A DNA stretch of 64,000 nucleotides, taken from Acetivibrio cellulolyticus CD2 (GTDB taxonomy: Bacteria; Bacillota; Clostridia; Acetivibrionales; Acetivibrionaceae). Shown piece after piece: positions 1 to 64,000 of the stretch. Below the pieces are notes generated by a model that made no database searches, had not been told where the DNA came from, and saw only the letters and a program-made list of their open reading frames with translations. How positions within the stretch are numbered: the stretch's first letter is position 1; each line of letters starts with the position of its first letter. Location of the stretch: NCBI RefSeq assembly GCF_000179595.2, contig NZ_JH556653.1, positions 1,856,500 to 1,920,499 on the forward strand, read 5' to 3'. The position numbers and the translations under genes were made by a program.

Positions 1-1158
1 AGGTATTGGTGGTTATCGTGCTCGGTCCATTTGTTATGTCATATACATTTTTCAGGTTGCCATTGCTGTCATGGAGATATAGTTTTTTCTGTATTATATT
101 TCCGTATTGGTTATCCTCTCTCTTGGTCACATATTGAATCCTGTTATTATCGGTATATTCATATTTTGTATATGTCACCTCATTGGTTGCCGTTATGGTT
201 TCTATCTCTGTATCCCTGTTTCCTCTTGAATCATAGGTATAGGCTATTGTCCTTTGTGCAGTATTTATATCAGGCTCATATATGTTTTCAGCCTGTTCAT
301 GCAATCATAGCCGTAGGATGTTGTCTTTGTTGGCTCTGTTGGTCCCCCTAAACGTTCCTGCTTCTGGGTCATGTTATGGGCTCCATCATAGCAGTACTTA
401 TAGTATTCTGACTCGGCAAATACTCCCTGATCGTCCTTAGCTTGATTTGTAAGAGTATCCAACAGCCCGTCATCATAATACGTGTATACCTGTCCGAAAT
501 TATGGTTGTATGTTATACTTTCTCTTCTTCCATCATCATAGTAATCATATACGGTTGTTTGTCCGTCAGACGTCACTGTCTTCAATCTTCCTGCCGCATC
601 GTAAACCTTATCTACGCTATTGCTTCCAGGGTATACACTTTGTTCCTTTACTTCTCCTGCATTTACTCCTGTAATTATATCATAATTGTATGTTACGGGA
701 CCCATGACTATTGTATTGTTGTTTGCATCTACTGATGTTTCTGTCTTTGTTTTTACCCTGTTCAGTTCATCGTAGATTCTCTGCGTTGTGACTCTGCTCT
801 GTAAAACCCCATTTTCCTTTGTCTCAACTATTATCTTTTTTAGATTTCCGTTTCCGTCATATCCCATGTCAGTTGATTCATTCGGCACTGTTATCTGTAC
901 ATATGTGCTGCTATCGCCTGTAAACTGGCTTATCATCCTTCCATGACAGTCATATTCATAGGTTGTATTTTCCCCATTCCTATCGAGCTTTTCCATCAGC
1001 TCTCCTGTGGGTGTATACTCATAAGTTTCAGTCTTTGATGCTACTCCTATTCCGTTTGGATCACATACCCTTTTGAGTTTTCCAGATGCGTTGTAATAGT
1101 ATGTTGTTACATAGCCTCCAAGGTTCTGTTCCTTTAATGTTCCGTCTATATAGTAGGT
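1..1158 (-). pseudogene. RHS-repeat gene fragment, frameshifted and truncated
   Basis: This stretch is nearly identical to 4616-5774 of the large RHS gene in this window. It encodes YD-repeat protein from the part just before the RHS core and runs off the left edge. A run of five T in the intact gene (4900-4904) is four T here (285-288), so the minus-strand reading frame shifts and an ORF stops at 265. Homology ends abruptly at 1158, after which the frame continues into unrelated DNA that supplies an accidental ATG near 1224. No signal peptide or N-terminal domain is present, so this is a displaced 3' part of an RHS gene. Its missing 3' end lies left of the window and could hold a different toxin tip (inference). 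Confidence 0.85.
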
Positions 1159-1861
1159 GTCATGAAATACGTGTAGAATGTCAAATGTCAAGACCCTTCC
1201 GGCTCGAAAAATGCACCAATTCAACTAACTCTGGAAAGAACCTGTTTACCGCTTACCTTTGTTCCTTTACTTCTCCTGCATTTACTCCTGTAATTATATC
1301 ATAATTGTATGTTACGGGACCCATGACTATTGTATTGTTGTTTGCATCTACTGATGTTTCTGTCTTTGTTTTTACCCTGTTCAGTTCATCGTAGATTCTC
1401 TGCGTTGTGACTCTGCTCTGTAAAACCCCATTTTCCTTTGTCTCAACTATTATCTTTTTTAGATTTCCGTTTCCGTCATATCCCATGTCAGTTGATTCAT
1501 TCGGCACTGTTATCTGTACATATGTACTGCTATCGCCTGTAAACTGGCTTATCATCCTTCCATGACAGTCATATTCATAGGTTGTATTTTCCCCATTCCT
1601 ATCGAGCTTTTCCATCAGCTCTCCTGTGGGTGTATACTCATAAGTTTCAGTCTTTGATGCTACTCCTATTCCGTTTGGATCACATACCCTTTTGAGTTTT
1701 CCAGATGCGTTGTAATAGTATGTTGTTACATAGCCTCCAAGGTTCTGTTCCTTTAATGTTCCGTCTATATAGTAGGTGTCATGAAATACGTGTAGAATGT
1801 CAAATGTCAAGACCCTTCCGGCTCGAAAAATGCACCAATTCAACTAACTCTGGAAAGAACC
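638..1861. repeat. Tandem direct duplication of about 605 bp within RHS fragment
   Basis: Copies are 638-1242 and 1257-1861, offset by 619 bp and separated by 14 bp. They are almost identical; one visible difference is a G/A change in the 'tatgtgctg/tatgtactg' stretch. Each copy holds about 520 bp of RHS coding sequence plus the same 84-bp non-RHS tail. Near identity implies a recent event. Confidence 0.85.
1257..1777 (-). pseudogene. Second RHS-repeat fragment
   Basis: This is the RHS-coding part of the downstream copy of the tandem duplication and corresponds to about 5258-5774 of the intact gene. An ORF of 196 codons (1253-1843) crosses it but has no signal peptide, core domain or plausible ribosome binding site. 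It starts in the non-RHS tail and stops just past the duplication junction. It is best read as a remnant. Confidence 0.8.
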
Positions 1862-1883
1862 CAATTTTACTTGACATTCTACA
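1791..1883. mobile_element. 93-bp element with 13-bp perfect terminal inverted repeats
   Basis: TGTAGAATGTCAA at 1791-1803 is the exact reverse complement of 1871-1883. The interior is non-coding and non-RHS, and RHS-derived DNA lies on both sides (to 1777 and from 1884). This looks like a miniature or internally deleted insertion sequence. No clear target-site duplication is visible. The upstream duplicate copy keeps only the left end (1172-1184). The family is not identified. Confidence 0.5.
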
Positions 1884-1974
1884 TGTTGGTCCTCCTAAAC
1901 GTTCCTGCTTCTGGGTCATATTATGGGCTCCATCATAGCAGTACTTATAGTATTCTAGTATTCTGACTCAGCAA
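1884..1974 (-). pseudogene. Third short RHS-repeat fragment
   Basis: About 90 bp match about 4942-5033 of the large RHS gene on the minus strand, with a short internal duplication of 'tagtattc'. It is too short to be functional. It marks the boundary between the RHS debris and the terminator of the lipoprotein gene. Confidence 0.75.
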
Positions 1975-1975
1975 G

Positions 1976-2008
1976 ATAAAAAAGACGGTCATCGTGTAGA
2001 CAACCGCC
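1976..2008 (-). terminator. Rho-independent terminator of the RHS-lipoprotein operon
   Basis: Read on the minus strand, a 10-bp stem (1984-1993 with 1999-2008, some G-T pairs) with loop TACAC is followed by a run of T (1978-1983). It sits about 95 nt past the lipoprotein stop codon. Confidence 0.75.
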
Positions 2009-2102
2009 ATTAAAAAATGTATAGTATTTTTTGCTTGCTACTGATAATTAGTGCAATAAATTTTTCCAACTTTCATTCTCAGTTTCGATGTAGCACATCC
2101 GT

Positions 2103-3047
2103 CTAGAATTTTTTTGAAAGGTAGTCCGTTATAGTTTTTATGTCTTTATTGTTACCGGAATCATTTATTTCTTGATCCAGCTTGGAATCATTAGCAAACG
2201 TTCCATTATTCTTTTGGAAAAAAACATTTGCTATTGGTTCTATTCTACCATGGTGGGATAGTGTTGTATTAAGAATAATAATTATATCTTTTAGCCCATC
2301 CTTATTAGCATCTTGGAATGAAATATCGCTAACATCAACATTAACAGTAGTAGCACCTAAACAAATTTCATAAAGAATGTTTTCATCTGTATCCGTTAAA
2401 TAAAATAATACATCTGTATACCTCTCTCCTTCAATTTTTCCTGATACAAATTTAACATTACCCCATGAGTTTAAATCTACCATAAAAGACTGACTTTCAA
2501 TAGGAATAAAATCTTCTATGTCATCTATATTATATGGTGTAAACTGATACACTCCCTCCTTTGACAGATAATTATTGGATTCGTTTCTGTGCAAATACTC
2601 AACGGTTGCTTCTACCTCGTCATTTGTCTTAAAGACAATTTTAATATTCCCCTTAATTCCAGAGCCATTATCGAACTGACATTCAGCTATGCCATTAATT
2701 ATTTTCCCAAATAAGTTCTCGTAATTATTAAAAGTATCACCCACAGCTGGATATATATCAAAGAAACCTGTTATTTCACCATTTACTATTTTATTAATGC
2801 AAAAAGAAGGATATAACTCAAAATCATTAGTTTCACTTTTCACTACCCAGACCTTTTTAATATATTGATTATAGTCAACTGTTTCATTACTTTCCGCTGA
2901 TGGAGAACTTCTTAATTGTATTGGTATAACAGTCGTACTATAAGGAGAAGAATTGGGAATGCTTGTCCTATTAATACAGCCTGTTAAACCAATACTAAGC
3001 GTTATAGCACATATTATTAATATGGAGGTTAAACAAATTTTCTTCAT
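2103..3047 (-). CDS. Lipoprotein, possible immunity protein for the RHS lysozyme tip
   Basis: A 314-aa lipoprotein: a short Lys-rich start and hydrophobic segment lead to the lipobox LTGC near residue 24, followed by a Ser/Pro-rich linker. The C-terminal half contains DANKDGLKDI, an Asp-rich calcium-type loop like those in VCBS/FG-GAP repeats. I do not recognise the family. An AGGAGA ribosome binding site lies 7-8 nt before the ATG. It starts 57 nt after the RHS stop codon with no terminator between, and one follows it, so the two genes are probably co-transcribed. That position is where polymorphic-toxin immunity genes sit. A lipoprotein on the outer face of the membrane would suit protection against a peptidoglycan hydrolase. 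The immunity role is inference. Confidence 0.7.
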   Translation of the reverse strand: MKKICLTSILIICAITLSIGLTGCINRTSIPNSSPYSTTVIPIQLRSSPSAESNETVDYNQYIKKVWVVKSETNDFELYPSFCINKIVNGEITGFFDIYPAVGDTFNNYENLFGKIINGIAECQFDNGSGIKGNIKIVFKTNDEVEATVEYLHRNESNNYLSKEGVYQFTPYNIDDIEDFIPIESQSFMVDLNSWGNVKFVSGKIEGERYTDVLFYLTDTDENILYEICLGATTVNVDVSDISFQDANKDGLKDIIIILNTTLSHHGRIEPIANVFFQKNNGTFANDSKLDQEINDSGNNKDIKTITDYLSKKF

Positions 3048-3104
3048 TAAAACATCTCCTATCTTGAAAATATTGTATCACTAACTATTGTTTGATTTTT
3101 GCTA

Positions 3105-6100
3105 TCATTTACTTAAAAAATCATACCATTTTTGGGCACTTTCATTTCTTTTTTTACGTGCTGTACTTGAGTCTTCAGATCTTTCATAGGATCCATGGAA
3201 CACCAACGCCAATTCACCTGCGCCTTTGTGAGAATTAATAAACTCATTTACAGTCATTTTATATGGTGAGCCGTATTTTGTAGTTGGTATCCACTCACCT
3301 CCATATTTAGTTTTTTCTTCTTTGCTACCTTCTAAATTTAAAGTAATTAGCAAAAACTTCAATTGACTATCCATAAGTTCTTTAGGATTATTTTTTGCCA
3401 TCGCATCAGCTTTTTTTGCATCAAGACCCTTCCATTCAAGAAATTTTTCTGGAGCATACTTGTTTGGCGTCCATTGGACTAAACCATAACCATTCCCAAA
3501 CCCTGTTGTATCTAAGTTCTGCCATTCAGCAGGATTTATTCCGCTTTCTCTTTCCATATTTCCAAGCAATCCAGCAATAGCTTCTTTAGACCAACCTTTT
3601 GCAGTTAAATAGTTATAAATATATTTAGCGTTCGCTTGCTTTTGTTCTTCAGTCAAAGCTCCAATACCAGAACCAGCGTCACTTGTAATACAAGTATATA
3701 TTGTTCCATATTCGCCAGTCTGACCATATACTATATCGCCATACGCCCCCTTAGAAGATGTATTATTAGGCAAATCGTCTTCTGTAATTGCAGAGGTTCT
3801 CCTAGACGCTGCTATGGATTCCGAAGCACTAGTAGGTGTTTCTATTCCAGTGTTATATAGAAAATTTTTATCGTCTATATACATTTTCCCATCAAAAATC
3901 GGAGCATTAAAATTAAACTCTCTACCATCTTTTTTACGTACCGCTGTAGCCGTTTTAGTTTTTGGATCCCATTCTACCTCAAAATCATATTTTGTAGCTA
4001 TTTCTCTAAGCCACACAGCTGCATGACCTGTAGGATCAACATACATCATAGGTTCATTATGACAATATGCATACAGATTCAAACTCAACGGATCATTTGC
4101 ACTACCCATATATGTATCCTGCTGCAGGAACCTTGCCGTTTGCGGATCATAGTATCTTGCTTGAAGGTTATAGTACTTTGATTCCTCATCGTATTGGTAT
4201 CCGGCATACAATATCTGGCTCTTTATTATTTCGTTCTCATCTATTGTCTCTACTCCAGTGCTGTCATAGTAGGTCTCAGAGGTTATATTACCGAATTCAT
4301 CATACTTGTACTGTGAGCGGATATTCTTTGTCGTAGAATCCAGAAGGTCTGTCACATCAGCATGTCCGTTGTAGAAATAGTATACCTTGTCAGTTCCTGT
4401 TTCCCTTGAGATAAGGTTGGTTCCTATTACATTGAATGCGCTTATTGTCCCACTGTTTGTGTATTCAAATGCCACATTGTCATACTCATAGAAGTATCTT
4501 GCAGTCGTTCCGCCTACGGTTTTTGCAACCCTCTTTCCCTCTGCATTGTATGTATTCTCCATCTGCTGGTTTATACCTGTTGTCAAAGTAGTCTTGAGCT
4601 GGTTTAACAGAGTATAGGTATTGGTTGTTATAGTGCTAGGTCCATTTGTTATGTCATATACATTTTTCAGGTTGCCATTGCTGTCATGGAGATACAGTCT
4701 TTTCTGTATTATATTTCCGTATTGGTCATCCTCTCTCTTGGTCACATATTGAATCCTGTTATTATCGGTATATTCATATTTTGTATATGTCACCTCATTG
4801 GTTGCCGTTATGGTTTCTATCTCTGTATCCCTGTTCCCTCTTGAATCATAGGTATAGGCTATTGTCCTTTGTGCAGTATTTATATCAGGCTCATATATGT
4901 TTTTCAGCCTGTTCATGCAATCATATCCGTAGGATGTTGTCTCTGTTGGCTCTGTTGGCCCCCCTAAACGTTCCTGCTTCTGGGTCATGTTATGGGCTCC
5001 ATCATAGCAGTACTTATAGTATTCTGACTCGGCAAATACTCCCTGATCGTCCTTAGCTTGATTTGTAAGAGTATCCAACAGCCCGTCATCATAATACGTG
5101 TATACCTGTCTGAAATTATCGTTGTATGTTATACTTTCTCTTCTTCCATCATCATAGTAATCATATACGGTTGTTTGTCCGTCAGACGTCACTGTCTTCA
5201 ACCGTCCTGCTGCATCGTAGACCTTATCTACGCTATTGCTTCCAGGGTATACACTTTGTTCCTTTACTTCTCCTGCATTTACTCCTGTAATTATATCATA
5301 ATTGTATGTTACGGGACCCATGACTATTGTATTGTTGTTTGCATCTACTGATGTTTCTGTCTTTGTTTTTACCCTGTTCAGTTCATCGTAGATTCTCTGC
5401 GTTGTGACTCTGCTCTGTAAAACCCCATTTTCCTTTGTCTCAACTATTATCTTTTTGAGATTTCCGTTTCCGTCATATCCCATGTCAGTTGATTCATTCG
5501 GCACTCTTATCTGTACATATGTGCTGCTATCGCCTGTAAACTGGCTTATCATCCTTCCATGACAGTCATATTCATAGGTTGTATTTTTCCCATTCCTGTC
5601 GAGCTTTTCCATCAGCTCTCCTGTGGGTGTATACTCATAAGTTTCAGTCTTTGATGATACTCCTATTCCGTTTGGATCACATACCATTTTGAGTTTTCCA
5701 GATGCGTTGTAATAGTAAGTTGTTACATAGCCTCCAAGGTTCTGTTCCTTTAATGTTCCGTCTATATAGTAGGTATAGCTTGACATTGGAGTTGTTGCCG
5801 ACTCATCATTATATACATGCTCCAGCCTTCCTAAAATATCATATTCATACTTAAGTTCATTCTCTTCTCCATCACATTTAACACGCACATTGCCCATGTT
5901 ATCATATTCCTGACTCGCCACATGCAGTTCCGGGTCTGTTGTGGATACAAGCCTTCCGTTACAGTCATAATCATATTCTGTGAGCCTGTTATATGCATCA
6001 TAGGATTTATCCTGCAAGTTACGGGCATTGTATTCCAGCTTTTCATAAGCTACATTCATAGGATCTTTCTTTTCGTAAAGCCTGTTTAAGGCGTCATACT

Positions 6101-9100
6101 TGTATTTATTGGCATTGTCTCTCCAATTCACAGTCCTTATGAGGTTGCCGTTCAAGTCATAATCGTATGTAGTGTCATGAACCACACCACCTGCAGTCAC
6201 TGTAGAGAATTTCATCCTGTCAAGCTCGTCGTACTGGTAAGTTGTCTGTACACTATTTCCATCTGTAGTTGAAACAGTATTGCCGTTTTTGTCGTAGCTT
6301 GCATGAGTTGTTATTGCTTCATTTCCATTATATCTTTGTTGGCACTGCGTTTCAACCTTTGAGCTTACCACATTGTATGAATACAGATCACATATATCAT
6401 CTGTGGTATCTGTGAGCGTATTCATCATATTTTGCACATAAACCATATTTCCAAGTGAATTATATTGCATTATCTTCTGTGTTGAAGTCAAAGTCCCATC
6501 TACCTCGTAAGGCTCAACTGCTTTTGACAGCTTTCCGAAGTTGTTGTATTCATATGTAGAGGTATATTCAGTTCCTCCCTTGCATGAGGTATATTCAATG
6601 AGCTTGCCCTTCAAATCATATGTACTTTTTTCTACAACTCCGTTATTGTCAGTCAGATTGACTGTCTTTGTCACCTTGTTTGCTTTTATTATACTGCCTT
6701 CAAGCACATTATCATAGCCATAGGTTACTATTGCGCCAACAGCAGAGCTTTCATCAATTGTCGAGCCTGCCGGAAGAGTTCCTGCTGTTATCTGAGCTGC
6801 TATTTCTGCTTGTTCCTGTGTTGTGTCACTTTTTACCTTCTTTTCAGTTATCACTCTTCCTAAAGTGTCATATTCATATTTTACAGTAAACGGCAGATAC
6901 CTTTGCTTGTTTTCATGGTCAAGTTTGCTCAAAAGCTTTCCTTGCGGAGTGTATTCATTCTCTGTTACATCTGATTCCTGATCTGTCTCAGTCAACAGAT
7001 TGTTATTGTTGTCATAAGTATACTGTTTGTATGTGTCTAGAATCGAAGCAGACCAGGTTGAGTTGGTACTGTTAAATATGTACTCTTCACCGTCAAATCC
7101 GCTCCTTGTAATTCTTCCGAATTCGTCATATGTATAATAGTTATAGTTTGAACATATGTTTGATGGTGCTAAATAAGGGAACGTTACTGCTTCCATACTT
7201 TCTCTATAGTTATTTGGCGATACATCCCCAATCTTTCTTCCAGCATAGTCATACCAGTTCAGAGTTATACTGTTCTTCTGTACATACGCATCTGAGGTCT
7301 CATCATAAACAGTTACAGTGTCAATTATTTTTCTATTCAGACCTCTCCAATCATATTTGTACATTGTTGTAAAGCCTCGTGCATCTGTCTTTGCCAATAG
7401 ATTCCCCTGTGCATTTAACGTCCAGGATGTGGTTTCATTATAATTGCCATAATAACCTGATGTACTTTGACCGATAAGTCTGTTCATGTCATCATAGGTG
7501 TAGAACTCCATCCTCATATATATAGGCTCATTTGAACTTGTTCTGTTTCCGTTCTTGTCATAATAATTGTATTTATATACCGTATACGTACCCGTTGACG
7601 AATAGCTGTATCCGTAAATATCTCCTTCATTCACATAAAGCTTTTCAACCGCCGGTTTTCCAAGATAGTTGTTTGTATATTCCGTTGTTATTTTGTCAGT
7701 GTCATCTGTGTATTCTTCAATTTTATTTACATTACCTGCTCCATCATAATAATATGTTTTCTTTTCTCCGGTCATACCTGTAGAGGTCATAAGCTTGTTA
7801 TTCTCATAGTATTCATTAGTTGATTTATAAAATCCTGTATCAATTGAACTGCTGTGTATGGTTTCCCTGTTATTTGCAAAATCCGAAGAACTCACTTTGT
7901 CAATTTTAACCGCTTCATTTACCAAATTACCGGAATCATCATAAACCACTCTCTTATAGGTATAGAAGCTGGTCACTCCATCCGTACCCTCACATGGAGT
8001 CCATATATGTACAGGCCTTTTCTGAGTGTCGTAAAAATAGTATGTAGTAAAGCCTTCTCCATCTGTCAAACTCTTAACCGTTCCATCATAGTTGTATTCG
8101 GTTGAAGTTCCTATTTCTCCTGTTCCCGGTTCCTTAACGGTTTCTACAAGCCTTCCTGCATAATCATACCTGCTTGTTTCCAGCAATCCTTCCGTAGTAT
8201 TTAAAATAGTTGTATGCTGTACAACACTGTAGTAATTATTCTCTGATATGTATTCGGGTGAAAGGTATTCGTATGACTCTAATGTAATCTCCGCTTCCCC
8301 ATAGGGTGTTGCACTTGCTTTTGTAATTCTGTCCTTTGAATCGTATTCATAACTGTATACAGTACGTTCTATTCCACCTGCTGAATTCAGATCTGGTTGA
8401 GTCTTTGTGAGAATGTTTCCATTTTCATTATAAGTATAATAGGTCACATTCCCCTCGGCATCAGTTTCTTTTATTACCAGAGTTGTCCCATCTTTATACT
8501 CGTACCTGTATCCGACTGTTGCAGCACTATATGTATGGGATGCTATATTGTCATAGGTTGAGTTATACAGATTTGGTGTTATTTTCTGTATTAACCTTCC
8601 CACAAGGTCATACACATATCTCTCAATACTTTTATTTCCTGCTGTACTTAACGAATCACTGTCACACGATGTCTTTCTTTCAAGTTTACCGTTGTTGTCA
8701 TATTCATACCATGTAGACATATATGTGGTGTAGCCGTTCAAAAGTATTTTTTCACTTTCTATCAACCTTGAAGAATTATATGTGTATTCTACACTATTAC
8801 CCTCAGGATCGGTTATACTTTGAAGCATCCCGTCAGCATAATAACTATAACTATAACTCGTATCGACTTTATTTCCACTGTTTACCGTCGAATATAATTT
8901 AGGCTCAATCATGTATTCAATCTGCCCATCTGATCTATATCCATATGTAGTAATATATGAGTTTGTGCTATTAAGACTGCTTAATTCGGGATATTGTAAT
9001 AAAGCAGTCTTTGTCCTGTATACATACTTTTCCTCAAGCAACCTTGAATTGTTGTAGTTGTAATATGTATAACTTCTCTCTTCATCCTTTTCCCATTTGA

Positions 9101-11441
9101 GTAAATTCAGTCTATCCTGATCAGTATAGTAACCATATTCCTTTTGTGACCCATCCGGGTTTATGACTTTTGTTATATTCCCATAATCGTCTCTTTCATA
9201 GGTGGTCTTATTTCCATAAATGTCTGTCTTGCTCTTTACCTCACTATATTTATTGACAAAAATACCATCTGCAGCTTCTTCAGTAAAATACTCAATAACG
9301 GTGCTTGTTCCGTCATTCTCAACTAGCTCATTTATAGCATAATTCTGGTCAAACCTGTCCACTGTTGTTCTTGTCTTCCCGTTTATTTCACTGGTTGAAA
9401 TGGTTTCACCCGGTTTGTATGTAAAATTCGTCACCTTTCCATACATATCAGTATGCTGTGTAATTCTGCCATCATTATTGTACACTACATAATCAATATT
9501 GTGCTGAACTTTTGAACCATTCTCTATCTTTTCTGTAAGCTTAACATATTCAAGAGCTCCATCATTAGCGTAATAATTGTATTCATATATTTCATTTCCA
9601 TTTGCATCTTCTACTATTTGCAGCTTACCATAGCTGTCTAAAGTGTATACTATAGTTCTGCTTGTCAACGTATCTGTTGCAACTATCTGCGTTGAAGATG
9701 GATAAGTAATTTGAATTGTCCTGCCTGTTTGGTCCGCTATAGTGTTAATTTTACCATCACTCAAGTGTCCAATAGTTATTGTGTTACCACAATAGTCTTT
9801 AATATAGCTCAGAAGGTATTTATTATTTTTTTTATTGTATCCGTAACGAGTTCTGTCCTTTAAGGTCATTTCAAAACTATCAGTTCCCTGGAAATACGAA
9901 AGCTCTGCCCTTGAGTCCTCCCCTTTATATACCTTTGAAGGTGTTTGAGTAGGGCTTGGTGTAACAGAAGGCGTAGGTGTAGCCGTGCTGCTTGGTGAAG
10001 GAGAAACCTCTGCAAAATTAAACATACTTCCATCTGGCATATATACTCCGGCAACACTATTGGAGGTTTCTACACTTCCCTCATAACTGAATGTCCACCC
10101 GGTTCCTAACATTCCATCTTTTTCATTTTTAGAATTGTAAGTCCTTCCAATTTCCATATTCAATCCTACCCCAGCTATAGTCATATCTGTATAGGATCTT
10201 CCAAAACTTCCTGTAGGAGTGTAAATACCATCAACGCCGAAGTATCGTTCGTTGTTTTCAAGTTGAATCAGATACTGGTAAAATGTAGAAGTCGCTCTTC
10301 CGGAGGGATTAAAAGTGTATTTTGTTAACGGTTTATTTATGCCTAAATATCTAAACTTTGACAAAGTATCAGAACCATTAAATGTAATAGTAGTTTGTCC
10401 AGTTAAATCAAGCCCATTCAGATAAACTTTATTGTTTCCACCCGGCTGAAATGTATTTATTCCATTTACCTGAAAAACGTTCCCTGTTACCTGAATAATA
10501 CCATCATTTAAGTAGATGCCATTGTGAATTTGAGAAGTATTAAAATAAAATTCTCCCTTAACATAGATATAATCATCTGACTGCAGCATTTTAAGTTTTG
10601 AATTGTCTTGAATTGTATAACTGGTCATTGCAATAAGTTTTCCACCATTCAAATTAACTTCCGAGCTATTTTTCTGGGTGTAGCTTCCATATACTTTTAA
10701 CATCTTTCCATTTAAATCTAACATTCCGCCGTTAACGCTCAGATTCCTACCATATACATAATTATTTTGCAGCGTCATATTTGATGTTATCTCTTGATCA
10801 CCACATATTACTGTTATTGTGTTACTATTGGAAGACTCAACCTGTTCGCTGCCTTCTCCAGTATATGCTCTAACCACAAAAGTATTTGTATTGGTTATAT
10901 CCATTTCATACTTTTCCGTTGTAGTTGAAGCAATAGATGTACCATTCTTATAAACATGGTACCCATCCGCACCTTCTGACGGCATCCATGTCAGTATAAG
11001 ATGTCCACCGTTTAAAGTTGCATTTATTACCTCAGCGTCAAGGTTATAAGGTGCATTTACGATTTCGGTAGACAATAGTGATGTTATCAAGGTAGAAGTG
11101 CTGAGTAGCGGCGATAAACTGCCTATTACAGGCTTTGTACTTGTATTTTCTCCTATTTCCTCATGGTATTCCTTTTTTGCCTCTTCTATAATTATCTTCT
11201 CTTCTTTCTGGTATTTAGAAATCATTTCCTTTTGACTTGATCTATCATTTTCAACCTTACTCTTAAATTCCGAATATAGACTTTGAATTTCCTCTTCACT
11301 CATTTTTGTTTTAACCATACCTTCGTTTACATCAATAGCAGGCTTAAATCCTCCTGTATTTGTTGGTTCTGCAAAAGCTGAAAATGTTAGTGCTTGAAGA
11401 ACAAAAACAATTACTGTAATTAATGCTACAACTTTTCTCAT
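3105..11441 (-). CDS. Secreted RHS-repeat protein with C-terminal phage-tail-lysozyme-like domain
   Basis: A 2778-aa protein. Residues 1-24 are a signal peptide (ending SAFA). About 130-212 is a fibronectin-III-like domain, and 215-370 is an Asn/Gly-rich beta-solenoid-like stretch. A DUF6531-like segment lies around 404-460 and a Thr/Pro/Ser-rich linker at 477-504. Many YD/RHS repeats run from about 520 to 2400. The RHS core (ARYYDPQTARFLQQDTY, then NLYAYCHNEPMMYVDPTGH) ends near 2465. After a linker, residues 2600-2778 (KGWSKEAIAGLLGNMERESG, then GYGLVQWTP) resemble the phage tail lysozyme family. RHS proteins commonly form a shell around a variable C-terminal toxin, so this is probably a polymorphic toxin or wall-acting enzyme. 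The start is ATG after a GGGGGATAAAGAAAG region. Fragments of the same gene lie downstream. Confidence 0.9.
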   Translation of the reverse strand: MRKVVALITVIVFVLQALTFSAFAEPTNTGGFKPAIDVNEGMVKTKMSEEEIQSLYSEFKSKVENDRSSQKEMISKYQKEEKIIIEEAKKEYHEEIGENTSTKPVIGSLSPLLSTSTLITSLLSTEIVNAPYNLDAEVINATLNGGHLILTWMPSEGADGYHVYKNGTSIASTTTEKYEMDITNTNTFVVRAYTGEGSEQVESSNSNTITVICGDQEITSNMTLQNNYVYGRNLSVNGGMLDLNGKMLKVYGSYTQKNSSEVNLNGGKLIAMTSYTIQDNSKLKMLQSDDYIYVKGEFYFNTSQIHNGIYLNDGIIQVTGNVFQVNGINTFQPGGNNKVYLNGLDLTGQTTITFNGSDTLSKFRYLGINKPLTKYTFNPSGRATSTFYQYLIQLENNERYFGVDGIYTPTGSFGRSYTDMTIAGVGLNMEIGRTYNSKNEKDGMLGTGWTFSYEGSVETSNSVAGVYMPDGSMFNFAEVSPSPSSTATPTPSVTPSPTQTPSKVYKGEDSRAELSYFQGTDSFEMTLKDRTRYGYNKKNNKYLLSYIKDYCGNTITIGHLSDGKINTIADQTGRTIQITYPSSTQIVATDTLTSRTIVYTLDSYGKLQIVEDANGNEIYEYNYYANDGALEYVKLTEKIENGSKVQHNIDYVVYNNDGRITQHTDMYGKVTNFTYKPGETISTSEINGKTRTTVDRFDQNYAINELVENDGTSTVIEYFTEEAADGIFVNKYSEVKSKTDIYGNKTTYERDDYGNITKVINPDGSQKEYGYYTDQDRLNLLKWEKDEERSYTYYNYNNSRLLEEKYVYRTKTALLQYPELSSLNSTNSYITTYGYRSDGQIEYMIEPKLYSTVNSGNKVDTSYSYSYYADGMLQSITDPEGNSVEYTYNSSRLIESEKILLNGYTTYMSTWYEYDNNGKLERKTSCDSDSLSTAGNKSIERYVYDLVGRLIQKITPNLYNSTYDNIASHTYSAATVGYRYEYKDGTTLVIKETDAEGNVTYYTYNENGNILTKTQPDLNSAGGIERTVYSYEYDSKDRITKASATPYGEAEITLESYEYLSPEYISENNYYSVVQHTTILNTTEGLLETSRYDYAGRLVETVKEPGTGEIGTSTEYNYDGTVKSLTDGEGFTTYYFYDTQKRPVHIWTPCEGTDGVTSFYTYKRVVYDDSGNLVNEAVKIDKVSSSDFANNRETIHSSSIDTGFYKSTNEYYENNKLMTSTGMTGEKKTYYYDGAGNVNKIEEYTDDTDKITTEYTNNYLGKPAVEKLYVNEGDIYGYSYSSTGTYTVYKYNYYDKNGNRTSSNEPIYMRMEFYTYDDMNRLIGQSTSGYYGNYNETTSWTLNAQGNLLAKTDARGFTTMYKYDWRGLNRKIIDTVTVYDETSDAYVQKNSITLNWYDYAGRKIGDVSPNNYRESMEAVTFPYLAPSNICSNYNYYTYDEFGRITRSGFDGEEYIFNSTNSTWSASILDTYKQYTYDNNNNLLTETDQESDVTENEYTPQGKLLSKLDHENKQRYLPFTVKYEYDTLGRVITEKKVKSDTTQEQAEIAAQITAGTLPAGSTIDESSAVGAIVTYGYDNVLEGSIIKANKVTKTVNLTDNNGVVEKSTYDLKGKLIEYTSCKGGTEYTSTYEYNNFGKLSKAVEPYEVDGTLTSTQKIMQYNSLGNMVYVQNMMNTLTDTTDDICDLYSYNVVSSKVETQCQQRYNGNEAITTHASYDKNGNTVSTTDGNSVQTTYQYDELDRMKFSTVTAGGVVHDTTYDYDLNGNLIRTVNWRDNANKYKYDALNRLYEKKDPMNVAYEKLEYNARNLQDKSYDAYNRLTEYDYDCNGRLVSTTDPELHVASQEYDNMGNVRVKCDGEENELKYEYDILGRLEHVYNDESATTPMSSYTYYIDGTLKEQNLGGYVTTYYYNASGKLKMVCDPNGIGVSSKTETYEYTPTGELMEKLDRNGKNTTYEYDCHGRMISQFTGDSSTYVQIRVPNESTDMGYDGNGNLKKIIVETKENGVLQSRVTTQRIYDELNRVKTKTETSVDANNNTIVMGPVTYNYDIITGVNAGEVKEQSVYPGSNSVDKVYDAAGRLKTVTSDGQTTVYDYYDDGRRESITYNDNFRQVYTYYDDGLLDTLTNQAKDDQGVFAESEYYKYCYDGAHNMTQKQERLGGPTEPTETTSYGYDCMNRLKNIYEPDINTAQRTIAYTYDSRGNRDTEIETITATNEVTYTKYEYTDNNRIQYVTKREDDQYGNIIQKRLYLHDSNGNLKNVYDITNGPSTITTNTYTLLNQLKTTLTTGINQQMENTYNAEGKRVAKTVGGTTARYFYEYDNVAFEYTNSGTISAFNVIGTNLISRETGTDKVYYFYNGHADVTDLLDSTTKNIRSQYKYDEFGNITSETYYDSTGVETIDENEIIKSQILYAGYQYDEESKYYNLQARYYDPQTARFLQQDTYMGSANDPLSLNLYAYCHNEPMMYVDPTGHAAVWLREIATKYDFEVEWDPKTKTATAVRKKDGREFNFNAPIFDGKMYIDDKNFLYNTGIETPTSASESIAASRRTSAITEDDLPNNTSSKGAYGDIVYGQTGEYGTIYTCITSDAGSGIGALTEEQKQANAKYIYNYLTAKGWSKEAIAGLLGNMERESGINPAEWQNLDTTGFGNGYGLVQWTPNKYAPEKFLEWKGLDAKKADAMAKNNPKELMDSQLKFLLITLNLEGSKEEKTKYGGEWIPTTKYGSPYKMTVNEFINSHKGAGELALVFHGSYERSEDSSTARKKRNESAQKWYDFLSK

Positions 11442-11501
11442 CTTTCTTTATCCCCCATTTTCTTTTTTAGTTTTTTATGCTTTTTAATGCAAACACTACA
11501 C

Positions 11502-11530
11502 ATTATACATAATTAATCCATTTCTGTAAA
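11502..11530 (-). promoter_or_regulatory. Sigma-A-type promoter of the RHS gene
   Basis: On the minus strand, TTTACA (11525-11530), 17 bp, then TATAAT (11502-11507). The start codon follows about 60 nt downstream. Confidence 0.65.
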
Positions 11531-11575
11531 CATAATTTCTTGACTTAATCTGGATTCAACTTATTTATACACAAT

Positions 11576-11616
11576 AAAAAGGATTACCAATCAACTTTAA
11601 AGTTGTTTGGTAATCC
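11576..11616 (-). terminator. Terminator after the beta-propeller gene
   Basis: A long, nearly perfect hairpin (11581-11616; 15 bp paired apart from one mismatch) is followed on the minus strand by TTTTTATTGTG. It lies 31 nt past the stop at 11647. Confidence 0.85.
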
Positions 11617-11646
11617 CTAAACCTAGCCTATCTAAGCTCTTTCCAC

Positions 11647-14133
11647 TTAATTTACCGGAATTGTCAAAGTTCCTTTCTCGCTCAGGTCGCTAAGGCTGTT
11701 CGCCTTATACATACCCTTTGATAGGGTATAGAGGGTATCGTTTATATAAAGTATCCTCTCAACCAGCTTGTTGGAGTCGTAATAATAACTTCCAGCCTTT
11801 AAGTATTCCTCTTTGGATATATGTGAAATTCTGCCCTTTAGTGTAAACCCTTTTTCCAAATCAAGATTGTAAACGTATGCACCCTGGAATGTAAATTCTC
11901 CATATTGCGGTACTCCCCATTCGTTTACAGCCGACTGATCTTTATTCTTAATTTCAGCTACCGATACTGGAAACGCCAACAGGTTTTTCTCCTTTGAGAA
12001 TAACAGTGCCTTGTGGTTTCTCAGCAGTTCCGAGTCAGTACCCCTGTCTCCTATCACTTCTGAGAACTTCTGTATAGGCTTGCTTACATCAGAAACATCG
12101 AACAGTGCAATCTTCATGCCCATGTAAAAACCACCGCTGGATGTCTCTATTGTATCTTTTCCAAAACCTATGATGTGATTTTCATCATATGGATGCAAAT
12201 AATCACTGTAACCTGGAATTTTCAATGCCCCCAATATTTCAGGCTTGTTTGGATTCTTTAGATCTATCACAAACAGAGGATCAACAGTCTTGAAAGTAAC
12301 TATATACCCACGGTTTCCCATAAACCTTACAGAGTATATTTTTTCACCGGGTGCTATGCCTTCAAGCTTTCCGCAAACATTCATTGTATCATCAAGCACA
12401 TATAGGTTGTTACTTGACGCATTTGCTCCAGTGCTCCATGCTTCACCGGTTGTTGTAGCTATACGGAAATACCCGTTGTTTTCATCCATAGAAAACTGGT
12501 TCAGAATCAAACCCGGTACTTCTCCCTTGCTCAGATAAGTCACTTTACTTCCGTCCAGAGAAAACTTGTATACTTTTGTTTCTCTTCTATCTACATAAAC
12601 AGGAGCAATATCAGCTTTATATACATCAGAGCTTACAGTATCATCGTATGCAATTACACCATTGTTGTAATTTGTTACAGCTACATAAAGGTTTTCATTT
12701 GAAACATATATGTTTTCTCCTGCACCAAGATAAGTCTGAATATTTGCCTTTTCATCCTCTTTTGTATCAAATGCGGAAACAATCATGTAGTTTGACTCAG
12801 CTGAACCAGGGAAATATCTTATCTGAGGGCACTCGATTTTTACGTAATCTTCACTAACTATACTATCTCTATAACACGGAGTCTGAATCTCCATATCAGA
12901 ATCAGAAGTGTAATAGATATTTTGGTACTTGTTAGATACCATATAAAGCACTGAACCTATCATTCTCGAAGAAACATAATTCCCGTCAATCTCAACTTCT
13001 CTTATTTTCTTGATGTTTGCTTTATCGCTGATGTCACATACAATAGCCTTTACACTATTCTTTTGATAATAGGGAGGCATTATGTACATCTTGTCAGCTG
13101 CTACTTTTGCATTTGGTTCCGCTGTGTTGTTTTCATAATAACTTCCTATAGCAACAAGTAAATTCCCTGTTAAATATATCTCCTGAGGTGTAAAATTATC
13201 ATCTGTAAAATCAAGTACGCTTATTATATTCATCTGGTCGGCAGGGTAAGCTTTTGCCACAACAATACGGTCATTGTTCACCTGATATATATATTGACCA
13301 TCCGTTTTTACAACATCAGCTTCATCAACTCCCTGCACTTGAACATTTGTGGTAGAATAGTCGGATTGTCCGGCACCAGCACTATTACTAACACTTTCTT
13401 TAGCAGCCGATGGAGCCTGAATGGAATTATCGGCTTTTGTATCTTGTGTTTGCGTAGCAGCTTTAACCATGAGACCTTCATCACGGTACAAGCCATAATT
13501 ATTTGAGTTTGAGTTTTTTACAAGGTTTTTCAAGACTTCTGCAGAACCTACAACCGGCAGATTATTGACCTTTGATATAACCTCATCTATCATTGATTTT
13601 TCACTTGCTGTGTCAAATATGAGCTCATTATCGCTTATTACAATAAGTCCTCTATCGTAAAATACCTTTTTCCCCACAGCTTCAGCAATACTCCTCAATG
13701 GTAGAAAAGTTCTGCCCTCCTTAATTTCAGGAGCAACATCCAGTAAAATCTTCTCCTTACCTACCTGCATAGTTTTATTTCCAATAACCAATTTTAGTAC
13801 TTTGCTGCCCAAAGTTATTGTCACGGTAGATGTCTTGGCATCCCAGCCCACTTTAGCCCCCATACTCTCTGTTATAAATCTGACAGGAACAAGAGTCCTC
13901 GATTCCTTTACAAATGGTTTTACATCTGCATTTGAGGAATCAACCTGAGTTTCTTTATTATTTACCATTGCCTGAGAACTGCCTATGTACAAAACAACCG
14001 CATTATTAAGCCGTTCTTCCATACTTTTTGGACTGGTTGAATTATTAGCTTCTACGGCTATAAACGTCTTCACAGGCATAATAGCTATTGCCAAAAGGGC
14101 CAAAATGCTTAGCATTTTCATGAATCTAGTCAT
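11647..14133 (-). CDS. Secreted protein: copper-amine-oxidase-N-like domain plus C-terminal beta-propeller
   Basis: An 828-aa exported protein with a hydrophobic signal segment at residues 8-25. Residues about 45-170 carry the copper amine oxidase N-terminal (stalk) fold, visible as PFVKESRTLVPVRFITESMGAKVGWD and EGRTFLPLRSIAEAVG. In clostridia this is a wall-associated module, not an oxidase. After a Ser/Ala-rich linker, YSTTNVQVQGVDEADVVKTDGQYIY (about residue 258 on) begins the beta-propeller domain of secreted proteins distantly related to WD40 (COG4880 type), running to the C terminus. The ligand is unknown. The AAGGAGAG ribosome binding site supports the ATG. It is flanked by its own terminator and appears monocistronic. 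Confidence 0.85.
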   Translation of the reverse strand: MTRFMKMLSILALLAIAIMPVKTFIAVEANNSTSPKSMEERLNNAVVLYIGSSQAMVNNKETQVDSSNADVKPFVKESRTLVPVRFITESMGAKVGWDAKTSTVTITLGSKVLKLVIGNKTMQVGKEKILLDVAPEIKEGRTFLPLRSIAEAVGKKVFYDRGLIVISDNELIFDTASEKSMIDEVISKVNNLPVVGSAEVLKNLVKNSNSNNYGLYRDEGLMVKAATQTQDTKADNSIQAPSAAKESVSNSAGAGQSDYSTTNVQVQGVDEADVVKTDGQYIYQVNNDRIVVAKAYPADQMNIISVLDFTDDNFTPQEIYLTGNLLVAIGSYYENNTAEPNAKVAADKMYIMPPYYQKNSVKAIVCDISDKANIKKIREVEIDGNYVSSRMIGSVLYMVSNKYQNIYYTSDSDMEIQTPCYRDSIVSEDYVKIECPQIRYFPGSAESNYMIVSAFDTKEDEKANIQTYLGAGENIYVSNENLYVAVTNYNNGVIAYDDTVSSDVYKADIAPVYVDRRETKVYKFSLDGSKVTYLSKGEVPGLILNQFSMDENNGYFRIATTTGEAWSTGANASSNNLYVLDDTMNVCGKLEGIAPGEKIYSVRFMGNRGYIVTFKTVDPLFVIDLKNPNKPEILGALKIPGYSDYLHPYDENHIIGFGKDTIETSSGGFYMGMKIALFDVSDVSKPIQKFSEVIGDRGTDSELLRNHKALLFSKEKNLLAFPVSVAEIKNKDQSAVNEWGVPQYGEFTFQGAYVYNLDLEKGFTLKGRISHISKEEYLKAGSYYYDSNKLVERILYINDTLYTLSKGMYKANSLSDLSEKGTLTIPVN

Positions 14134-14219
14134 ATCTTCAACTCTCCTTTCTTGTGATTATTATTTATTTTATATTATTTGACGTTTAAAAAGAAAAAAA
14201 GTTTCAATAAAATTATGTA

Positions 14220-14257
14220 AAAATAGAGTATACACCTCATCATGGCATATACTCTAT
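14220..14257 (-). terminator. Terminator after coaX
   Basis: TAGAGTATA (14225-14233) pairs with TATACTCTA (14249-14257). On the minus strand a TTTTTA tract follows. It is 16 nt past the coaX stop. Confidence 0.8.
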
Positions 14258-14272
14258 ATTTTCACATTTTAA

Positions 14273-15043
14273 CTATTGCTTGTTTTTCTCATAAATTATT
14301 CTTAGTCCGTCAAGCGCAAGGAAGCCATTAATTTCATCTATTGTTTCAGACTCGCTGGCAATCAGTCTTGCAAGTCCACCTGTTGCAATTACCTTTATAT
14401 TGTCTTCCTTCATTTCCTTTTTCATTCTTTTTACAATGTAATCCACCTTGCCAACATAACCATACACTATACCGGACTGCATGCTCGAAACCGTATTTCG
14501 TCCAATTACAGTATCCGGCTTGGAAAGTTCAATACGAGGAAGCTTCGCAGCTTTTTGAAACAAAGCCTCTGCCGAAATTTTTATACCCGGACATATTACT
14601 CCGCCAAGATATTCGGCATTTGATGTCACTGCGCAGAAGGTAGTTGCTGTTCCAAAGTCTACAATTATAAATGGACCACCGTATATTTCAAGAGCAGCAA
14701 CAGCATTCACAATACGGTCCGCTCCTACTTCTCTTGGATTTTCATACTTGATATTAATACCGGTTTTTATGCCCGGGCCTACTACAATAGGATCCAGCTT
14801 AAAATACTTCTTTATGGCATGCTCCAGAGAATACATAATAGGAGGAACTACAGATGCAATCAATACAGCCTCAACTTTACCGACATCAATTTTTTCATGG
14901 CTAAAAATATTCATGAAGAACATTCCGAACTCATCCGATGTCTTGTCTCTGTCTGTTGCCATCCTCCAATGATTCAAAAGCTTATTGCCTTCATATACTC
15001 CAAATACTATATTTGTATTCCCAACATCGATAACAACAATCAT
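14273..15043 (-). CDS. coaX: Type III pantothenate kinase
   Basis: This 256-aa enzyme phosphorylates pantothenate in the first committed step of coenzyme A synthesis. The ASKHA-fold phosphate motif [12 protein letters not shown] is at the N terminus. The family motifs [24 protein letters not shown] and GGVICPGI are present, and the length is normal. The ribosome binding site GGAGGA precedes the ATG. It is the last gene before the terminator and lies 23 nt after the Asn-rich gene, so the two are probably co-transcribed. In Firmicutes coaX is often near birA, as here. Confidence 0.95.
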
Positions 15044-15066
15044 TTTTTAGTTTTTCCTCCACATGT

Positions 15067-15606
15067 CTATACTCCCAGTCTCAAACTCCTGATCTCCTTG
15101 AGCTCAAGCTCTATTTCCTTTTCAATTCTGGTAATGTCTGTTTTTATATCATCAATAGTCTCTTCGGCTTTTATTCTGCCCATACTTCTTGAAGCATAGT
15201 TGTTATTGTAATTATGTTTTGTCGGTCCATTATCTCTGTTAGGATAAGAACCTCTTTGGTGATTGTTCTCTTTTTGATAATTATTGTCCCTGGACGAATT
15301 ATTAGAACTGCCTATATTGTTGGCATTATTCGCATTATTGGTGTTATTTGCATTACTGCTTACATTATTGGAATTATTAGCTCCATTGGGCCTGTTTGGA
15401 TATTTGCCACGATTATTATCCCTGTTGCCGGATTGCTCTTGTTCACGTGGCTTGCTTTTTTGATAATCTCTCCTTCTGTTATTGTTGTATGTGTTATTGT
15501 TGCCAGCGTTATTGCCGTTATTGTTGCTATTGCTGCTGTTAGCGTTATTATTTATGTTGTTACTGCTGCTGTTGTTACTAGTGTTAACATTACTGTTGTT
15601 AACCAC
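15067..15606 (-). CDS. Asn-rich low-complexity protein with conserved-looking C-terminal helix
   Basis: A 179-aa protein starting at GTG, with AGGAGG about 10 nt upstream. About 30% of all residues are Asn, concentrated in residues 1-140 as runs of N mixed with S, A, G and R/Q patches. The DNA there is a degenerate trinucleotide tract. The last 36 residues (from about GRIKAEETIDDIK) are ordinary sequence predicted to form a charged helix or coiled coil. There is no signal peptide or membrane segment. The function is unknown. The disordered N-terminal part could vary in length by replication slippage. It sits between the amidohydrolase and coaX. Confidence 0.6.
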   Translation of the reverse strand: MVNNSNVNTSNNSSSNNINNNANSSNSNNNGNNAGNNNTYNNNRRRDYQKSKPREQEQSGNRDNNRGKYPNRPNGANNSNNVSSNANNTNNANNANNIGSSNNSSRDNNYQKENNHQRGSYPNRDNGPTKHNYNNNYASRSMGRIKAEETIDDIKTDITRIEKEIELELKEIRSLRLGV

Positions 15607-15702
15607 TGCGATACCCCCTCCTGGAATGTTTTCTTAAAAAGAATAATTTATGTTAAATTCATTTACGAACTTATATTTTATAATACAAATTCAATTACTA
15701 CT

Positions 15703-16512
15703 TCATATTTCCAACAGCTCTTTGGCATTCAAACCCAAAATGGCTTTCTCAACATCCGGGTCAAAAGAAAACTCCCTGATTTTTTCTACTTCTTCACTTT
15801 GATCTCCCCAAGGTGAATCAGTGGCAAAAAGAATCTTCCTGTAACCATGGTTATTTATAATTCTCCTAACCTGCTCCTCACCCATAACGCGCACGCTATA
15901 TGATGTATCTAAATAAATCCCGGTACCTACCAAATATTCCTCCACGCCATCCCAATACGAAAAACCGCCCATATGCGCCGCTACAAACTTTCCTTCCGGA
16001 AAAGCATCTATAACACTTCGCAATCTTTCGGGTGTCGCATGGTAAGGATAAGGAAGCCCTATATCCATCCCGGCGTGAAATAATATTACAAGCCCGAGAT
16101 CAACAGCCAATTCATATATCGGATACATTTTTATATCATCAACAAAAAATTTCTGGTAATCAGGGTGTAGTTTAATACCTTTAATACCCATTTCCTTCAA
16201 CCTTAAAAGTTCATCCCTCCAATTCTCATTTTCAGGGTGAACACTTCCAAAAGCCACAATGCTATCATCCTGTATGGAAGATGACCATGTATTTATTTTT
16301 TCTGTTTGTGAAGGTTTTGTTGCTATGGAAAGGACAACGGATTTATCAATACCAGCCTTTTTCATAGACTCCTTTATGCTATTAACAGTTCCATCAAGCC
16401 TTGCCTCAATCTTCGCACGTTTTGCCAACTGGGGTACAGCTTTAGGAGCAAGCTCATCCGTAAAACAATGCACGTGAAAATCTATAATCATTCTTACCAT
16501 TCTCTCTTTCAT
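15703..16512 (-). CDS. Amidohydrolase-family (TIM-barrel) metal-dependent hydrolase
   Basis: A 269-aa protein of the amidohydrolase-2 type (COG2159). The metal motif DFHVH is at residues 11-15. GIKLHPDYQ, ILFHAGMD, AAHMGG and the late Asp in FATDSPWGD fit the family's metal-ligand and catalytic positions. The substrate cannot be told from sequence; relatives include decarboxylases and hydrolases. Start choice is uncertain: three in-frame ATGs occur in the first eight codons (16512, 16500, 16491). The last fits the family best and has AGAGAG upstream. It follows birA by 28 nt in the same direction. Confidence 0.8.
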   Translation of the reverse strand: MKERMVRMIIDFHVHCFTDELAPKAVPQLAKRAKIEARLDGTVNSIKESMKKAGIDKSVVLSIATKPSQTEKINTWSSSIQDDSIVAFGSVHPENENWRDELLRLKEMGIKGIKLHPDYQKFFVDDIKMYPIYELAVDLGLVILFHAGMDIGLPYPYHATPERLRSVIDAFPEGKFVAAHMGGFSYWDGVEEYLVGTGIYLDTSYSVRVMGEEQVRRIINNHGYRKILFATDSPWGDQSEEVEKIREFSFDPDVEKAILGLNAKELLEI

Positions 16513-16540
16513 TCAACCAAATATTATAACCAAATTACCC

Positions 16541-17545
16541 CTATACATATCCTAAAAGGCCTCTTACCCACACTTCACCCGACAAGACCTCTTTTACAGT
16601 ACCATCTTCGCATTTTACTATGAGTTTTCCATCTCTGGTAATGCCCTCTGCAATGCCAATGCACTGCTTATCCTTGTAGGTCATACTCACTTCTTTACCT
16701 AAAGTAACCGAATACTTCTTCCATTCTGAAATAATTTCTTCAAAAGCTCCGCTATTAACTTTATCATATATTTCTTCAAACTTTAATAGGATTGCTCTAA
16801 TTAATTCACTTCTTTTTAAGAGTTTTTGGTTATCTAAAGTCTCTTCCATACATATCCTCAAAGAAGTAGCCTTATCTTTAAGCTCATCAGGAAAATCATT
16901 TACTTTTTGGTTTACATTTAATCCTATGCCCAAAACCAGAAAATTGATCCTGTCTATCTCCATATTCATTTCTACCAAAATACCGCAAACCTTTTTGCCA
17001 TTTATTATTATATCATTTGGCCATTTTATTCCTGCCTCTATTTGAGCAACCTCTTTGAGAGCTCTTACAACTGCAATTGAAGCAGCAAGCGTAATTATCT
17101 GCACCTCTTCAAATGGGATATCAGGACGCAATACAAGAGACATCCAAACGCCCTTTTTATCAGAAGAATTCCACTCTCTTCCCAGCCTTCCGCGACCGGA
17201 TGTCTGAAAATCAGCTACAACCAGGGTTCCTTCTTCGCACCCTTCCAGTGCAATTTTCTTTGCATAATTATTGGTTGAATCAATCTTACCAAAATGTGCA
17301 ATATTTCTTCCAAGCACCTTTGTCTTAAGGTCTTCGCTTATCTCAAAGGCATTAACGACATCAGAATTCTGATTCAGCCTATACCCCTTCTTAGGTGAGG
17401 ACTCAATAATATAGCCTTCCTCTTTCAATTCATTGATGTTCTTCCATATGGCAGTTCTTGACACCCCTAAAACAGTACTTAAGCTTTCACCTGAAATATA
17501 GTCTGAAGGGTTTTCTTTAAGCTTTGTCAAAATTTCTTTTTTCAC
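16541..17545 (-). CDS. birA: Bifunctional biotin--protein ligase / biotin operon repressor
   Basis: About 334 aa. An N-terminal winged helix (about 1-60, with TVLGVSRTAIWKNINELKEEGY) is followed by the class II ligase domain with GRGRLGREW (biotinyl-AMP binding), KWPNDI and GILVEM, and a small SH3-like C-terminal domain. It attaches biotin to carboxylase carrier proteins and, as adenylate-bound dimer, represses biotin genes. I chose GTG at 17545: AAGGA lies 6 nt upstream, whereas the in-frame ATG at 17560 has no ribosome binding site. It is likely in an operon with the neighbouring unknown gene and the amidohydrolase. Confidence 0.92.
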   Translation of the reverse strand: MKKEILTKLKENPSDYISGESLSTVLGVSRTAIWKNINELKEEGYIIESSPKKGYRLNQNSDVVNAFEISEDLKTKVLGRNIAHFGKIDSTNNYAKKIALEGCEEGTLVVADFQTSGRGRLGREWNSSDKKGVWMSLVLRPDIPFEEVQIITLAASIAVVRALKEVAQIEAGIKWPNDIIINGKKVCGILVEMNMEIDRINFLVLGIGLNVNQKVNDFPDELKDKATSLRICMEETLDNQKLLKRSELIRAILLKFEEIYDKVNSGAFEEIISEWKKYSVTLGKEVSMTYKDKQCIGIAEGITRDGKLIVKCEDGTVKEVLSGEVWVRGLLGYV

Positions 17546-17580
17546 AATAATTCCTTCCATGGTTGCATATGATTTAGATA

Positions 17581-18198
17581 CTACTTAAGGGGTTTTTTTA
17601 TGGTAAAAGCCCTTCCTGTCTTTTTATCAATAAAAGCAACCAGACTGTTTCCCTCTTCCTCAACAACATCAAGTTCACCGTCCGTAACGCGACCCTTTAA
17701 AAAGCAATACAGAAGTCTGTCGTTTAAATCATCATATTCCTGCTTAAATTCTTCAATCACGTTATTTATGTATAGTTCCTCAGAACTATTAAACAAAATT
17801 GGAGAATCCAACCTTCTGTCAAGCAAACTAATCTGCTCTGGAATGACTGTACTTGTCACAAGGCATTCAGGAAGTCTGTACAGCCCAAAGGTGTAATTTT
17901 CTATAGGCATAACAGACTCGACGTATAACTTCATAACTTCAGGATGGTTCAAGCCTATCTCATACAAATACTTATCAGCTACAAAGCAGTATCTTGGATA
18001 CAACTCAAGCTTGATACACCTGTAAGCACTGGATTTATACTTATCCATATCATCTTTAGGGTTTAAAAGCGCTGAAAAACATTTTCTATTTTCCAACCCC
18101 ATATGGACTTCCTTTTCATACCACTCCGAAAGCTTCAGCCCACACTCAATGGCATTTTCCACCTTGTCCTGGGGTACATAATAGTAAACTTCAACCAT
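17581..18198 (-). CDS. Conserved-looking protein of unknown function
   Basis: About 205 aa, starting at the ATG with GGAGGTG 7 nt upstream; an in-frame start at 18222 lacks one. It is a soluble, acidic protein with many Tyr and Leu residues and no signal peptide or membrane segment. It begins MVEVYYYVPQDKVENAIECGLKLSEWY and contains ENRKCFSALLNPKDD. I do not recognise the family. It ends 36 nt before birA in the same direction, which suggests co-transcription but says little about function. Confidence 0.7.
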   Translation of the reverse strand: MVEVYYYVPQDKVENAIECGLKLSEWYEKEVHMGLENRKCFSALLNPKDDMDKYKSSAYRCIKLELYPRYCFVADKYLYEIGLNHPEVMKLYVESVMPIENYTFGLYRLPECLVTSTVIPEQISLLDRRLDSPILFNSSEELYINNVIEEFKQEYDDLNDRLLYCFLKGRVTDGELDVVEEEGNSLVAFIDKKTGRAFTIKKPLK

Positions 18199-18333
18199 AT
18201 ATACACCTCCACAATAGTACAATTAAATCATTTAATGCTTTAACTGACAATAGAATTTATTGTAAAGTGTTCACAATCTTAATAAAAATTTCAAGAGAAT
18301 TTTACCTGGCAAAAAAGTGCAAGTAATATTTCA

Positions 18334-18831
18334 TTAATTCCCCAACTCGAATTTCTTATACATTACAACCCCATTCTTATCAGTGCACTTATCAATATAA
18401 TCACGTAATTTCTCTGTAGGCAAGTCCTCATCCCTGCATAAATCCATTAATGGTATTAAGACAAACGCCCTTTCAAACATTCTTGGATGCGGTATTACCA
18501 GTTGTGCAAGGCTAATCTCCAAATCATCAAAAATAAGTATGTCAATATCAATCGTTCTAGGGCCCCAATGAATTTCCCTTGTTCTTTTAAGCAGTTTTTC
18601 TACTCTCTGCAGTTCTTCCAGCAGCTTTAACGGCGACAATGAAGTCTCCACTGCTACAGCCATATTGAGAAATCTGTCCTGATCTATGTATCCTACAGGA
18701 TCTGTCTCATATATGCAGGAAGCACAAGTAATTTTTATATCGGCATTTTTTTCAATTTCTTCAACTGCCTGAATCAAATTATTCTCCCGGTCCCCTAAGT
18801 TGGAGCCCAAGGATAAAAATGCTTTATGCAT
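18334..18831 (-). CDS. folK: 2-amino-4-hydroxy-6-hydroxymethyldihydropteridine diphosphokinase
   Basis: A 165-aa HPPK that transfers pyrophosphate from ATP to 6-hydroxymethyl-7,8-dihydropterin in folate synthesis. The N-terminal LSLGSNLGDRENNL, the signature RTREIHWGPRTIDIDILIFDD and the late IPHPRMFERAFVLIPL are all present, and the length is normal. Its start overlaps the end of folB by 8 nt, so translation is probably coupled. It is the last gene of the folP-folB-folK run. Confidence 0.95.
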   Translation of the reverse strand: MHKAFLSLGSNLGDRENNLIQAVEEIEKNADIKITCASCIYETDPVGYIDQDRFLNMAVAVETSLSPLKLLEELQRVEKLLKRTREIHWGPRTIDIDILIFDDLEISLAQLVIPHPRMFERAFVLIPLMDLCRDEDLPTEKLRDYIDKCTDKNGVVMYKKFELGN

Positions 18832-19192
18832 TGTCTCTGGACCTCTTTATCTCAACACCAACCCATCCAAAATCTCCATCAATGGGTGCATCCGGCTTTC
18901 TTATCTGCACAGTAATATCTTTTATTTCTTCATAAGTCGACAACATTTCCTGGGAAATGTTATGAGCAAAGCTCTCAATAAGTCGAAATTTATTATTTTC
19001 ATTTATACGTTTAATAATATCATAAATTTTGGAATAGTCTACAGTATTTATAATATCATCTGTTATACCAGCCTGTTTCAAGTCAACCGAAATGTCAACA
19101 TCTATATGAAAATATTGACCTGTTTGCCTCTCCTCTTGGTATACACCATGATACCCATACAGTTTTATATCTTTTAATAATATTCTATCCAC
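18824..19192 (-). CDS. folB: Dihydroneopterin aldolase
   Basis: A 122-aa protein matching the tunnel-fold DHNA family: LKDIKLYGYHGVYQEERQTGQYFHIDVD contains the conserved Tyr-His-Gly and substrate Glu region, and the late KPDAPIDGDFGWVGVEI fits the C terminus. It converts dihydroneopterin to 6-hydroxymethyldihydropterin plus glycolaldehyde, feeding folK, whose start it overlaps. It follows folP by 31 nt. Confidence 0.95.
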   Translation of the reverse strand: MDRILLKDIKLYGYHGVYQEERQTGQYFHIDVDISVDLKQAGITDDIINTVDYSKIYDIIKRINENNKFRLIESFAHNISQEMLSTYEEIKDITVQIRKPDAPIDGDFGWVGVEIKRSRDNA

Positions 19193-19223
19193 AAGTTTTA
19201 TCTCCTCATAGTGTTAAAAAGCG

Positions 19224-20405
19224 CTATACCCGAACCATTGCATCAGTCATTCTTGCGACACGGGCCATTTCCTTAACATCATGCACCCTTACAAAATCAG
19301 CGCCATTAGCTATTCCAAGCGTAACAGTTGCTGATGTTCCCTCAAGTCTTTCATCAACGGGAAGATCTAGAATATTTCCAATCAGCGACTTTCTGGAAGT
19401 ACCTATAAGTACAGGAAGGTTCAAAGTCGAAAGCTCCTTTAGCCTTCTCATAACTTCAAGGTTGTGATCTAAGTTTTTTCCAAATCCAATGCCAGGGTCA
19501 ACTACCATATTTTCTCTTCTTACACCGGTTTTTTCAGCAATATCAATGCTGTTTCTGAGGAATTTAACAATGTCCCCCATAAGTTCATGGTATTCCCTGC
19601 CTTCCTGATTGTGCATCATCACAACGCCTGCACCATACTTCGCAACTACTTCAGCCAGCTCAGCATCTTTTTGTAATCCCCACACATCGTTTATAATATG
19701 TGCTCCTGCTTTAAGTGCCTTGTCTGCAACAATTGCCTTTGAAGTGTCCACAGATATTGGCACGTTTAATTCCTTTGATAGTATATCTACTACAGGAACC
19801 ACACGGTTTATCTCTTCAATGGCATCAACGGGTTGATATCCGGGTCTTGTAGATTCTCCACCAATATCTATAATGTCCGCACCGTTTTCAATCATGTGTT
19901 TTGCCCTTTTAACAGCACTTTCGGTGTTGCTGTATTTCCCGCCATCAGAAAATGAATCGGGAGTTATATTAAGTATTCCCATTATATAGGTCTTCTCACC
20001 TATTGGAAGTTTGTGCTTGCCACATTCAAAATATTCAGGCTTGCCAATTTCCAACCCTGTAAGTACTCTTTTTATTTCTTCCCCGATTTCCTTAAGACTG
20101 CCTGACTGCATCTCAAGCTTGTAAACTAGCCTGTTATATTGGGAGTATGTTCCCATAAGCAATATATCAGAAGACTTCGTGCTAAAATTGGCTACGCCCC
20201 TGTTAACGGCTGCGTCACCACCCTTGCCCAGCATTTCCTGTTTAATAATATTGGCTGCAAAAGTACTGACATTTTCAATCTTCATTGTTATGAATAAAGC
20301 CTTAGGCGAAAGCCACGGAATAGATGCTGCGTCAACCCCGATTTTTCGGATCTCTTCTTTTGCTGTACTCATATTTTCTATAAATAATAGTCTGGCGTTT
20401 ATCAT
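19224..20405 (-). CDS. folP: Dihydropteroate synthase with N-terminal extension
   Basis: About 393 aa. The catalytic TIM barrel covers roughly the last 265 residues and has ILNITPDSFSDGG, DIGGESTRPG, SVDTSKA, NDVWG, DPGIGFGK and GTSRKSLIG. It condenses p-aminobenzoate with the pterin pyrophosphate. The first 130 residues (INARLLFIEN through a region with KQEMLGKGGDAAVNRG) form the N-terminal extension known from clostridial and thermophile enzymes. I placed the start at the ATG at 20405, which has GGAG 8 nt upstream. An open frame extends to a TTG at 20510 but is less convincing. It lies downstream of the phosphodiesterase gene in the same direction. Confidence 0.93.
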   Translation of the reverse strand: MINARLLFIENMSTAKEEIRKIGVDAASIPWLSPKALFITMKIENVSTFAANIIKQEMLGKGGDAAVNRGVANFSTKSSDILLMGTYSQYNRLVYKLEMQSGSLKEIGEEIKRVLTGLEIGKPEYFECGKHKLPIGEKTYIMGILNITPDSFSDGGKYSNTESAVKRAKHMIENGADIIDIGGESTRPGYQPVDAIEEINRVVPVVDILSKELNVPISVDTSKAIVADKALKAGAHIINDVWGLQKDAELAEVVAKYGAGVVMMHNQEGREYHELMGDIVKFLRNSIDIAEKTGVRRENMVVDPGIGFGKNLDHNLEVMRRLKELSTLNLPVLIGTSRKSLIGNILDLPVDERLEGTSATVTLGIANGADFVRVHDVKEMARVARMTDAMVRV

Positions 20406-20524
20406 TGGCTCATCTCCGTTTGATTTAGTAATTCTGAAAACATAACCTCTAATATCTTTTAACTTCCAGCCTGTTTGTTCCTCGAAAATCCCGGAGGCAT
20501 TTAGCCCCAATCGATTTTAGATCC

Positions 20525-21031
20525 TTATCTTTCAAAATATTTTATTTGTGCCGACACTTTCTTGTTCTGTATTTTAATTATGCCATATGAATAATATTCC
20601 TGCCATCTTTTGTCTGTCGGAGAGCCAGGGTTAAAGAATAATACCCCGTCAATTTCTTCATTATATGGTGTATGGCTGTGTCCAAAAACCACACAGTTCA
20701 CATCATCATCCTTAAACGTATTGATCGCATTTTTTAGTGCATTGCCACCGTGCCCAATATGACCATGTGTTATTCCAATTTTCACACCGCCGGCATCCAA
20801 TATTCTTTTCTTCCCAAGTTTATCCTGCATAAAAAAATCATCATTATTACCCGCAACAGCATGTACAGGCGCTATCTCCTCAAGCTCATAAATGACATAA
20901 TCTTTTAGAAGGTCACCTGCATGAATTATCATGTCAACACCTTTAAAACCTTTTAAAACAATGTCGGGTATAACCTTTCCCCTGCTGGGTATATGAGTAT
21001 CAGAAACTACTCCAATGGTGATTATATCCAC
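20525..21031 (-). CDS. YfcE/MJ0936-type metallophosphoesterase
   Basis: A 168-aa calcineurin-like phosphodiesterase with all dimetal motifs in order: SDTHIP, HAGDLL, GNND, GITHGHIGH and FGHSHTP. Relatives hydrolyse phosphodiesters in vitro; the physiological substrate is unknown. It is the first gene of the run phosphodiesterase-folP-folB-folK. A link to pterin phosphate processing is possible, since dihydroneopterin triphosphate must lose phosphates before FolB acts and no dedicated enzyme is visible here. That is inference only. Confidence 0.85.
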   Translation of the reverse strand: MDIITIGVVSDTHIPSRGKVIPDIVLKGFKGVDMIIHAGDLLKDYVIYELEEIAPVHAVAGNNDDFFMQDKLGKKRILDAGGVKIGITHGHIGHGGNALKNAINTFKDDDVNCVVFGHSHTPYNEEIDGVLFFNPGSPTDKRWQEYYSYGIIKIQNKKVSAQIKYFER

Positions 21032-21116
21032 TGAAAATCCTCCTGCTAAAAACCTGTTGAATATTTAATGCTCACTTGTGCCAAACACCTATACAGTATA
21101 GTTCCAAGTCAAATCT

Positions 21117-21146
21117 ATTATAATACATTTGATTACATTTTAGAAG
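21117..21146 (-). promoter_or_regulatory. Promoter of the phosphodiesterase-fol operon
   Basis: On the minus strand CTTCTAAAATG, 10 nt, TATTATAAT: a TTCTAA -35 and TATAAT -10 with 17-bp spacing. The same module with identical spacing lies upstream of the alcohol dehydrogenase gene at 23630-23659. The remainder of the 345-bp gap (21032-21376) holds only this and the divergent promoter. Confidence 0.5.
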
Positions 21147-21250
21147 ACTGACATTAGAATTAATTTTAAACTCTATAAGCAATTAGGTTATAAAAATAAA
21201 GTGACTCCAATAAAAATAGAAAAGAAATAAAATATGCAATCTGAGCTATG

Positions 21251-21280
21251 TTGAAAAAAGTCAAAATATTGTGTTAGTAT
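21251..21280 (+). promoter_or_regulatory. Candidate promoter of the membrane/zinc-ribbon pair
   Basis: TTGAAA (21251-21256), 18 bp, TAGTAT (21275-21280), about 95 nt before the start codon at 21377. Confidence 0.4.
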
Positions 21281-21376
21281 GCTTGTTTAATTAAAAGTTT
21301 TATAATAAAATTAATTTGTTATACGACACTACATAGTAATCTTTGTAAAGCCATATATTAAACATGGGAGGTTTTT

Positions 21377-21787
21377 ATGCAAAAAACAAAACTCGGTATT
21401 AGTGTAGGACTTTTGGGTGCAGCACTCTATTTTATTGGTCTTATGAATTTCTTAGGTCTAATTCTTTTAGCAGGCTACGTTCTACTTTTTGAAACCAACG
21501 AGTGGCTTAAAAGAAGTGCTGTAAAAGCAGTTGCAATAGTTATAGGCTTCACCTTGGTTACTGTTATTATCGGCATCGGCAGTGATGTTATAGCTGTACT
21601 AAACAACCTGCTTTCATGGGTTAGAATTCCATTCGCACTTTCATGGCCGCTTCAAATAGATTCAATAGTTTTGAATGCAGTTGACGCTCTTGAAAAACTT
21701 GTTTTACTGGTACTTGGATTTAAAGCTTTCACTCAGGGTTCAATAACCATAGGTCCTATTGATAAAGTAGTTGATAAAAATATTTAA
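21377..21787 (+). CDS. Small integral membrane protein, unknown function
   Basis: A 136-aa protein with hydrophobic segments at about residues 7-36, 48-72 and 100-115. GGGAGG precedes the ATG. The C-terminal tail (GSITIGPIDKVVDKNI) is polar. No family is recognised. It is followed after 24 nt by a zinc-ribbon protein gene; this pairing suggests a shared envelope or sensing role (inference). Confidence 0.7.
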   Translation: MQKTKLGISVGLLGAALYFIGLMNFLGLILLAGYVLLFETNEWLKRSAVKAVAIVIGFTLVTVIIGIGSDVIAVLNNLLSWVRIPFALSWPLQIDSIVLNAVDALEKLVLLVLGFKAFTQGSITIGPIDKVVDKNI

Positions 21788-21811
21788 TATATTATTTTAG
21801 AGGTGATAATT

Positions 21812-22369
21812 ATGGCTTTTTTTGAAGAATTCGGTAAAAAATTGACAAACGCAGGTAAGGATGTCGCAAAAAAGACAAAGGACCTGGCAGATGTCACAAA
21901 ACTAAACATGCAGATAAACAGTGAAGAAGACAACATTAGAAATAAATACAATGAGATTGGCAAATTATATTATGGACTGTTTTCCTCCTCTGAGGATGAA
22001 AGATTTGCGCCATTATGCAGTTCAATAACTGAATCACTAAACAAAATCAATTCTTTTAATGAGCAGATTCAAGCAATTAAAGGTATAAAAAAATGCTCAC
22101 AGTGTGGCACCGAGTTATCCGATTCCGCGCAATTCTGTAGTGTCTGCGGCAATAAAATTGTTCATGAGGAAGATACTAAAACTGCAGAGGATACTGAAAC
22201 TGAAGGATACACCAAAACCGAAGGAGATAGCAAAACTGAGGAAGTTGCACAAAACAGTGAAGACGTAGCAGCGGAGGAGACTTCTGCTCCGGTATGTCCC
22301 GGATGCAATGAAACTGTTGACAGCAATTCAGCTTTTTGCTCCAAATGCGGGGAAGAACTAAAGAAGTAG
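21812..22369 (+). CDS. Protein with coiled N-terminal region and two zinc ribbons
   Basis: About 185 aa. Residues 1-85 are helical and charged. Two CxxC...CxxC ribbons follow: CSQCGTELSDSAQFCSVCG (about residues 94-112) and CPGCNETVDSNSAFCSKCG near the C terminus. They are separated by an acidic Thr/Glu-rich linker with imperfect 'DTKTE/GDTKTE' repeats. AGAGGTG upstream supports the ATG at 21812 over the GTG at 21803. Such double ribbons are common in bacterial proteins of unknown role. A bidirectional terminator follows. Confidence 0.75.
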   Translation: MAFFEEFGKKLTNAGKDVAKKTKDLADVTKLNMQINSEEDNIRNKYNEIGKLYYGLFSSSEDERFAPLCSSITESLNKINSFNEQIQAIKGIKKCSQCGTELSDSAQFCSVCGNKIVHEEDTKTAEDTETEGYTKTEGDSKTEEVAQNSEDVAAEETSAPVCPGCNETVDSNSAFCSKCGEELKK

Positions 22370-22428
22370 AACATTCTACGAATGTTTAGCCTGCATCTAT
22401 TTTAAGCTTCAAAATTTTATCAAATAAT

Positions 22429-22460
22429 AAATGCCCATAGAATCAAGTCTGTGGGCATTT
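22429..22460. terminator. Bidirectional terminator
   Basis: AAATGCCCATAG (22429-22440) pairs with CTGTGGGCATTT (22449-22460) with one G-T pair. It serves the convergent zinc-ribbon and alcohol dehydrogenase genes. Confidence 0.8.
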
Positions 22461-22478
22461 ATATTTCTAAATTTTTTA

Positions 22479-23588
22479 CTAATTCGGGCTTAAGAAAGTT
22501 TTTTCAAGAATATCTATCAAGTCACCCTCAGCAACCTCTCTGGCATTATATGATGTACTCCTTTGTTTCATAGTCAGAGACGCATACAGTTGAATCTCTT
22601 CGCTGCTTAAATTTATATCGTTTTTAAGCATTTTATCAATTATATCTCCGAATTCGTCTATAGTTGATACTTTAAACAGTTCCAACACTTTGTTTATTTT
22701 CTCATTTACTGCATTATAATTATATTTCAGATATTCCCTCATAAAAAGTCCATTAGCCTTGCCGTGGGGTATATCTTTAAAATAGGTCAAAGAGTATCCC
22801 AAACCGTGAATAATTGTGGTTCCTGTATGGGAAATTACCATTCCGCCAAGCATCGACACATAGAGAAGCTTCTCCCTTACACTAAAGTCAATATTGTTGT
22901 CAATTAAAGCCTCGGCACATTCACCGAATATTTTTATCGCTTCTATTGCCAGCGCATCGCTCACCGGCGTACTTCTTCTGCTTAAGAAACCCTCCATGGC
23001 ATGAGAGAGAGCATCAACCGCCGTGTTAACTGTTGTTTCATAGGACATGCTCTCAGTATATGCTGCATCTATAAACGCAACCTTTGGAAAAGTATCTTCG
23101 TTTCCAAAGCTCATCTTTGTTTTCATATCATTTCTTGTAAGTATCGAATAGGGTGTCACTTCACTTCCTGTCCCCGCTGTTGTAGGGATTGCAATTATAG
23201 GAAGCGGCTTGTTATCGAATACATTTTTATATAGTTCTAAGGGCTCAATATCGTTTGCTGCCAATATTGCAACTGCCTTTGAAGCATCTAAAGGGGAACC
23301 GCCTCCAATACCGATAATAAAGTCAACGTTTAGCTCCCTGGCTATCTTCCCACCTTCTGCAACATTCTCCAAAGAAGGGTTGTTCTCAACTTTATCATAT
23401 ATTGAATACTCTATTTTGTACTCTTTTAGAATTTCTTCAACATCATCTAAAGCTCCGCTAGCCTTTGCAGATCCTTTGCCTGTAACAACAAGAGCTTTCT
23501 TACCGAATTTATTTAGTAATGCCTTATTTGTAATCAAACAGCCTTTGCCAAATAAAACCTTTGTACCGATTTGGAATCCAAACTGCAT
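22479..23588 (-). CDS. Iron-containing alcohol dehydrogenase
   Basis: A 369-aa group III NAD(P)-dependent alcohol dehydrogenase. Cofactor motif GIGGGSPLDASKA is followed by PTTAGTGSEVT. The Fe ligands are visible as the Asp and His of VDALSHAMEG and the His residues of HGLGYSLT and HGKANGL. The substrate is not predictable; butanol- or 1,3-propanediol-dehydrogenase-like activity is typical for the family. The ribosome binding site is AAGGGTGA. It appears monocistronic with its own promoter and terminator. Confidence 0.9.
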   Translation of the reverse strand: MQFGFQIGTKVLFGKGCLITNKALLNKFGKKALVVTGKGSAKASGALDDVEEILKEYKIEYSIYDKVENNPSLENVAEGGKIARELNVDFIIGIGGGSPLDASKAVAILAANDIEPLELYKNVFDNKPLPIIAIPTTAGTGSEVTPYSILTRNDMKTKMSFGNEDTFPKVAFIDAAYTESMSYETTVNTAVDALSHAMEGFLSRRSTPVSDALAIEAIKIFGECAEALIDNNIDFSVREKLLYVSMLGGMVISHTGTTIIHGLGYSLTYFKDIPHGKANGLFMREYLKYNYNAVNEKINKVLELFKVSTIDEFGDIIDKMLKNDINLSSEEIQLYASLTMKQRSTSYNAREVAEGDLIDILEKTFLSPN

Positions 23589-23629
23589 CTAAATCACCCT
23601 TCTCTTTCGTAAAGTTCTTAATCCATTTT

Positions 23630-23659
23630 ATTATAATATAAATAATTCCATTTTAGAAG
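23630..23659 (-). promoter_or_regulatory. Promoter of the iron alcohol dehydrogenase gene
   Basis: On the minus strand CTTCTAAAATG, 10 nt, TATTATAAT (TTCTAA-17-TATAAT). It is identical in both conserved blocks and in spacing to the fol operon promoter at 21117-21146. Confidence 0.5.
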
Positions 23660-23708
23660 TTCTTCCAATAAAATCGCTGTTTCTCCGTGCAAAAAGTACA
23701 TATAGGCG

Positions 23709-23737
23709 TTGTCACACCCATCTATTTATGGTATACT
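23709..23737 (+). promoter_or_regulatory. Sigma-A promoter of the pyrophosphatase gene
   Basis: TTGTCA (23709-23714), 17 bp, TATACT (23732-23737), about 46 nt before the start codon. Confidence 0.7.
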
Positions 23738-23783
23738 TTTAGCTTGTCGGAAAGATTGCTATTAAAAGATAAGAGGCGAAAAG

Positions 23784-25424
23784 ATGGACAAATTAGTTTT
23801 AATCACAGGCCACAAGAATCCTGATACAGATTCCATTTGTTCTGTAATTGCATATTCGGAACTAAAAAAGAAACTGGGCGTCAATGCAAGTCCACGAAGA
23901 TTGGGCGAAATCAATCGCGAAACGGAATTTGTTCTAAAGCATTTCGAAGTAGAGGTACCAGAATACCTTCCTACCGTTAAATCTCAAGTTTCAGATTTAA
24001 ACATGGATGCCATAATACCCGTTTCTGCTGACATTTCTATCAAAACTGCCTGGAATCTAATGAAGAAAAACAATATAAAGACTATACCGGTAGTTGATGA
24101 TTATGAAAGGCTTTTAGGAGTTGTAACCTTATCGGACATTACCAATAAATATATGGATGCACTGGATAACAACACTATTGCATCTACCAAGACCTCTTTG
24201 CGAAATATTGTAGAAACGCTTAACGCAAAGTTGATTTGCGGCTCTCAGGAAGCATTTAATACTTCAGGTAAAGTAATTGTTGCAGCTACGAATCCTGAAG
24301 ATCTCAAGGGATTTATTGATCAAGGTGATATTGTTATCACCGCATGCCGGTTAGATAACCAGCTAAAAGCGATTGAACACGGTGCCAACTGCCTTATAAT
24401 TACCTGTGGAGGCACTCCCTCACAAGAAGTAATTGAGGAAGCATGCAGCAAAAATATGGTTCTGATGACTACTCCAATTGATACATTTACTACTTCCCGT
24501 CTTATAAATCAGAGCATTCCGGTTGGAGCTATCATGTCCGATAAGAATCTGATAAAGTTTAACATTGATGACTTTATTGATGATATTAAGGATACAATGC
24601 TCAAGACCAGATATAGAAGCTACCCGGTTATAGACGACAGTAACCGTATCAAAGGATTTATTTCAAGATACCACCTGATTTCACAGAGAAAAAAGAAGGT
24701 TATTTTGCTTGATCACAACGAAAAGGCCCAGGCTGTAAACGGGCTCGAAGAAGCTGAAATTTTGGAAATTATTGACCACCACAGGCTTGGAGACATTCAA
24801 ACGGCAAATCCGATTTACATAAAAAATGAACCAGTTGGCAGCACCTCAACTATCGTTGCAAATATGTACTTTGAAATGGGAATACGACCATCAAAAAGTA
24901 TTGCCGGAATTCTTTGTTCTGCTATACTTTCGGATACAATAAAGTTCCAATCCCCAACCTGTACATATACAGACAAGATTGCTGTAGAAAAGCTGGCTGA
25001 AATTGCGGGAATTAATGATATTGATGAGTACGCCAATCTAATGTTCAAGGAAGGATCAACACTGCAGGGAAAAACCCCTAAAGACATCTTCTATCAGGAT
25101 TTCAAGGATTATACATTTGGAAAGCATAAAATCGGCATAGGCCAGGTAAATACCATGGACCGTGAGAAGGTAACAGAGATGAAGGAAGAATTGATTGAAT
25201 TGATGAAGCAGCTCAGCAAAAATAGTGGCTACAACCTTCTGATGCTATTGGTAACTGACATCCTGAATCAAGCTTCAGAAGTTCTGTTTGTAGGAGATGA
25301 AAAGGAGTTAATCTCAAAAGCGTTTAATGTAAGTGTTGCAGAAAACAGTGTTTACCTGCCCGGGGTAGTATCAAGAAAGAAGCAGGTAATCCCATTTATT
25401 TCTGCAGCAGTAGATAAACTATAA
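23784..25424 (+). CDS. ppaC: Manganese-dependent inorganic pyrophosphatase with CBS/DRTGG regulatory insert
   Basis: A 546-aa family II pyrophosphatase of the CBS type. The DHH half has GHKNPDTDSICS at the N terminus and LLDHNE, EIIDHHRLGD and SDTIKF later. The DHHA2 half lies in the last 130 residues, ending with SRKKQVIPFISAA. Between them (about 65-300) lie two CBS segments (IPVSADISIKTAW..., IMSDKNLIKFNIDD...) around a DRTGG domain. CBS-type enzymes are regulated by adenine nucleotides. It removes pyrophosphate from biosynthetic reactions. AGAGGCG precedes the ATG. An exopolyphosphatase gene follows after 46 nt, suggesting a shared phosphate role. Confidence 0.92.
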   Translation: MDKLVLITGHKNPDTDSICSVIAYSELKKKLGVNASPRRLGEINRETEFVLKHFEVEVPEYLPTVKSQVSDLNMDAIIPVSADISIKTAWNLMKKNNIKTIPVVDDYERLLGVVTLSDITNKYMDALDNNTIASTKTSLRNIVETLNAKLICGSQEAFNTSGKVIVAATNPEDLKGFIDQGDIVITACRLDNQLKAIEHGANCLIITCGGTPSQEVIEEACSKNMVLMTTPIDTFTTSRLINQSIPVGAIMSDKNLIKFNIDDFIDDIKDTMLKTRYRSYPVIDDSNRIKGFISRYHLISQRKKKVILLDHNEKAQAVNGLEEAEILEIIDHHRLGDIQTANPIYIKNEPVGSTSTIVANMYFEMGIRPSKSIAGILCSAILSDTIKFQSPTCTYTDKIAVEKLAEIAGINDIDEYANLMFKEGSTLQGKTPKDIFYQDFKDYTFGKHKIGIGQVNTMDREKVTEMKEELIELMKQLSKNSGYNLLMLLVTDILNQASEVLFVGDEKELISKAFNVSVAENSVYLPGVVSRKKQVIPFISAAVDKL

Positions 25425-25470
25425 ATATATATGCACTTCACATAAAAAGCCGGGAAATGTGGGATAAAAT

Positions 25471-26991
25471 ATGGCAAAGAAAATTGGAATAATAGACTTA
25501 GGATCAAACTCTGTTCGTCTGGTTATATTTGAAATCAAATCAAACGGGGCTTTTAAGCTTATCGATGATATAAACGATACCATAAGACTTAGCGAAAATA
25601 TGATTGAAGGCAAATATATCAATGATATTGCTATGCACAAAGCCGTTAAGACGGTAAAACTATACAAGAAACTATGCAATGCCTATGGCATACCATCCAC
25701 CGGTATTATTGCCGTTGCAACCGAGGCAGTAAGGAAAGCTGAGAATAAAGACCAGTTTCTTATGCTTTTGAGAACCGGCTGCAGTTTAAACTTCAGAATT
25801 CTGTCCGGTAAAGAAGAGAGTACATATGTATATAATGCAGTGATTAACTCAATAGACATAAACAATGGAATTATAGTTGATATTGGTGGAGGAAGTACTG
25901 AAATAATACAATTTAAGGACAGAGCAATCAAGAATTCCATAAGCATACCTATTGGTGCCGTCATTGCAACAGAGTCATTTCTGGATAAAAACTTAATAAC
26001 TGAGCCCATGCTAAATAACCTTGAAAAGAGCATATCTGAAACGTTAAATAGTCTTGACTGGCTGATGGATGAAACCCACGAAGCTATTATAGGCGTAGGT
26101 GGGACTATCAGAAGCCTTGCCAAAATCCATAGAAAACAGATAAAATATCCGTTAAATCAGGCACATAATTATGTAATGAATACCGCTGATTTTTTATCTG
26201 TGTATGACAGGCTAAAAACTCTCGATCTGCAAAAGAGAAAGAAAGTCGAAGGAATAACTGCTGGAAGGGCAGATATTATAGTTGGAGGCCTCACAATCCT
26301 TAAGTCCATAATGTCTGCCGCAACTTCATCCAAATTGGTTATTAGCGGATACGGTCTTAGAGAAGGCATTCTGCTCGAATATATTTTTAAAAGCAAAAAC
26401 ACAAGAAGGTTTGAGGATGTTTTGAGCTTCAGCCTTGACAACTTTATGGTTCTCTATGGAGTAAGGCAGGAACATGCAAATCATGTATGTCACCTTGCCC
26501 TGTCCATGTATGATCAATTGAGCGAACTGCATGGATTTGGAGAAGAAGAAAGAAAGTTCCTTAAAATTGCATCTCTATTACATGATATCGGAATCTGCAT
26601 AAACTACTATGAACACTACAAACATTCTTTTCATATAATCCTAAACTCCAGGATCAACGGACTTTCACACAGAGAACTGGTGTTAATATCCTCAATCGCT
26701 GCTTCACATTCGGGAAGCGACTTTAATGAGAACTGGAAAAAGTTCTACAAAATGTTGTTGCAGCCTGGAGATGAAGTCATACATCAAAAGCTCTCCATTT
26801 TATTAAAAATTTCGGAGTGTCTGGACAGAAGTGAAATGGGAATAATCAAATCACTTGACTGCCAGGTGCATGACAATTCTGTCAAAATACAGACCATCCG
26901 GGAAGGAGATGCTGAACTTGAGCTTAGTCTGGCAAATGAGTACAGCACCCTATTTAAAAAACTTTTTGGTAAATTTTTATCGATAACCTAA
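25471..26991 (+). CDS. ppx: Ppx/GppA-family exopolyphosphatase with C-terminal HD domain
   Basis: A 506-aa protein. The N-terminal ASKHA phosphatase domain shows [42 protein letters not shown] and [11 protein letters not shown]. The C-terminal part contains the HD-type motif LLHDIG (about residue 370) and a helical region. The family releases phosphate from polyphosphate chains or from pppGpp; which applies here is not decidable. It follows the pyrophosphatase gene in the same direction. Its stop overlaps the folE stop on the other strand by 3 bp (26988-26991), an unusually tight convergent arrangement. Confidence 0.9.
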
Positions 26992-27551
26992 TTTCTATTG
27001 ATTAAAGACATAACTTCAGATCTTGTCCTAGCATCCGTCTTAATTATCCCCCTAAGTGCTGAGGTTACTGTCTTTGAACCAGGCTTCTTAATTCCACGCA
27101 TAGTCATGCATAAGTGCTCCGCTTCAACTACTACCGCAACTCCTAATGGATCAATTGTATCCATTATTACATTTGCAACTTCACTGCTTAGACGCTCCTG
27201 CAGCTGAGGTTTTTTCGCCAGCAAATCAACAATCCTTGCAAGCTTGCTAAGCCCCATCACCTTACCTTTTTTTGGTATATATACTACATGCGCCACCCCT
27301 ACAAATGGCAGCAGATGATGTTCGCAAACGGAATAAAGTGGTATATCCTTTACCAATACCATTTCCTCATGATTTTCTTCCTGAAATACCTTTACTAATT
27401 CCTTCGGGTCCTGATGAAGCCCTGCAAATATTTCCTCATACATACGGGCCACCCTGTCAGGTGTCTCCAAAAGCCCCTCACGGTCAGGATTTTCTCCAAT
27501 CGCAATAAGTATTTCTCTTACCGCTGCTTTCACACGTTCCTTATCAACCAT
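26988..27551 (-). CDS. folE: GTP cyclohydrolase I
   Basis: About 187 aa; it makes dihydroneopterin triphosphate from GTP, the entry to folate synthesis. It has [19 protein letters not shown], the zinc Cys/His motif [18 protein letters not shown] and [11 protein letters not shown] with the second zinc Cys, and a C terminus typical of the family. Start at the ATG at 27551 (AGAGG upstream); an upstream frame to 27599 is probably not translated. It is separate from folP-folB-folK and has its own promoter. Confidence 0.95.
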
Positions 27552-27587
27552 TTTACATAACCTCTTTTCGCTTAAATAACACAATAT

Positions 27588-27616
27588 ATTATACTTCATT
27601 GTAGGTAATTTTGCAA
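27588..27616 (-). promoter_or_regulatory. Promoter of folE
   Basis: On the minus strand TTGCAA (27611-27616), 17 bp, TATAAT (27588-27593). A perfect 14-bp palindrome, CTTATTGCAATAAG (27645-27658), lies about 29 bp upstream of the -35 box. Confidence 0.65.
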
Positions 27617-27688
27617 AATAAAATAGATACCAAATATTATAGAGCTTATTGCAATAAGTTATTGATCTTTATTACCTAAACACAAAGA

Positions 27689-27730
27689 AACACTCGTAAT
27701 TCATGTATTTCTACAGTTTCTACGAGTGTT
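27689..27730 (-). terminator. Terminator after the AraC-linked unknown gene
   Basis: AACACTCGTA (27689-27698) pairs perfectly with TACGAGTGTT (27721-27730). On the minus strand it is followed by TCTTTGTG, a weak T-tract, 31 nt past the stop. Confidence 0.6.
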
Positions 27731-27761
27731 AACATTGCAATGGTTATTTATTTGACACACT

Positions 27762-28877
27762 CTAAAGCGAATTTACAAGTAATTTCATTCCTTCTAATGC
27801 CTTACTGTCAGCAACTTTACATTCATCGATTAAAGCAGCGATTTGATGCCTTATATCTGATTTCGCAAAATTTTGCATTTGCATTTCGTTTCTGGCATAT
27901 CCACCAAGGACATCCGCCATTTTACTTACATTTTTTGCCACTTTAGCAAACTGCTCCTCAATGACTTTGCACGTATTGCTATGCTCTTTCATTTCTTCTG
28001 ATAATTTTTTCATGAAAATCGCTGCATTATTCCGCCCATCAATAAGACAATCCATTGCATCACCTTGACACATAAGACGTTCAGCTAAAATTGGTAAAAT
28101 TGCATTCTGAGGAAAATCTGACTCATTTAATATAGCACTTTTCCATGCATCATATGCCATTAAGCCTTTTGCAAAAGTCTTTCCACCCCTTTTATCAAGA
28201 CGTCCAGTCAATACTTTAATTGCGTTTTCAATTATCGCCTTATTTGATATTGGCAGTTTATTTTGTTCTCCAAGTGAAATAACTGCTATAGTCTCATTAT
28301 TTTCCCACCATTTACTTGAGATGAAATATCCAGATTCATCAATCCTAACATCTGTTGCAAACTCAGTTGCATCTTGGAAAAAGTTCCACCCCAACAAAGT
28401 TTCACCATTATCTCTGTAACCAGAAATAATACAGGCTTCTGGCGGTCCAATTATTCCTAATGCTATGCATGGAAATCCTTTATCTATTTGTTTTGTAATA
28501 AAACTTATAAAATCATTTTTATTATCAGAGTTATTACTACTGTTGAATTCTATATCGCACGAAGTATTCGCCCTTGTTATTATTTGGTATTCCCGTCCTA
28601 GTGCTTCAATACCTAACTTATATGTTTCCTCTGGGCTATCAAAAGTGTGCATAATATCTACATTCCCACAATTCCATGAAGTGGTATCCCATGTTAGCCT
28701 AAAAGCTGCTCCTGTTGATACCATTGAAAAGTCGATACTTACATCCTGACCGAGATAATTTGCACAACTTTTTACACACATTGGGTATGGGGTACACCCT
28801 TCGGCACCATATTCAACTTTAGATATCCCATATAGTACAACGCTATTTTCGCATTCTTGTTTGCCGCTACTATTCAT
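27762..28877 (-). CDS. Unknown protein, possibly with a BtrH/C39-peptidase-like N-terminal domain
   Basis: About 371 aa from the ATG at 28877 (GAGAGG upstream). The N-terminal half has a Cys-containing segment (GCTPYPMCVKSCANYLG) and, later, PPEACIISGYRDNGETLLGWNFF, an arrangement loosely like papain-fold proteins of the BtrH/C39 type (weak resemblance). The C-terminal 130 residues are helical. There is no signal peptide. The start overlaps the stop of the AraC gene by 8 nt, so the two are translated together and probably function together. I cannot assign a reaction. Confidence 0.55.
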   Translation of the reverse strand: MNSSGKQECENSVVLYGISKVEYGAEGCTPYPMCVKSCANYLGQDVSIDFSMVSTGAAFRLTWDTTSWNCGNVDIMHTFDSPEETYKLGIEALGREYQIITRANTSCDIEFNSSNNSDNKNDFISFITKQIDKGFPCIALGIIGPPEACIISGYRDNGETLLGWNFFQDATEFATDVRIDESGYFISSKWWENNETIAVISLGEQNKLPISNKAIIENAIKVLTGRLDKRGGKTFAKGLMAYDAWKSAILNESDFPQNAILPILAERLMCQGDAMDCLIDGRNNAAIFMKKLSEEMKEHSNTCKVIEEQFAKVAKNVSKMADVLGGYARNEMQMQNFAKSDIRHQIAALIDECKVADSKALEGMKLLVNSL

Positions 28878-29280
28878 TTTTATCATCCTCTCTTTTAATT
28901 TGATTAAGTAGACCAATTCCGAAAACACAAGTACACAGTTTTATTCTACCTACAGGCGGACGTTTTTTTCTGAACTCAGATGGAGTTAAGCCTGTAATTC
29001 TTTTAAATGCACGTGTAAAAGTATCATGATTTGCAAATCCATACTTTGTTGCAATGTTTATAACACTTTGGTGGTTATATAGTAGTTCATATGCTGCATT
29101 GGAAACTTTACGAGTAATAATATACTTCGAAAGAGACATGCCTGTCCTTAACATAAAAATTTCACGTATATGTGCTAAAGAAAAACCTGTAGCCCTTTCA
29201 AGTTCTTTATAGTCTATCTTATCCTGTATTCTGTTTTCAATAAAAATGATAATAGAACTTATAGTCAGAAAATAATCCAT
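28870..29280 (-). CDS. Short AraC-family transcriptional regulator
   Basis: A 136-aa protein that is almost only the AraC DNA-binding domain: two helix-turn-helix units at about 24-60 (DYKELERATGFSLAHIREIF) and 72-110 (INIATKYGFANHDTFTRAFKRITGLTPSEFRK). It lacks the usual sensor domain, so signal input may come from the coupled downstream protein (inference). A weak GGTGG site precedes the ATG. Confidence 0.85.
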   Translation of the reverse strand: MDYFLTISSIIIFIENRIQDKIDYKELERATGFSLAHIREIFMLRTGMSLSKYIITRKVSNAAYELLYNHQSVINIATKYGFANHDTFTRAFKRITGLTPSEFRKKRPPVGRIKLCTCVFGIGLLNQIKREDDKNE

Positions 29281-29447
29281 TTATGCCACCAGTATTTCCC
29301 TTCATGAATTATTTTCAGTATATCACACCACAAAAAGATTTCTCGACTTTTTTAAGGAAAACAATAAAATGCGCTTTCCAACTAAGCAACCGTACCAGAT
29401 CATTATCGCGAATTATATAATCTATATTCAGTGGAAGCTTTACAATA

Positions 29448-29618
29448 GTGCAAGTACATATTATGGAAAGAACATTGCGAAGAGCCTTAGAGAATGTAGA
29501 CGAAGCGAAGGATAAGTCGAATCACCTGTTTGAGCGTAGCGAGTTTGATTCGACCCGTAGCGAGTCGTACATTCTCTTAGGCTTGTAGCTTAGTTCTTGG
29601 AATAATGTGCACTTGCAC
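29448..29618. repeat. 171-bp imperfect palindrome with nested hairpins
   Basis: The outer arms 29448-29473 and 29593-29618 pair at 21 of 26 positions. The next arms, AGCCTTAGAGAATGTA and TACATTCTCTTAGGCT, pair with one mismatch. Inside, GTCGAATCA and TGATTCGAC flank a TTTGAGCGTAGCGAG loop region. It is non-coding and G+C richer than its surroundings. It may be a mobile palindromic repeat or a structured RNA. The rest of the 476-bp gap (29281-29756) holds only a terminator and a small hairpin. Confidence 0.7.
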
Positions 29619-29710
29619 GGCGGCGAGTACCCCTCTTCCTCACAAAGACCTACTCAAACCCACTAACTACATGGGTTTGGACGTAGAGTTAAACTCTTTT
29701 ATTACAGAAA

Positions 29711-29740
29711 AAGGAGCGGTCCACTTTCGAACAGCTCCTT
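29711..29740 (-). terminator. Terminator of the cyanophycin operon
   Basis: AAGGAGCGGTCC (from 29711) pairs with the AGCTCCTT region (to 29740). On the minus strand TTTCTGTAAT follows. It is 16 nt past the cphA stop. Confidence 0.7.
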
Positions 29741-29756
29741 CAATCCTTATCAAACA

Positions 29757-32405
29757 TCAGCCTGCGCTCTGAACCATATCCTCTGATTTGACCAAACCGC
29801 TTTGAATTTCTGACTTGAGTTCATTTACAATATTTAATGCGGCCTCAAAGTTCTCATAAAACATTACAATAAAGTCCCTTGGTTGAGCATCAAGTATAGC
29901 CTTTTCCAGCGCCTTTTCCTCTGAGTAGATGATCTCAACATTTTCCTTTGAAACTCCGCTTTTTATAGCTTCATCATAGAAAATTCCGGCTACTTCACCA
30001 GGCTCCCTGCCTCTTAGATCCGCATCTTCCTTTATATATAAACGATCAAACCCAGCAGCACAAATTTGAGCAGCACTGCACATACTTGAGTCCTGCCTGT
30101 CTCCCGGCATACCAATAATCCCTACCAATCTATTAGCTTCAAGCTTCTTTACAAATTTAATTACCTCTTCAAATCCTGCCGGATTATGACTGTAATCCAG
30201 CATCACCTTAAATTCTCCCATATCAAATATATTAAATCTTCCAGGGTTGGAACTTGTATCCGGCAAGAATGAAACCAACCCAGCTTTTATAGTCTCGAGA
30301 GGCATATCCAATCCCCAAAGCGCAGAAACTGCTGCAAGGCAGTTTTCTATATTACACTCCAGGATGCCTCCAAATGTAATAGGTATATCCTTGGTCTTTG
30401 CAAGCTGAATGGTTACTCCTTTTTTAACCAAAAAGATCTCTCCGCCATCAAGATACACTGCTCTCTTTCCCTGCGAAATGTGATCTTGCATAATAGAACT
30501 ATGTTTATCTTTTGAAAACAGTATAACTTTACTTTTTGCCCTATCCATAAAATACCGGGCAAATCCATCATCTGCGTTTATAACTGCATATCCCTTAGGC
30601 TTGACCGCTTCAATTACAAGAGACTTTGCAGATGCCAGATCTTCAGCGGTATCAACTCCATCTATACCCAGGTGATCTTCACTTACATTCGTGATAACTC
30701 CAACATCAGCAAGGTCATATCCAAGGCCTTTTCTAACAAGTCCACCCCTCGCTGTCTCAAGCACTGCTGCATCTATAGACTTGTTTGAAAGTAACATTCT
30801 AGCACTAACAAATCCGGTATTATCACCCTTTAATATACATTCATCACCAATGTAAATTCCACTAGTAGTTGTCATACCTACTGTTTTTCCCTGAAGTTCC
30901 AAAGTATGAGCTATAAGTCTTGTTGTTGTGGTCTTTCCGTTCGTTCCTGTAACAGAAACAATAGGAATTGAATGGGCTTCTCCTTCAGGAAACATCATAT
31001 CCAAAACATCAGATGCTACATTTCTTGACTTTCCAATAGTAGGATAAATATGCATCCTTAGACCTGGTGCTGCATTAACTTCTATTATAGCTCCATTTTG
31101 ATTGTATAACGGCTTAGATATATCATCGCAGCACACATCAATACCTGCAATATCCAATCCAAGAACTTTTGCTGCACTTACTACAAGCTGCGCGTTATGA
31201 GGATGAACTTCTTCTGTACAATCCCTGGCTGTTCCGCCGGTACTTATATTGCTGTTATATCTAAGGTAAACAATTTCATCCAACTTAGGAACATAATACT
31301 CATCGCAGTCCTGATTGAGCAGAACCTTTTTAGCCAGATCGTCAAGCTTAATTTTTGTGAGAGGCTTTTCGTGGTCAGCACCTCTCAATTCATTAGAATT
31401 TTCTATTTCCACCAGTTCCGCAATATTATGAACGCCATCTCCGCTGACAGACGGCGGACGCCTTTCAGCTGCTGCGGATACTTTATCACCAATTACAAGT
31501 ACCCTATAGTCCTTACCATAAATATACTTCTCAACTAAAACACATTTGGAAAACTTTTTCGCTTCTTTAAATGCTATTCGTACATCCTGCTCGTCCCTAA
31601 TGTTAACGGTAACTCCCTTACCCTGATTACTATCAAGTGGTTTGACAACTACAGGAAAACCTATTTTTTTTGCAGTATAGATAGCCCCTTCCTCACTATA
31701 TGATACATCACCCTCAGGTACAGGAATCATAAAATCTCTCAGAATATTCTTCGTTAAATCTTTGTTACTGACTGTATCTACTGATATGCAGCTTGGCGAA
31801 TCTGTAAGTGATGCCTGTATCATTCTCGAGTATTTTCCATATCCAAGCTGTATCATGCTTCCATTCCCTACACGTGTAACAGGTATACCCCTTTTTTGTG
31901 CTTCGGCGTATATAGCTTTTGTACTCGGTCCCAGGTCATTCTCAACGGCTATTGCCTTTAAATTTTCCAGTTTATTTGAAAAGTCTACTTCTTCATTATT
32001 CAGAATCCGACAAATAAATTCAAACACAGTTCGGGCACATTCTATAGCACATTTCTCATTTTTATATTCAAATACAATATAATAGAGAGAGGGCTCATTT
32101 ATAACTCTTGTCTTACCGTAGTGAACTTCATATCCAAGCATATTCTGGAGCTCTAATATCATATGTTCTGCCACATGGCCTATATAAGTTCCTTCACCAA
32201 GTCTTTCTAAGAATCCTCCTTCATAACCGAGGGAACAATAGTGTGTGCGCAATCCCGGAAAAGTTTCCAATATCTTTTCATTAAAACCTTCAAAATCCTT
32301 TGTAGGGTTTTTATACAGTTCACCAATATCCGCTAATATTTTTATTACAGGTTTGTGACTATAAATATTCCTTCCGCTAAAGCTCTGTATATTTAAGATT
32401 TGCAC
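29757..32405 (-). CDS. cphA: Cyanophycin synthetase
   Basis: About 882 aa. It polymerises aspartate and arginine into cyanophycin, a nitrogen and carbon store, using two ATP-dependent ligase activities. The N-terminal domain (from QILNIQSFSGRNIYSHKPV) is the family's usual start. The ATP-grasp domain shows PVVVKPLDSNQGKGVTVNI and IIEVNAAPGLRMH. The Mur-ligase-like half has VTGTNGKTTTTRLIAH, SEDHLGIDG and DYSHNPAGF. I set the start at GTG 32405: AGGAGG lies 7 nt upstream, while the frame open to 32438 begins before it. It is the last gene of the operon iadA-membrane protein-cphB-cphA. Confidence 0.95.
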   Translation of the reverse strand: MQILNIQSFSGRNIYSHKPVIKILADIGELYKNPTKDFEGFNEKILETFPGLRTHYCSLGYEGGFLERLGEGTYIGHVAEHMILELQNMLGYEVHYGKTRVINEPSLYYIVFEYKNEKCAIECARTVFEFICRILNNEEVDFSNKLENLKAIAVENDLGPSTKAIYAEAQKRGIPVTRVGNGSMIQLGYGKYSRMIQASLTDSPSCISVDTVSNKDLTKNILRDFMIPVPEGDVSYSEEGAIYTAKKIGFPVVVKPLDSNQGKGVTVNIRDEQDVRIAFKEAKKFSKCVLVEKYIYGKDYRVLVIGDKVSAAAERRPPSVSGDGVHNIAELVEIENSNELRGADHEKPLTKIKLDDLAKKVLLNQDCDEYYVPKLDEIVYLRYNSNISTGGTARDCTEEVHPHNAQLVVSAAKVLGLDIAGIDVCCDDISKPLYNQNGAIIEVNAAPGLRMHIYPTIGKSRNVASDVLDMMFPEGEAHSIPIVSVTGTNGKTTTTRLIAHTLELQGKTVGMTTTSGIYIGDECILKGDNTGFVSARMLLSNKSIDAAVLETARGGLVRKGLGYDLADVGVITNVSEDHLGIDGVDTAEDLASAKSLVIEAVKPKGYAVINADDGFARYFMDRAKSKVILFSKDKHSSIMQDHISQGKRAVYLDGGEIFLVKKGVTIQLAKTKDIPITFGGILECNIENCLAAVSALWGLDMPLETIKAGLVSFLPDTSSNPGRFNIFDMGEFKVMLDYSHNPAGFEEVIKFVKKLEANRLVGIIGMPGDRQDSSMCSAAQICAAGFDRLYIKEDADLRGREPGEVAGIFYDEAIKSGVSKENVEIIYSEEKALEKAILDAQPRDFIVMFYENFEAALNIVNELKSEIQSGLVKSEDMVQSAG

Positions 32406-32464
32406 TTTTTTTCCTCCTAGACAATATGCCCATTTCACAGCAGCAACTGTTACAAAAATAAATA

Positions 32465-33274
32465 TCAGTTTATTCTGAATACTTCCCTGTCCATCATATT
32501 AAATCCATACCCATGAGGCAGAACATGGATTGTAACGTTTGTAATGGCAAGGAGCTCATCCGGCTTGAGTTCTGATACGTTTGAACTCTTTATGGTATTT
32601 CCATCCACAACTGTAACTGCATTTGAACCAATTACTTCGAAGTGGGCATCGGGATAAACTCTTATTGCAGTATCTTCATCAATACCAATACCCAACATAA
32701 AAGGATTCTCAGCTACACCACACAGAAGCCTTCCAATTCTGCCTCTCTGATCAAAATGCTGGTCAATAATAGCTTCTTCCAGCAATCCAAGCCCTGGCGC
32801 CATTTTTAGTGTACATTTTCTTGCAGGCCCATTACTATCTCCTTCAACTATCATTGTATTACTCATTACTGAAGCACCTGCACTTGTACCAACAATTACT
32901 ACTCCCCGGGAGTACACTTCCTGCAAGGCTATGTTAGTTATTGTTCCGCCAAGAATACTTGTAATTCTAAGCTGATCTCCTCCTGTAAAGAAAACTCCAC
33001 CGCAGCTTCTTATTATATCTGCATTTCTTTCATCATTTGCCTCATCCCTAGTGTTAATATTCAATACCTGTATATTATTAAGCCCCAAAGACTCAAAAAC
33101 CATTCTGTAATTGTTTCCTACTTCCTCAGGCTTTTCCGTTGCAGTAGTTAATACTACGAGGCTTCCCTGCTGATGTCCGACAATATCAACAACATGTTTT
33201 AGAATAGTCTTATTTCCAACCTTGTCTTCGGCTCCACCTATTATTATCAAATTTCCTTTCACTTTCTCATCCAT
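32465..33274 (-). CDS. cphB: Cyanophycinase
   Basis: A 269-aa serine peptidase (family S51) that cuts cyanophycin to beta-Asp-Arg dipeptides. The nucleophile elbow VGTSAGASVMS, the glycine motif FTGGDQLRI, IIIGGAEDK at the N terminus and IDQHFDQRGRIGRL match the family. There is no signal peptide, so it acts on intracellular polymer. GGAGG precedes the ATG. It lies 59 nt upstream of cphA, giving synthesis and breakdown in one operon. Confidence 0.95.
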   Translation of the reverse strand: MDEKVKGNLIIIGGAEDKVGNKTILKHVVDIVGHQQGSLVVLTTATEKPEEVGNNYRMVFESLGLNNIQVLNINTRDEANDERNADIIRSCGGVFFTGGDQLRITSILGGTITNIALQEVYSRGVVIVGTSAGASVMSNTMIVEGDSNGPARKCTLKMAPGLGLLEEAIIDQHFDQRGRIGRLLCGVAENPFMLGIGIDEDTAIRVYPDAHFEVIGSNAVTVVDGNTIKSSNVSELKPDELLAITNVTIHVLPHGYGFNMMDREVFRIN

Positions 33275-33309
33275 AGCTGTCCTCCAACCAAATTCTTATT
33301 GCACTATAA

Positions 33310-33340
33310 AAAAGCAAGGATTTATCCTATCCTTGCTTTT
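33310..33340 (-). terminator. Hairpin between the small membrane gene and cphB
   Basis: AAAAGCAAGGA (33310-33320) pairs with TCCTTGCTTTT (33330-33340), followed on the minus strand by TTTTTTATAG. It looks like a true intrinsic terminator inside the operon. It may end an iadA-membrane-protein transcript or lower cphBA expression. Confidence 0.75.
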
Positions 33341-33348
33341 GATAAGTA

Positions 33349-33609
33349 CTACATTCCCAAATAGTGTCTGGTGTAATTCATTATTACTCCGCTAAAAATC
33401 AAACCAATACCCATCAGTATTATACTTGCAACAATTACAAACAAGCCTGCTCTACTGCCTTTTTTTGTTGAAAGTATACCCATTATCACACCCACTACTC
33501 CGAAAATAAAGGGATATGCAAAAAGTGAAGCAATTGCACATATTACTCCTATTACAGTTAAAAAACCTGCACCTTTTGCAGTCTTTGCCCGAGTATCAAC
33601 TCTTTCCAT
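33349..33609 (-). CDS. Small DUF4190-like membrane protein
   Basis: An 86-aa protein with two hydrophobic hairpins (about 15-48 and 52-78) typical of the DUF4190 type: GVVGVIMGILSTKKGSRAG. Start ATG with AAGGGTG upstream. It lies between iadA and cphB. Any role in cyanophycin storage is unknown. Confidence 0.7.
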   Translation of the reverse strand: MERVDTRAKTAKGAGFLTVIGVICAIASLFAYPFIFGVVGVIMGILSTKKGSRAGLFVIVASIILMGIGLIFSGVIMNYTRHYLGM

Positions 33610-33728
33610 AAAATCACCCTTTTTAAAGAGATCGAACTTAAGAATAAAATAAATAATTATCTTTACAGTTCGCTATCCCTAAGTATTTACATTTTTGCAA
33701 ACTCATATTCATAATTTGTAGAAGCACA

Positions 33729-34880
33729 CTATAAATCTTCATAAAAACCCTTTCTGATTACCAAACCATTATCTACAAATTTTTCTCCACCTATGATAAC
33801 GCTATTAATGCTGAAATCCTGCTTGTTTATAATAAGTATATCCCCATCACTGCCTTCAGCCAGTGTCCCCTTTCCAGGAAAAAGTTTAATTCTCTTTGCT
33901 ACATTTTCTGATACGGTTTTAAGTATCGTAGTAAGATCAAGCTTCCTATCTAAAATACAAATTCTTATATCTTCAAACAGTTGTAATGCCTTTCCTACCG
34001 ATGGCCCGGAACCAGTTGAAGGAATACTGCCATTACCGTCCGATGATACAGTCACCCGCTCCATAGCAACCTTCTCTCTTAGGAGCAGTTCCATAGCATC
34101 AGGTATAGAATAACCAGATTCACTGCTCTGCCCGGCGGTCAAATCTATATTCCCCCCGCTGTTTGCAAATTCTATAGCTTGATGGAATAAATTCTTATTC
34201 CTGTTAAGATGTGTAGGGATGAACATATCAATAGGAAAATCCGAGTTCTCAATAAGCTCCTTAAGTGGCCTCAAACCGTTCTTCCCATCCCCGACATGTA
34301 TGTGCACAATACCAGCCTTCTTGCTTAAAAGGCCACCTAATCTTGCTTCATAAGCAACCTCCCTGAGCATATCTATCGTTGGGTGGGATGACCTATGGTC
34401 AGATATCGCTATTTCTCCTATCCCAATAATCTTATCAATAAGAGTTATATCCTTCATTGCCTTACCTGTAATAGTTGCTGTTGGAACTTCATAGCTCCCT
34501 GTATATATATATGTGTTTAATCCTTCTTCTTCCAAGGCCCGAGCCTTTGCCAAAAGACCCGCTATATTTCTGGTTATGCTGTCAAAGCCCAAAACGCCTA
34601 CAACAGTTGTAATTCCTGCAACTAATATTTCACTTAGTTTAATTTCAGGTATTCTGCTTATAAATCCCTCTTCTCCACCCCCGCCTGTTATATGAAGGTG
34701 CTGATCTATAAAACCCGGACAGATTATTTTATCTGTGCAGTCAATAATTTCTACATCACGCAGGTTTTCTCCCGGTACGGTATCATCAATTTTACATATT
34801 TTGTTCAATACAATTAGGATGTCTTTTTTCCCTAGATACTGAGGCGCATAACATATACCATTCTTTAGAAGTTTGAACAT
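33729..34880 (-). CDS. iadA: Beta-aspartyl (isoaspartyl) dipeptidase
   Basis: A 383-aa zinc amidohydrolase. Metal motif GFIDQHLHITGGGGEEGF, the E of YTGSYEVPT, the His residues of HIHVGDG and FIPTHLNR, and the catalytic Asp in TVSSDGNGS follow the IadA pattern. It splits beta-aspartyl dipeptides, here very likely the beta-Asp-Arg released by the adjacent cyanophycinase, returning Asp and Arg. AGGAGG lies about 9 nt before the ATG. It is the first gene of the operon and is divergent from a LexA-like regulator. Confidence 0.95.
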   Translation of the reverse strand: MFKLLKNGICYAPQYLGKKDILIVLNKICKIDDTVPGENLRDVEIIDCTDKIICPGFIDQHLHITGGGGEEGFISRIPEIKLSEILVAGITTVVGVLGFDSITRNIAGLLAKARALEEEGLNTYIYTGSYEVPTATITGKAMKDITLIDKIIGIGEIAISDHRSSHPTIDMLREVAYEARLGGLLSKKAGIVHIHVGDGKNGLRPLKELIENSDFPIDMFIPTHLNRNKNLFHQAIEFANSGGNIDLTAGQSSESGYSIPDAMELLLREKVAMERVTVSSDGNGSIPSTGSGPSVGKALQLFEDIRICILDRKLDLTTILKTVSENVAKRIKLFPGKGTLAEGSDGDILIINKQDFSINSVIIGGEKFVDNGLVIRKGFYEDL

Positions 34881-34948
34881 TCCACCACCTCCTTTTTATG
34901 TATGGTACGCAAATAATTCTTTTTCATGCGGAAATTATTTTTTCACAA

Positions 34949-34977
34949 ATTATATATTTTTTCGACAAAACATGTAC
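34949..34977 (-). promoter_or_regulatory. Promoter of the cyanophycin operon
   Basis: On the minus strand a perfect TATAAT (34949-34954) with a poor -35 (GTACAT, 34972-34977) 17 bp upstream. The -35 lies inside the perfect palindrome at 34968-34985, which suits control by a DNA-binding regulator. Confidence 0.5.
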
Positions 34978-34985
34978 ACATGTTT
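34968..34985. promoter_or_regulatory. Perfect palindrome, candidate operator of iadA-cph
   Basis: AAACATGT-AC-ACATGTTT: two 8-bp half sites 2 bp apart, overlapping the presumed -35 of the iadA promoter in the divergent region. Confidence 0.5.
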
Positions 34986-35028
34986 ATCATTTATATCCAT
35001 ATTCTTGTAACAATGCTAGTAATTACGG

Positions 35029-35057
35029 TTGCGAAGTCATTTTTTATTTGCTAATAT
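35029..35057 (+). promoter_or_regulatory. Promoter of the LexA-like gene
   Basis: TTGCGA (35029-35034), 17 bp, TAATAT (35052-35057). The predicted transcript starts near 35064, just before the second palindrome. Confidence 0.5.
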
Positions 35058-35070
35058 TTAAATAATACTT

Positions 35071-35092
35071 TATGTAAATTTAGATTTACATA
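35071..35092. promoter_or_regulatory. Perfect palindrome, candidate autoregulatory operator
   Basis: TATGTAAAT-TTAG-ATTTACATA, 9-bp arms, between the predicted transcription start and the ribosome binding site of the LexA-like gene. Confidence 0.5.
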
Positions 35093-35124
35093 AAAATACA
35101 TTTTTAAAATAAAGGATGGTCAAA

Positions 35125-35775
35125 GTGGCTGCAGATTTTAATCTTCTAACCTCAAAGCAGAAAAAGGTCTATTCTGTTATTGAGTCATTCATCAAATTAA
35201 AGGGTATTCCCCCTACAGTGAGGGAAATAGGAGAGATGGTTGGTGAAAAAACTCCTGGTGCAGTCCAGGGTATATTAAACCGTCTCGAGCAAAAGGGTGT
35301 TATTAAGCGAGAAGTTGGTATGGCAAGATCAATACAACTTGTCACCGATACATCACAATACATGACCCCTGTATATTTGCCTAAAATAAAGAAAATAACA
35401 AACCGTAACATTTCCGATTTGTTTAATATCTATAACATAGTAAAATATTATCCGTTCCCTTCAGAATTATTTAAATCGGAAAACGCTTCAGAAAACTACT
35501 TCATAATGAGTTGTCCTGATAACAGTCTTTTAAACAGCGGAATAAAATATGAGGACTGTCTTATTATTGACAGGCAATCCGCAAATAGCTTAGAAGACGG
35601 GGATATTGTATTAGTATTGTACGATAACCATGCACTTTTAAGATATTTTAGTAAACATGAAGACACCAACAATGTAGTTTTAAAAGCAGATAGTGACCTT
35701 ATAGGCAAGGATGTCTTTAATAAGGATGAAGTAATGATTATAGGTAAACTTATTGGAAAATATACAAAGTATTAA
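35125..35775 (+). CDS. LexA-fold transcriptional regulator lacking self-cleavage residues
   Basis: About 216 aa. The N-terminal winged helix matches LexA closely (LTSKQKKVYSVIESFIKLKGIPPTVREIGEMVG, then QGILNRLEQKGVIKRE). The C-terminal domain has the S24/LexA fold outline (DNSLLNSGIKYEDCLIIDRQ, DGDIVLVLYDNHALLRYF). The Ala-Gly or Cys-Gly cleavage site expected after the HTH is not visible. The position of the catalytic Lys (usually in T-V-K-R-F) is Arg here (L-L-R-Y-F). It therefore probably cannot self-cleave and is not the SOS repressor. Start GTG at 35125 with AAAGGA 8 nt upstream; an ATG at 35116 overlaps that site. It is divergent from the cyanophycin operon. Confidence 0.8.
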   Translation: MAADFNLLTSKQKKVYSVIESFIKLKGIPPTVREIGEMVGEKTPGAVQGILNRLEQKGVIKREVGMARSIQLVTDTSQYMTPVYLPKIKKITNRNISDLFNIYNIVKYYPFPSELFKSENASENYFIMSCPDNSLLNSGIKYEDCLIIDRQSANSLEDGDIVLVLYDNHALLRYFSKHEDTNNVVLKADSDLIGKDVFNKDEVMIIGKLIGKYTKY

Positions 35776-35780
35776 AAAAA

Positions 35781-35814
35781 AAACTGTCGTGCACTGATGC
35801 ACGATAGTTTTTTT
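35781..35814 (+). terminator. Terminator after the LexA-like gene
   Basis: AAACTGTCGTGCA (35781-35793) pairs with TGCACGATAGTTT (35798-35810), followed by further T residues. Confidence 0.9.
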
Positions 35815-35859
35815 TGGAATTATGTAAAAAAGTCGGCTTCGCTAATTTCTTAGGCATTA

Positions 35860-35891
35860 AAAAACCTATGGCTATCTACGCAGCCATAGGT
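35860..35891 (-). terminator. Terminator after leuB
   Basis: ACCTATGGCT (35864-35873) pairs with AGCCATAGGT (35882-35891). On the minus strand a run of T follows (the AAAA at 35860-35863 and beyond). Confidence 0.9.
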
Positions 35892-35907
35892 CATTTGTAG
35901 ATTTATT

Positions 35908-36993
35908 TTACATCTTCTCTATTTCTTCTTTTATTAGCCTTCCCATTTCTTTAGTCCCAATAACTTTTGAGCCTGACGATGCTATATCCGCCGTTCTATA
36001 CCCTGCATTCAACACATTTTCAACAGCTTTTTCAATAACTTCACTTTCCTTTTCCAGACCAAAAGAGTATTTCATCATCATAGCTATAGAAAGAATTGTG
36101 GCAATTGGATTTGCCTTATCCTGACCAGCTATATCGGGAGCAGATCCGTGTATAGGCTCATACAAACCCAAAGTCCCCTGTCCAAGGCTTGCGGATGGGA
36201 GCATTCCTATAGAACCTGTTATCATCGAGGCCTCATCTGATAGTATATCACCAAACATATTTGATGTAACTATTACATCAAATTGCATTGGATTTCTTAC
36301 AAGCTGCATTGCCGCATTGTCTACATACATATGATTAAGTTCAACCTCAGGGTAGTCCTTAGCCACCTTCAAAACTACTTCACGCCACAGTCTTGAACTT
36401 TCAAGAACGTTGGCTTTATCTACCGAAGTAACCTTTTTATTTCTCTTCATTGCAGCTTCAAAAGCTAGTCTTGTTATCCTCTCAACTTCAAAAGTGCTGT
36501 ATTTTTCAGTGTCATATGCAGCCTGGCCCATATCACCTGCATCAACTCTTCCTTTTTCACCGAAATACATACCACCGGTTAATTCGCGAACTACCATGAT
36601 ATCTATTCCGTCTTTAACTATATCAGGTCTTAATGGTGAAGCATCCTTTAAAGCGGAATAAATAACTGCAGGCCTAAGATTTGCATATAATCCAAGTCCT
36701 GCACGTATTCCAAGCAGCCCTGCTTCAGGTCTCTTATCGCCCGGAAGTGTATCCCATTTTACTCCACCGACAGCTCCTAAAAGTACAGCATCACAGCTTT
36801 TGCACAATTCAAGAGTCGCTTGTGGAAGAGGTTCACCATAAGCATCTATTGCACATCCTCCAAGTGCGCCTTCCTTCAATTCAAACTCATGATTAAACTT
36901 CTTTTTTACCGTATTTATAACAGCAATAGCCTCTCCTACAACCTCAGGTCCTATTCCGTCTCCCGGCAATACTGCAATATTAAATCTACCCAT
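35908..36993 (-). CDS. leuB: 3-isopropylmalate dehydrogenase
   Basis: A 361-aa enzyme catalysing the NAD-dependent oxidative decarboxylation in leucine synthesis. It has [10 protein letters not shown], the substrate region [17 protein letters not shown] (Leu-rich signature with R residues), [14 protein letters not shown], the catalytic Lys in SVDKANVL, the metal Asp motif [11 protein letters not shown] and [12 protein letters not shown]. Start ATG at 36993; AGGGGTG upstream overlaps a GTG three codons earlier, so the ATG is favoured. It stands alone here, with no leuA, leuC or leuD beside it. Confidence 0.96.
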
Positions 36994-37029
36994 TTTGTAC
37001 ACCCCTCATAAGCTTTATTTTAAATACCA

Positions 37030-37058
37030 TGCTATGCACCGTTTACAATTGCTATGCA
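37030..37058. promoter_or_regulatory. Direct repeat upstream of leuB
   Basis: TGCTATGCA occurs at 37030-37038 and 37050-37058, exactly 20 bp (two helical turns) apart, 37 bp or more upstream of the leuB start. It is a candidate protein-binding site, with the regulator unknown. Confidence 0.35.
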
Positions 37059-37104
37059 ACTTCGGTTATAATTTCACTCATTCTTTATAAAATTATAAAA
37101 CGTA

Positions 37105-37136
37105 AAAGATTAATATTCTTCCTGATATTAATCTTT
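37105..37136 (-). terminator. AT-rich terminator after the AraC gene
   Basis: AAAGATTAATAT (37105-37116) pairs perfectly with ATATTAATCTTT (37125-37136), read on the minus strand 80 nt past the regulator's stop. No long T-run follows. Confidence 0.5.
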
Positions 37137-37215
37137 ATTTAGTAAGTTTTTTTAATGTTTTTTGACAAAAGGAGTACGAATCCTAATTTAAGGAATAAGT
37201 GGATGGCAGCGGAAA

Positions 37216-38118
37216 TTATAGTTTCGCCATTCCTACGTTTTCTTTTCTATACTGGAGCGGAGTCATTTTAACATACTTTTTGAATATATCGTTAAACCTC
37301 TGCTGATTGGAGAAGCCCACACTAAGGGCGATATCACTGATCTTTAGTGTTGAGTCCTTTAACAACTCCTTTGCCCTTTCGATTCTAGTTTTCAAAAGAT
37401 AATTAATAGGACTTATACCCGTTTCTTCTTTAAAAGCACGGGTAAAATAACTGGTACTCAAGAAAACATATTGAGCTATATCCTTTAAAGAAATTTCCCT
37501 TTCATAGTTATTGTTTATATAACTTACCGATACCTGTATCAATTCCTTTAGCTTCGAGCTTTTATTCTTTATGCTGTTCTCCCACTCCATTTTCAGGGCT
37601 CTGGAAATCAGGACGAACAACTCCATTACGAGCATGTAATTTAGCAGCTCACTGCCTATATCAGGATTCTCTTTTTCCTTCAAAATCCTGTTCAGAATAT
37701 TTATTATCTCATTTTTTTGGCTCACTTTAAGTGTTAAAAAAGAGCCCGATTCTTTTCCACTTACAAAGTCCAAAAAGTATTCAAGGGACACCCCTGAAAA
37801 CTGCAAATCAAATTCATTTACAAATTTAAAATTCAAAACAATAAATTCGCAGCCCGACTCCGACTTTACTATAAACTTGTGGAATTGATTTGGCTTAATA
37901 ATTATTATATCATTGGGTCCTATCTCTGCAGGATATCCGGAGATCTCAAATACAGCGTTTCCTCTTTTAATATAGACCATTTCGTAGAATTCGTGGCGGT
38001 TCGGTTCCATAGACCACGTTGTATCATGAAATCTTTCTATGGTCTTAACTATCACAGGTAAAAAAGTTGAAGAGTTTAAAAGACTCTCCCAGGCTTTTGG
38101 AAGTATTCCACCATCCAT
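37216..38118 (-). CDS. AraC-family regulator with N-terminal cupin sensor
   Basis: A 300-aa regulator. Residues about 30-110 form an AraC-type cupin (HEFYEMVYIKRGNAVFEI, DIIIIKPNQFHKF). The last 100 residues hold the two HTH motifs (ISLKDIAQYVFLSTSYFTRAFKEETGISPINYLLKTRIERAKELL, then ISDIALSVGFSNQQRFNDIFKKYVKMTPLQYRK). Such proteins usually sense sugars or other small molecules. GGGGTGAGG supports the ATG. It lies 23 nt downstream of the UPF0316 gene. Its target is unknown. Confidence 0.88.
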   Translation of the reverse strand: MDGGILPKAWESLLNSSTFLPVIVKTIERFHDTTWSMEPNRHEFYEMVYIKRGNAVFEISGYPAEIGPNDIIIIKPNQFHKFIVKSESGCEFIVLNFKFVNEFDLQFSGVSLEYFLDFVSGKESGSFLTLKVSQKNEIINILNRILKEKENPDIGSELLNYMLVMELFVLISRALKMEWENSIKNKSSKLKELIQVSVSYINNNYEREISLKDIAQYVFLSTSYFTRAFKEETGISPINYLLKTRIERAKELLKDSTLKISDIALSVGFSNQQRFNDIFKKYVKMTPLQYRKENVGMAKL

Positions 38119-38141
38119 TTACCTCACCCCATTCCATTTTG

Positions 38142-38804
38142 TCACTCATTTCCCCTTCGTTTCTGTCTAAACCATCCAAATTCTCTAAATACATTTAATC
38201 CTCCAAGCTTTTCATGACGGTAATACCCAGCATTCCTGAATACCCCCTGATTTACCGTTCTTGCATCCTCAATCGAATAAAAAGCTTTTGGATTGGACTT
38301 TGTAATTATGCCTAGAACCTCGTTTAGATCTTTTCTTTTTATAATAGTATAGACAATCTTTACATCCCCGTTCGCTCCCTGAGCATCTATTACAGTAACG
38401 CCAAATCCAGCCTTATACAGGTGCTCTCTAAGCTCATCATTGTACTTTACCAATATCACCCTTACAACCAGCATCCCAATTGCGAGTTTTTCTTCAAGCA
38501 TCATCCCAACAAATGTACCAGCTGCGAAACCACCGGCATATGCAAAATAGCACACAATATTATCCAGATGTTTCATTATCTGACTAATAGCTGTAATCCA
38601 TACCAATACCTCAAAAAAGCCAAGCAGCGGAGCCAGATTTTTCTTTCCTCTTGAAACAAATATAATACGTATAGTACCAATTGTAACATCAACAATACGT
38701 GATGAAAAAATAAGCAACGGCAAGACAACCCAACTAAATACATCAGTGTTTACAATCTGTATAAAGTTTATTGCCCTCATCTCCTTTAAGGCAAAATTTT
38801 GCAC
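38142..38804 (-). CDS. UPF0316/DUF2179 membrane protein
   Basis: A 220-aa protein with three hydrophobic segments in the first 110 residues (VVLPLLIFSSRIVDVTIGTIRIIFVSRG is the family signature) and a soluble DUF2179 domain (about 115-190: VILVKYNDELREHLYKAGFGVTVIDAQG). The molecular function is unknown. The start is uncertain: a GTG at 38804 lacks a ribosome binding site, and an ATG at 38780 sits directly against AAAGGAG. Confidence 0.82.
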   Translation of the reverse strand: MQNFALKEMRAINFIQIVNTDVFSWVVLPLLIFSSRIVDVTIGTIRIIFVSRGKKNLAPLLGFFEVLVWITAISQIMKHLDNIVCYFAYAGGFAAGTFVGMMLEEKLAIGMLVVRVILVKYNDELREHLYKAGFGVTVIDAQGANGDVKIVYTIIKRKDLNEVLGIITKSNPKAFYSIEDARTVNQGVFRNAGYYRHEKLGGLNVFREFGWFRQKRRGNE

Positions 38805-38843
38805 TGATGATACTTTTAATTCTACAGAAACAAAATAAAATGG

Positions 38844-39728
38844 TCAACCATCCAAACCTTCGAGATCAAATTGGGGAATATACTCACAAGATGCCGAATC
38901 TCTTTCCTGAATATATCCATTCTCAAATCCAAGTTTGAAAAAGTGGTTTAATACCTTGTCATATTCTCTTCTGGTAATTCCCCTATTGATCTCGGGATAG
39001 TTTTCCGCCCTATAACAAGGAGTATATTGGCTCATTAAACTTATATATATATCATCAGGCAAATTGTTTTTAATATAATCCAGTACCTTCATAGATTCCC
39101 CCGAAAACCCCGGAAGTATCAAATGTCTTATAATGAGACCTCTGGTGATTATACCATTTTCATCAAATACAGGTCCTCCCACCTGCCTGTACATCTCTTT
39201 TATTGACTCCGATGCAGCTTCAAAATAATTTTTTGCACCGGAATACTTTGATGCAGTGCTATCTTCTATATATTTGAAATCAGGAAGATACACATCAACC
39301 AAACCTTCAACCATCTTTAATCCATCAATAGTTTCATACGCATTTGTGTTATATATAACTGGTATTTTAAGGTTCGAAGAAATCTCAAGGCTTTTCTTTA
39401 TTTGCACGGCATAATGTGTCGGGTTAACCAGATTTATATTATGCGCTCCCATTTGTTGAAGCTTTAGATATATGTTACTCAGTTTCTCAATAGAAACCTC
39501 TTTTCCAACATATTCCTGACTTATATTATAGTTCTGGCAAAATACGCATTTTAAATTGCATCCGGAAAAGAAAACCGTTCCCGAACCATTTGTACCACTT
39601 ATACATGGCTCTTCCCACTTATGAAGAAATGCCTTTGCCACCTTTGGTGTATCGTAAACTCCGCAAAACCCCTTCTCAACTTTTCTATCGACCTTGCACT
39701 GTCTTGGACAAATTCCGCAAATTTCCAT
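38844..39728 (-). CDS. Radical SAM protein, PflA-like activating-enzyme type
   Basis: A 294-aa radical SAM enzyme. The 4Fe-4S motif is FFSGCNLKCVFCQN. N-terminal cysteines (CGICPRQCKVDR and the Cys of GFCGVYD) form the extra cluster-like motif of this 'uncharacterised PflA-like' group. The SAM-binding barrel contains INLVNPTHY and VIYNTNAYE. The target is unknown; no glycyl radical enzyme lies nearby. GGGGTATAAGCT precedes the ATG. Confidence 0.85.
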   Translation of the reverse strand: MEICGICPRQCKVDRKVEKGFCGVYDTPKVAKAFLHKWEEPCISGTNGSGTVFFSGCNLKCVFCQNYNISQEYVGKEVSIEKLSNIYLKLQQMGAHNINLVNPTHYAVQIKKSLEISSNLKIPVIYNTNAYETIDGLKMVEGLVDVYLPDFKYIEDSTASKYSGAKNYFEAASESIKEMYRQVGGPVFDENGIITRGLIIRHLILPGFSGESMKVLDYIKNNLPDDIYISLMSQYTPCYRAENYPEINRGITRREYDKVLNHFFKLGFENGYIQERDSASCEYIPQFDLEGLDG

Positions 39729-39997
39729 AGCTTATACCCCTATTAATTTAATACTTATGCTTTACATTATTTCCAATTGAAAATATAATGAAAATAAGTG
39801 AATATATCATTAACTACCAAAGTAAAATAATTATATATTATTATAACATCCCTGAACCTTCTAGGGGATATCAAAAATATTCAGAATGAACTGTTATTTG
39901 TTTATACCATGTTGAATGGTAAGCAATGGATGGAAGCGGAATGAGCAGATAAGGTATAAACATTAAATAAACGGGCGACAGCCAGGAGGTAAGAAAA

Positions 39998-40948
39998 GTG
40001 AGAATAAGTGGCATATCATATGCACACAGAAAAACACATAAAGTAAGGACAATAATTATGTCTATGATTATATTGGTACTGATTGCTGCTATTGCATTAA
40101 TGGGTATTTCCACCTATACAGGATGGACCTTAACCCATCCAAAAAGGAAAGCTATACCTGTTTTTTCGTCTAATATCGTTCCGGACAATAGAAATATTTC
40201 ATTTAAGGACATAAAGGATGAGATCACTTTGAAAGGGTGGTTCTTTGAAGTCAAAGGCAGCAACAAAACATTGATTTTAGCCCATGGCTACCGTCAAAAC
40301 AGGCTTCAATACGGAGAAAACACACTTCCTCTGATAAAATCACTTCTAAATCAAGGTTATAATGTATTGACCTTTGATTTTAGAAACTGCGGCGAGTCTG
40401 AAGGGAATTTAACTACTGTTGGCATTCATGAAAAGGATGATCTCCTGGGTGCAATAAGGTATGCCAAGACCTTAGGTTCCAAGCAAATAGTTCTTATGGG
40501 CTTTTCAATGGGTGCAGCGGTAAGTATTGTGGCTGGAGCTCAAAGTAAAGATGTCAATGCCGTAATTGCAGACAGCCCTTTTTCAGATATGGAGGAATAT
40601 CTTGATAAAAGTCTTAGTGCATGGAGTAAACTTCCTTCATTTCCTTTCAATCAAACCACGTTTGCGTCCATGAAAATATTATTAGGGGTTAATCCTAAGG
40701 AATTCAGTCCAAGAGATGTAGTTGCCAATATTGCTCCAAGGCCTCTCTTTTTGATACACAGCAAAGATGACACGTATATTCCTGTGGAAAACAGCCATGA
40801 GCTGCTTAAGGCAGCCGGAAGTTCTGCAACTTTGTGGGAAACGGAAGGCGTCAACCATGTAGAAAGTTATACAAAACTAACTGATCAGTATCTGCAAAAA
40901 GTAACTGAATTTTTAAATTCACTAAAAACTGATTCCAATAATAAGTAA
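39998..40948 (+). CDS. Membrane-anchored alpha/beta hydrolase
   Basis: A 316-aa protein starting at GTG with AGGAGG 7 nt upstream. A transmembrane segment lies at about 19-38. The serine hydrolase fold follows: oxyanion region LAHGYRQNR, nucleophile elbow GFSMGAA, acid in HSKDDTYIP and His in EGVNHVES. The family includes BAAT-like and YqkD-type esterases; the substrate is unknown. It is monocistronic. The 269-bp gap upstream (39729-39997) shows no convincing promoter. Confidence 0.85.
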   Translation: MRISGISYAHRKTHKVRTIIMSMIILVLIAAIALMGISTYTGWTLTHPKRKAIPVFSSNIVPDNRNISFKDIKDEITLKGWFFEVKGSNKTLILAHGYRQNRLQYGENTLPLIKSLLNQGYNVLTFDFRNCGESEGNLTTVGIHEKDDLLGAIRYAKTLGSKQIVLMGFSMGAAVSIVAGAQSKDVNAVIADSPFSDMEEYLDKSLSAWSKLPSFPFNQTTFASMKILLGVNPKEFSPRDVVANIAPRPLFLIHSKDDTYIPVENSHELLKAAGSSATLWETEGVNHVESYTKLTDQYLQKVTEFLNSLKTDSNNK

Positions 40949-40951
40949 AAT

Positions 40952-40988
40952 AAATGCTCCGAAAGACAACCAGTCTCTCGGAGCATTT
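40952..40988. terminator. Bidirectional terminator
   Basis: AAATGCTCCGA (40952-40962) pairs with TCGGAGCATTT (40978-40988), with an inner AGAC/GTCT pairing. It lies between the convergent hydrolase and SLH genes. Confidence 0.85.
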
Positions 40989-41026
40989 ATATATCTACTA
41001 ACTAATTATTTAATGCTTTACAATAA

Positions 41027-43570
41027 TCAAATCTCGCCTAACAACTCAAGCAGGCCAATAATAACTCTTGCAGCTTGTTCTCTGTTTGCATTATCCTTTG
41101 GATTGTATACATTTCCCGGCATTCCATTTATAATTCCGTTTGCTTGAGCAGCATATACCGAAGCTTTACCCCAACCGTTAAATTTATCTTCATCATTAAA
41201 TTTAACAGTTGCCTTTTGAGCTTCAACTGCAATATCTGTTCCGTTAACATACTTGTAAGCATTCATAACCATTACAGCCATCTGTTCTCTTGTAATATTG
41301 GCATTAGGATCAAACAATCCTCTTCCAAGTCCACTTACAAGTCCAGCTCTTTCAGCTGCTTCAACGTGTAATGAATACCACTTTCCGTCCGGTACGTCAC
41401 TGAATTTTCCTGTATATTCTGATGTTTCTATGCCCAATGCCTTTACAAGGAATGTAGCAAATTGAGCTCTTGTTACCAGACCTTTAGGACCAAAGTTATT
41501 AGCATCTATACCTTCTGTGATATTTCTTGCTGCCAGAAGTTCAATATATTCTTTTGCCCAACTGGTTGAAGACACATCCGCAAAGGATTTGTTATACTCC
41601 ATTACTGAAAACTTTGTAAAATGGTTAGTAGTAGCACTTACCTTTCCTGTTGCTGCATCATATTTCCCACCTACAAACTTCCATTTCATAGTAGTTTCAT
41701 CGAGATAGTATACTGCCAATTTTTTTGTGTTGACTTTTGTTATATCTATGCCTTCCACGGCAAGTTCAATTTTCACCTTGGCTGCAAACTTCGTAACAAC
41801 AGTTTGGGTTGTACCGGATACAGCTATCAGTTGTATCTCATAAACAGGTCCGGACGTAGTAAGGTTATTCATTGAATTTTTCGGTATAGTTTCTAAAACG
41901 GTAGTATCAACCGGGGTTAAATTAATCTCTAATTGTGATCCAATGTAAGAGGATATTAGTGTAACAGGAATTTCAAGTTTAACCTGATTTGCTGCTATTA
42001 TTAAATCAACTTTTTCCTTTAAAATCAAGTCAACAGCTTCAGATTCCAAAACCAGTTTGTTGCCCATTGAAATATCTGCAAGATCAAATGTTATAGCCTT
42101 GGCTTTTCCATCTGCAGAAATTTTACTTTCCACTGCTGCTTTATCAATCTTAATTACTGCTTGTGGCGTTACAGTTAAAATCGGTGTTGGTGTTGGCAAA
42201 GTTGGCACTGTATCACCGAATATACCACCGCTATCATTACCCGATGTTGTTGATGGAGCTAAAATTTCAAAAGTCTCACTGCTTGAGGCTGACTTCGAGT
42301 TAACTGTCACTCTTAACATATAAGTTCCTTCAATAAGATCTGGAATTTCAAAGCTCATAGAAGTCTTACTGGCCTCATCTGGAATAACTGTTGCGGATAC
42401 GTCCCCGGAAACAGCATCAATAATCTCTATTGTGTTTTTTTCAGGTATAGAGGAGAAGTAATCCCCATTAATAACCATACTGCCGCTAATGCTATCCTCA
42501 TGAAGGTTTGCTCCTTCAGTTGAGATATTATCTATCACAGGTATAGGTTGAATTACTTTGAATAGAGTTGAATTATGAACTAATGCAGGGTCAGCAATTT
42601 CAACCTTAATATAGTACGTGCCTGCATCTAATGTATCAGGTATGACAAGTTTTCCACTTGCACTATTAGAGGAACCTAAAAGAGTTTTAACAGACTCTAC
42701 CCCACCTACATTTTCGCTATCCAAATTTGTCAAACCAACTGTAATTTCAGTTCCCTCTACGACCTGCTGTGTATACACAGTCACCGTTACAGTACCTTCG
42801 ATTCCTGCATATTGGGTTGAGGAGCTTAGAGAAACACTAAGTATAGCCGGATCTTCGGTATTGGATATAATTGTATAGGCTGTACTGTCATTTGATGCCG
42901 TAGATGTAGAAGCTTTTATTTTATAACTTCCTGCCGGAACACTGCCAGGAATTGTTAGTGTCAGTATGGCATTATTACTGTTAATTGTCCCAACGGCAGC
43001 AGTAACACCACTAACAGCATTACCATTAGCTTCAACAAGAGCAACTGCAACAGATGTACCGTTACCTACATTTTCTGTTACAACTGTCACATTCAAACTT
43101 TGTTGTGTTCCTGTAACATGACTTGTTGAACTTGCTGCTACGGAAGTTATTTTTTTCTGCGCGCCCTCCGAAATAGTGTATTCGGTTGAATTATCATAGA
43201 TATTAAGTGATGATATATTCACTTTTATTTTATAGCTTCCTGCTGAAATACCTGTAGGTATTGACAGTGTGAGTACGGCAACATTTTCGCTGACAGTTCC
43301 GGAAGCCAGGCTGACTCCCGCAACTGATGTGGTTCCGTCGCTTTGTACAAGTTGTGCGGTTATTGCTGTTCCATCGGCAACATTTGAAGTATCTACAGTA
43401 GCTGTAACTGATTTAATGACACCTTCCACATGTGAACTGGACGAAAGAGCTACCTTAACAATATCAGGTTCGGCAGGAACCTGTGGAGGATTTACCCCAA
43501 GTGCAAATACCGCCATAGGGTAAACTAATACAAGTACACTAACTAAAAATGCCAGTAATCTCTTTTTCAT
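41027..43570 (-). CDS. S-layer-homology protein with three Ig-like repeats and an IPT-like domain
   Basis: An 847-aa exported protein. Signal peptide 1-23. Three related repeats of about 95-100 residues (near 37-132, 138-232 and 240-338) share S-S-S-H/Y-V-E/T-G... and AGSYKIKV/A endings. An IPT/TIG-like domain spans about 345-437, followed by a Thr/Pro linker and a ZU5-like stretch (about 480-655). The C terminus has three SLH motifs (FADVSSTSWAKEYIELLAARNIT..., FSDVPDGKWY..., then GWGKASVYAAQANGIINGMP) that would tether it to secondary wall polymer. GGGAGTGG precedes the ATG. It lies 100 bp after the 1707-aa repeat protein gene, and the two may share a transcript. Confidence 0.9.
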   Translation of the reverse strand: MKKRLLAFLVSVLVLVYPMAVFALGVNPPQVPAEPDIVKVALSSSSHVEGVIKSVTATVDTSNVADGTAITAQLVQSDGTTSVAGVSLASGTVSENVAVLTLSIPTGISAGSYKIKVNISSLNIYDNSTEYTISEGAQKKITSVAASSTSHVTGTQQSLNVTVVTENVGNGTSVAVALVEANGNAVSGVTAAVGTINSNNAILTLTIPGSVPAGSYKIKASTSTASNDSTAYTIISNTEDPAILSVSLSSSTQYAGIEGTVTVTVYTQQVVEGTEITVGLTNLDSENVGGVESVKTLLGSSNSASGKLVIPDTLDAGTYYIKVEIADPALVHNSTLFKVIQPIPVIDNISTEGANLHEDSISGSMVINGDYFSSIPEKNTIEIIDAVSGDVSATVIPDEASKTSMSFEIPDLIEGTYMLRVTVNSKSASSSETFEILAPSTTSGNDSGGIFGDTVPTLPTPTPILTVTPQAVIKIDKAAVESKISADGKAKAITFDLADISMGNKLVLESEAVDLILKEKVDLIIAANQVKLEIPVTLISSYIGSQLEINLTPVDTTVLETIPKNSMNNLTTSGPVYEIQLIAVSGTTQTVVTKFAAKVKIELAVEGIDITKVNTKKLAVYYLDETTMKWKFVGGKYDAATGKVSATTNHFTKFSVMEYNKSFADVSSTSWAKEYIELLAARNITEGIDANNFGPKGLVTRAQFATFLVKALGIETSEYTGKFSDVPDGKWYSLHVEAAERAGLVSGLGRGLFDPNANITREQMAVMVMNAYKYVNGTDIAVEAQKATVKFNDEDKFNGWGKASVYAAQANGIINGMPGNVYNPKDNANREQAARVIIGLLELLGEI

Positions 43571-43620
43571 GCGTATCCACTCCCGTATTTAGTATTGTAT
43601 TAAAGCAATTGTACTGTAAG

Positions 43621-43661
43621 GGCTGAGCTATAGGAGGCTTAAGCTGCCTCCCATAGCAGCC
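43621..43661 (-). promoter_or_regulatory. Strong intercistronic hairpin without T-tract
   Basis: The left arm (43621-43638, GGCTGAGCTATAGGAGGC) pairs with the right arm (43646-43661, GCCTCCCATAGCAGCC) with small bulges. On the minus strand no T-run follows. It sits just after the repeat protein stop and before the SLH gene, and could stabilise or attenuate the upstream mRNA. Confidence 0.5.
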
Positions 43662-43670
43662 AGTTAGAAT

Positions 43671-46600
43671 CTATTCTGGATAATTAAACTGCAAATCGAA
43701 TGCTTGAATACTGGCGCTTCCTTCATCCGTGTAGTTTCCATCAGAATCTACTGTAAAAGTCATAACATCCGATTTTGCATATGGAGAACCTTCTTTAGGA
43801 AACGCTTGAATTGTATATGTTCCCGGTTTCAAGTCCGGCAACTTAAATGTACCGTCTTTGTTTATAGGTATAGTTACCAACCAATTCTCAGTCTCATCTC
43901 CAATTTCTATCCATCCACCTTTTGCGAGTGTATTATCTGGTCTGTGGACTATACCCGTCATCGTTGGTTCTTCCAACTGCAACTTCAACGATGCAGGACT
44001 GGTCATAATACCTCCAGCAATAACAATGTCCACTTTTTCGCTTGGAGCATAATCAGAACCATTTTCAGGGAAAGCCTGAATTTTGTATGAACCATTTGCA
44101 AGACCACTCATCCTGAACTTACCGTTTTCATCAACACCGGTACTTGCAACCCACTGTCCATTGCTGTTATATAACTCTACCCAACCCCAGTCTACAGCAA
44201 TATCACCAGGATCTACAACTGTTCCGGTTATTTGTACGTTTTGTAATGTTAACGTAAGTGCTCCGCCACTGTACGATTGGCCAGATATAGTTATTGTCCT
44301 TGATAGTGAAGGAGTATAACTCGATTTCCAACCAGGGTAAGCCTTTATTTTATAAGTACCATCACTTAGGCCACCTATTGAGAAACTTCCATCTTCTTTG
44401 GCACCTATTCCAGTTACAAAAGCCCCAGCTTGGTTGGTTATTTCTACCCAACCGTATTCAATTGTTTCACTGTTTGGACCTGTAATAGTGCCGGAAATCT
44501 GTGCTTGGGTCAATGATACTGTAACACTTCCGCTATAATTGGAATCGCCTACTTTTGTTACCACTTCATTTTCTACAACAAAAACGATATATGCTGACGG
44601 TGAATAGGAGCTGTCTAAAGTTTCAGGGTATGCCTTCATCCTGTATGTTCCATTTGACAGGCCACCTATATTAAACTGACCTTCTGAGTTCAGACCTGTT
44701 CCTCCTACCCAAATCCAATTATTTGAACCACTGTCTTTTTGTATTTCAACCCAACCCTTAACCAAAGGATTGCTATCCGGTTTGATTACTGTACCTTTTA
44801 ACTGTATGCTTGTCAATTTTACATCTACATTGCCTGCATACACTATATTGTTTGCATAAGTACATTTACCATTTTCACCTATAACCACAGTTATAGGTTT
44901 TGAAGCAGAATAATTGGAGGATTCTGAATATTCCGGATGTACTCTTAATGTATATGTGCCTGATTTAAGATTTCCAATCGCGAAGTTTCCATTTTGATTG
45001 ACTGGTGTTCCGGCTATCCATTCACCAGTTTCCGCACTATTAACTTCACAGTATCCGAATTTGGAAATATTATTGTTAGGATCTTTTACTGTACCGTTAA
45101 TTTGTGCCTCCGTAAGGTTGATTGTCAAAGGACTCGTTCCTTTGAATTGTCCATTGCTATCTATTTCAACCGTAACTTCAGCTGAAGGTGAATATTTAGT
45201 TTCACCGCCCGGCATAGCTATTAGCTTATAAGTACCCTGAGCAAGTCCACTTATCTTGAACTTACCATCATAATCAACTCCGGTACCACATATATACTTT
45301 TCACCAGATTTGATTTCAATAAATCCATACGGCATTACGTTACCTGATTCTAAACCATCTATAGGTCCCTTTACAAAACCAGTTATCTGGGGACTTCTGA
45401 GTTTCAAGTTTATCTCACTTCCGGTGTATAGACCACTGGTATTTATAGTAAATCCTACTGCATCAGATTCACTATAACTTGATTTGTCTTTAGGGTATGC
45501 TATCACCTTGTAGTTTCCAGGCTTTAATGAACCGATTTTAAACATACCATTCTGAATTTGTGCACCACCTACATACTCACCAGTTGTTTTATTTATACAA
45601 ACCCAACCATTGTCAACCGGTGTATTATTAGGTTCATAAACATGTCCTGTCAGCTGTGCTGAAGTCAATTTCAGCACCAGTGTACCTCCACTGTAAACAC
45701 CATTTGCAATTTTTACCACGGTTTCAATAGATGCAGAGTACTTTGATCCATCACCCGGGTATGCCTTGAGATAGTATGTACCATCTTTCAAACCACCAAT
45801 TGTAAAATCCGCCATGTTGTCTACTCCGGAACCTTTTACATGGTAGCCATCTGCGGTCATAACTTCAACAAAACCGTTACCTTCAGGTGTTCCATCAGGA
45901 GCTACAACTTCACCTATAATCTGAGGCACACCGACGGTTAATTTTAACCCACCTTCAGGCGCCTTATATGAACCACCTGATATTGTGACCAAAACTTCCT
46001 TGGAAGAAGTAAATGTTGTACCGCTATTCGGCCATGCTATCAATACATAACTGGCATCTTCAAGCCCTGCAATTCTGAATTTACCATCATAGCCGATATT
46101 TGCACCGCCATAATACTTACCAGACTTCTCATCTGGACTTCTCACTTCAACCCAACCGCCTTTTAGAGGCTGACCCTTTGGATCTATAACCGTACCAGTT
46201 ATTTGTGCAGATTGAAGCGTAAGAACAATAGAATCTCCTGTGTAGTCACCATCAGCGTATGAAGCATCTAAATCTCCGCCCAGGATTTTAAAAGTGAACT
46301 GATTTGATGCACTATACTGCGAATTGCTATCAGGTATTGCTCTGATAGTGTAAATATCATCTATAAGAGAACCCAGCGCAAACTTTCCATTTTGAATTGA
46401 TACACCTGGTAACCATTCACCGGCATCATTCTTAACTTCAAGATATCCACAATAAACATCTTTGCCACTAGGCAGAGGCTCTTTGACTGATCCACTTATT
46501 TGCGGCTCACACAAAATCAGGCTGATTTCTACAACGGAACAAGTACCTCCTGATATTGTTATTTTAAAGGCATTTGATACTGTGTATTCTTGATTTTCCC

Positions 46601-48794
46601 AATTCGGATGTGCCTTTAAATAGTAATCACCATTAGCCAGTCCACCAATATTAAATACACCCTTGTCGTTTGTTTGTGCACCAGCAATATATTTACCATC
46701 TTTATCGTTTATTTCTATCCATGAATATTTTTCAGGTGTTATTCCATCTGAAAGATATACAGTTCCGCTTGCCTGAGGCTGTGTAAGCTTGAGCACCAGA
46801 CCACCTAAAGGAGGTGTATATTTACCGCCTGAAATAGTAATTTCAACTGCTGCAGAAGGTGAAAAACCGGTATTCCAGCTCGTACCCCTAATCGAATATT
46901 TTCCATCCAGCAAACCGGCAATTTTAAATACACCGTTTTCTCCAGTACCTTCCCCTGTTCCATAGTTAACGTCTATTCCTTTTATCTCCACATTACTGTA
47001 TGAAACAGGAGCACCCTTAGGGTCAACAATTGTACCTGTAATTTGAGGCTTTCTCAGTGTCAAAACCGGACTATTTCCTACAAGTTTGTCGCCTGAAATC
47101 TGTATTTCCACTTCAACAGATGCCGCATATTCTGAATCTTTTGGAGCATGAGCACACATTTTATAATACCCATTTGTAAGGCCTGCAACTTTAAATATAC
47201 CGCCTTTACCAACAAATAGACTATCTATGTATTTTCCATTAATATCTTTTATATCAACATTTGTGAACTCAACAGGATTATTCATGGGATCTTTTACATA
47301 ACCTGTAAATTGCGGTGTAGACATAGTGAGTTTTATAGCCCCTAATGGAGATGTGAGTTTATCTCCAGTTATTGTTATATCCACCTCATTGGACTTGCAT
47401 ACTGCTCCTGCATCATCATAAGGTCTTGCCTGTATACGGTATGTGCCCTCAGTGAGTCCACCAACAACAAACACTCCATTTTGCTGTATTTTTACATTAT
47501 CAAAGCATTTTTCTTGAGTCATCAAATCAATCCAGCCCTCAGTAAATGAATCAGTCCCATTTGGCATAACAACAGTCCCGCTGAATTGCGGAAGAGTCAG
47601 GGATAAATTTACTGGAGCCGATGGAGACTTAAGCACACCGTTTTCAATTATAATCGGTGTCTTAGAAGATTTGAAATAATCTACCGTCATATCTGGTATA
47701 GCCACAAGATAATATGTACCATTTTCAAGTCCTCCGACTGAATAAGTACCATCTTGCTTAATCTGAGAATCCGTAATGTAATCATATTCAGTCCTTACTT
47801 CAACTCTGCCTCCACTGGTATATGCTGTTTTTCCGTCCGGCAAATACACAGTACCACTGAACTGTGCAGGTGGACGTTCATTAAGTATAATTGTTAGCGG
47901 ACCATTAGCAAGTTTATTATCAAGGCCTATTTGAAATGGGACCTCATCAGAATGCATATACTTTGAATCTGGACCAGTGAAAACCATTATCGAATAATTT
48001 CCAGGCTGCAAACCATAATACGCAAATTGTCCGTTGCTGTTATCCATAACCTCATGTATTAAAGCACCTTCTACAGTACGAATCTCAACATGATTTCCAC
48101 CACCTAAAACGGCTTGCTGATTTGCATCAAATATAGAGCCACTAAATTGTGCTGCAATCAAAGTAAGAGGAAGGTCTGTTAAACCATAATTTTTGCCATC
48201 CTCAGCAATTACAAAATCCGATGTTAAAGATTCACAATATTGTATATCATCAGGCCTAGCATATACTTTATAACTACCGGCAGAAAGACCTGCAATTCTA
48301 TAAGTGCCATCCTCATTAATTGGTACGCACGTAAAGTAATCATTGGTAACCTTGTATAGTTCAACTCTACCTGTCCCTGCATATTTTGTTTTATCACCCG
48401 GCAAATACACAGTACCAGTAAGTTGTGTCTCAGGTTGTGGTAGCTGTGGAGGCCCAAAATAATTTAGCCTAAATTGATAGTTATCAGCATTTATAGGGAA
48501 AGTAAATGTCTCTAAGATATATCTGTAGAAACCATTAACAACATCATCAGGTGTAGTACCTGTCGTTTTATCAACAAGGTAACCGTTTTGATCTATACCG
48601 TCATAGACGGCAAAGCTTACAGTAATTCCGCTTGCATCTTTCTCATTGTCACAATATACTGCACTTGTAACGGTTCCAGTGCCTCCATCTCTTGTCACAT
48701 TAAATTCGACAAAAACTTGAGCAAATGAATAATTTAAAGGCATGCAAATAATTAAAATTGCAAGTACAAGGGCCAGAGCTTTCTTAAAACTCAT
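43671..48794 (-). CDS. Giant secreted protein with 17 tandem beta-sandwich-like repeats
   Basis: A 1707-aa protein. Signal peptide 1-25 (ending NYSFA). After a unique N-terminal part (to about 122), 17 repeats of about 90 residues follow. Each starts like P-Q-[IF]-[TS]-G-T-V-x-x-P, has a 'GW[VI]E[VI]' strand and a G-x-F-x-[IV]-[GA]-G-L-x-x-G-x-Y turn, and ends with S-x-x-[VI]-x-[VI]-x-[IV]. This is the carboxypeptidase-regulatory/prealbumin-like pattern. No SLH, sortase or membrane anchor is visible, so it is either released or held by the adjacent SLH protein (inference). The AGGAGG ribosome binding site is clear. A long leader precedes it. Confidence 0.85.
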   Translation of the reverse strand: MSFKKALALVLAILIICMPLNYSFAQVFVEFNVTRDGGTGTVTSAVYCDNEKDASGITVSFAVYDGIDQNGYLVDKTTGTTPDDVVNGFYRYILETFTFPINADNYQFRLNYFGPPQLPQPETQLTGTVYLPGDKTKYAGTGRVELYKVTNDYFTCVPINEDGTYRIAGLSAGSYKVYARPDDIQYCESLTSDFVIAEDGKNYGLTDLPLTLIAAQFSGSIFDANQQAVLGGGNHVEIRTVEGALIHEVMDNSNGQFAYYGLQPGNYSIMVFTGPDSKYMHSDEVPFQIGLDNKLANGPLTIILNERPPAQFSGTVYLPDGKTAYTSGGRVEVRTEYDYITDSQIKQDGTYSVGGLENGTYYLVAIPDMTVDYFKSSKTPIIIENGVLKSPSAPVNLSLTLPQFSGTVVMPNGTDSFTEGWIDLMTQEKCFDNVKIQQNGVFVVGGLTEGTYRIQARPYDDAGAVCKSNEVDITITGDKLTSPLGAIKLTMSTPQFTGYVKDPMNNPVEFTNVDIKDINGKYIDSLFVGKGGIFKVAGLTNGYYKMCAHAPKDSEYAASVEVEIQISGDKLVGNSPVLTLRKPQITGTIVDPKGAPVSYSNVEIKGIDVNYGTGEGTGENGVFKIAGLLDGKYSIRGTSWNTGFSPSAAVEITISGGKYTPPLGGLVLKLTQPQASGTVYLSDGITPEKYSWIEINDKDGKYIAGAQTNDKGVFNIGGLANGDYYLKAHPNWENQEYTVSNAFKITISGGTCSVVEISLILCEPQISGSVKEPLPSGKDVYCGYLEVKNDAGEWLPGVSIQNGKFALGSLIDDIYTIRAIPDSNSQYSASNQFTFKILGGDLDASYADGDYTGDSIVLTLQSAQITGTVIDPKGQPLKGGWVEVRSPDEKSGKYYGGANIGYDGKFRIAGLEDASYVLIAWPNSGTTFTSSKEVLVTISGGSYKAPEGGLKLTVGVPQIIGEVVAPDGTPEGNGFVEVMTADGYHVKGSGVDNMADFTIGGLKDGTYYLKAYPGDGSKYSASIETVVKIANGVYSGGTLVLKLTSAQLTGHVYEPNNTPVDNGWVCINKTTGEYVGGAQIQNGMFKIGSLKPGNYKVIAYPKDKSSYSESDAVGFTINTSGLYTGSEINLKLRSPQITGFVKGPIDGLESGNVMPYGFIEIKSGEKYICGTGVDYDGKFKISGLAQGTYKLIAMPGGETKYSPSAEVTVEIDSNGQFKGTSPLTINLTEAQINGTVKDPNNNISKFGYCEVNSAETGEWIAGTPVNQNGNFAIGNLKSGTYTLRVHPEYSESSNYSASKPITVVIGENGKCTYANNIVYAGNVDVKLTSIQLKGTVIKPDSNPLVKGWVEIQKDSGSNNWIWVGGTGLNSEGQFNIGGLSNGTYRMKAYPETLDSSYSPSAYIVFVVENEVVTKVGDSNYSGSVTVSLTQAQISGTITGPNSETIEYGWVEITNQAGAFVTGIGAKEDGSFSIGGLSDGTYKIKAYPGWKSSYTPSLSRTITISGQSYSGGALTLTLQNVQITGTVVDPGDIAVDWGWVELYNSNGQWVASTGVDENGKFRMSGLANGSYKIQAFPENGSDYAPSEKVDIVIAGGIMTSPASLKLQLEEPTMTGIVHRPDNTLAKGGWIEIGDETENWLVTIPINKDGTFKLPDLKPGTYTIQAFPKEGSPYAKSDVMTFTVDSDGNYTDEGSASIQAFDLQFNYPE

Positions 48795-49143
48795 ATCAGT
48801 ACCTCCTTAATTGGGTTGAGATAGACTTCAAAAAGCTTTCATGAAATACAACAACGTTCTTACATGATTTTCGAAGAGCTAAAAGCCAATTAGTTGTCAC
48901 TCTGAAATATAAATCCCTCCTTTTCCCCAAAAATATAACTATCCAATAACACAGTATTAAATATATCGGTCAAAAAAAGGAATTAAAACATATGAAAGTG
49001 TAAAATAACACACACATTTTTTTACATTTAAACGATAAATGTATTCATAAAGATTTAAGCCTATTTTGAACTACTCTACTTCACGGAAACCTATAGAAAA
49101 AAAAATTGAATAAAAGAGAAATATAAATTTATATCTAAATATA

Positions 49144-49172
49144 ATCATATCATATTTGGCAAGTTTCGTCAA
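49144..49172 (-). promoter_or_regulatory. Promoter for the repeat-protein gene, giving a leader of about 340 nt
   Basis: On the minus strand TTGACG (49167-49172), 17 bp, TATGAT (49144-49149). The start codon is at 48794, so the 5' leader would be about 340 nt. The 440-bp gap (48795-49235) otherwise shows no gene and no riboswitch I can name. Confidence 0.55.
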
Positions 49173-49186
49173 TGGAATATGTAAAC

Positions 49187-49218
49187 ATCTGGCACAAATC
49201 AAAAAATTTATGCCAGAT
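49187..49218 (-). terminator. Hairpin after corA
   Basis: ATCTGGCA (49187-49194) pairs with TGCCAGAT (49211-49218), with extra A/T pairs inside. It is 18 nt past the corA stop, but the T-tract is poor. Confidence 0.5.
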
Positions 49219-49235
49219 ATACTAATCAATTTTCA

Positions 49236-50174
49236 CTAAAACATTCCTTTTTTATAGAGCACAAAGCTTGTAACCGATGCTAAACCTACAGCTGTAGCAA
49301 GTATATACGCAAATGCATAATGGTTATTCTCCCATGGCAAATGAACGTTCATACCAAAAAAGCTTGCTATCATGGTAGGTATAGCCAATACAATTGTTAC
49401 TGTTGTAAGGAACTTCATAACCAAGTTCAAATTATTTGAGATAACCGATGAAAAGGCATCCATCATTCCACTTAAGATTGTGCTATATATATTGGCCATT
49501 TCAATAGCTTGCTTATTTTCAATGATAACATCCTCAAGTAGATCCTGATCTTCTTCATACATTTTAATATACTTGCCCCGAAGAAGCTTTTCCATAACGA
49601 CGTCATTCGATTTTAGAGACGTAGTAAAGAATACAAGACTCTTCTCCAGCTCCAACAGCTTAAAGAGCTCCCTATTCCTCATAGACTTGTGCAAGGTTTT
49701 TTCGAGATCATCCGTCTTTTTGTCAATATGCCTCAGATATTTTAAGAAGTCTTTGGCAATCATAAAAAGTATCTGTAATGTAAACCTTGTCTTCTTAAAC
49801 GTATAAAAATCCTTTACTTTCTTGTTTTTAAATGAATCGACAAGGTACGATTCCCTGTTACATATTGTAAGAACATATTCATCCATAACGAGTATACCCA
49901 TTGGAATGGTTTCAAACTTGAGGTTTTTTTCATCCTCATACACATAGGGTATATCAACTATAAGCAATGTCTGATTGTCTTCAACATCTATTCTAGGTTT
50001 TTCCTCTTCATCAAGAGGGTCCCTTAAGAAATTGGGAAGAATATTAAGACTTTTCTCCAAACAACTCAATTCCTCTTCTGAGGGAGCAACAAGATTAATC
50101 CAACATCCCTTTTCAATATTCTCAATTTTAACCGGCTGCTGAGCCATATCATAAGTCTTGTAAATTTCCATCAT
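49236..50174 (-). CDS. corA: CorA-family magnesium transporter
   Basis: About 312 aa. A large cytoplasmic N-terminal domain is followed by two C-terminal membrane helices; the first ends in the signature FFGMNVHLPW (GMN motif). It forms a pentameric channel for Mg2+ (or Co2+/Ni2+) entry. The start is the ATG at 50174 or 50171; the open frame to 50303 runs into the riboswitch terminator and is not coding. An M-box riboswitch upstream makes Mg2+ the likely substrate. Confidence 0.93.
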   Translation of the reverse strand: MMEIYKTYDMAQQPVKIENIEKGCWINLVAPSEEELSCLEKSLNILPNFLRDPLDEEEKPRIDVEDNQTLLIVDIPYVYEDEKNLKFETIPMGILVMDEYVLTICNRESYLVDSFKNKKVKDFYTFKKTRFTLQILFMIAKDFLKYLRHIDKKTDDLEKTLHKSMRNRELFKLLELEKSLVFFTTSLKSNDVVMEKLLRGKYIKMYEEDQDLLEDVIIENKQAIEMANIYSTILSGMMDAFSSVISNNLNLVMKFLTTVTIVLAIPTMIASFFGMNVHLPWENNHYAFAYILATAVGLASVTSFVLYKKGMF

Positions 50175-50286
50175 ACCTATCACTTCCCAATCTAATAAAT
50201 AATCATATCGAAGCAAAAGCTTAAAAACAAGGCAGTAAGTTCTGCTGCTATTACTTACATTTGCACAAATGACTTTCCTTACGCAA

Positions 50287-50314
50287 CAAAAAAACTTCCA
50301 CACGAGAGGAAGTT
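50287..50314 (-). terminator. Intrinsic terminator of the M-box
   Basis: AACTTCC (50293-50299) pairs with GGAAGTT (50308-50314), followed on the minus strand by eight T. It lies between the M-box and the corA start, so it is the expression switch. Confidence 0.85.
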
Positions 50315-50344
50315 ATATAATTACAAACTTGTATAACTATTTGC

Positions 50345-50500
50345 TCTTCCCTCGTTGAGCTTTAGCACTATACAGCTTAGGTTTAAAAACCAGCTGCATT
50401 AAGCAAAACCTTAATCCGGCAGTGCTTGTTAACCCATTGGCGTCTTTCGACGTTTCGGGGTAGCAGCTTCTTTCTGTATAGGAGCCTCACCTAACAAAGT
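50345..50500 (-). ncRNA. M-box (ykoK) magnesium riboswitch
   Basis: The minus strand reads GTTAGGTGAGGCTCC (50481-50495), then the conserved CTGCTACCCCGAAACGTCG core, GAAAGACGCCAATGGGTTAACA and the distal GCACTGCCGG, and closes with AACGAGGG pairing back to the start. These match the M-box family. At high Mg2+ the aptamer is expected to favour the downstream terminator and shut corA off. Confidence 0.93.
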
Positions 50501-50517
50501 ATTAAGTTTACTTATTC

Positions 50518-50547
50518 ATTATATTCAATAAAGTACTATAGTGTCAA
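50518..50547 (-). promoter_or_regulatory. Consensus promoter of the M-box/corA unit
   Basis: On the minus strand TTGACA (50542-50547), 18 bp, TATAAT (50518-50523): both boxes match consensus perfectly. The transcript would start just before the M-box. Confidence 0.8.
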
Positions 50548-50555
50548 TATAAATT

Positions 50556-50588
50556 AAAAACCCCCGTGATAAGCTGATTAAGGGGGCT
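50556..50588 (-). terminator. Terminator of the flagellar operon
   Basis: CCCCC (50561-50565) pairs with GGGGG (50582-50586) around a 16-nt loop. On the minus strand TTTTTAATTT follows. It lies just after the FlgN-like gene. Confidence 0.8.
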
Positions 50589-50597
50589 TCAAAAACA

Positions 50598-51086
50598 TTA
50601 TTTCTTTTTATCGATAAAGTATGATGGTTGTCTTAGTCCTGTACCAGGGCTATACGCATTGGAAAGTTTTTTACCCTCCTTGATCTGCCTTATCTTTGCT
50701 CCTAAATCATTCAAAAAACCTTTTGCCTTTTCGTTGTTATGTTTTTCAAGTTCATTTATCTCTTTCAAAAGCTCCATTATCTGTCCAATAGTCTGTTGAA
50801 GTTCCTTTGCTCCTTTTAAATCAGATGACTTAATTTCTTCTAATTTATTTATCCCAAGCTTCTGCTTGAGTCTTGCAAAGTACACTCCAAATTCTTCATC
50901 AATTTTGTTTATTTCATCAATTTTTACCTGCTTATCACTTATAAGCTTTTTTAGTCCATCCATTCCCTCTATGTTTATGGCCTCTGTTTGGGCCATAGTG
51001 AGAAGAATTATATCCTGCAGGCATTTATACTTTTTTTTTGAGGCTTCAATAAGCCTTTCAATATAAATTTCCGGACTATTATCCAT
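50598..51086 (-). CDS. FlgN/FliT-like flagellar chaperone
   Basis: A 162-aa protein, almost entirely helical and coiled-coil. It begins IYIERLIEASKKKYKCLQDIILLTMAQTEAI and continues with charged heptads. It has the size and composition of FlgN/FliT-type export chaperones but no decisive motif. It is the last gene of flaG-fliD-fliS-this, 11 nt after fliS, which supports a role in flagellar subunit export. Confidence 0.7.
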   Translation of the reverse strand: MDNSPEIYIERLIEASKKKYKCLQDIILLTMAQTEAINIEGMDGLKKLISDKQVKIDEINKIDEEFGVYFARLKQKLGINKLEEIKSSDLKGAKELQQTIGQIMELLKEINELEKHNNEKAKGFLNDLGAKIRQIKEGKKLSNAYSPGTGLRQPSYFIDKKK

Positions 51087-51097
51087 TATAGACTCCT

Positions 51098-51502
51098 CTA
51101 TTTTGCGATTTGTGATGCTCCTGCATTTTGCTGTCTTGCTATTTTCATTGCTTGTTCCCAGGTATTCCTCAATTCTCTTGCATAGCCCAATATTTCTTCA
51201 ACTATTGTAACATCCTTTTTTATGTTTGCCTCTATGAGCCTTCTATTCATATAATCATATATAAGTTCCAACTGCTTTGAAATTTCATATTTCATATCAA
51301 GCGTACATCTAAACTCCGAAATAATATTCTGCGCCTTAATGATGCAGTTATTAGCTTTTTCAATATTCTTTTCGTTAATTCCCATTTGAGACTGCATAAG
51401 GAATTTTACAAGTCCATTATATAACATTAAAGTCAACTCTTCCGGACTTGCCGTATATACTGAATTTTCCTTGTATTGATCATACGCATTGTTAATTGCC
51501 AT
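51098..51502 (-). CDS. fliS: Flagellin export chaperone FliS
   Basis: A 134-aa four-helix protein with the FliS signature (YDQYKENSVYTASPEELTLMLYNGLVKFL...) and a C-terminal helix with LRNTWEQAM. It binds the flagellin C terminus and prevents early polymerisation. Start ATG at 51502, with GGAGG 7 nt upstream; an earlier in-frame start overlaps that site. Confidence 0.94.
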   Translation of the reverse strand: MAINNAYDQYKENSVYTASPEELTLMLYNGLVKFLMQSQMGINEKNIEKANNCIIKAQNIISEFRCTLDMKYEISKQLELIYDYMNRRLIEANIKKDVTIVEEILGYARELRNTWEQAMKIARQQNAGASQIAK

Positions 51503-51577
51503 TTCAAATACCTCCATGGTTTATTAAAATATAGCTGAAAAGTAAGCTGGTATTAACAACCAAAACTATTTATACTA

Positions 51578-53461
51578 TTACTGACCTAACATTGAAGAAA
51601 GGCTACTTTGTTGGCTTTGCATTTCTCCTATCATGTTTTCCATAGCTGCAAATCTGTTATAGTACCACTTTTCCTTATCTGCCATTTTATCCTCAAGACT
51701 AGCAATCAGTGTCTCTTTGTTAGCAATTTGATCAACAAGATAATTGTTAAATTCTGTAGCATCACCGGCATATCCTGCTTTTTCAAGCAAAGTTCCCTTT
51801 TTTCCACTGTTATTCCTGGAGGTCCTTATATTGTCCTGCATAACGTCATATAATCTTTGTGCCAACCCTGCCTCTTTATATCTTGTAGTTCTTTTTGACG
51901 AATCATCAAGAGCATCTTTGTAAGAATACTGTGAATCTTTAGTGAATAGCTTAACTACCTGATCATAGTTATTGGTGAGTGCATTCTTAAGTTTAGTCTC
52001 ATCTATACTCAATTTTCCTTTGTCCAAATATGAAGTTGAAGAAATTCCTATATCATAAAGGCTTAAAGAAACACCATCAACTTTTTCATAAAGTGCAGTT
52101 CTCATGTCGCTTACAACCTTAGATAAAATGCTATCATTTGCAAGCAATCCGGTTTTTGCCTTAGCTTCCCATTTTTCCACCTCATCATCTGACATAGCTT
52201 CCTTTTCTTCATCTGTTAGAGGCTGATAATCCCTGTCATAATCTTCGGATAGCTTTGTGTTGACTAAATCCACCAATTTATTATATTTATCTATAAATCC
52301 TTTTATATTTTCAACAACACCATCGATATCAGCTTCTACATTAATGGAAACAGAACTTGCTGAAGTACCTTTAAGGGAATAGCTTACACCGTCAACTATA
52401 AAGTTGTTACTGCTTCTCTTCATACCCGTAACGCCATCCAAGGTAAACTCTGCATCTGTGCCCTGTGTAGATGTGCCATCAACAATCCCCAATGACTTAA
52501 GCAAACCACTGGACGAATCAGTATATGTTAATGTGGATGCTGCCCCTTGTGAGGTTGATTCCAGTTTAAACTGATCATTTAAGGAATTATAAGTCATTTT
52601 AACTCCGGCACTGCTGTTATTTACTGCATTCATAACATCGCTGATTGTTGCCTCTCCATATGTTTTCCCCACATCAATTGTTGTGCCATTAATTGCGAAC
52701 GTAACATTAGCATTTGGATCTGTTACATTCAAATCATTTGTAAAATTATTCTTAATGGCATTAAGATTTGATTTTAAAGATATAGCATTGCTGGTATTAT
52801 CTCCACTTGCAAAGCCAAGACCTGTCAATCCGATTCCGGATATGGAAAACTTACTTCCATTTAATTGATTTGCAATTTCAACTTTCCCATCGGTTGTAAT
52901 TACACTAAATTTACCTGAACCGAAAGCTTCTGCCAGTTTATTCTCCAACCCCGTTTTCAGGCCATTTATATCTGTATAATTATCAAGAGTCAGAGTTTTT
53001 GTGGCTCCATCCAATTCAACAGATATTTGTTGACCGCTTAATGAAAAATTACTTACCGCACTGCTTCCTTTTACTGCATCTGCAATTCCTGCAGTTCCTT
53101 CAATTTTTGATGCTGAAGCAAGAGTACTCACTGTGATGCTATGAGAGTTTGACTCAGCACCTGCGCCTGCAGAAACTGTCACAATCGAATCATTTGAAGA
53201 ATTTATATTAAACTTTGCAAAAGAACTAGCCGATCTAAAATTGGTTGACGATTTTAACACATTGAAGTATTCATCATTAAAACTCATTAAAGAACTGGTT
53301 ACCTCTCTATAACTATCCTTCTTCCAATTAAGTAATTGTTTTTGCTTATATACTTTATCCACTTTAGTTTTTTCTACTTTCATTAACTGCGAAACAATGC
53401 TATCTGTATCAAGTCCCGAGTACGTTCCGGTTATTCTTATGGAGTTATTTACTGATGCCAT
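51578..53461 (-). CDS. fliD: Flagellar hook-associated protein 2 (filament cap)
   Basis: A 627-aa protein. The N-terminal FliD domain begins IRITGTYSGLDTDSIVSQLMKVEKTKVDK. The variable middle is Ser/Thr-rich. The C-terminal FliD domain contains VENIKGFIDKYNKLVDLVNTKLSEDYDRDYQPLTDEEKEAMSDDEVEKWE and a helical tail with RFAAMENMIGEMQSQQSSL. It forms the pentameric cap through which flagellins assemble. It lies 5 nt after flaG and 75 nt before fliS. Confidence 0.95.
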   Translation of the reverse strand: MASVNNSIRITGTYSGLDTDSIVSQLMKVEKTKVDKVYKQKQLLNWKKDSYREVTSSLMSFNDEYFNVLKSSTNFRSASSFAKFNINSSNDSIVTVSAGAGAESNSHSITVSTLASASKIEGTAGIADAVKGSSAVSNFSLSGQQISVELDGATKTLTLDNYTDINGLKTGLENKLAEAFGSGKFSVITTDGKVEIANQLNGSKFSISGIGLTGLGFASGDNTSNAISLKSNLNAIKNNFTNDLNVTDPNANVTFAINGTTIDVGKTYGEATISDVMNAVNNSSAGVKMTYNSLNDQFKLESTSQGAASTLTYTDSSSGLLKSLGIVDGTSTQGTDAEFTLDGVTGMKRSSNNFIVDGVSYSLKGTSASSVSINVEADIDGVVENIKGFIDKYNKLVDLVNTKLSEDYDRDYQPLTDEEKEAMSDDEVEKWEAKAKTGLLANDSILSKVVSDMRTALYEKVDGVSLSLYDIGISSTSYLDKGKLSIDETKLKNALTNNYDQVVKLFTKDSQYSYKDALDDSSKRTTRYKEAGLAQRLYDVMQDNIRTSRNNSGKKGTLLEKAGYAGDATEFNNYLVDQIANKETLIASLEDKMADKEKWYYNRFAAMENMIGEMQSQQSSLSSMLGQ

Positions 53462-53466
53462 AAAAC

Positions 53467-53868
53467 TTACCTCCTTTCATCTACCATAATTCCTGCCATT
53501 TCCCACATTTTTGCCACCATGTCAAGGATTTTTTCTGGAGGAATTTCTTTTATTACTTCATGAGTATCTGAATTTATAATTTTGACCATAATCTGCTTTG
53601 TTTTTTCATGAATTGAAAATTCGAACTCTGTATTTGCACCGGTAATGGCTTTATTTGCTTTTTGAATTGCATCAATTACAACCTTATCCGAAACTGAAAG
53701 CTCATTTTTCTCATACTCTGACAGATGTAAAATGTTTCTGTTCTTATTCTCTAATTTGTGGTTATCAAGCGTATCTATAGTATGATTACTGTTTGAAGTC
53801 GCACTATTATCACTGATCTGGTTTTTCTTATTAGAATAAGAATCTGCGTCCATGCTTTCAATTTTCAT
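53467..53868 (-). CDS. flaG: FlaG family flagellar protein
   Basis: A 133-aa protein. A polar, Asn/Ser-rich first half is followed by the FlaG domain (FEFSIHEKTKQIMVKIINSDTHEVIKEIPPEKILDMVAKMWEMAGIMVDER). FlaG influences filament length in other bacteria. GGAGGG touches the first in-frame ATG (53874), so the second (53868) is the better start. It is the first gene behind a sigma-D promoter. Confidence 0.92.
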   Translation of the reverse strand: MKIESMDADSYSNKKNQISDNSATSNSNHTIDTLDNHKLENKNRNILHLSEYEKNELSVSDKVVIDAIQKANKAITGANTEFEFSIHEKTKQIMVKIINSDTHEVIKEIPPEKILDMVAKMWEMAGIMVDERR

Positions 53869-53901
53869 AAACATCCCTCCGAGTTTTATTACTTATAAAT
53901 T

Positions 53902-53928
53902 ATATCGGCATTTTTATTGGGATGTTTA
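53902..53928 (-). promoter_or_regulatory. Sigma-D (sigma-28) flagellar promoter
   Basis: On the minus strand TAAA (53925-53928), 15 bp, GCCGATAT (53902-53909), against the consensus TAAA-N15-GCCGATAA. It is about 35 nt upstream of the flaG start. Confidence 0.88.
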
Positions 53929-53944
53929 TAATAATTAGATGTGT

Positions 53945-54421
53945 TTATAACTCATTTGAGCCATTTTTTATATTATCAATAAGTTCTGACACTTCAGAAT
54001 CCGGGTTTTCTATTTTTTCAAGATAGCTAATAGCCATATCATTTTCACCGAACACCTTTAAGACATACCCCAGGTTATAAAGTGTGTCTGTATTTCTATC
54101 ATTTATCTTATACGCTTGTTTCAAAAAAGGAATTACAAAATCAAAGACTCTATTTTCAAAGCACTTTATAGCCAGTAAATTCAAAACTTTTTCCCTATCT
54201 CTATTAGCATCAATGATCGCATCAATTACATCAGAGTCACTAACTTCCAAATTATTTAGTTTTATAACAATGTTTTCCAAACTATTGCCAGAACTATTCT
54301 CTATTTCAACTTCTTTGAGCATTAGCTTCAACTCATTGATTTTCTCATCCATACTTTGCTTACAAGCACTTTCATCTCGATTATTTGTGTTTCTAAACAA
54401 TCTGTTTTCTTCCATATCCAT
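53945..54421 (-). CDS. TPR-like protein at the end of the glycan operon
   Basis: A 158-aa acidic protein with no signal peptide. The C-terminal half contains at least one tetratricopeptide unit (TDTLYNLGYVLKVFGENDMAISYLEKI) preceded by helices. It resembles TPR proteins or domains that accompany glycosyltransferases. GGGAG precedes the ATG. It lies between gmhB and the sigma-D promoter. The function is unknown. Confidence 0.7.
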   Translation of the reverse strand: MDMEENRLFRNTNNRDESACKQSMDEKINELKLMLKEVEIENSSGNSLENIVIKLNNLEVSDSDVIDAIIDANRDREKVLNLLAIKCFENRVFDFVIPFLKQAYKINDRNTDTLYNLGYVLKVFGENDMAISYLEKIENPDSEVSELIDNIKNGSNEL

Positions 54422-54445
54422 TCACTCTCCCTTTAATTTTCTTAT

Positions 54446-54991
54446 CTAACAAATAAACTCTGCAAATTCCAGTAAATTATCAAAAGTAAAATCAGGAATC
54501 ACCTGTTGTTCCATCCCAAAAGCTCCATATCCAGTTCTGACCATTACTGTTTTTACGCCTGCAGCTTGTCCTGCCAAAACATCCGATGAACGGTCCCCAA
54601 CAAAATATGAGCTTTTTAAGTCTATGGAGTGTTCTTTTGCGGCTCTTAAAAGCATTCCAGGAGCAGGTTTTCTACATTCACAAACAACAATATATGGAGG
54701 ATTTTCTTTAATATCAGGTGGATAATGAGGGCAATAGTATATGTCATCAATATTTATCCTTTCTGCCAAAGTACGGTGAATAGCCTTAAGTTCAATTTCA
54801 CTGATAATTCCCCGGGCAACAGCAGATTGGTTAGTAATAATGATACATTTATAACCACGTTCCTTTAACTTAGCTACAGCTTTAACAGAAAAGTCATATA
54901 TCTCCAACTGTTCTACAGAAGTAATATATCCGCACTCCTTGCATACTACCCCATCCCTGTCCAAAAATACGGCAGGATAAACTTTATTCAT
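54446..54991 (-). CDS. gmhB: D-glycero-D-manno-heptose-1,7-bisphosphate 7-phosphatase-type HAD phosphatase
   Basis: About 181 aa. HAD motifs are FLDRDGV (I), IITNQSAVARG (II), RKPAPGML (III, Lys) and FVGDRSSDVLAG (IV). The GmhB zinc loop is present as CPHYPPD...CECRKP. Start ATG at 54991; an earlier open frame lacks a site. With the SIS/GmhA-like gene 9 kb upstream it could supply a heptose intermediate; substrate specificity may differ, since other sugar bisphosphates are possible. Confidence 0.87.
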   Translation of the reverse strand: MNKVYPAVFLDRDGVVCKECGYITSVEQLEIYDFSVKAVAKLKERGYKCIIITNQSAVARGIISEIELKAIHRTLAERINIDDIYYCPHYPPDIKENPPYIVVCECRKPAPGMLLRAAKEHSIDLKSSYFVGDRSSDVLAGQAAGVKTVMVRTGYGAFGMEQQVIPDFTFDNLLEFAEFIC

Positions 54992-55076
54992 ATCTGTAAA
55001 ATCCCCCCAATTCCTATGGCCTAATTTAAATATCATCAAATAATACTATTCAATAAATTCCTATACTCTTAAACTT

Positions 55077-55721
55077 CTACTTCAAAAAATTATTTATTAT
55101 CCTAAGCCCAACCTCGCCACTTTTCTCGGGGTGAAACTGGCATCCATAAATATTACCTTTTCTAATAACTGCCGAAATCAGCCTTCCTCCATAATATGTA
55201 TCTGCAAGCCTGTTTTCGCTATTTTCAATCCATGCCGTATATGAATGGACAAAATATGTCCTTTCATTTATTTGAATTCCATCTAATATAGAATCTTTCC
55301 ACCAATCAATGTTTTTACCTTTTGGAGGCTCAAGCGTATTCCATCCTATATGCGGAACTTTCTGATACTCTCCATCAATATCCATTTCAGGTATTCTAAT
55401 CACTTTCCCTTTGATTATTCCAAGCCCGCTATGAAGACCAAACTCTTCACTTTGCTCCATCATCATCTGCATTCCCAGGCATATTCCCATAAAAGGCCTA
55501 TCCTTCAAACAAAACTCCATAATAGGATCAATAAGCCTTTTACTTTTTAACCCTTCCATTCCATCTGCGAAAGCCCCAACTCCCGGCAAAACTAAATATG
55601 AAGCTCCAAATATTCCATCCGGCTCATCTACAACCGAAACATCAGCCCCACAATATTCAAATGCTCTCTTTACACTCAAAATATTACACAGACCATAGTC
55701 AATTATCGTAACTTTTCTCAT
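55077..55721 (-). CDS. hisH: HisH-type glutamine amidotransferase (WbuY-like)
   Basis: About 214 aa, a class I glutaminase: nucleophile motif GICLGMQMM, oxyanion region LPGVGAFADGM, and catalytic His-Glu in QFHPEKSGEVG. There is no histidine operon here. The partner genes (HisF-like and N-acetyl sugar amidotransferase) show that it belongs to the WbuX/Y/Z-type set that adds an amidine to an N-acetyl sugar. It would release ammonia from glutamine and pass it through the HisF-like barrel. Start ATG at 55721. Confidence 0.88.
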   Translation of the reverse strand: MRKVTIIDYGLCNILSVKRAFEYCGADVSVVDEPDGIFGASYLVLPGVGAFADGMEGLKSKRLIDPIMEFCLKDRPFMGICLGMQMMMEQSEEFGLHSGLGIIKGKVIRIPEMDIDGEYQKVPHIGWNTLEPPKGKNIDWWKDSILDGIQINERTYFVHSYTAWIENSENRLADTYYGGRLISAVIRKGNIYGCQFHPEKSGEVGLRIINNFLK

Positions 55722-55814
55722 TTTAATCACCACAAGACATTTTTTATATTATAACAACCATCTTAATTTCTCTTCCCATGCATACTATTATTCACACTTA
55801 GATAACCTTACAAT

Positions 55815-56573
55815 TTAGAGCCTTACATTGATTTCAGTACTATGCAATTCTTTTTTCATAATACCGATTTCAGTACGATTATAGTGTAATATACTTGCCA
55901 CGGCTACAGCATCGGCCTTTCCAGTCTCTATAACCTTTTTTATGTCATTAGTGTTACCTGCTCCTCCGCTTGCAATTACCGGTATAGGAACCACTTCCGA
56001 AACCGCTTTTACCAAGCCAAGATCAAACCCTTTTTCAGTACCTTCCATATCTATTGAAGTCAAAAGAATTTCACCCGCTCCCAGCTCATAGCCCCTTTTA
56101 GCCCATTCTACAACGTCAATTCCTGTCTTTTCACGGCCATTATCATAGTAAGCTTCCCACTTGCCACTTGCCGTTTTTTTAGCTTCTATAGAAAGAACCA
56201 TACACTGAGAACCAAACATCTCTGCTACTTCCTTTACAAGTTCAGGCCTCTTTATGGCAGCAGTATTTATAGCTACTTTATCCGCACCAGCCCTTAAAAC
56301 ATCTCTTGCATCATTGACAGAGCGGATACCTCCACCTACTGTAATAGGGATAAAAACATCCTTTGTTGTTTTTATTACAATGTCTGTTAAATTATTTCTA
56401 TTATACAAACTGGCTACTATGTCAATATAAATTATTTCATCTATTCCACCGAAATAATAACTCTTTGAGAACTCATTAGGATCCCCTATCTTTCTCAATC
56501 CCTCTAAATGTATACCTTTTACCAGATTAGGGCCTTTAACATCAAGCCTTGAAATTATTCTAATATTTTTCAC
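55815..56573 (-). CDS. hisF: HisF-like acetamidino-modification protein (WbuZ-like)
   Basis: A 252-aa TIM barrel related to HisF. The start IRIISRLDVKGPNLVKGIHLEGLRKIGDP differs from true HisF (R-LD-V-K in place of the C-LDV-x-x-G-R-V-V-K-G pattern) and is characteristic of the glycosyl-amidation group. ITVGGGIRS, DKVAINTAA and IPVIASGGAG (phosphate-binding loops) are present. It probably channels ammonia to the amidotransferase below. It starts 15 nt after the glycosyltransferase gene. Confidence 0.88.
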   Translation of the reverse strand: MKNIRIISRLDVKGPNLVKGIHLEGLRKIGDPNEFSKSYYFGGIDEIIYIDIVASLYNRNNLTDIVIKTTKDVFIPITVGGGIRSVNDARDVLRAGADKVAINTAAIKRPELVKEVAEMFGSQCMVLSIEAKKTASGKWEAYYDNGREKTGIDVVEWAKRGYELGAGEILLTSIDMEGTEKGFDLGLVKAVSEVVPIPVIASGGAGNTNDIKKVIETGKADAVAVASILHYNRTEIGIMKKELHSTEINVRL

Positions 56574-56588
56574 CTAAGCACCTCAATC

Positions 56589-57659
56589 TCAAAGATGTTC
56601 ATTGCAAGCACCGGATAGCATTTTAAGCCTTAATAAAGCCGGCCCATAGTTACTACACATTTTATAGAAATCAACTGCATCTTCCAAAAAACCTAAGCAC
56701 TCATAAATTACTGCTATATTGTAACTCGGGAGATATGAGTTGACCCCTTCCATTTTTCCCTCAATACTGCCTATACAGCCGAAAAAACTTTTTAATGCTT
56801 TATCCAACATACCATTATTCATATATACATGTCCCATTAAAAATCTGAAGTCGATTAAATCACTATAAAACACTCCATATTTTTCAAGCTTAAGAGAATC
56901 TTCGAACCTCAACGCGTTTAAAAGTGAATACCCATAAGTCGTCACAAGATCGACCACATATTCCAGCTTAAAATTCAACTCGTATTCTAACGCCTTTTCA
57001 AAATAGCAAGCTGCATCATCATATACTTTTCCCATGTAATAAGCTTTACCCATCTGGAAATATAAATAAGGGTCATCCGGTTTTTCTTCTAAAGCCTTTT
57101 TCAAAAGTGTTATATTCCGCTCAATCTTACGAGTATCAACAACTGCCTTCTGCATATAGCCTATATGATCAACAATAATTTCTACCGGCTGAGTTTCAAA
57201 ACTGCTTTTATCTGTACTTACAATCTGCTCGTGTATAATTCCTTCATACTCAAAATATTTTTTGTTAAATAACCTGTTTACAAGTTCTGCGTTTTTCTGT
57301 ATTCCTTTGCCTCTGTCAATATAATTAATTCTTTTTATTCTTCCAACCTTATGGATGTTATTCTCAATAAAATCCCGCAATCCATTCACATTGCACTCTA
57401 TTATAAATTCGTCAGCATCAAGCATTAGTATCCAATCCAATGAAGCTTTTGATATTGCATAATTTCTGGCGTATGCAAAATCATCCTTCCAGAGAATATT
57501 GAATACTTTTTCGGTATATTCCTTTGCTACTTTGATAGTAGAATCATTTGACCCAGTATCTACAACAACAATTTCATCGAAAAAGCGTGCAGAATTCTCA
57601 AGGCATTTTTTCAAATTATTCTCCTCATTTTTAACTATCATGCAAAGGCATATATCCAT
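56589..57659 (-). CDS. Family 2 glycosyltransferase with C-terminal TPR repeats
   Basis: A 356-aa protein. The GT-A domain (about 1-180) has MIVKNEENNL, VVVDTGSNDSTI and the metal motif LMLDADEFI. TPR-like helices follow (DDPYLYFQMGKAYYMGKVYDDAACYFEKAL, then FRFLMGHVYMNNGMLDKALKSFFG). This layout is common in glycosyltransferases that modify proteins such as flagellin. There is no membrane segment, so it acts in the cytoplasm. It is the only glycosyltransferase visible in this operon and is the best candidate for transferring the sugar. Confidence 0.85.
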   Translation of the reverse strand: MDICLCMIVKNEENNLKKCLENSARFFDEIVVVDTGSNDSTIKVAKEYTEKVFNILWKDDFAYARNYAISKASLDWILMLDADEFIIECNVNGLRDFIENNIHKVGRIKRINYIDRGKGIQKNAELVNRLFNKKYFEYEGIIHEQIVSTDKSSFETQPVEIIVDHIGYMQKAVVDTRKIERNITLLKKALEEKPDDPYLYFQMGKAYYMGKVYDDAACYFEKALEYELNFKLEYVVDLVTTYGYSLLNALRFEDSLKLEKYGVFYSDLIDFRFLMGHVYMNNGMLDKALKSFFGCIGSIEGKMEGVNSYLPSYNIAVIYECLGFLEDAVDFYKMCSNYGPALLRLKMLSGACNEHL

Positions 57660-57674
57660 AGATTACTCTACTCC

Positions 57675-58985
57675 TTAAAACACAGTATGTCTCAATTTCC
57701 ATATTCCATTTTCCATCTTCCAAAGATGTGGTGAACGGAACCGATCAGCAAGGTGCATAAAGTAATCTCTATTCATGGTAGGTTGTTCAAACATCCCTGA
57801 TGCATTCGGATATTGTTTCTCCGATAAACTAAGGTACTCAAACAGTTCATCAATAAATCTTTCCGGGAATTCACCATCAAACTTTTTAACCAGTGCAACT
57901 CCTTCTTCCCTGGTAATCTCGTCATGCCTTATTTCCTGTGCAGCATCATAAGTAGCTCTACCTATGCCAAATTTTATATATGTTGTATAGTAGTGCAGAT
58001 CGTCAACTTTATCGTCAATACTATTGTACTTGCTGTACGTTCCCGGTGTCCTCTCCGGAGACGGTTCAAAACCTCCATGTTCAACCGAATAATAATAAGC
58101 TCCCTGTGGATGCCATTTAAGATAATAACCAAGATAATGAACCTCTACCTTGCTTTTCTCTATTCTATCCGGGTCTGCGGGCATATAAAGCTTAAGATCA
58201 TTTTCATCTATTCCAAATTCATTCTCAAGATCTCTTATGGAAACACCCGCCAAATATATATTATCTTTATTATCCGACGTAAAGTAATCCCAGTCTCTTT
58301 TTGCGCTATTGTTATCAGCCATGGGATTCCCATACTCCGCCTCATTTTCGCCATAAAATACAAGTGGAATATTGAAGTTTAGTGCCAATTTCGGAGCAAG
58401 ATACTTTTGCCCGAATATGAATGGCTGAAAAGGATGAAATAGATTCTCTGTTGCAAGTCTCGTCAAAAGCCTGTGAACAAGCCCATTAGGAGTACACAGA
58501 TAATTGTCAAATCCCGAGTGGATCCAAAGCTGAAGATTATTCCACCCCCACGACGTATATATGTGGGGTGCCCATGTGACTGTGAGAGGATGCATTCCGT
58601 ATTTATATTTTAAAATATGCGCAGCATAAAAACTGTCCTTTCCTCCTGATCCAGGTACAAGACAGTCATATGAATCATCATTCTTGCGGTAGCGGTCACA
58701 CAGTTCAATTAACTCCCTCTCCCTATGCGTCCAATCAATGCTGTTCATTTTTTCGCCAACAGCCTTGCAAGCATCACAAACCCCTTCGCTATCGAAGTGA
58801 ATTGTTTCCTTTTTCGTGTCCTTTGTATGCTTATGTTCAGCACATGAATTCGGCCTCTGGTTGGATATGACACAACGCTTGCAAAAGGATACTTCTGTGG
58901 GAAGGCCATACTTCGCATCAAGCTTGTCTTCCGGCTTATTAAATTTCTGTAAATCAACCTCAATGTTCCTTTTAAACTTCTCCAT
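57675..58985 (-). CDS. N-acetyl sugar amidotransferase (PseA/WbuX type)
   Basis: A 436-aa PP-loop ATP pyrophosphatase-type enzyme. CKRCVISNQRP and CDAC near the N terminus form the usual zinc-type cysteines. LVPGSGGKDSFYAAHILK is the PP-loop, and FYGENEAEYGNP is a conserved family segment. It activates the N-acetyl oxygen with ATP and receives ammonia to give an acetamidino group. The start overlaps the neuB stop by 14 nt. With the HisH- and HisF-like proteins it completes the amidination module. Confidence 0.92.
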   Translation of the reverse strand: MEKFKRNIEVDLQKFNKPEDKLDAKYGLPTEVSFCKRCVISNQRPNSCAEHKHTKDTKKETIHFDSEGVCDACKAVGEKMNSIDWTHRERELIELCDRYRKNDDSYDCLVPGSGGKDSFYAAHILKYKYGMHPLTVTWAPHIYTSWGWNNLQLWIHSGFDNYLCTPNGLVHRLLTRLATENLFHPFQPFIFGQKYLAPKLALNFNIPLVFYGENEAEYGNPMADNNSAKRDWDYFTSDNKDNIYLAGVSIRDLENEFGIDENDLKLYMPADPDRIEKSKVEVHYLGYYLKWHPQGAYYYSVEHGGFEPSPERTPGTYSKYNSIDDKVDDLHYYTTYIKFGIGRATYDAAQEIRHDEITREEGVALVKKFDGEFPERFIDELFEYLSLSEKQYPNASGMFEQPTMNRDYFMHLADRFRSPHLWKMENGIWKLRHTVF

Positions 58986-59988
58986 GAATATCCCCCGTTT
59001 CTATTACATAATCTGCCGGCAAATCCCTGGTAAATCTCATCCCTAAAACTCTAGCCAGGTTTTCCGGTGATATTCCTGTCCCAGGCCTTTTTACCGTAAT
59101 CATATCTCGGCTTATAACCTGTCCGGCACATACGGCCCTTGCAGTAACCAAAGACTTTCTTGCCGTTTTTGCCATTTCCTCTTCTCCAGGTGCCGGAGCT
59201 TTAACTCCGCTGCCCATAGCCTTTTCCACTAACCTAATCGACTCAACCATCTGCTTAAGTTCCTGTGGTTCGATGGATGCCTTGTGATCAGGCCCCTGCA
59301 TGTTTCTATCCAGTGTAAAATGCTTTTCAACCGCTATCGCTCCCATAGCCACAGCAGCTACCGGTATAGTCAACCCTACCGTATGGTCAGAGTATCCAAC
59401 TTCCAGGTTAAAAGCATTTTTCATAGTAGAAATTGCATTTAAATTTACCGCTTCAGGTGGTGCAGGATATCTTGATGTACAGTGCATAAGCAAAACATTA
59501 GTGTTTTTAGCACCATATATCCAACTGATTGCTTTCTCAATTTCATCAAGATAAGCCATACCGGTCGATAGAATTATTCTTTTGCCTTTTTTAGCAAGGT
59601 GTTCAAGCAATGGTTTATTTGTAAGATCTCCTGAAGAAACCTTAAATTCATTGACGCCCAATTCGTCAAGCAAGTCGGCAGAATTTTCATCAAATGGCGT
59701 TGATAAAAACTTTATATTTTTTTGATTGCAATATTCTATAAGAGTGATATGCTCACTTCGGCTTAATTCAAGTCTTTTCAGCATCTCGTACTGAGTTTCC
59801 GATAGGTTGTCATTATTCTTCTGATAACATGCTTTTTGCGCAGTTCTAGTCACAATTGAATCAGCTCTGAAGGTCTGAAACTTTACAGCATCACACCCAG
59901 CATCAACAGCAGCATCTATCAGCTTCTTTGCAAGCTCGATATTTCCATTATGATTAACCCCTGCTTCTGCAATAATATATACGTGCAT
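58972..59988 (-). CDS. neuB: NeuB-family nonulosonic acid synthase
   Basis: A 338-aa enzyme condensing phosphoenolpyruvate with a hexosamine-derived sugar to form a nine-carbon acid. The TIM barrel shows IIAEAGVNHNGN, DAVKFQTFRAD, STPFDE, SSGDL, STGM and YSDHTVG. The C-terminal SAF (antifreeze-like) domain lies at about 280-338 (ARKSLVTARAVCAGQVISRDMITVKRPGTGI). It could be sialic, legionaminic or related; the operon favours legionaminic-type. Start ATG at 59988 (GAGGA upstream). Confidence 0.93.
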   Translation of the reverse strand: MHVYIIAEAGVNHNGNIELAKKLIDAAVDAGCDAVKFQTFRADSIVTRTAQKACYQKNNDNLSETQYEMLKRLELSRSEHITLIEYCNQKNIKFLSTPFDENSADLLDELGVNEFKVSSGDLTNKPLLEHLAKKGKRIILSTGMAYLDEIEKAISWIYGAKNTNVLLMHCTSRYPAPPEAVNLNAISTMKNAFNLEVGYSDHTVGLTIPVAAVAMGAIAVEKHFTLDRNMQGPDHKASIEPQELKQMVESIRLVEKAMGSGVKAPAPGEEEMAKTARKSLVTARAVCAGQVISRDMITVKRPGTGISPENLARVLGMRFTRDLPADYVIETGDIHGEV

Positions 59989-60078
59989 CAATATTTCCTC
60001 TACCTTCTTTGCGTTGTGTTAAGGAATAGCTTAAATATTACTTCCGATTTTTGCAGCATTCCTAAATTCCATTGTGAT

Positions 60079-61467
60079 CTAACTTTGCCTAAAACCACGA
60101 AAAGAAGTTTCCCTTTCTTTATAGAGCTTACGTGCGATCTCTTCAGATTTTCTATGCTGCTCACTGTAGTAGTTATCTATCAGTATTTTATTTGCCTCAT
60201 AAAGAGCATCATAAAACTCCTCATCCGTCATATCTGTAAAATTAACCGTAAGTAAATCGGAATTTAAATGCTTTCTTTCATAAAAATCTTCACAGTCTTT
60301 TAACAACCCTTTTTCAATAGCATGGTAATATAAGGGCGATCCTGGATAAGGTGTAACTGGCCTGATAGTTCTCATCTGTGCGTGGTCATCGTATTTTAAT
60401 AAAAACTCTACATCCTTTTTCAGAACTTCTTTATTTTCACCTATATTTCCAAAAATAATATTAAGCCCAGGACTGATTCCAACTGCCAGTGTATTTTCCA
60501 CACCTTCGGTAATCTGCTTTACAGTAAGGGCTTTATTCATATTTTTTAGTGCATTGTCATCTACTGATTCAATGCCATAGTTTATAAACACACACCCAGC
60601 CTCTTTCATCAATTTCAAAACATCAGGTTTTGCATAATTGAGGCGTCCGTTGCAGTCCCATTTTACATTCAGCTTCGCCTTTATAAAACTTTCACATAAT
60701 TCAACCGTTCTCTCAACAGAACTCATAAGTAGCTCATCCGAGAATGCAATGTAAGATATGGCATACTTACTCTTTAACAATTCAATTTCCTCTATGATAC
60801 TTTCGGAAGATCTCGGTCTGAAACCTTTATCCAATCTATAACAAAAATTACACTTAAAAGTACATCCCCTGCCTGATAGAACAGGCATACATCTTTCGCT
60901 GTTTTTTATATTGGGAAGTCTAAGCATTGCATAGTGGTCTATTGGAAAAAGGTCAAATGCCGGCATAGGTATTTCATTTATATTTTCAATCAGTTCTCTT
61001 CGAGGATTTACAATACACCTGCCTTTTTCCATGTATGCAAGGCCTTTTATCCCCGAAAAACTCTTATGATTCTGTATTGCGTCAACAAGTTCTACAATTG
61101 CTATTTCGCCTTCTCCAATAATTACTGTGTCAGCACCCATCTTTTTCAGAAAGTATTCAGGCTCAGGGGATGCCAAATGCCCTCCAAGTGTATAGAACGG
61201 CCTGTTTTTTGAACTATTTATTGCCTCCGAGATCTTTAGTACCTTACGATACTGGTAATATCCTCCGCAAGCCCCCACTCCTACAACATCAAATTTCTCA
61301 CTGTCCAAAAGTGCTTTCAAGTGAGACTCAGGCCAGTGATATACATCCTGGTTGTATATTTTCACTTCATGCCCGGCATTTCTCAAAGCCGATGCAATGT
61401 AAGCTATCCCTTGTGGAAACCACGATACATACGAATCATTGTCATAAACAACAAGTAAAATTTTCAT
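60079..61467 (-). CDS. B12-binding-domain radical SAM protein
   Basis: A 462-aa protein. The N-terminal cobalamin-binding fold (about 1-140) has VGVGACGGYYQYR and GGHLASPEPEYFL. The radical SAM motif is GRGCTFKCNFCYR, followed by SAM-binding segments. The C-terminal helical part has DLLTVNFTDMTDEEF. Class B enzymes of this layout methylate unactivated carbons or rearrange substrates. It overlaps neuD by 4 nt and precedes neuB, so it likely modifies the sugar or a glycan component. The reaction is unknown. Confidence 0.88.
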   Translation of the reverse strand: MKILLVVYDNDSYVSWFPQGIAYIASALRNAGHEVKIYNQDVYHWPESHLKALLDSEKFDVVGVGACGGYYQYRKVLKISEAINSSKNRPFYTLGGHLASPEPEYFLKKMGADTVIIGEGEIAIVELVDAIQNHKSFSGIKGLAYMEKGRCIVNPRRELIENINEIPMPAFDLFPIDHYAMLRLPNIKNSERCMPVLSGRGCTFKCNFCYRLDKGFRPRSSESIIEEIELLKSKYAISYIAFSDELLMSSVERTVELCESFIKAKLNVKWDCNGRLNYAKPDVLKLMKEAGCVFINYGIESVDDNALKNMNKALTVKQITEGVENTLAVGISPGLNIIFGNIGENKEVLKKDVEFLLKYDDHAQMRTIRPVTPYPGSPLYYHAIEKGLLKDCEDFYERKHLNSDLLTVNFTDMTDEEFYDALYEANKILIDNYYSEQHRKSEEIARKLYKERETSFRGFRQS

Positions 61468-62132
61468 AATTGTTTTCTCCTTTTGATAACTCTCGCTGGA
61501 ACTCCTACAGAAACTGAATCTGGCGGAATATCTTCCAAAACTACACTACCTGCTCCAATTATTGAACCATCTCCAATAGCTATACCTTGAATTATGTTGG
61601 CACCCAACCCAATTAAGCAATCAGTCCCTATTTTCACATCACCTGCAAGTTTAGCCCCTGATGCTATATGTGTGTTATCTCCGATGATGCACCCATGTTC
61701 TACAATACTTCCGGTATTGATAATGCAATTGTTTCCTATTGATACACCTGTATTAATTACGGCATTTGCCATAACCACATTACCTGTACCCATAACTGCT
61801 GTTTTGGAAATAACAGCGTTACCATGAACTATATTCAATAATTTAAACCCAATCTTACCTGCGATTTCACAAACATTTCTCCGTGCTGCGTAACCTCCCA
61901 TCATTCCCAAACCCATCACAGCATTACGCAACCCTCTACAAAAGAGTTCTTCTAAAATACTATCGTCCCCAATAACATAATAACCATCAACGCAGCTTCC
62001 ATGCTTGCTGCTATCTTTATCCAGGACTCCAATAATGTTAAAATCCTCATAGTAAGTAGTCAGGATATCTATGATCACCCTGGCATGACCGCCCGCTCCA
62101 ATTACGACCAAATCTTTATCCCCGTATTCCAT
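61464..62132 (-). CDS. neuD: NeuD/PglD-type sugar O- or N-acyltransferase
   Basis: A 222-aa left-handed beta-helix acyltransferase. The N-terminal Rossmann-like part has LVVIGAGGHARVIIDIL. Hexapeptide repeats (GTGNVVMANAVINTGVSIGNNCIINTGSIVEHGC...) contain the catalytic His in EHGCIIGDNTHIASGA. It acetylates an amino sugar or nonulosonic acid. It overlaps the radical SAM gene and follows neuC by 12 nt. Confidence 0.9.
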   Translation of the reverse strand: MEYGDKDLVVIGAGGHARVIIDILTTYYEDFNIIGVLDKDSSKHGSCVDGYYVIGDDSILEELFCRGLRNAVMGLGMMGGYAARRNVCEIAGKIGFKLLNIVHGNAVISKTAVMGTGNVVMANAVINTGVSIGNNCIINTGSIVEHGCIIGDNTHIASGAKLAGDVKIGTDCLIGLGANIIQGIAIGDGSIIGAGSVVLEDIPPDSVSVGVPARVIKRRKQL

Positions 62133-62143
62133 TGCTGCTCCTT

Positions 62144-63316
62144 CTATTTCAAGGTTTTAAATTCTTTTTTAAGTAAAGTCTCTTTATCATTAAAATTAAT
62201 AGATTTTAAAACCGAAGCTATTCTCTCTGCTGTCTTTCCATCTCCATAAGGGTTCTCTATATCCTTTAAATACTCTTTAAAATCCAAAGACATTGCAATG
62301 TCTATTGATCTTAATATGTCCTCTTTTTTACACGTACAGTCTATTATATTTTTCGTTCTGTACCGTCCCGCTTGTCTATCTCCAATATTTACAACTGGCA
62401 GTTTGAACCAAGCTGCCTCAATAATACCGCTTGAAGAATTTCCAATCATAAGCCGTGCACAATTCATTGCGCTTATATACGCCTTCTGTCCCATATTTTT
62501 AATAAAAACAAATTTCTGAGGCCATTTATCTGCATATTTTAAGATTGCTTCATAGACAATATTTCCACCTGCATCTGCGTTTGGCATTGTTACTAAAGTC
62601 TTTAGATTTGTTTCCATCAACGCCTCTAAAATCTCATTTATCTGCTCACCTGCCTGATGGTAATCATCTGTAGTAACTGGATGATAGGTCATCAAAGCAA
62701 TCTCTTCCTTTGCAAAGTTTACTCCAGTAAAGTCGTTCAATTCCTTTATCGGCATTTTCTCAATTGAGATTATATTTTCTATGCCTAATGCTCCAACGGT
62801 AAAAACCCTATCTATTCTCTCCCCCATTTGCACAATTCTATTTGCATATTCTTTAATGGATGGAAAATGCAGGGCTGCCATCTTGGTTATCGAATGCCTG
62901 ATAACTTCGTCTATTGCCCCAGCTGTAGCTTCCCCTCCGTGTATATGTGCTATAGGAATCCTGTGCATTACTGCAGCCATACAGGCCGACCACAGCTCAA
63001 ATCTGTCTCCTAAAACAATAAGAACATCATAATTATTTTGAGAAAAATGCTCCGAAAATCCATTAAGCCCTTCAGCTATAGCCTTACATATATCATTTGG
63101 AGTATCTCCACTCTGATTCATATCGATTTCACATGATATTTCAATACCATCTTCCAAAATCCTGTCTTTTGTATAACCATGCTTTTGAGACAAGTGCATC
63201 CCTGTAACAACCAGGTGTGTCTCAAAAAACACATCTGATTTAAGCCTTTTAATAAGAGGATTAAGAAGTCCGTATTCTGCTCTTGAACCGGTTACAATAG
63301 CTACTTTTATACTCAT
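62144..63316 (-). CDS. neuC: UDP-N-acetylglucosamine 2-epimerase, hydrolysing (NeuC/LegG type)
   Basis: A 390-aa GT-B-fold enzyme. Key segments: VTGSRAEYGLL at the N terminus, LGDRFELW, HIHGGEATAGAIDEVIRHSITKM, and IGNSSSGIIEAAWFKLPVVNIGDRQAGR. It releases the nucleotide and epimerises C2, giving the mannose-type sugar used by NeuB. In legionaminic acid pathways the substrate is a 2,4-diacetamido sugar nucleotide. It lies directly between the SIS gene and neuD. Confidence 0.93.
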   Translation of the reverse strand: MSIKVAIVTGSRAEYGLLNPLIKRLKSDVFFETHLVVTGMHLSQKHGYTKDRILEDGIEISCEIDMNQSGDTPNDICKAIAEGLNGFSEHFSQNNYDVLIVLGDRFELWSACMAAVMHRIPIAHIHGGEATAGAIDEVIRHSITKMAALHFPSIKEYANRIVQMGERIDRVFTVGALGIENIISIEKMPIKELNDFTGVNFAKEEIALMTYHPVTTDDYHQAGEQINEILEALMETNLKTLVTMPNADAGGNIVYEAILKYADKWPQKFVFIKNMGQKAYISAMNCARLMIGNSSSGIIEAAWFKLPVVNIGDRQAGRYRTKNIIDCTCKKEDILRSIDIAMSLDFKEYLKDIENPYGDGKTAERIASVLKSINFNDKETLLKKEFKTLK

Positions 63317-63318
63317 CT

Positions 63319-63885
63319 TTAGTAATATCCCTTCATAATATCTACAATAGAATGAAGTATTATTTGATGGACAAGTTCCACATATCCATACTTATCAGAC
63401 GGAACATAAAAATTAAGTTCTCCAAACTGTCTTAAAGGATTTTCCGGAGAAAAGCCCGAAAGAGTTATTACCTTACAATTCAAGCCGATAGCTGACTTGA
63501 CAGCATTTAATATATTAGGTGATTTGCCAGAACTACTGATTGCAATCAATATATCTCCACTAACTGCAATCATTTCAATAGGTTTTGTAAAAACTTCTTC
63601 ATACCCGTAATCGTTGCCAATGCAAGTCAAAAGTGTTGCCTCATTAAAGCAGATAGACCTTATACCACCATTTTTAAAATAATCGGTAGAGCTATGACTT
63701 GCTATAGCTGCACTTCCGCCATTCCCTATAAACATAAGTTTGTTGCCGTTTTTATGAGCCTCTTGAATTTTTTCTATACTCTGCCGGACTGCTTCATCAA
63801 AATCTATTTCATTAAAGCTGCTATCAGTAACAGATATATTCCCGATTACTTCATTAAGTCTGCCTAAATAAACTTTTCCGGACAT
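63319..63885 (-). CDS. gmhA: SIS-domain sugar isomerase (GmhA-like)
   Basis: About 188 aa. The SIS fold has FIGNGGSAAIASHSSTDYFKNGG, LTCIGNDYGYEEVF, IAISSSGKSPNIL and the C-terminal VHQIILHSIVDI, as in phosphoheptose isomerase. GmhA turns sedoheptulose 7-phosphate into heptose 7-phosphate. With GmhB in the same operon a heptose branch is plausible, although no kinase or nucleotidyltransferase is visible. Start ATG at 63885 (AAGGGG upstream). It ends 3 nt before neuC starts. Confidence 0.85.
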   Translation of the reverse strand: MSGKVYLGRLNEVIGNISVTDSSFNEIDFDEAVRQSIEKIQEAHKNGNKLMFIGNGGSAAIASHSSTDYFKNGGIRSICFNEATLLTCIGNDYGYEEVFTKPIEMIAVSGDILIAISSSGKSPNILNAVKSAIGLNCKVITLSGFSPENPLRQFGELNFYVPSDKYGYVELVHQIILHSIVDIMKGYY

Positions 63886-63902
63886 ATGCAAAACCCCTTT
63901 AG

Positions 63903-64000
63903 CTAGTTTGATAGGTATTTAAACCAATCCTTTGTAGCATCTTTAATTGTTTCTACCGTCCACAAAGGTGCTTTTCTCCAATAGTCTATATTTTTTAAAA
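63903..64000 (-). CDS. 3' end of an operon gene, possibly a sugar-nucleotide dehydratase
   Basis: The final 31 codons and a TAG stop (63903-63905) are readable on the minus strand: LKNIDYWRKAPLWTVETI, then KDATKDWFKYLSN. The rest lies beyond the right edge. The Tyr-Trp...Pro-Leu-Trp and ATKDWFKYL tail resembles the C terminus of LegB-type NAD-dependent 4,6-dehydratases, which would suit the pathway. The match is from memory and short. It lies 18 nt upstream of the SIS gene, in the same operon. Confidence 0.5.
   Translation of the reverse strand, partial: LKNIDYWRKAPLWTVETIKDATKDWFKYLSN

Follow-up and report, generated by a model that had tools for sequence, protein, structure and literature searches.

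LexA-like regulators that depart from the SOS scheme have been described. The LexA of Synechocystis sp. PCC 6803, according to the accessible part of PMC4759255, has no Ala-Gly site and an incomplete Ser-Lys dyad, and a role other than SOS has been suggested for it. The regulator considered here, REG, resembles it in the loss of the Ala-Gly site and of one dyad residue; the residue lost is Ser in Synechocystis and Lys in REG, and REG is an extra paralogue. IrvR of Streptococcus mutans, like REG, is a LexA-like regulator outside the RecA scheme; unlike REG, it still cleaves itself and has an Ala/Gly site (PMC7101444, in the part available). The SOS repressor itself (of E. coli; of C. thermocellum, Clo1313_1449; and of the genome studied here) has in common with REG the order of its domains, the wHTH and the S24 fold, and both have an apparent site in their own promoter region, divergent from a neighbouring gene.

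The genes next to REG belong to the metabolism of cyanophycin, a polymer in which nitrogen is stored. A survey of such clusters found cphA, cphB and iadA together in 37 of the 231 genomes with all three, and the portion of its text at hand does not contain the word 'LexA' (PMC10206079). In a DAP-seq study of C. thermocellum, the accessible part of which reports sites for 11 factors of more than 90 tested, the only LexA is the SOS LexA, Clo1313_1449 (PMC8457756). The available portion of PMC5640608 holds no regulator of interest, and no description of a REG-type regulator was found in the open-licence literature on cyanophycin, LexA paralogues and C. thermocellum.

A cyanophycin gene set with a divergent regulator

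In the window, by which we mean the whole stretch of 64,000 nucleotides analysed, four genes form one minus-strand set: iadA, for beta-aspartyl dipeptidase (33729-34880); MEM, a small membrane gene (33349-33609; 86 aa, membrane character judged by eye; no family above cut-off); cphB, for cyanophycinase (32465-33274); and cphA, for cyanophycin synthetase (29757-32438). REG (35116-35775, plus strand; 219 aa) is divergent from them. The initial annotation had placed all these reading frames correctly, and its three enzymes pass the curated NCBIfam cut-offs by which they were called here: TIGR02068 gives 1217.9 bits for cphA (cut-off 850), TIGR02069 gives 321.5 for cphB (126.6) and TIGR01975 gives 441.4 for iadA (331.25). 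With the three equivalogs together, the set is a cyanophycin gene cluster like those already known (PMC10206079, as far as available). The intergenic region shared with REG, first reported as 245 bp, is 235 bp long (34881-35115).

Two features of the arrangement recur elsewhere. The gene adjoining REG is iadA in 29 of 32 linked REG-cph loci, as against the 10.1% of Firmicutes genomes with CphA1 in which the accessible part of the survey records IadA and/or IaaA (PMC10206079). MEM, a small membrane protein without known family that accompanies cyanophycin genes, comes before cphB-cphA in REG-less families as well (11/11 loci in family f3; 4/4 loci fetched in f38, where five genomes gave a hit); and it is retained beside REG in all six genomes of the order that have REG and no cph match.

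A LexA paralogue without key self-cleavage residues

REG matches both LexA domains in Pfam: LexA_DNA_bind (PF01726; E 3.7e-16, 59.1 bits against a cut-off of 23.7) and Peptidase_S24 (PF00717; E 4.4e-12, 46.2 bits against 23.3), with the wHTH at about residues 11-71 and the S24-fold C-terminal domain at about 107-213. An AlphaFold model, of pLDDT 72 and pTM only 0.45, has LexA structures as its top Foldseek matches; confidence is low over most of residues 79-116, possibly a flexible linker. The initial annotation had seen no Ala-Gly site in this LexA-fold protein, and Arg in place of the catalytic Lys; a full-length alignment restores neither feature. Ala84-Gly85 of E. coli LexA correspond to Asn96-Arg97 of REG, Lys156 corresponds to Arg176, and Ser is present at the position of Ser137. 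The same losses extend across 40 REG protein rows (both identical copies of genome G004 counted, the truncated L077 excluded): in every row Arg97 occupies the Gly85 position and there is no Ala-Gly site; the Lys156 position is Arg in all 40, so that no Ser-Lys dyad is left; Ser137 is retained in 31 and lost in nine. These alignments support the view that REG is LexA-derived and has lost parts needed for LexA-type self-cleavage. The former active regions are better conserved than their surroundings: over 39 rows, the mean top-residue frequency is 0.74 in the cleavage loop, 0.72 in the Ser region and 0.71 in the Lys region, against 0.61 in the rest of the C-terminal domain. The helix presumed to recognise DNA hardly varies.

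One might suppose that REG is still inactivated by proteolysis, through a host protease or a different self-cleavage chemistry, and thus responds to stress. The Ser kept in most rows, the possibly flexible linker and the precedent of IrvR, with its RecA-independent self-cleavage, speak for this; the uniform loss of Lys and of Ala-Gly, the loss of Ser in nine rows, and the fact that IrvR itself retains an Ala/Gly site (PMC7101444, part seen) speak against it, and we hold it to be very improbable.

REG is not the only LexA of the cell, a reading excluded by a separate LexA of the normal type, in which Ala-Gly, Ser and Lys are all present, encoded in the same genome. That protein has two GAAC-N4-GTTC boxes upstream of its gene; no such SOS box occurs anywhere in the window, hence none upstream of REG, which has a different motif. 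In a tree that left out L045 and L077, the REG rows separate from 22 LexA rows by a split with 100/100 support. The lexA model TIGR00498, with a cut-off of 110.95 bits, scores the REG of the window at 102.5 and five orthologues at 90.8-112.7, as against 242.4 and 248.5 for two normal LexAs; a single orthologue of the five, in G003, lies just above the cut-off, so some members may be mislabelled 'LexA'. By these sequence measures, REG is a paralogue of LexA.

The REG promoter and a candidate operator

The predicted REG promoter (35029-35057, plus strand) comprises a -35 box TTGCGA (35029-35034), a 17-bp spacer and a -10 box TAATAT (35052-35057). A similar layout (TTGA or TTGC, the same spacing, a TAAACT-like -10) is matched in most of 38 REG upstream regions, by a pattern chosen after the sequences had been viewed and used without a chance control. 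Just downstream of the -10 box lies TTTATGTAAATTTAGATTTACATAAA (35069-35094), a perfect palindrome with 11-nt arms and a 4-nt loop, in which two TTATGTAAA half-sites are inverted; it is the probable operator of REG. Shuffling the intergenic region yields a palindrome of this type in 0.45% of cases, and the whole window has two, which makes chance an unlikely source. It is conserved in the genus, and a close inverted TTATGTAAA pair (gaps of 2-30 searched) is unique in the 6.16-Mb genome, with none in the control. As a leader RNA hairpin the palindrome was not supported (z -1.42; 22 of 200 shuffles were equally stable).

The motif accompanies REG well beyond the genus. TTATGTAAA is found in 35 of the 38 upstream regions (the set omits L045, the second identical copy of G004; L051, at a contig end; and the truncated L077), against a mean of 1.15 and a largest value of 3 in 20 shuffles, which ignore the common descent of these regions; L072, L075 and L076 have no exact site. 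It is present at all eight REG loci without adjoining cph (the six cph-less genomes, G031 and G072), and lies upstream of MEM in only one of 11 cph loci without REG (sets of eight and three). The layout of the half-sites varies: the genus of the window has the close inverted pair, many others a single exact site, and six rows two exact half-sites set 64-74 bp apart; standard LexA dimer geometry therefore does not fit simply. Of 25 REG genomes scanned, six have a wide pair (50-80 bp), at seven sites, all of them at REG; it is missing from the other 19, the reversed control matched two of the 25, and none of three genomes of the window's genus has it.

A larger regulon built on TTATGTAAA is rejected. 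Counts of the motif against its reversed control are 241 and 312 in the genome's own sequence, 265 and 332 in G003, 189 and 168 in G013, and 184 and 188 in G016, which has no REG; taken by itself the motif shows no genome-wide enrichment, so there is no sign of a wider regulon. Coupled to a -10 box, the site has 42 matches in 18 REG genomes, of which 17 are at REG (in 16 genomes, all but G000 and G027) and 25 elsewhere; the control gives 32.

A further perspective supposes that TTATGTAAA belongs to some other conserved factor, a nitrogen or global regulator for example, which drives REG, while REG itself acts elsewhere. The varied layout, with its mismatch to LexA dimer spacing, is compatible with this, as is the window's content of seven TTATGTAAA against a shuffle mean of 2.02. 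Such a factor fits poorly with the scarcity of the motif at cph loci without REG, with the lack of enrichment in the genome at large, and with paired sites that occur, within REG genomes, only at REG; we regard it as quite improbable. Nor is the palindrome a GlnR/TnrA box, which we take to be TGTNA-N7-TNACA: between TGTAA and TTACA at 35069-35094 the spacing is eight, not seven, and in many relatives only one exact half-site is present.

The iadA side of the shared region

A second palindrome, AAACATGT-AC-ACATGTTT (34968-34985; 8-nt arms, 2-nt loop), is likewise perfect, so both palindromes first seen in the shared region exist as described. The proposal that each promoter carries one finds support on the REG side, where the palindrome recurs across the genus and has no second copy in the genome; it is not supported on the iadA side, where conservation as a palindrome was not found in the two nearest relatives. 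Palindromes of the second type are unremarkable, occurring in 6% of intergenic shuffles and six times in the window, and the symmetry at 34968-34985 is lost in both nearest relatives; this palindrome is thus probably incidental, and it was rejected as a conserved operator.

Adjoining it is TTCGACA (34961-34967, minus strand), which reads TGTCGAA on the iadA strand and resembles what we take to be the Spo0A box. The TCGACAA core in this region is identical in three genomes of the genus. Only six of 30 REG loci with cph have TGTCGAA no more than 350 bp from the operon start (shuffle mean 0.47, largest 4); it occurs in none of seven REG loci without cph, in none of eight f3 loci and in nine of 38 REG upstream regions. 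As shared control, this Spo0A-like box would be at most a feature of a sub-lineage, if one above chance. The iadA side yielded no motif of broad conservation, whether in the upstream regions of REG loci with cph or in the nearest relatives. The TTATGTAAA motif does lie in the region shared by REG and cph, but beside the REG promoter.

Dedicated regulator or self-controlling neighbour

One way to understand the locus, proposed in the initial annotation, is that REG is a dedicated cyanophycin regulator; genomes without cph would then retain it as a leftover, or to control a MEM that is itself linked to cyanophycin. In 32 of the 34 genomes having both, REG and the cph set lie directly next to each other in divergent orientation, and MEM stays with REG where cph is absent, as it stays with cphB-cphA where REG is absent.

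The wider sample does not support dedication. Within the sampling, REG is known from a single order and from one genome beyond that order (in the class-wide search, 17 of the 20 matches weaker than G072 were translated), and six of the 58 genomes of the order (six of 40 with REG) have REG without a cph match: G003-G007 and G011, among which G006 is only 55% complete, but with a REG locus itself free of cph. In those of the cph-less genomes that belong to genus g2 the dN/dS of REG is 0.07-0.12, against 0.07-0.08 in the cph-bearing g3 genomes; there is no clear rise and no clear relaxation. At the locus of G072, REG and its motif are found with neither MEM nor cph beside them; in G031 REG and the cph operon are on different contigs, and the operon is without the motif; and 11 genomes carry cph without REG. 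With these cases, and the want of a broadly conserved motif on the iadA side, dedication to cyanophycin appears unlikely. Comparison of orthologous loci bears out the co-occurrence of REG with cph and the genus-wide palindrome at REG, and limits the claim in the other respects.

Because REG and the motif are retained where cph is absent, REG probably controls itself first, and cph only as a neighbour. The account that we consider most probable, with some reserve, is autoregulation: a cleavage-dead LexA paralogue would control its own gene by way of TTATGTAAA sites around the promoter of that gene. The cph operon would often be its neighbour, and plausibly under its control as well, but one that it can do without. 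REG, an old paralogue in which the DNA-binding domain and the S24 fold survive, would most likely bind the half-sites as a dimer and repress its own gene; in this genome it would do so at the inverted pair that closely follows the -10 box. As the candidate operator lies in a region common to REG and iadA-MEM-cphB-cphA, REG plausibly influences cyanophycin turnover too, wherever the cph genes are present; cyanophycin would not be its only reason to exist.

As to the signal, we infer a response to a ligand or a partner: a small molecule or partner protein at the former catalytic cleft, in place of RecA-triggered cutting, would set the state of REG. A more far-reaching version, tentative and on balance unlikely, sees an order-wide group of LexA paralogues, all catalytically dead, whose old cleft now serves as a ligand pocket; sensing would have passed from damage to a metabolite, with autorepression kept and the cph genes as frequent clients. 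The invariant Arg97 (the old scissile Gly) and Arg176 (the old catalytic Lys) could then bind an anionic metabolite.

REG is a LexA paralogue that has departed from self-cleavage in a cell that retains a normal LexA. It offers a defined candidate operator, together with species naturally with and without cph, for functional tests. If the former protease cleft is now a ligand pocket, REG would illustrate cleanly how a self-cutting repressor can turn into a conventional sensor.

The locus and its distribution

The LexA-like gene REG (35116-35775, plus strand) faces a minus-strand cyanophycin (cph) set: iadA (beta-aspartyl dipeptidase, 33729-34880), the 86-aa small membrane-protein gene MEM (33349-33609; no family above cut-off), cphB (cyanophycinase, 32465-33274) and cphA (synthetase, 29757-32438). 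iadA, cphB and cphA pass NCBIfam curated cut-offs by wide margins, and 235 bp (34881-35115) separate REG from iadA. Two ORFs lie between cphA and folE in the window (27762-29280, minus), one encoding 388 aa and the other, by eye, an AraC-type HTH protein; relatives differ here, as 12 mapped cph loci carry a folE-sized ORF (186-187 aa; FolE where tested) directly after cphA. The window also holds a 2778-aa YD-repeat protein (RHS-like by eye; 3105-11441, minus) and, downstream of its gene, a separate ORF (265-1224, minus) duplicating part of the repeat region.

At E <= 1e-40, REG is present in 40 of the 58 sampled genomes of the order: 34 have it together with cphA, and six have it with no cphA match (G003-G007 and G011; 55% complete for G006, 90-100% for the other five). 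Another 11 genomes, all of family f3, have cphA but no REG, and seven have neither. The divergent pairing read from the window recurs, on one contig, in 32 of the 34 genomes with both (two of these, G029 and G041, have contigs that stop short of cphA); the gene facing REG is iadA in 29 loci, MEM in two and cphB in one. A contig break separates REG from iadA in G052; in G031, REG and cph lie on different contigs, each with other neighbors. A class-wide sample of 391 genomes added one high-identity REG (65%, G072), adjoined by neither cph nor MEM; 17 of the 20 weaker matches were translated and, by eye, are ordinary LexAs except L108. In G028, G030, G048 and G032 a second cphA-like gene (L116-L119; 48-49% identity to that of the window) is adjoined by neither cphB nor iadA.

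A LexA relative without a LexA-type cleavage site or catalytic Lys

REG matches LexA DNA-binding and S24 domain models, and its predicted fold is nearest to LexA structures, at modest model confidence. The initial annotation described a LexA-like protein with no visible cleavage site and Arg for the catalytic Lys, and full-length alignment with LexA bears this out: in 40 of 40 REG rows the scissile Gly of the Ala-Gly site is Arg and the catalytic Lys is Arg, while Ser is retained in 31. A tree separates the 40 REG rows from 22 LexA rows with support of 100/100, under a long-branch warning that chiefly concerns L108 and E. coli LexA. From its sequence, then, REG is a LexA paralogue devoid of the parts for LexA-type self-cleavage. 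L108 (G290), a LexA-like protein outside the REG clade on a long branch, has an Ala-Gly site and Lys that look degenerate by eye, perhaps another loss of cleavage.

REG falls outside the definition of an SOS LexA. A normal LexA that keeps Ala-Gly, Ser and Lys is encoded elsewhere in the genome, with two GAAC-N4-GTTC boxes upstream; the normal LexA of C. thermocellum, Clo1313_1449, has a DAP-seq motif resembling that of B. subtilis LexA (PMC8457756). Synechocystis LexA is alike in kind, likewise without a cleavage site (PMC4759255), but the catalytic residue lost in REG is another one, and REG coexists with a normal LexA. We found no description of REG in the open-licence literature searched.

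Sites in the shared region

The half-site motif TTATGTAAA is present in 35 of 38 REG upstream regions (shuffle mean 1.15). All eight loci without adjoining cph carry it upstream of REG. At cph loci without REG it stands upstream of MEM in one of 11, and the 12 kb fetched for G031's unlinked cph operon hold no copy. The sites flank the predicted promoter. Six rows have two exact half-sites set wide, 64-74 bp apart, the first preceding the -35 box by 24-25 bp and the second following the -10 box. In the genus of the window the two sit close together (35069-35094), a pair that is unique in the window's own genome. The wide pair occurs in six of 25 scanned REG genomes, at seven sites, every one at REG, with the control matching in two of the same 25; seven REG-less f3 genomes gave two matches, both in G015, and controls matched in two genomes. 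Single half-sites show no genome-wide enrichment in the window's own genome, and the window holds seven against a shuffle mean of 2.02. This distribution fits a local autoregulator, with REG as the putative binder. One TTATGTAAA abuts the likely folE start in the window (27552-27560, minus) and another lies 33 bp upstream of folE in G003; in the loci compared, no others were seen directly before folE.

The second palindrome of the initial annotation, AAACATGTACACATGTTT (34968-34985) on the iadA side, did not hold up as a conserved element: its symmetry is broken in both nearest relatives, and one of its kind is expected by chance in 6% of shuffled intergenic regions. A Spo0A-like TCGACAA core adjoining it is kept within the genus; TGTCGAA occurs in just six of 30 operon upstream regions of loci with REG and cph.

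REG without cyanophycin

The order is REG, MEM, folE in G003-G007 and G011, and REG, folE in G072 (FolE by Pfam in G072, G003 and G011, by eye in G004 and G031, by ORF length alone in G005-G007). Since a FolE-type ORF also follows cphA in the 12 cph loci, cph appears to have been deleted in place. On the REG tree, absence of adjoining cph (eight rows, G031 included) requires four changes, three to four across bootstraps, at least two of them forced by well-supported branches. Six pairs of genus g2 genomes without cph give REG dN/dS values of 0.07-0.12, against 0.07-0.08 for three g3 pairs that carry cph, excluding L043-L044, for which REG dS was not computable; in a g1 pair, L052-L053, REG dS is 2.3 and the MEM value 0.20. 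REG therefore appears to have a function independent of cyanophycin. MEM may be under somewhat looser selection without cph, since its dN/dS is 0.15-0.29 in g2 versus 0.11-0.16 in g3. The single contig of G004 carries two matching, oppositely oriented copies of the stretch around REG-MEM-folE (L044, L045), with identical REG scores and about 1.9 Mb apart by coordinates.

Although REG has lost catalysis, its cleft positions are more conserved than the remainder of the domain, which suggests that the former catalytic cleft retains a function; we infer that it binds a ligand. REG would repress its own promoter and be released when a ligand or partner binds at the old cleft, and the divergent operon would perhaps be influenced via the shared region.

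MEM also precedes cphB-cphA in groups without REG, at 11 of 11 f3 loci and four of four f38 loci fetched (L083-L090, L126-L128, L153-L156). It is a small cyanophycin-linked protein belonging to no known family, and is worth study.
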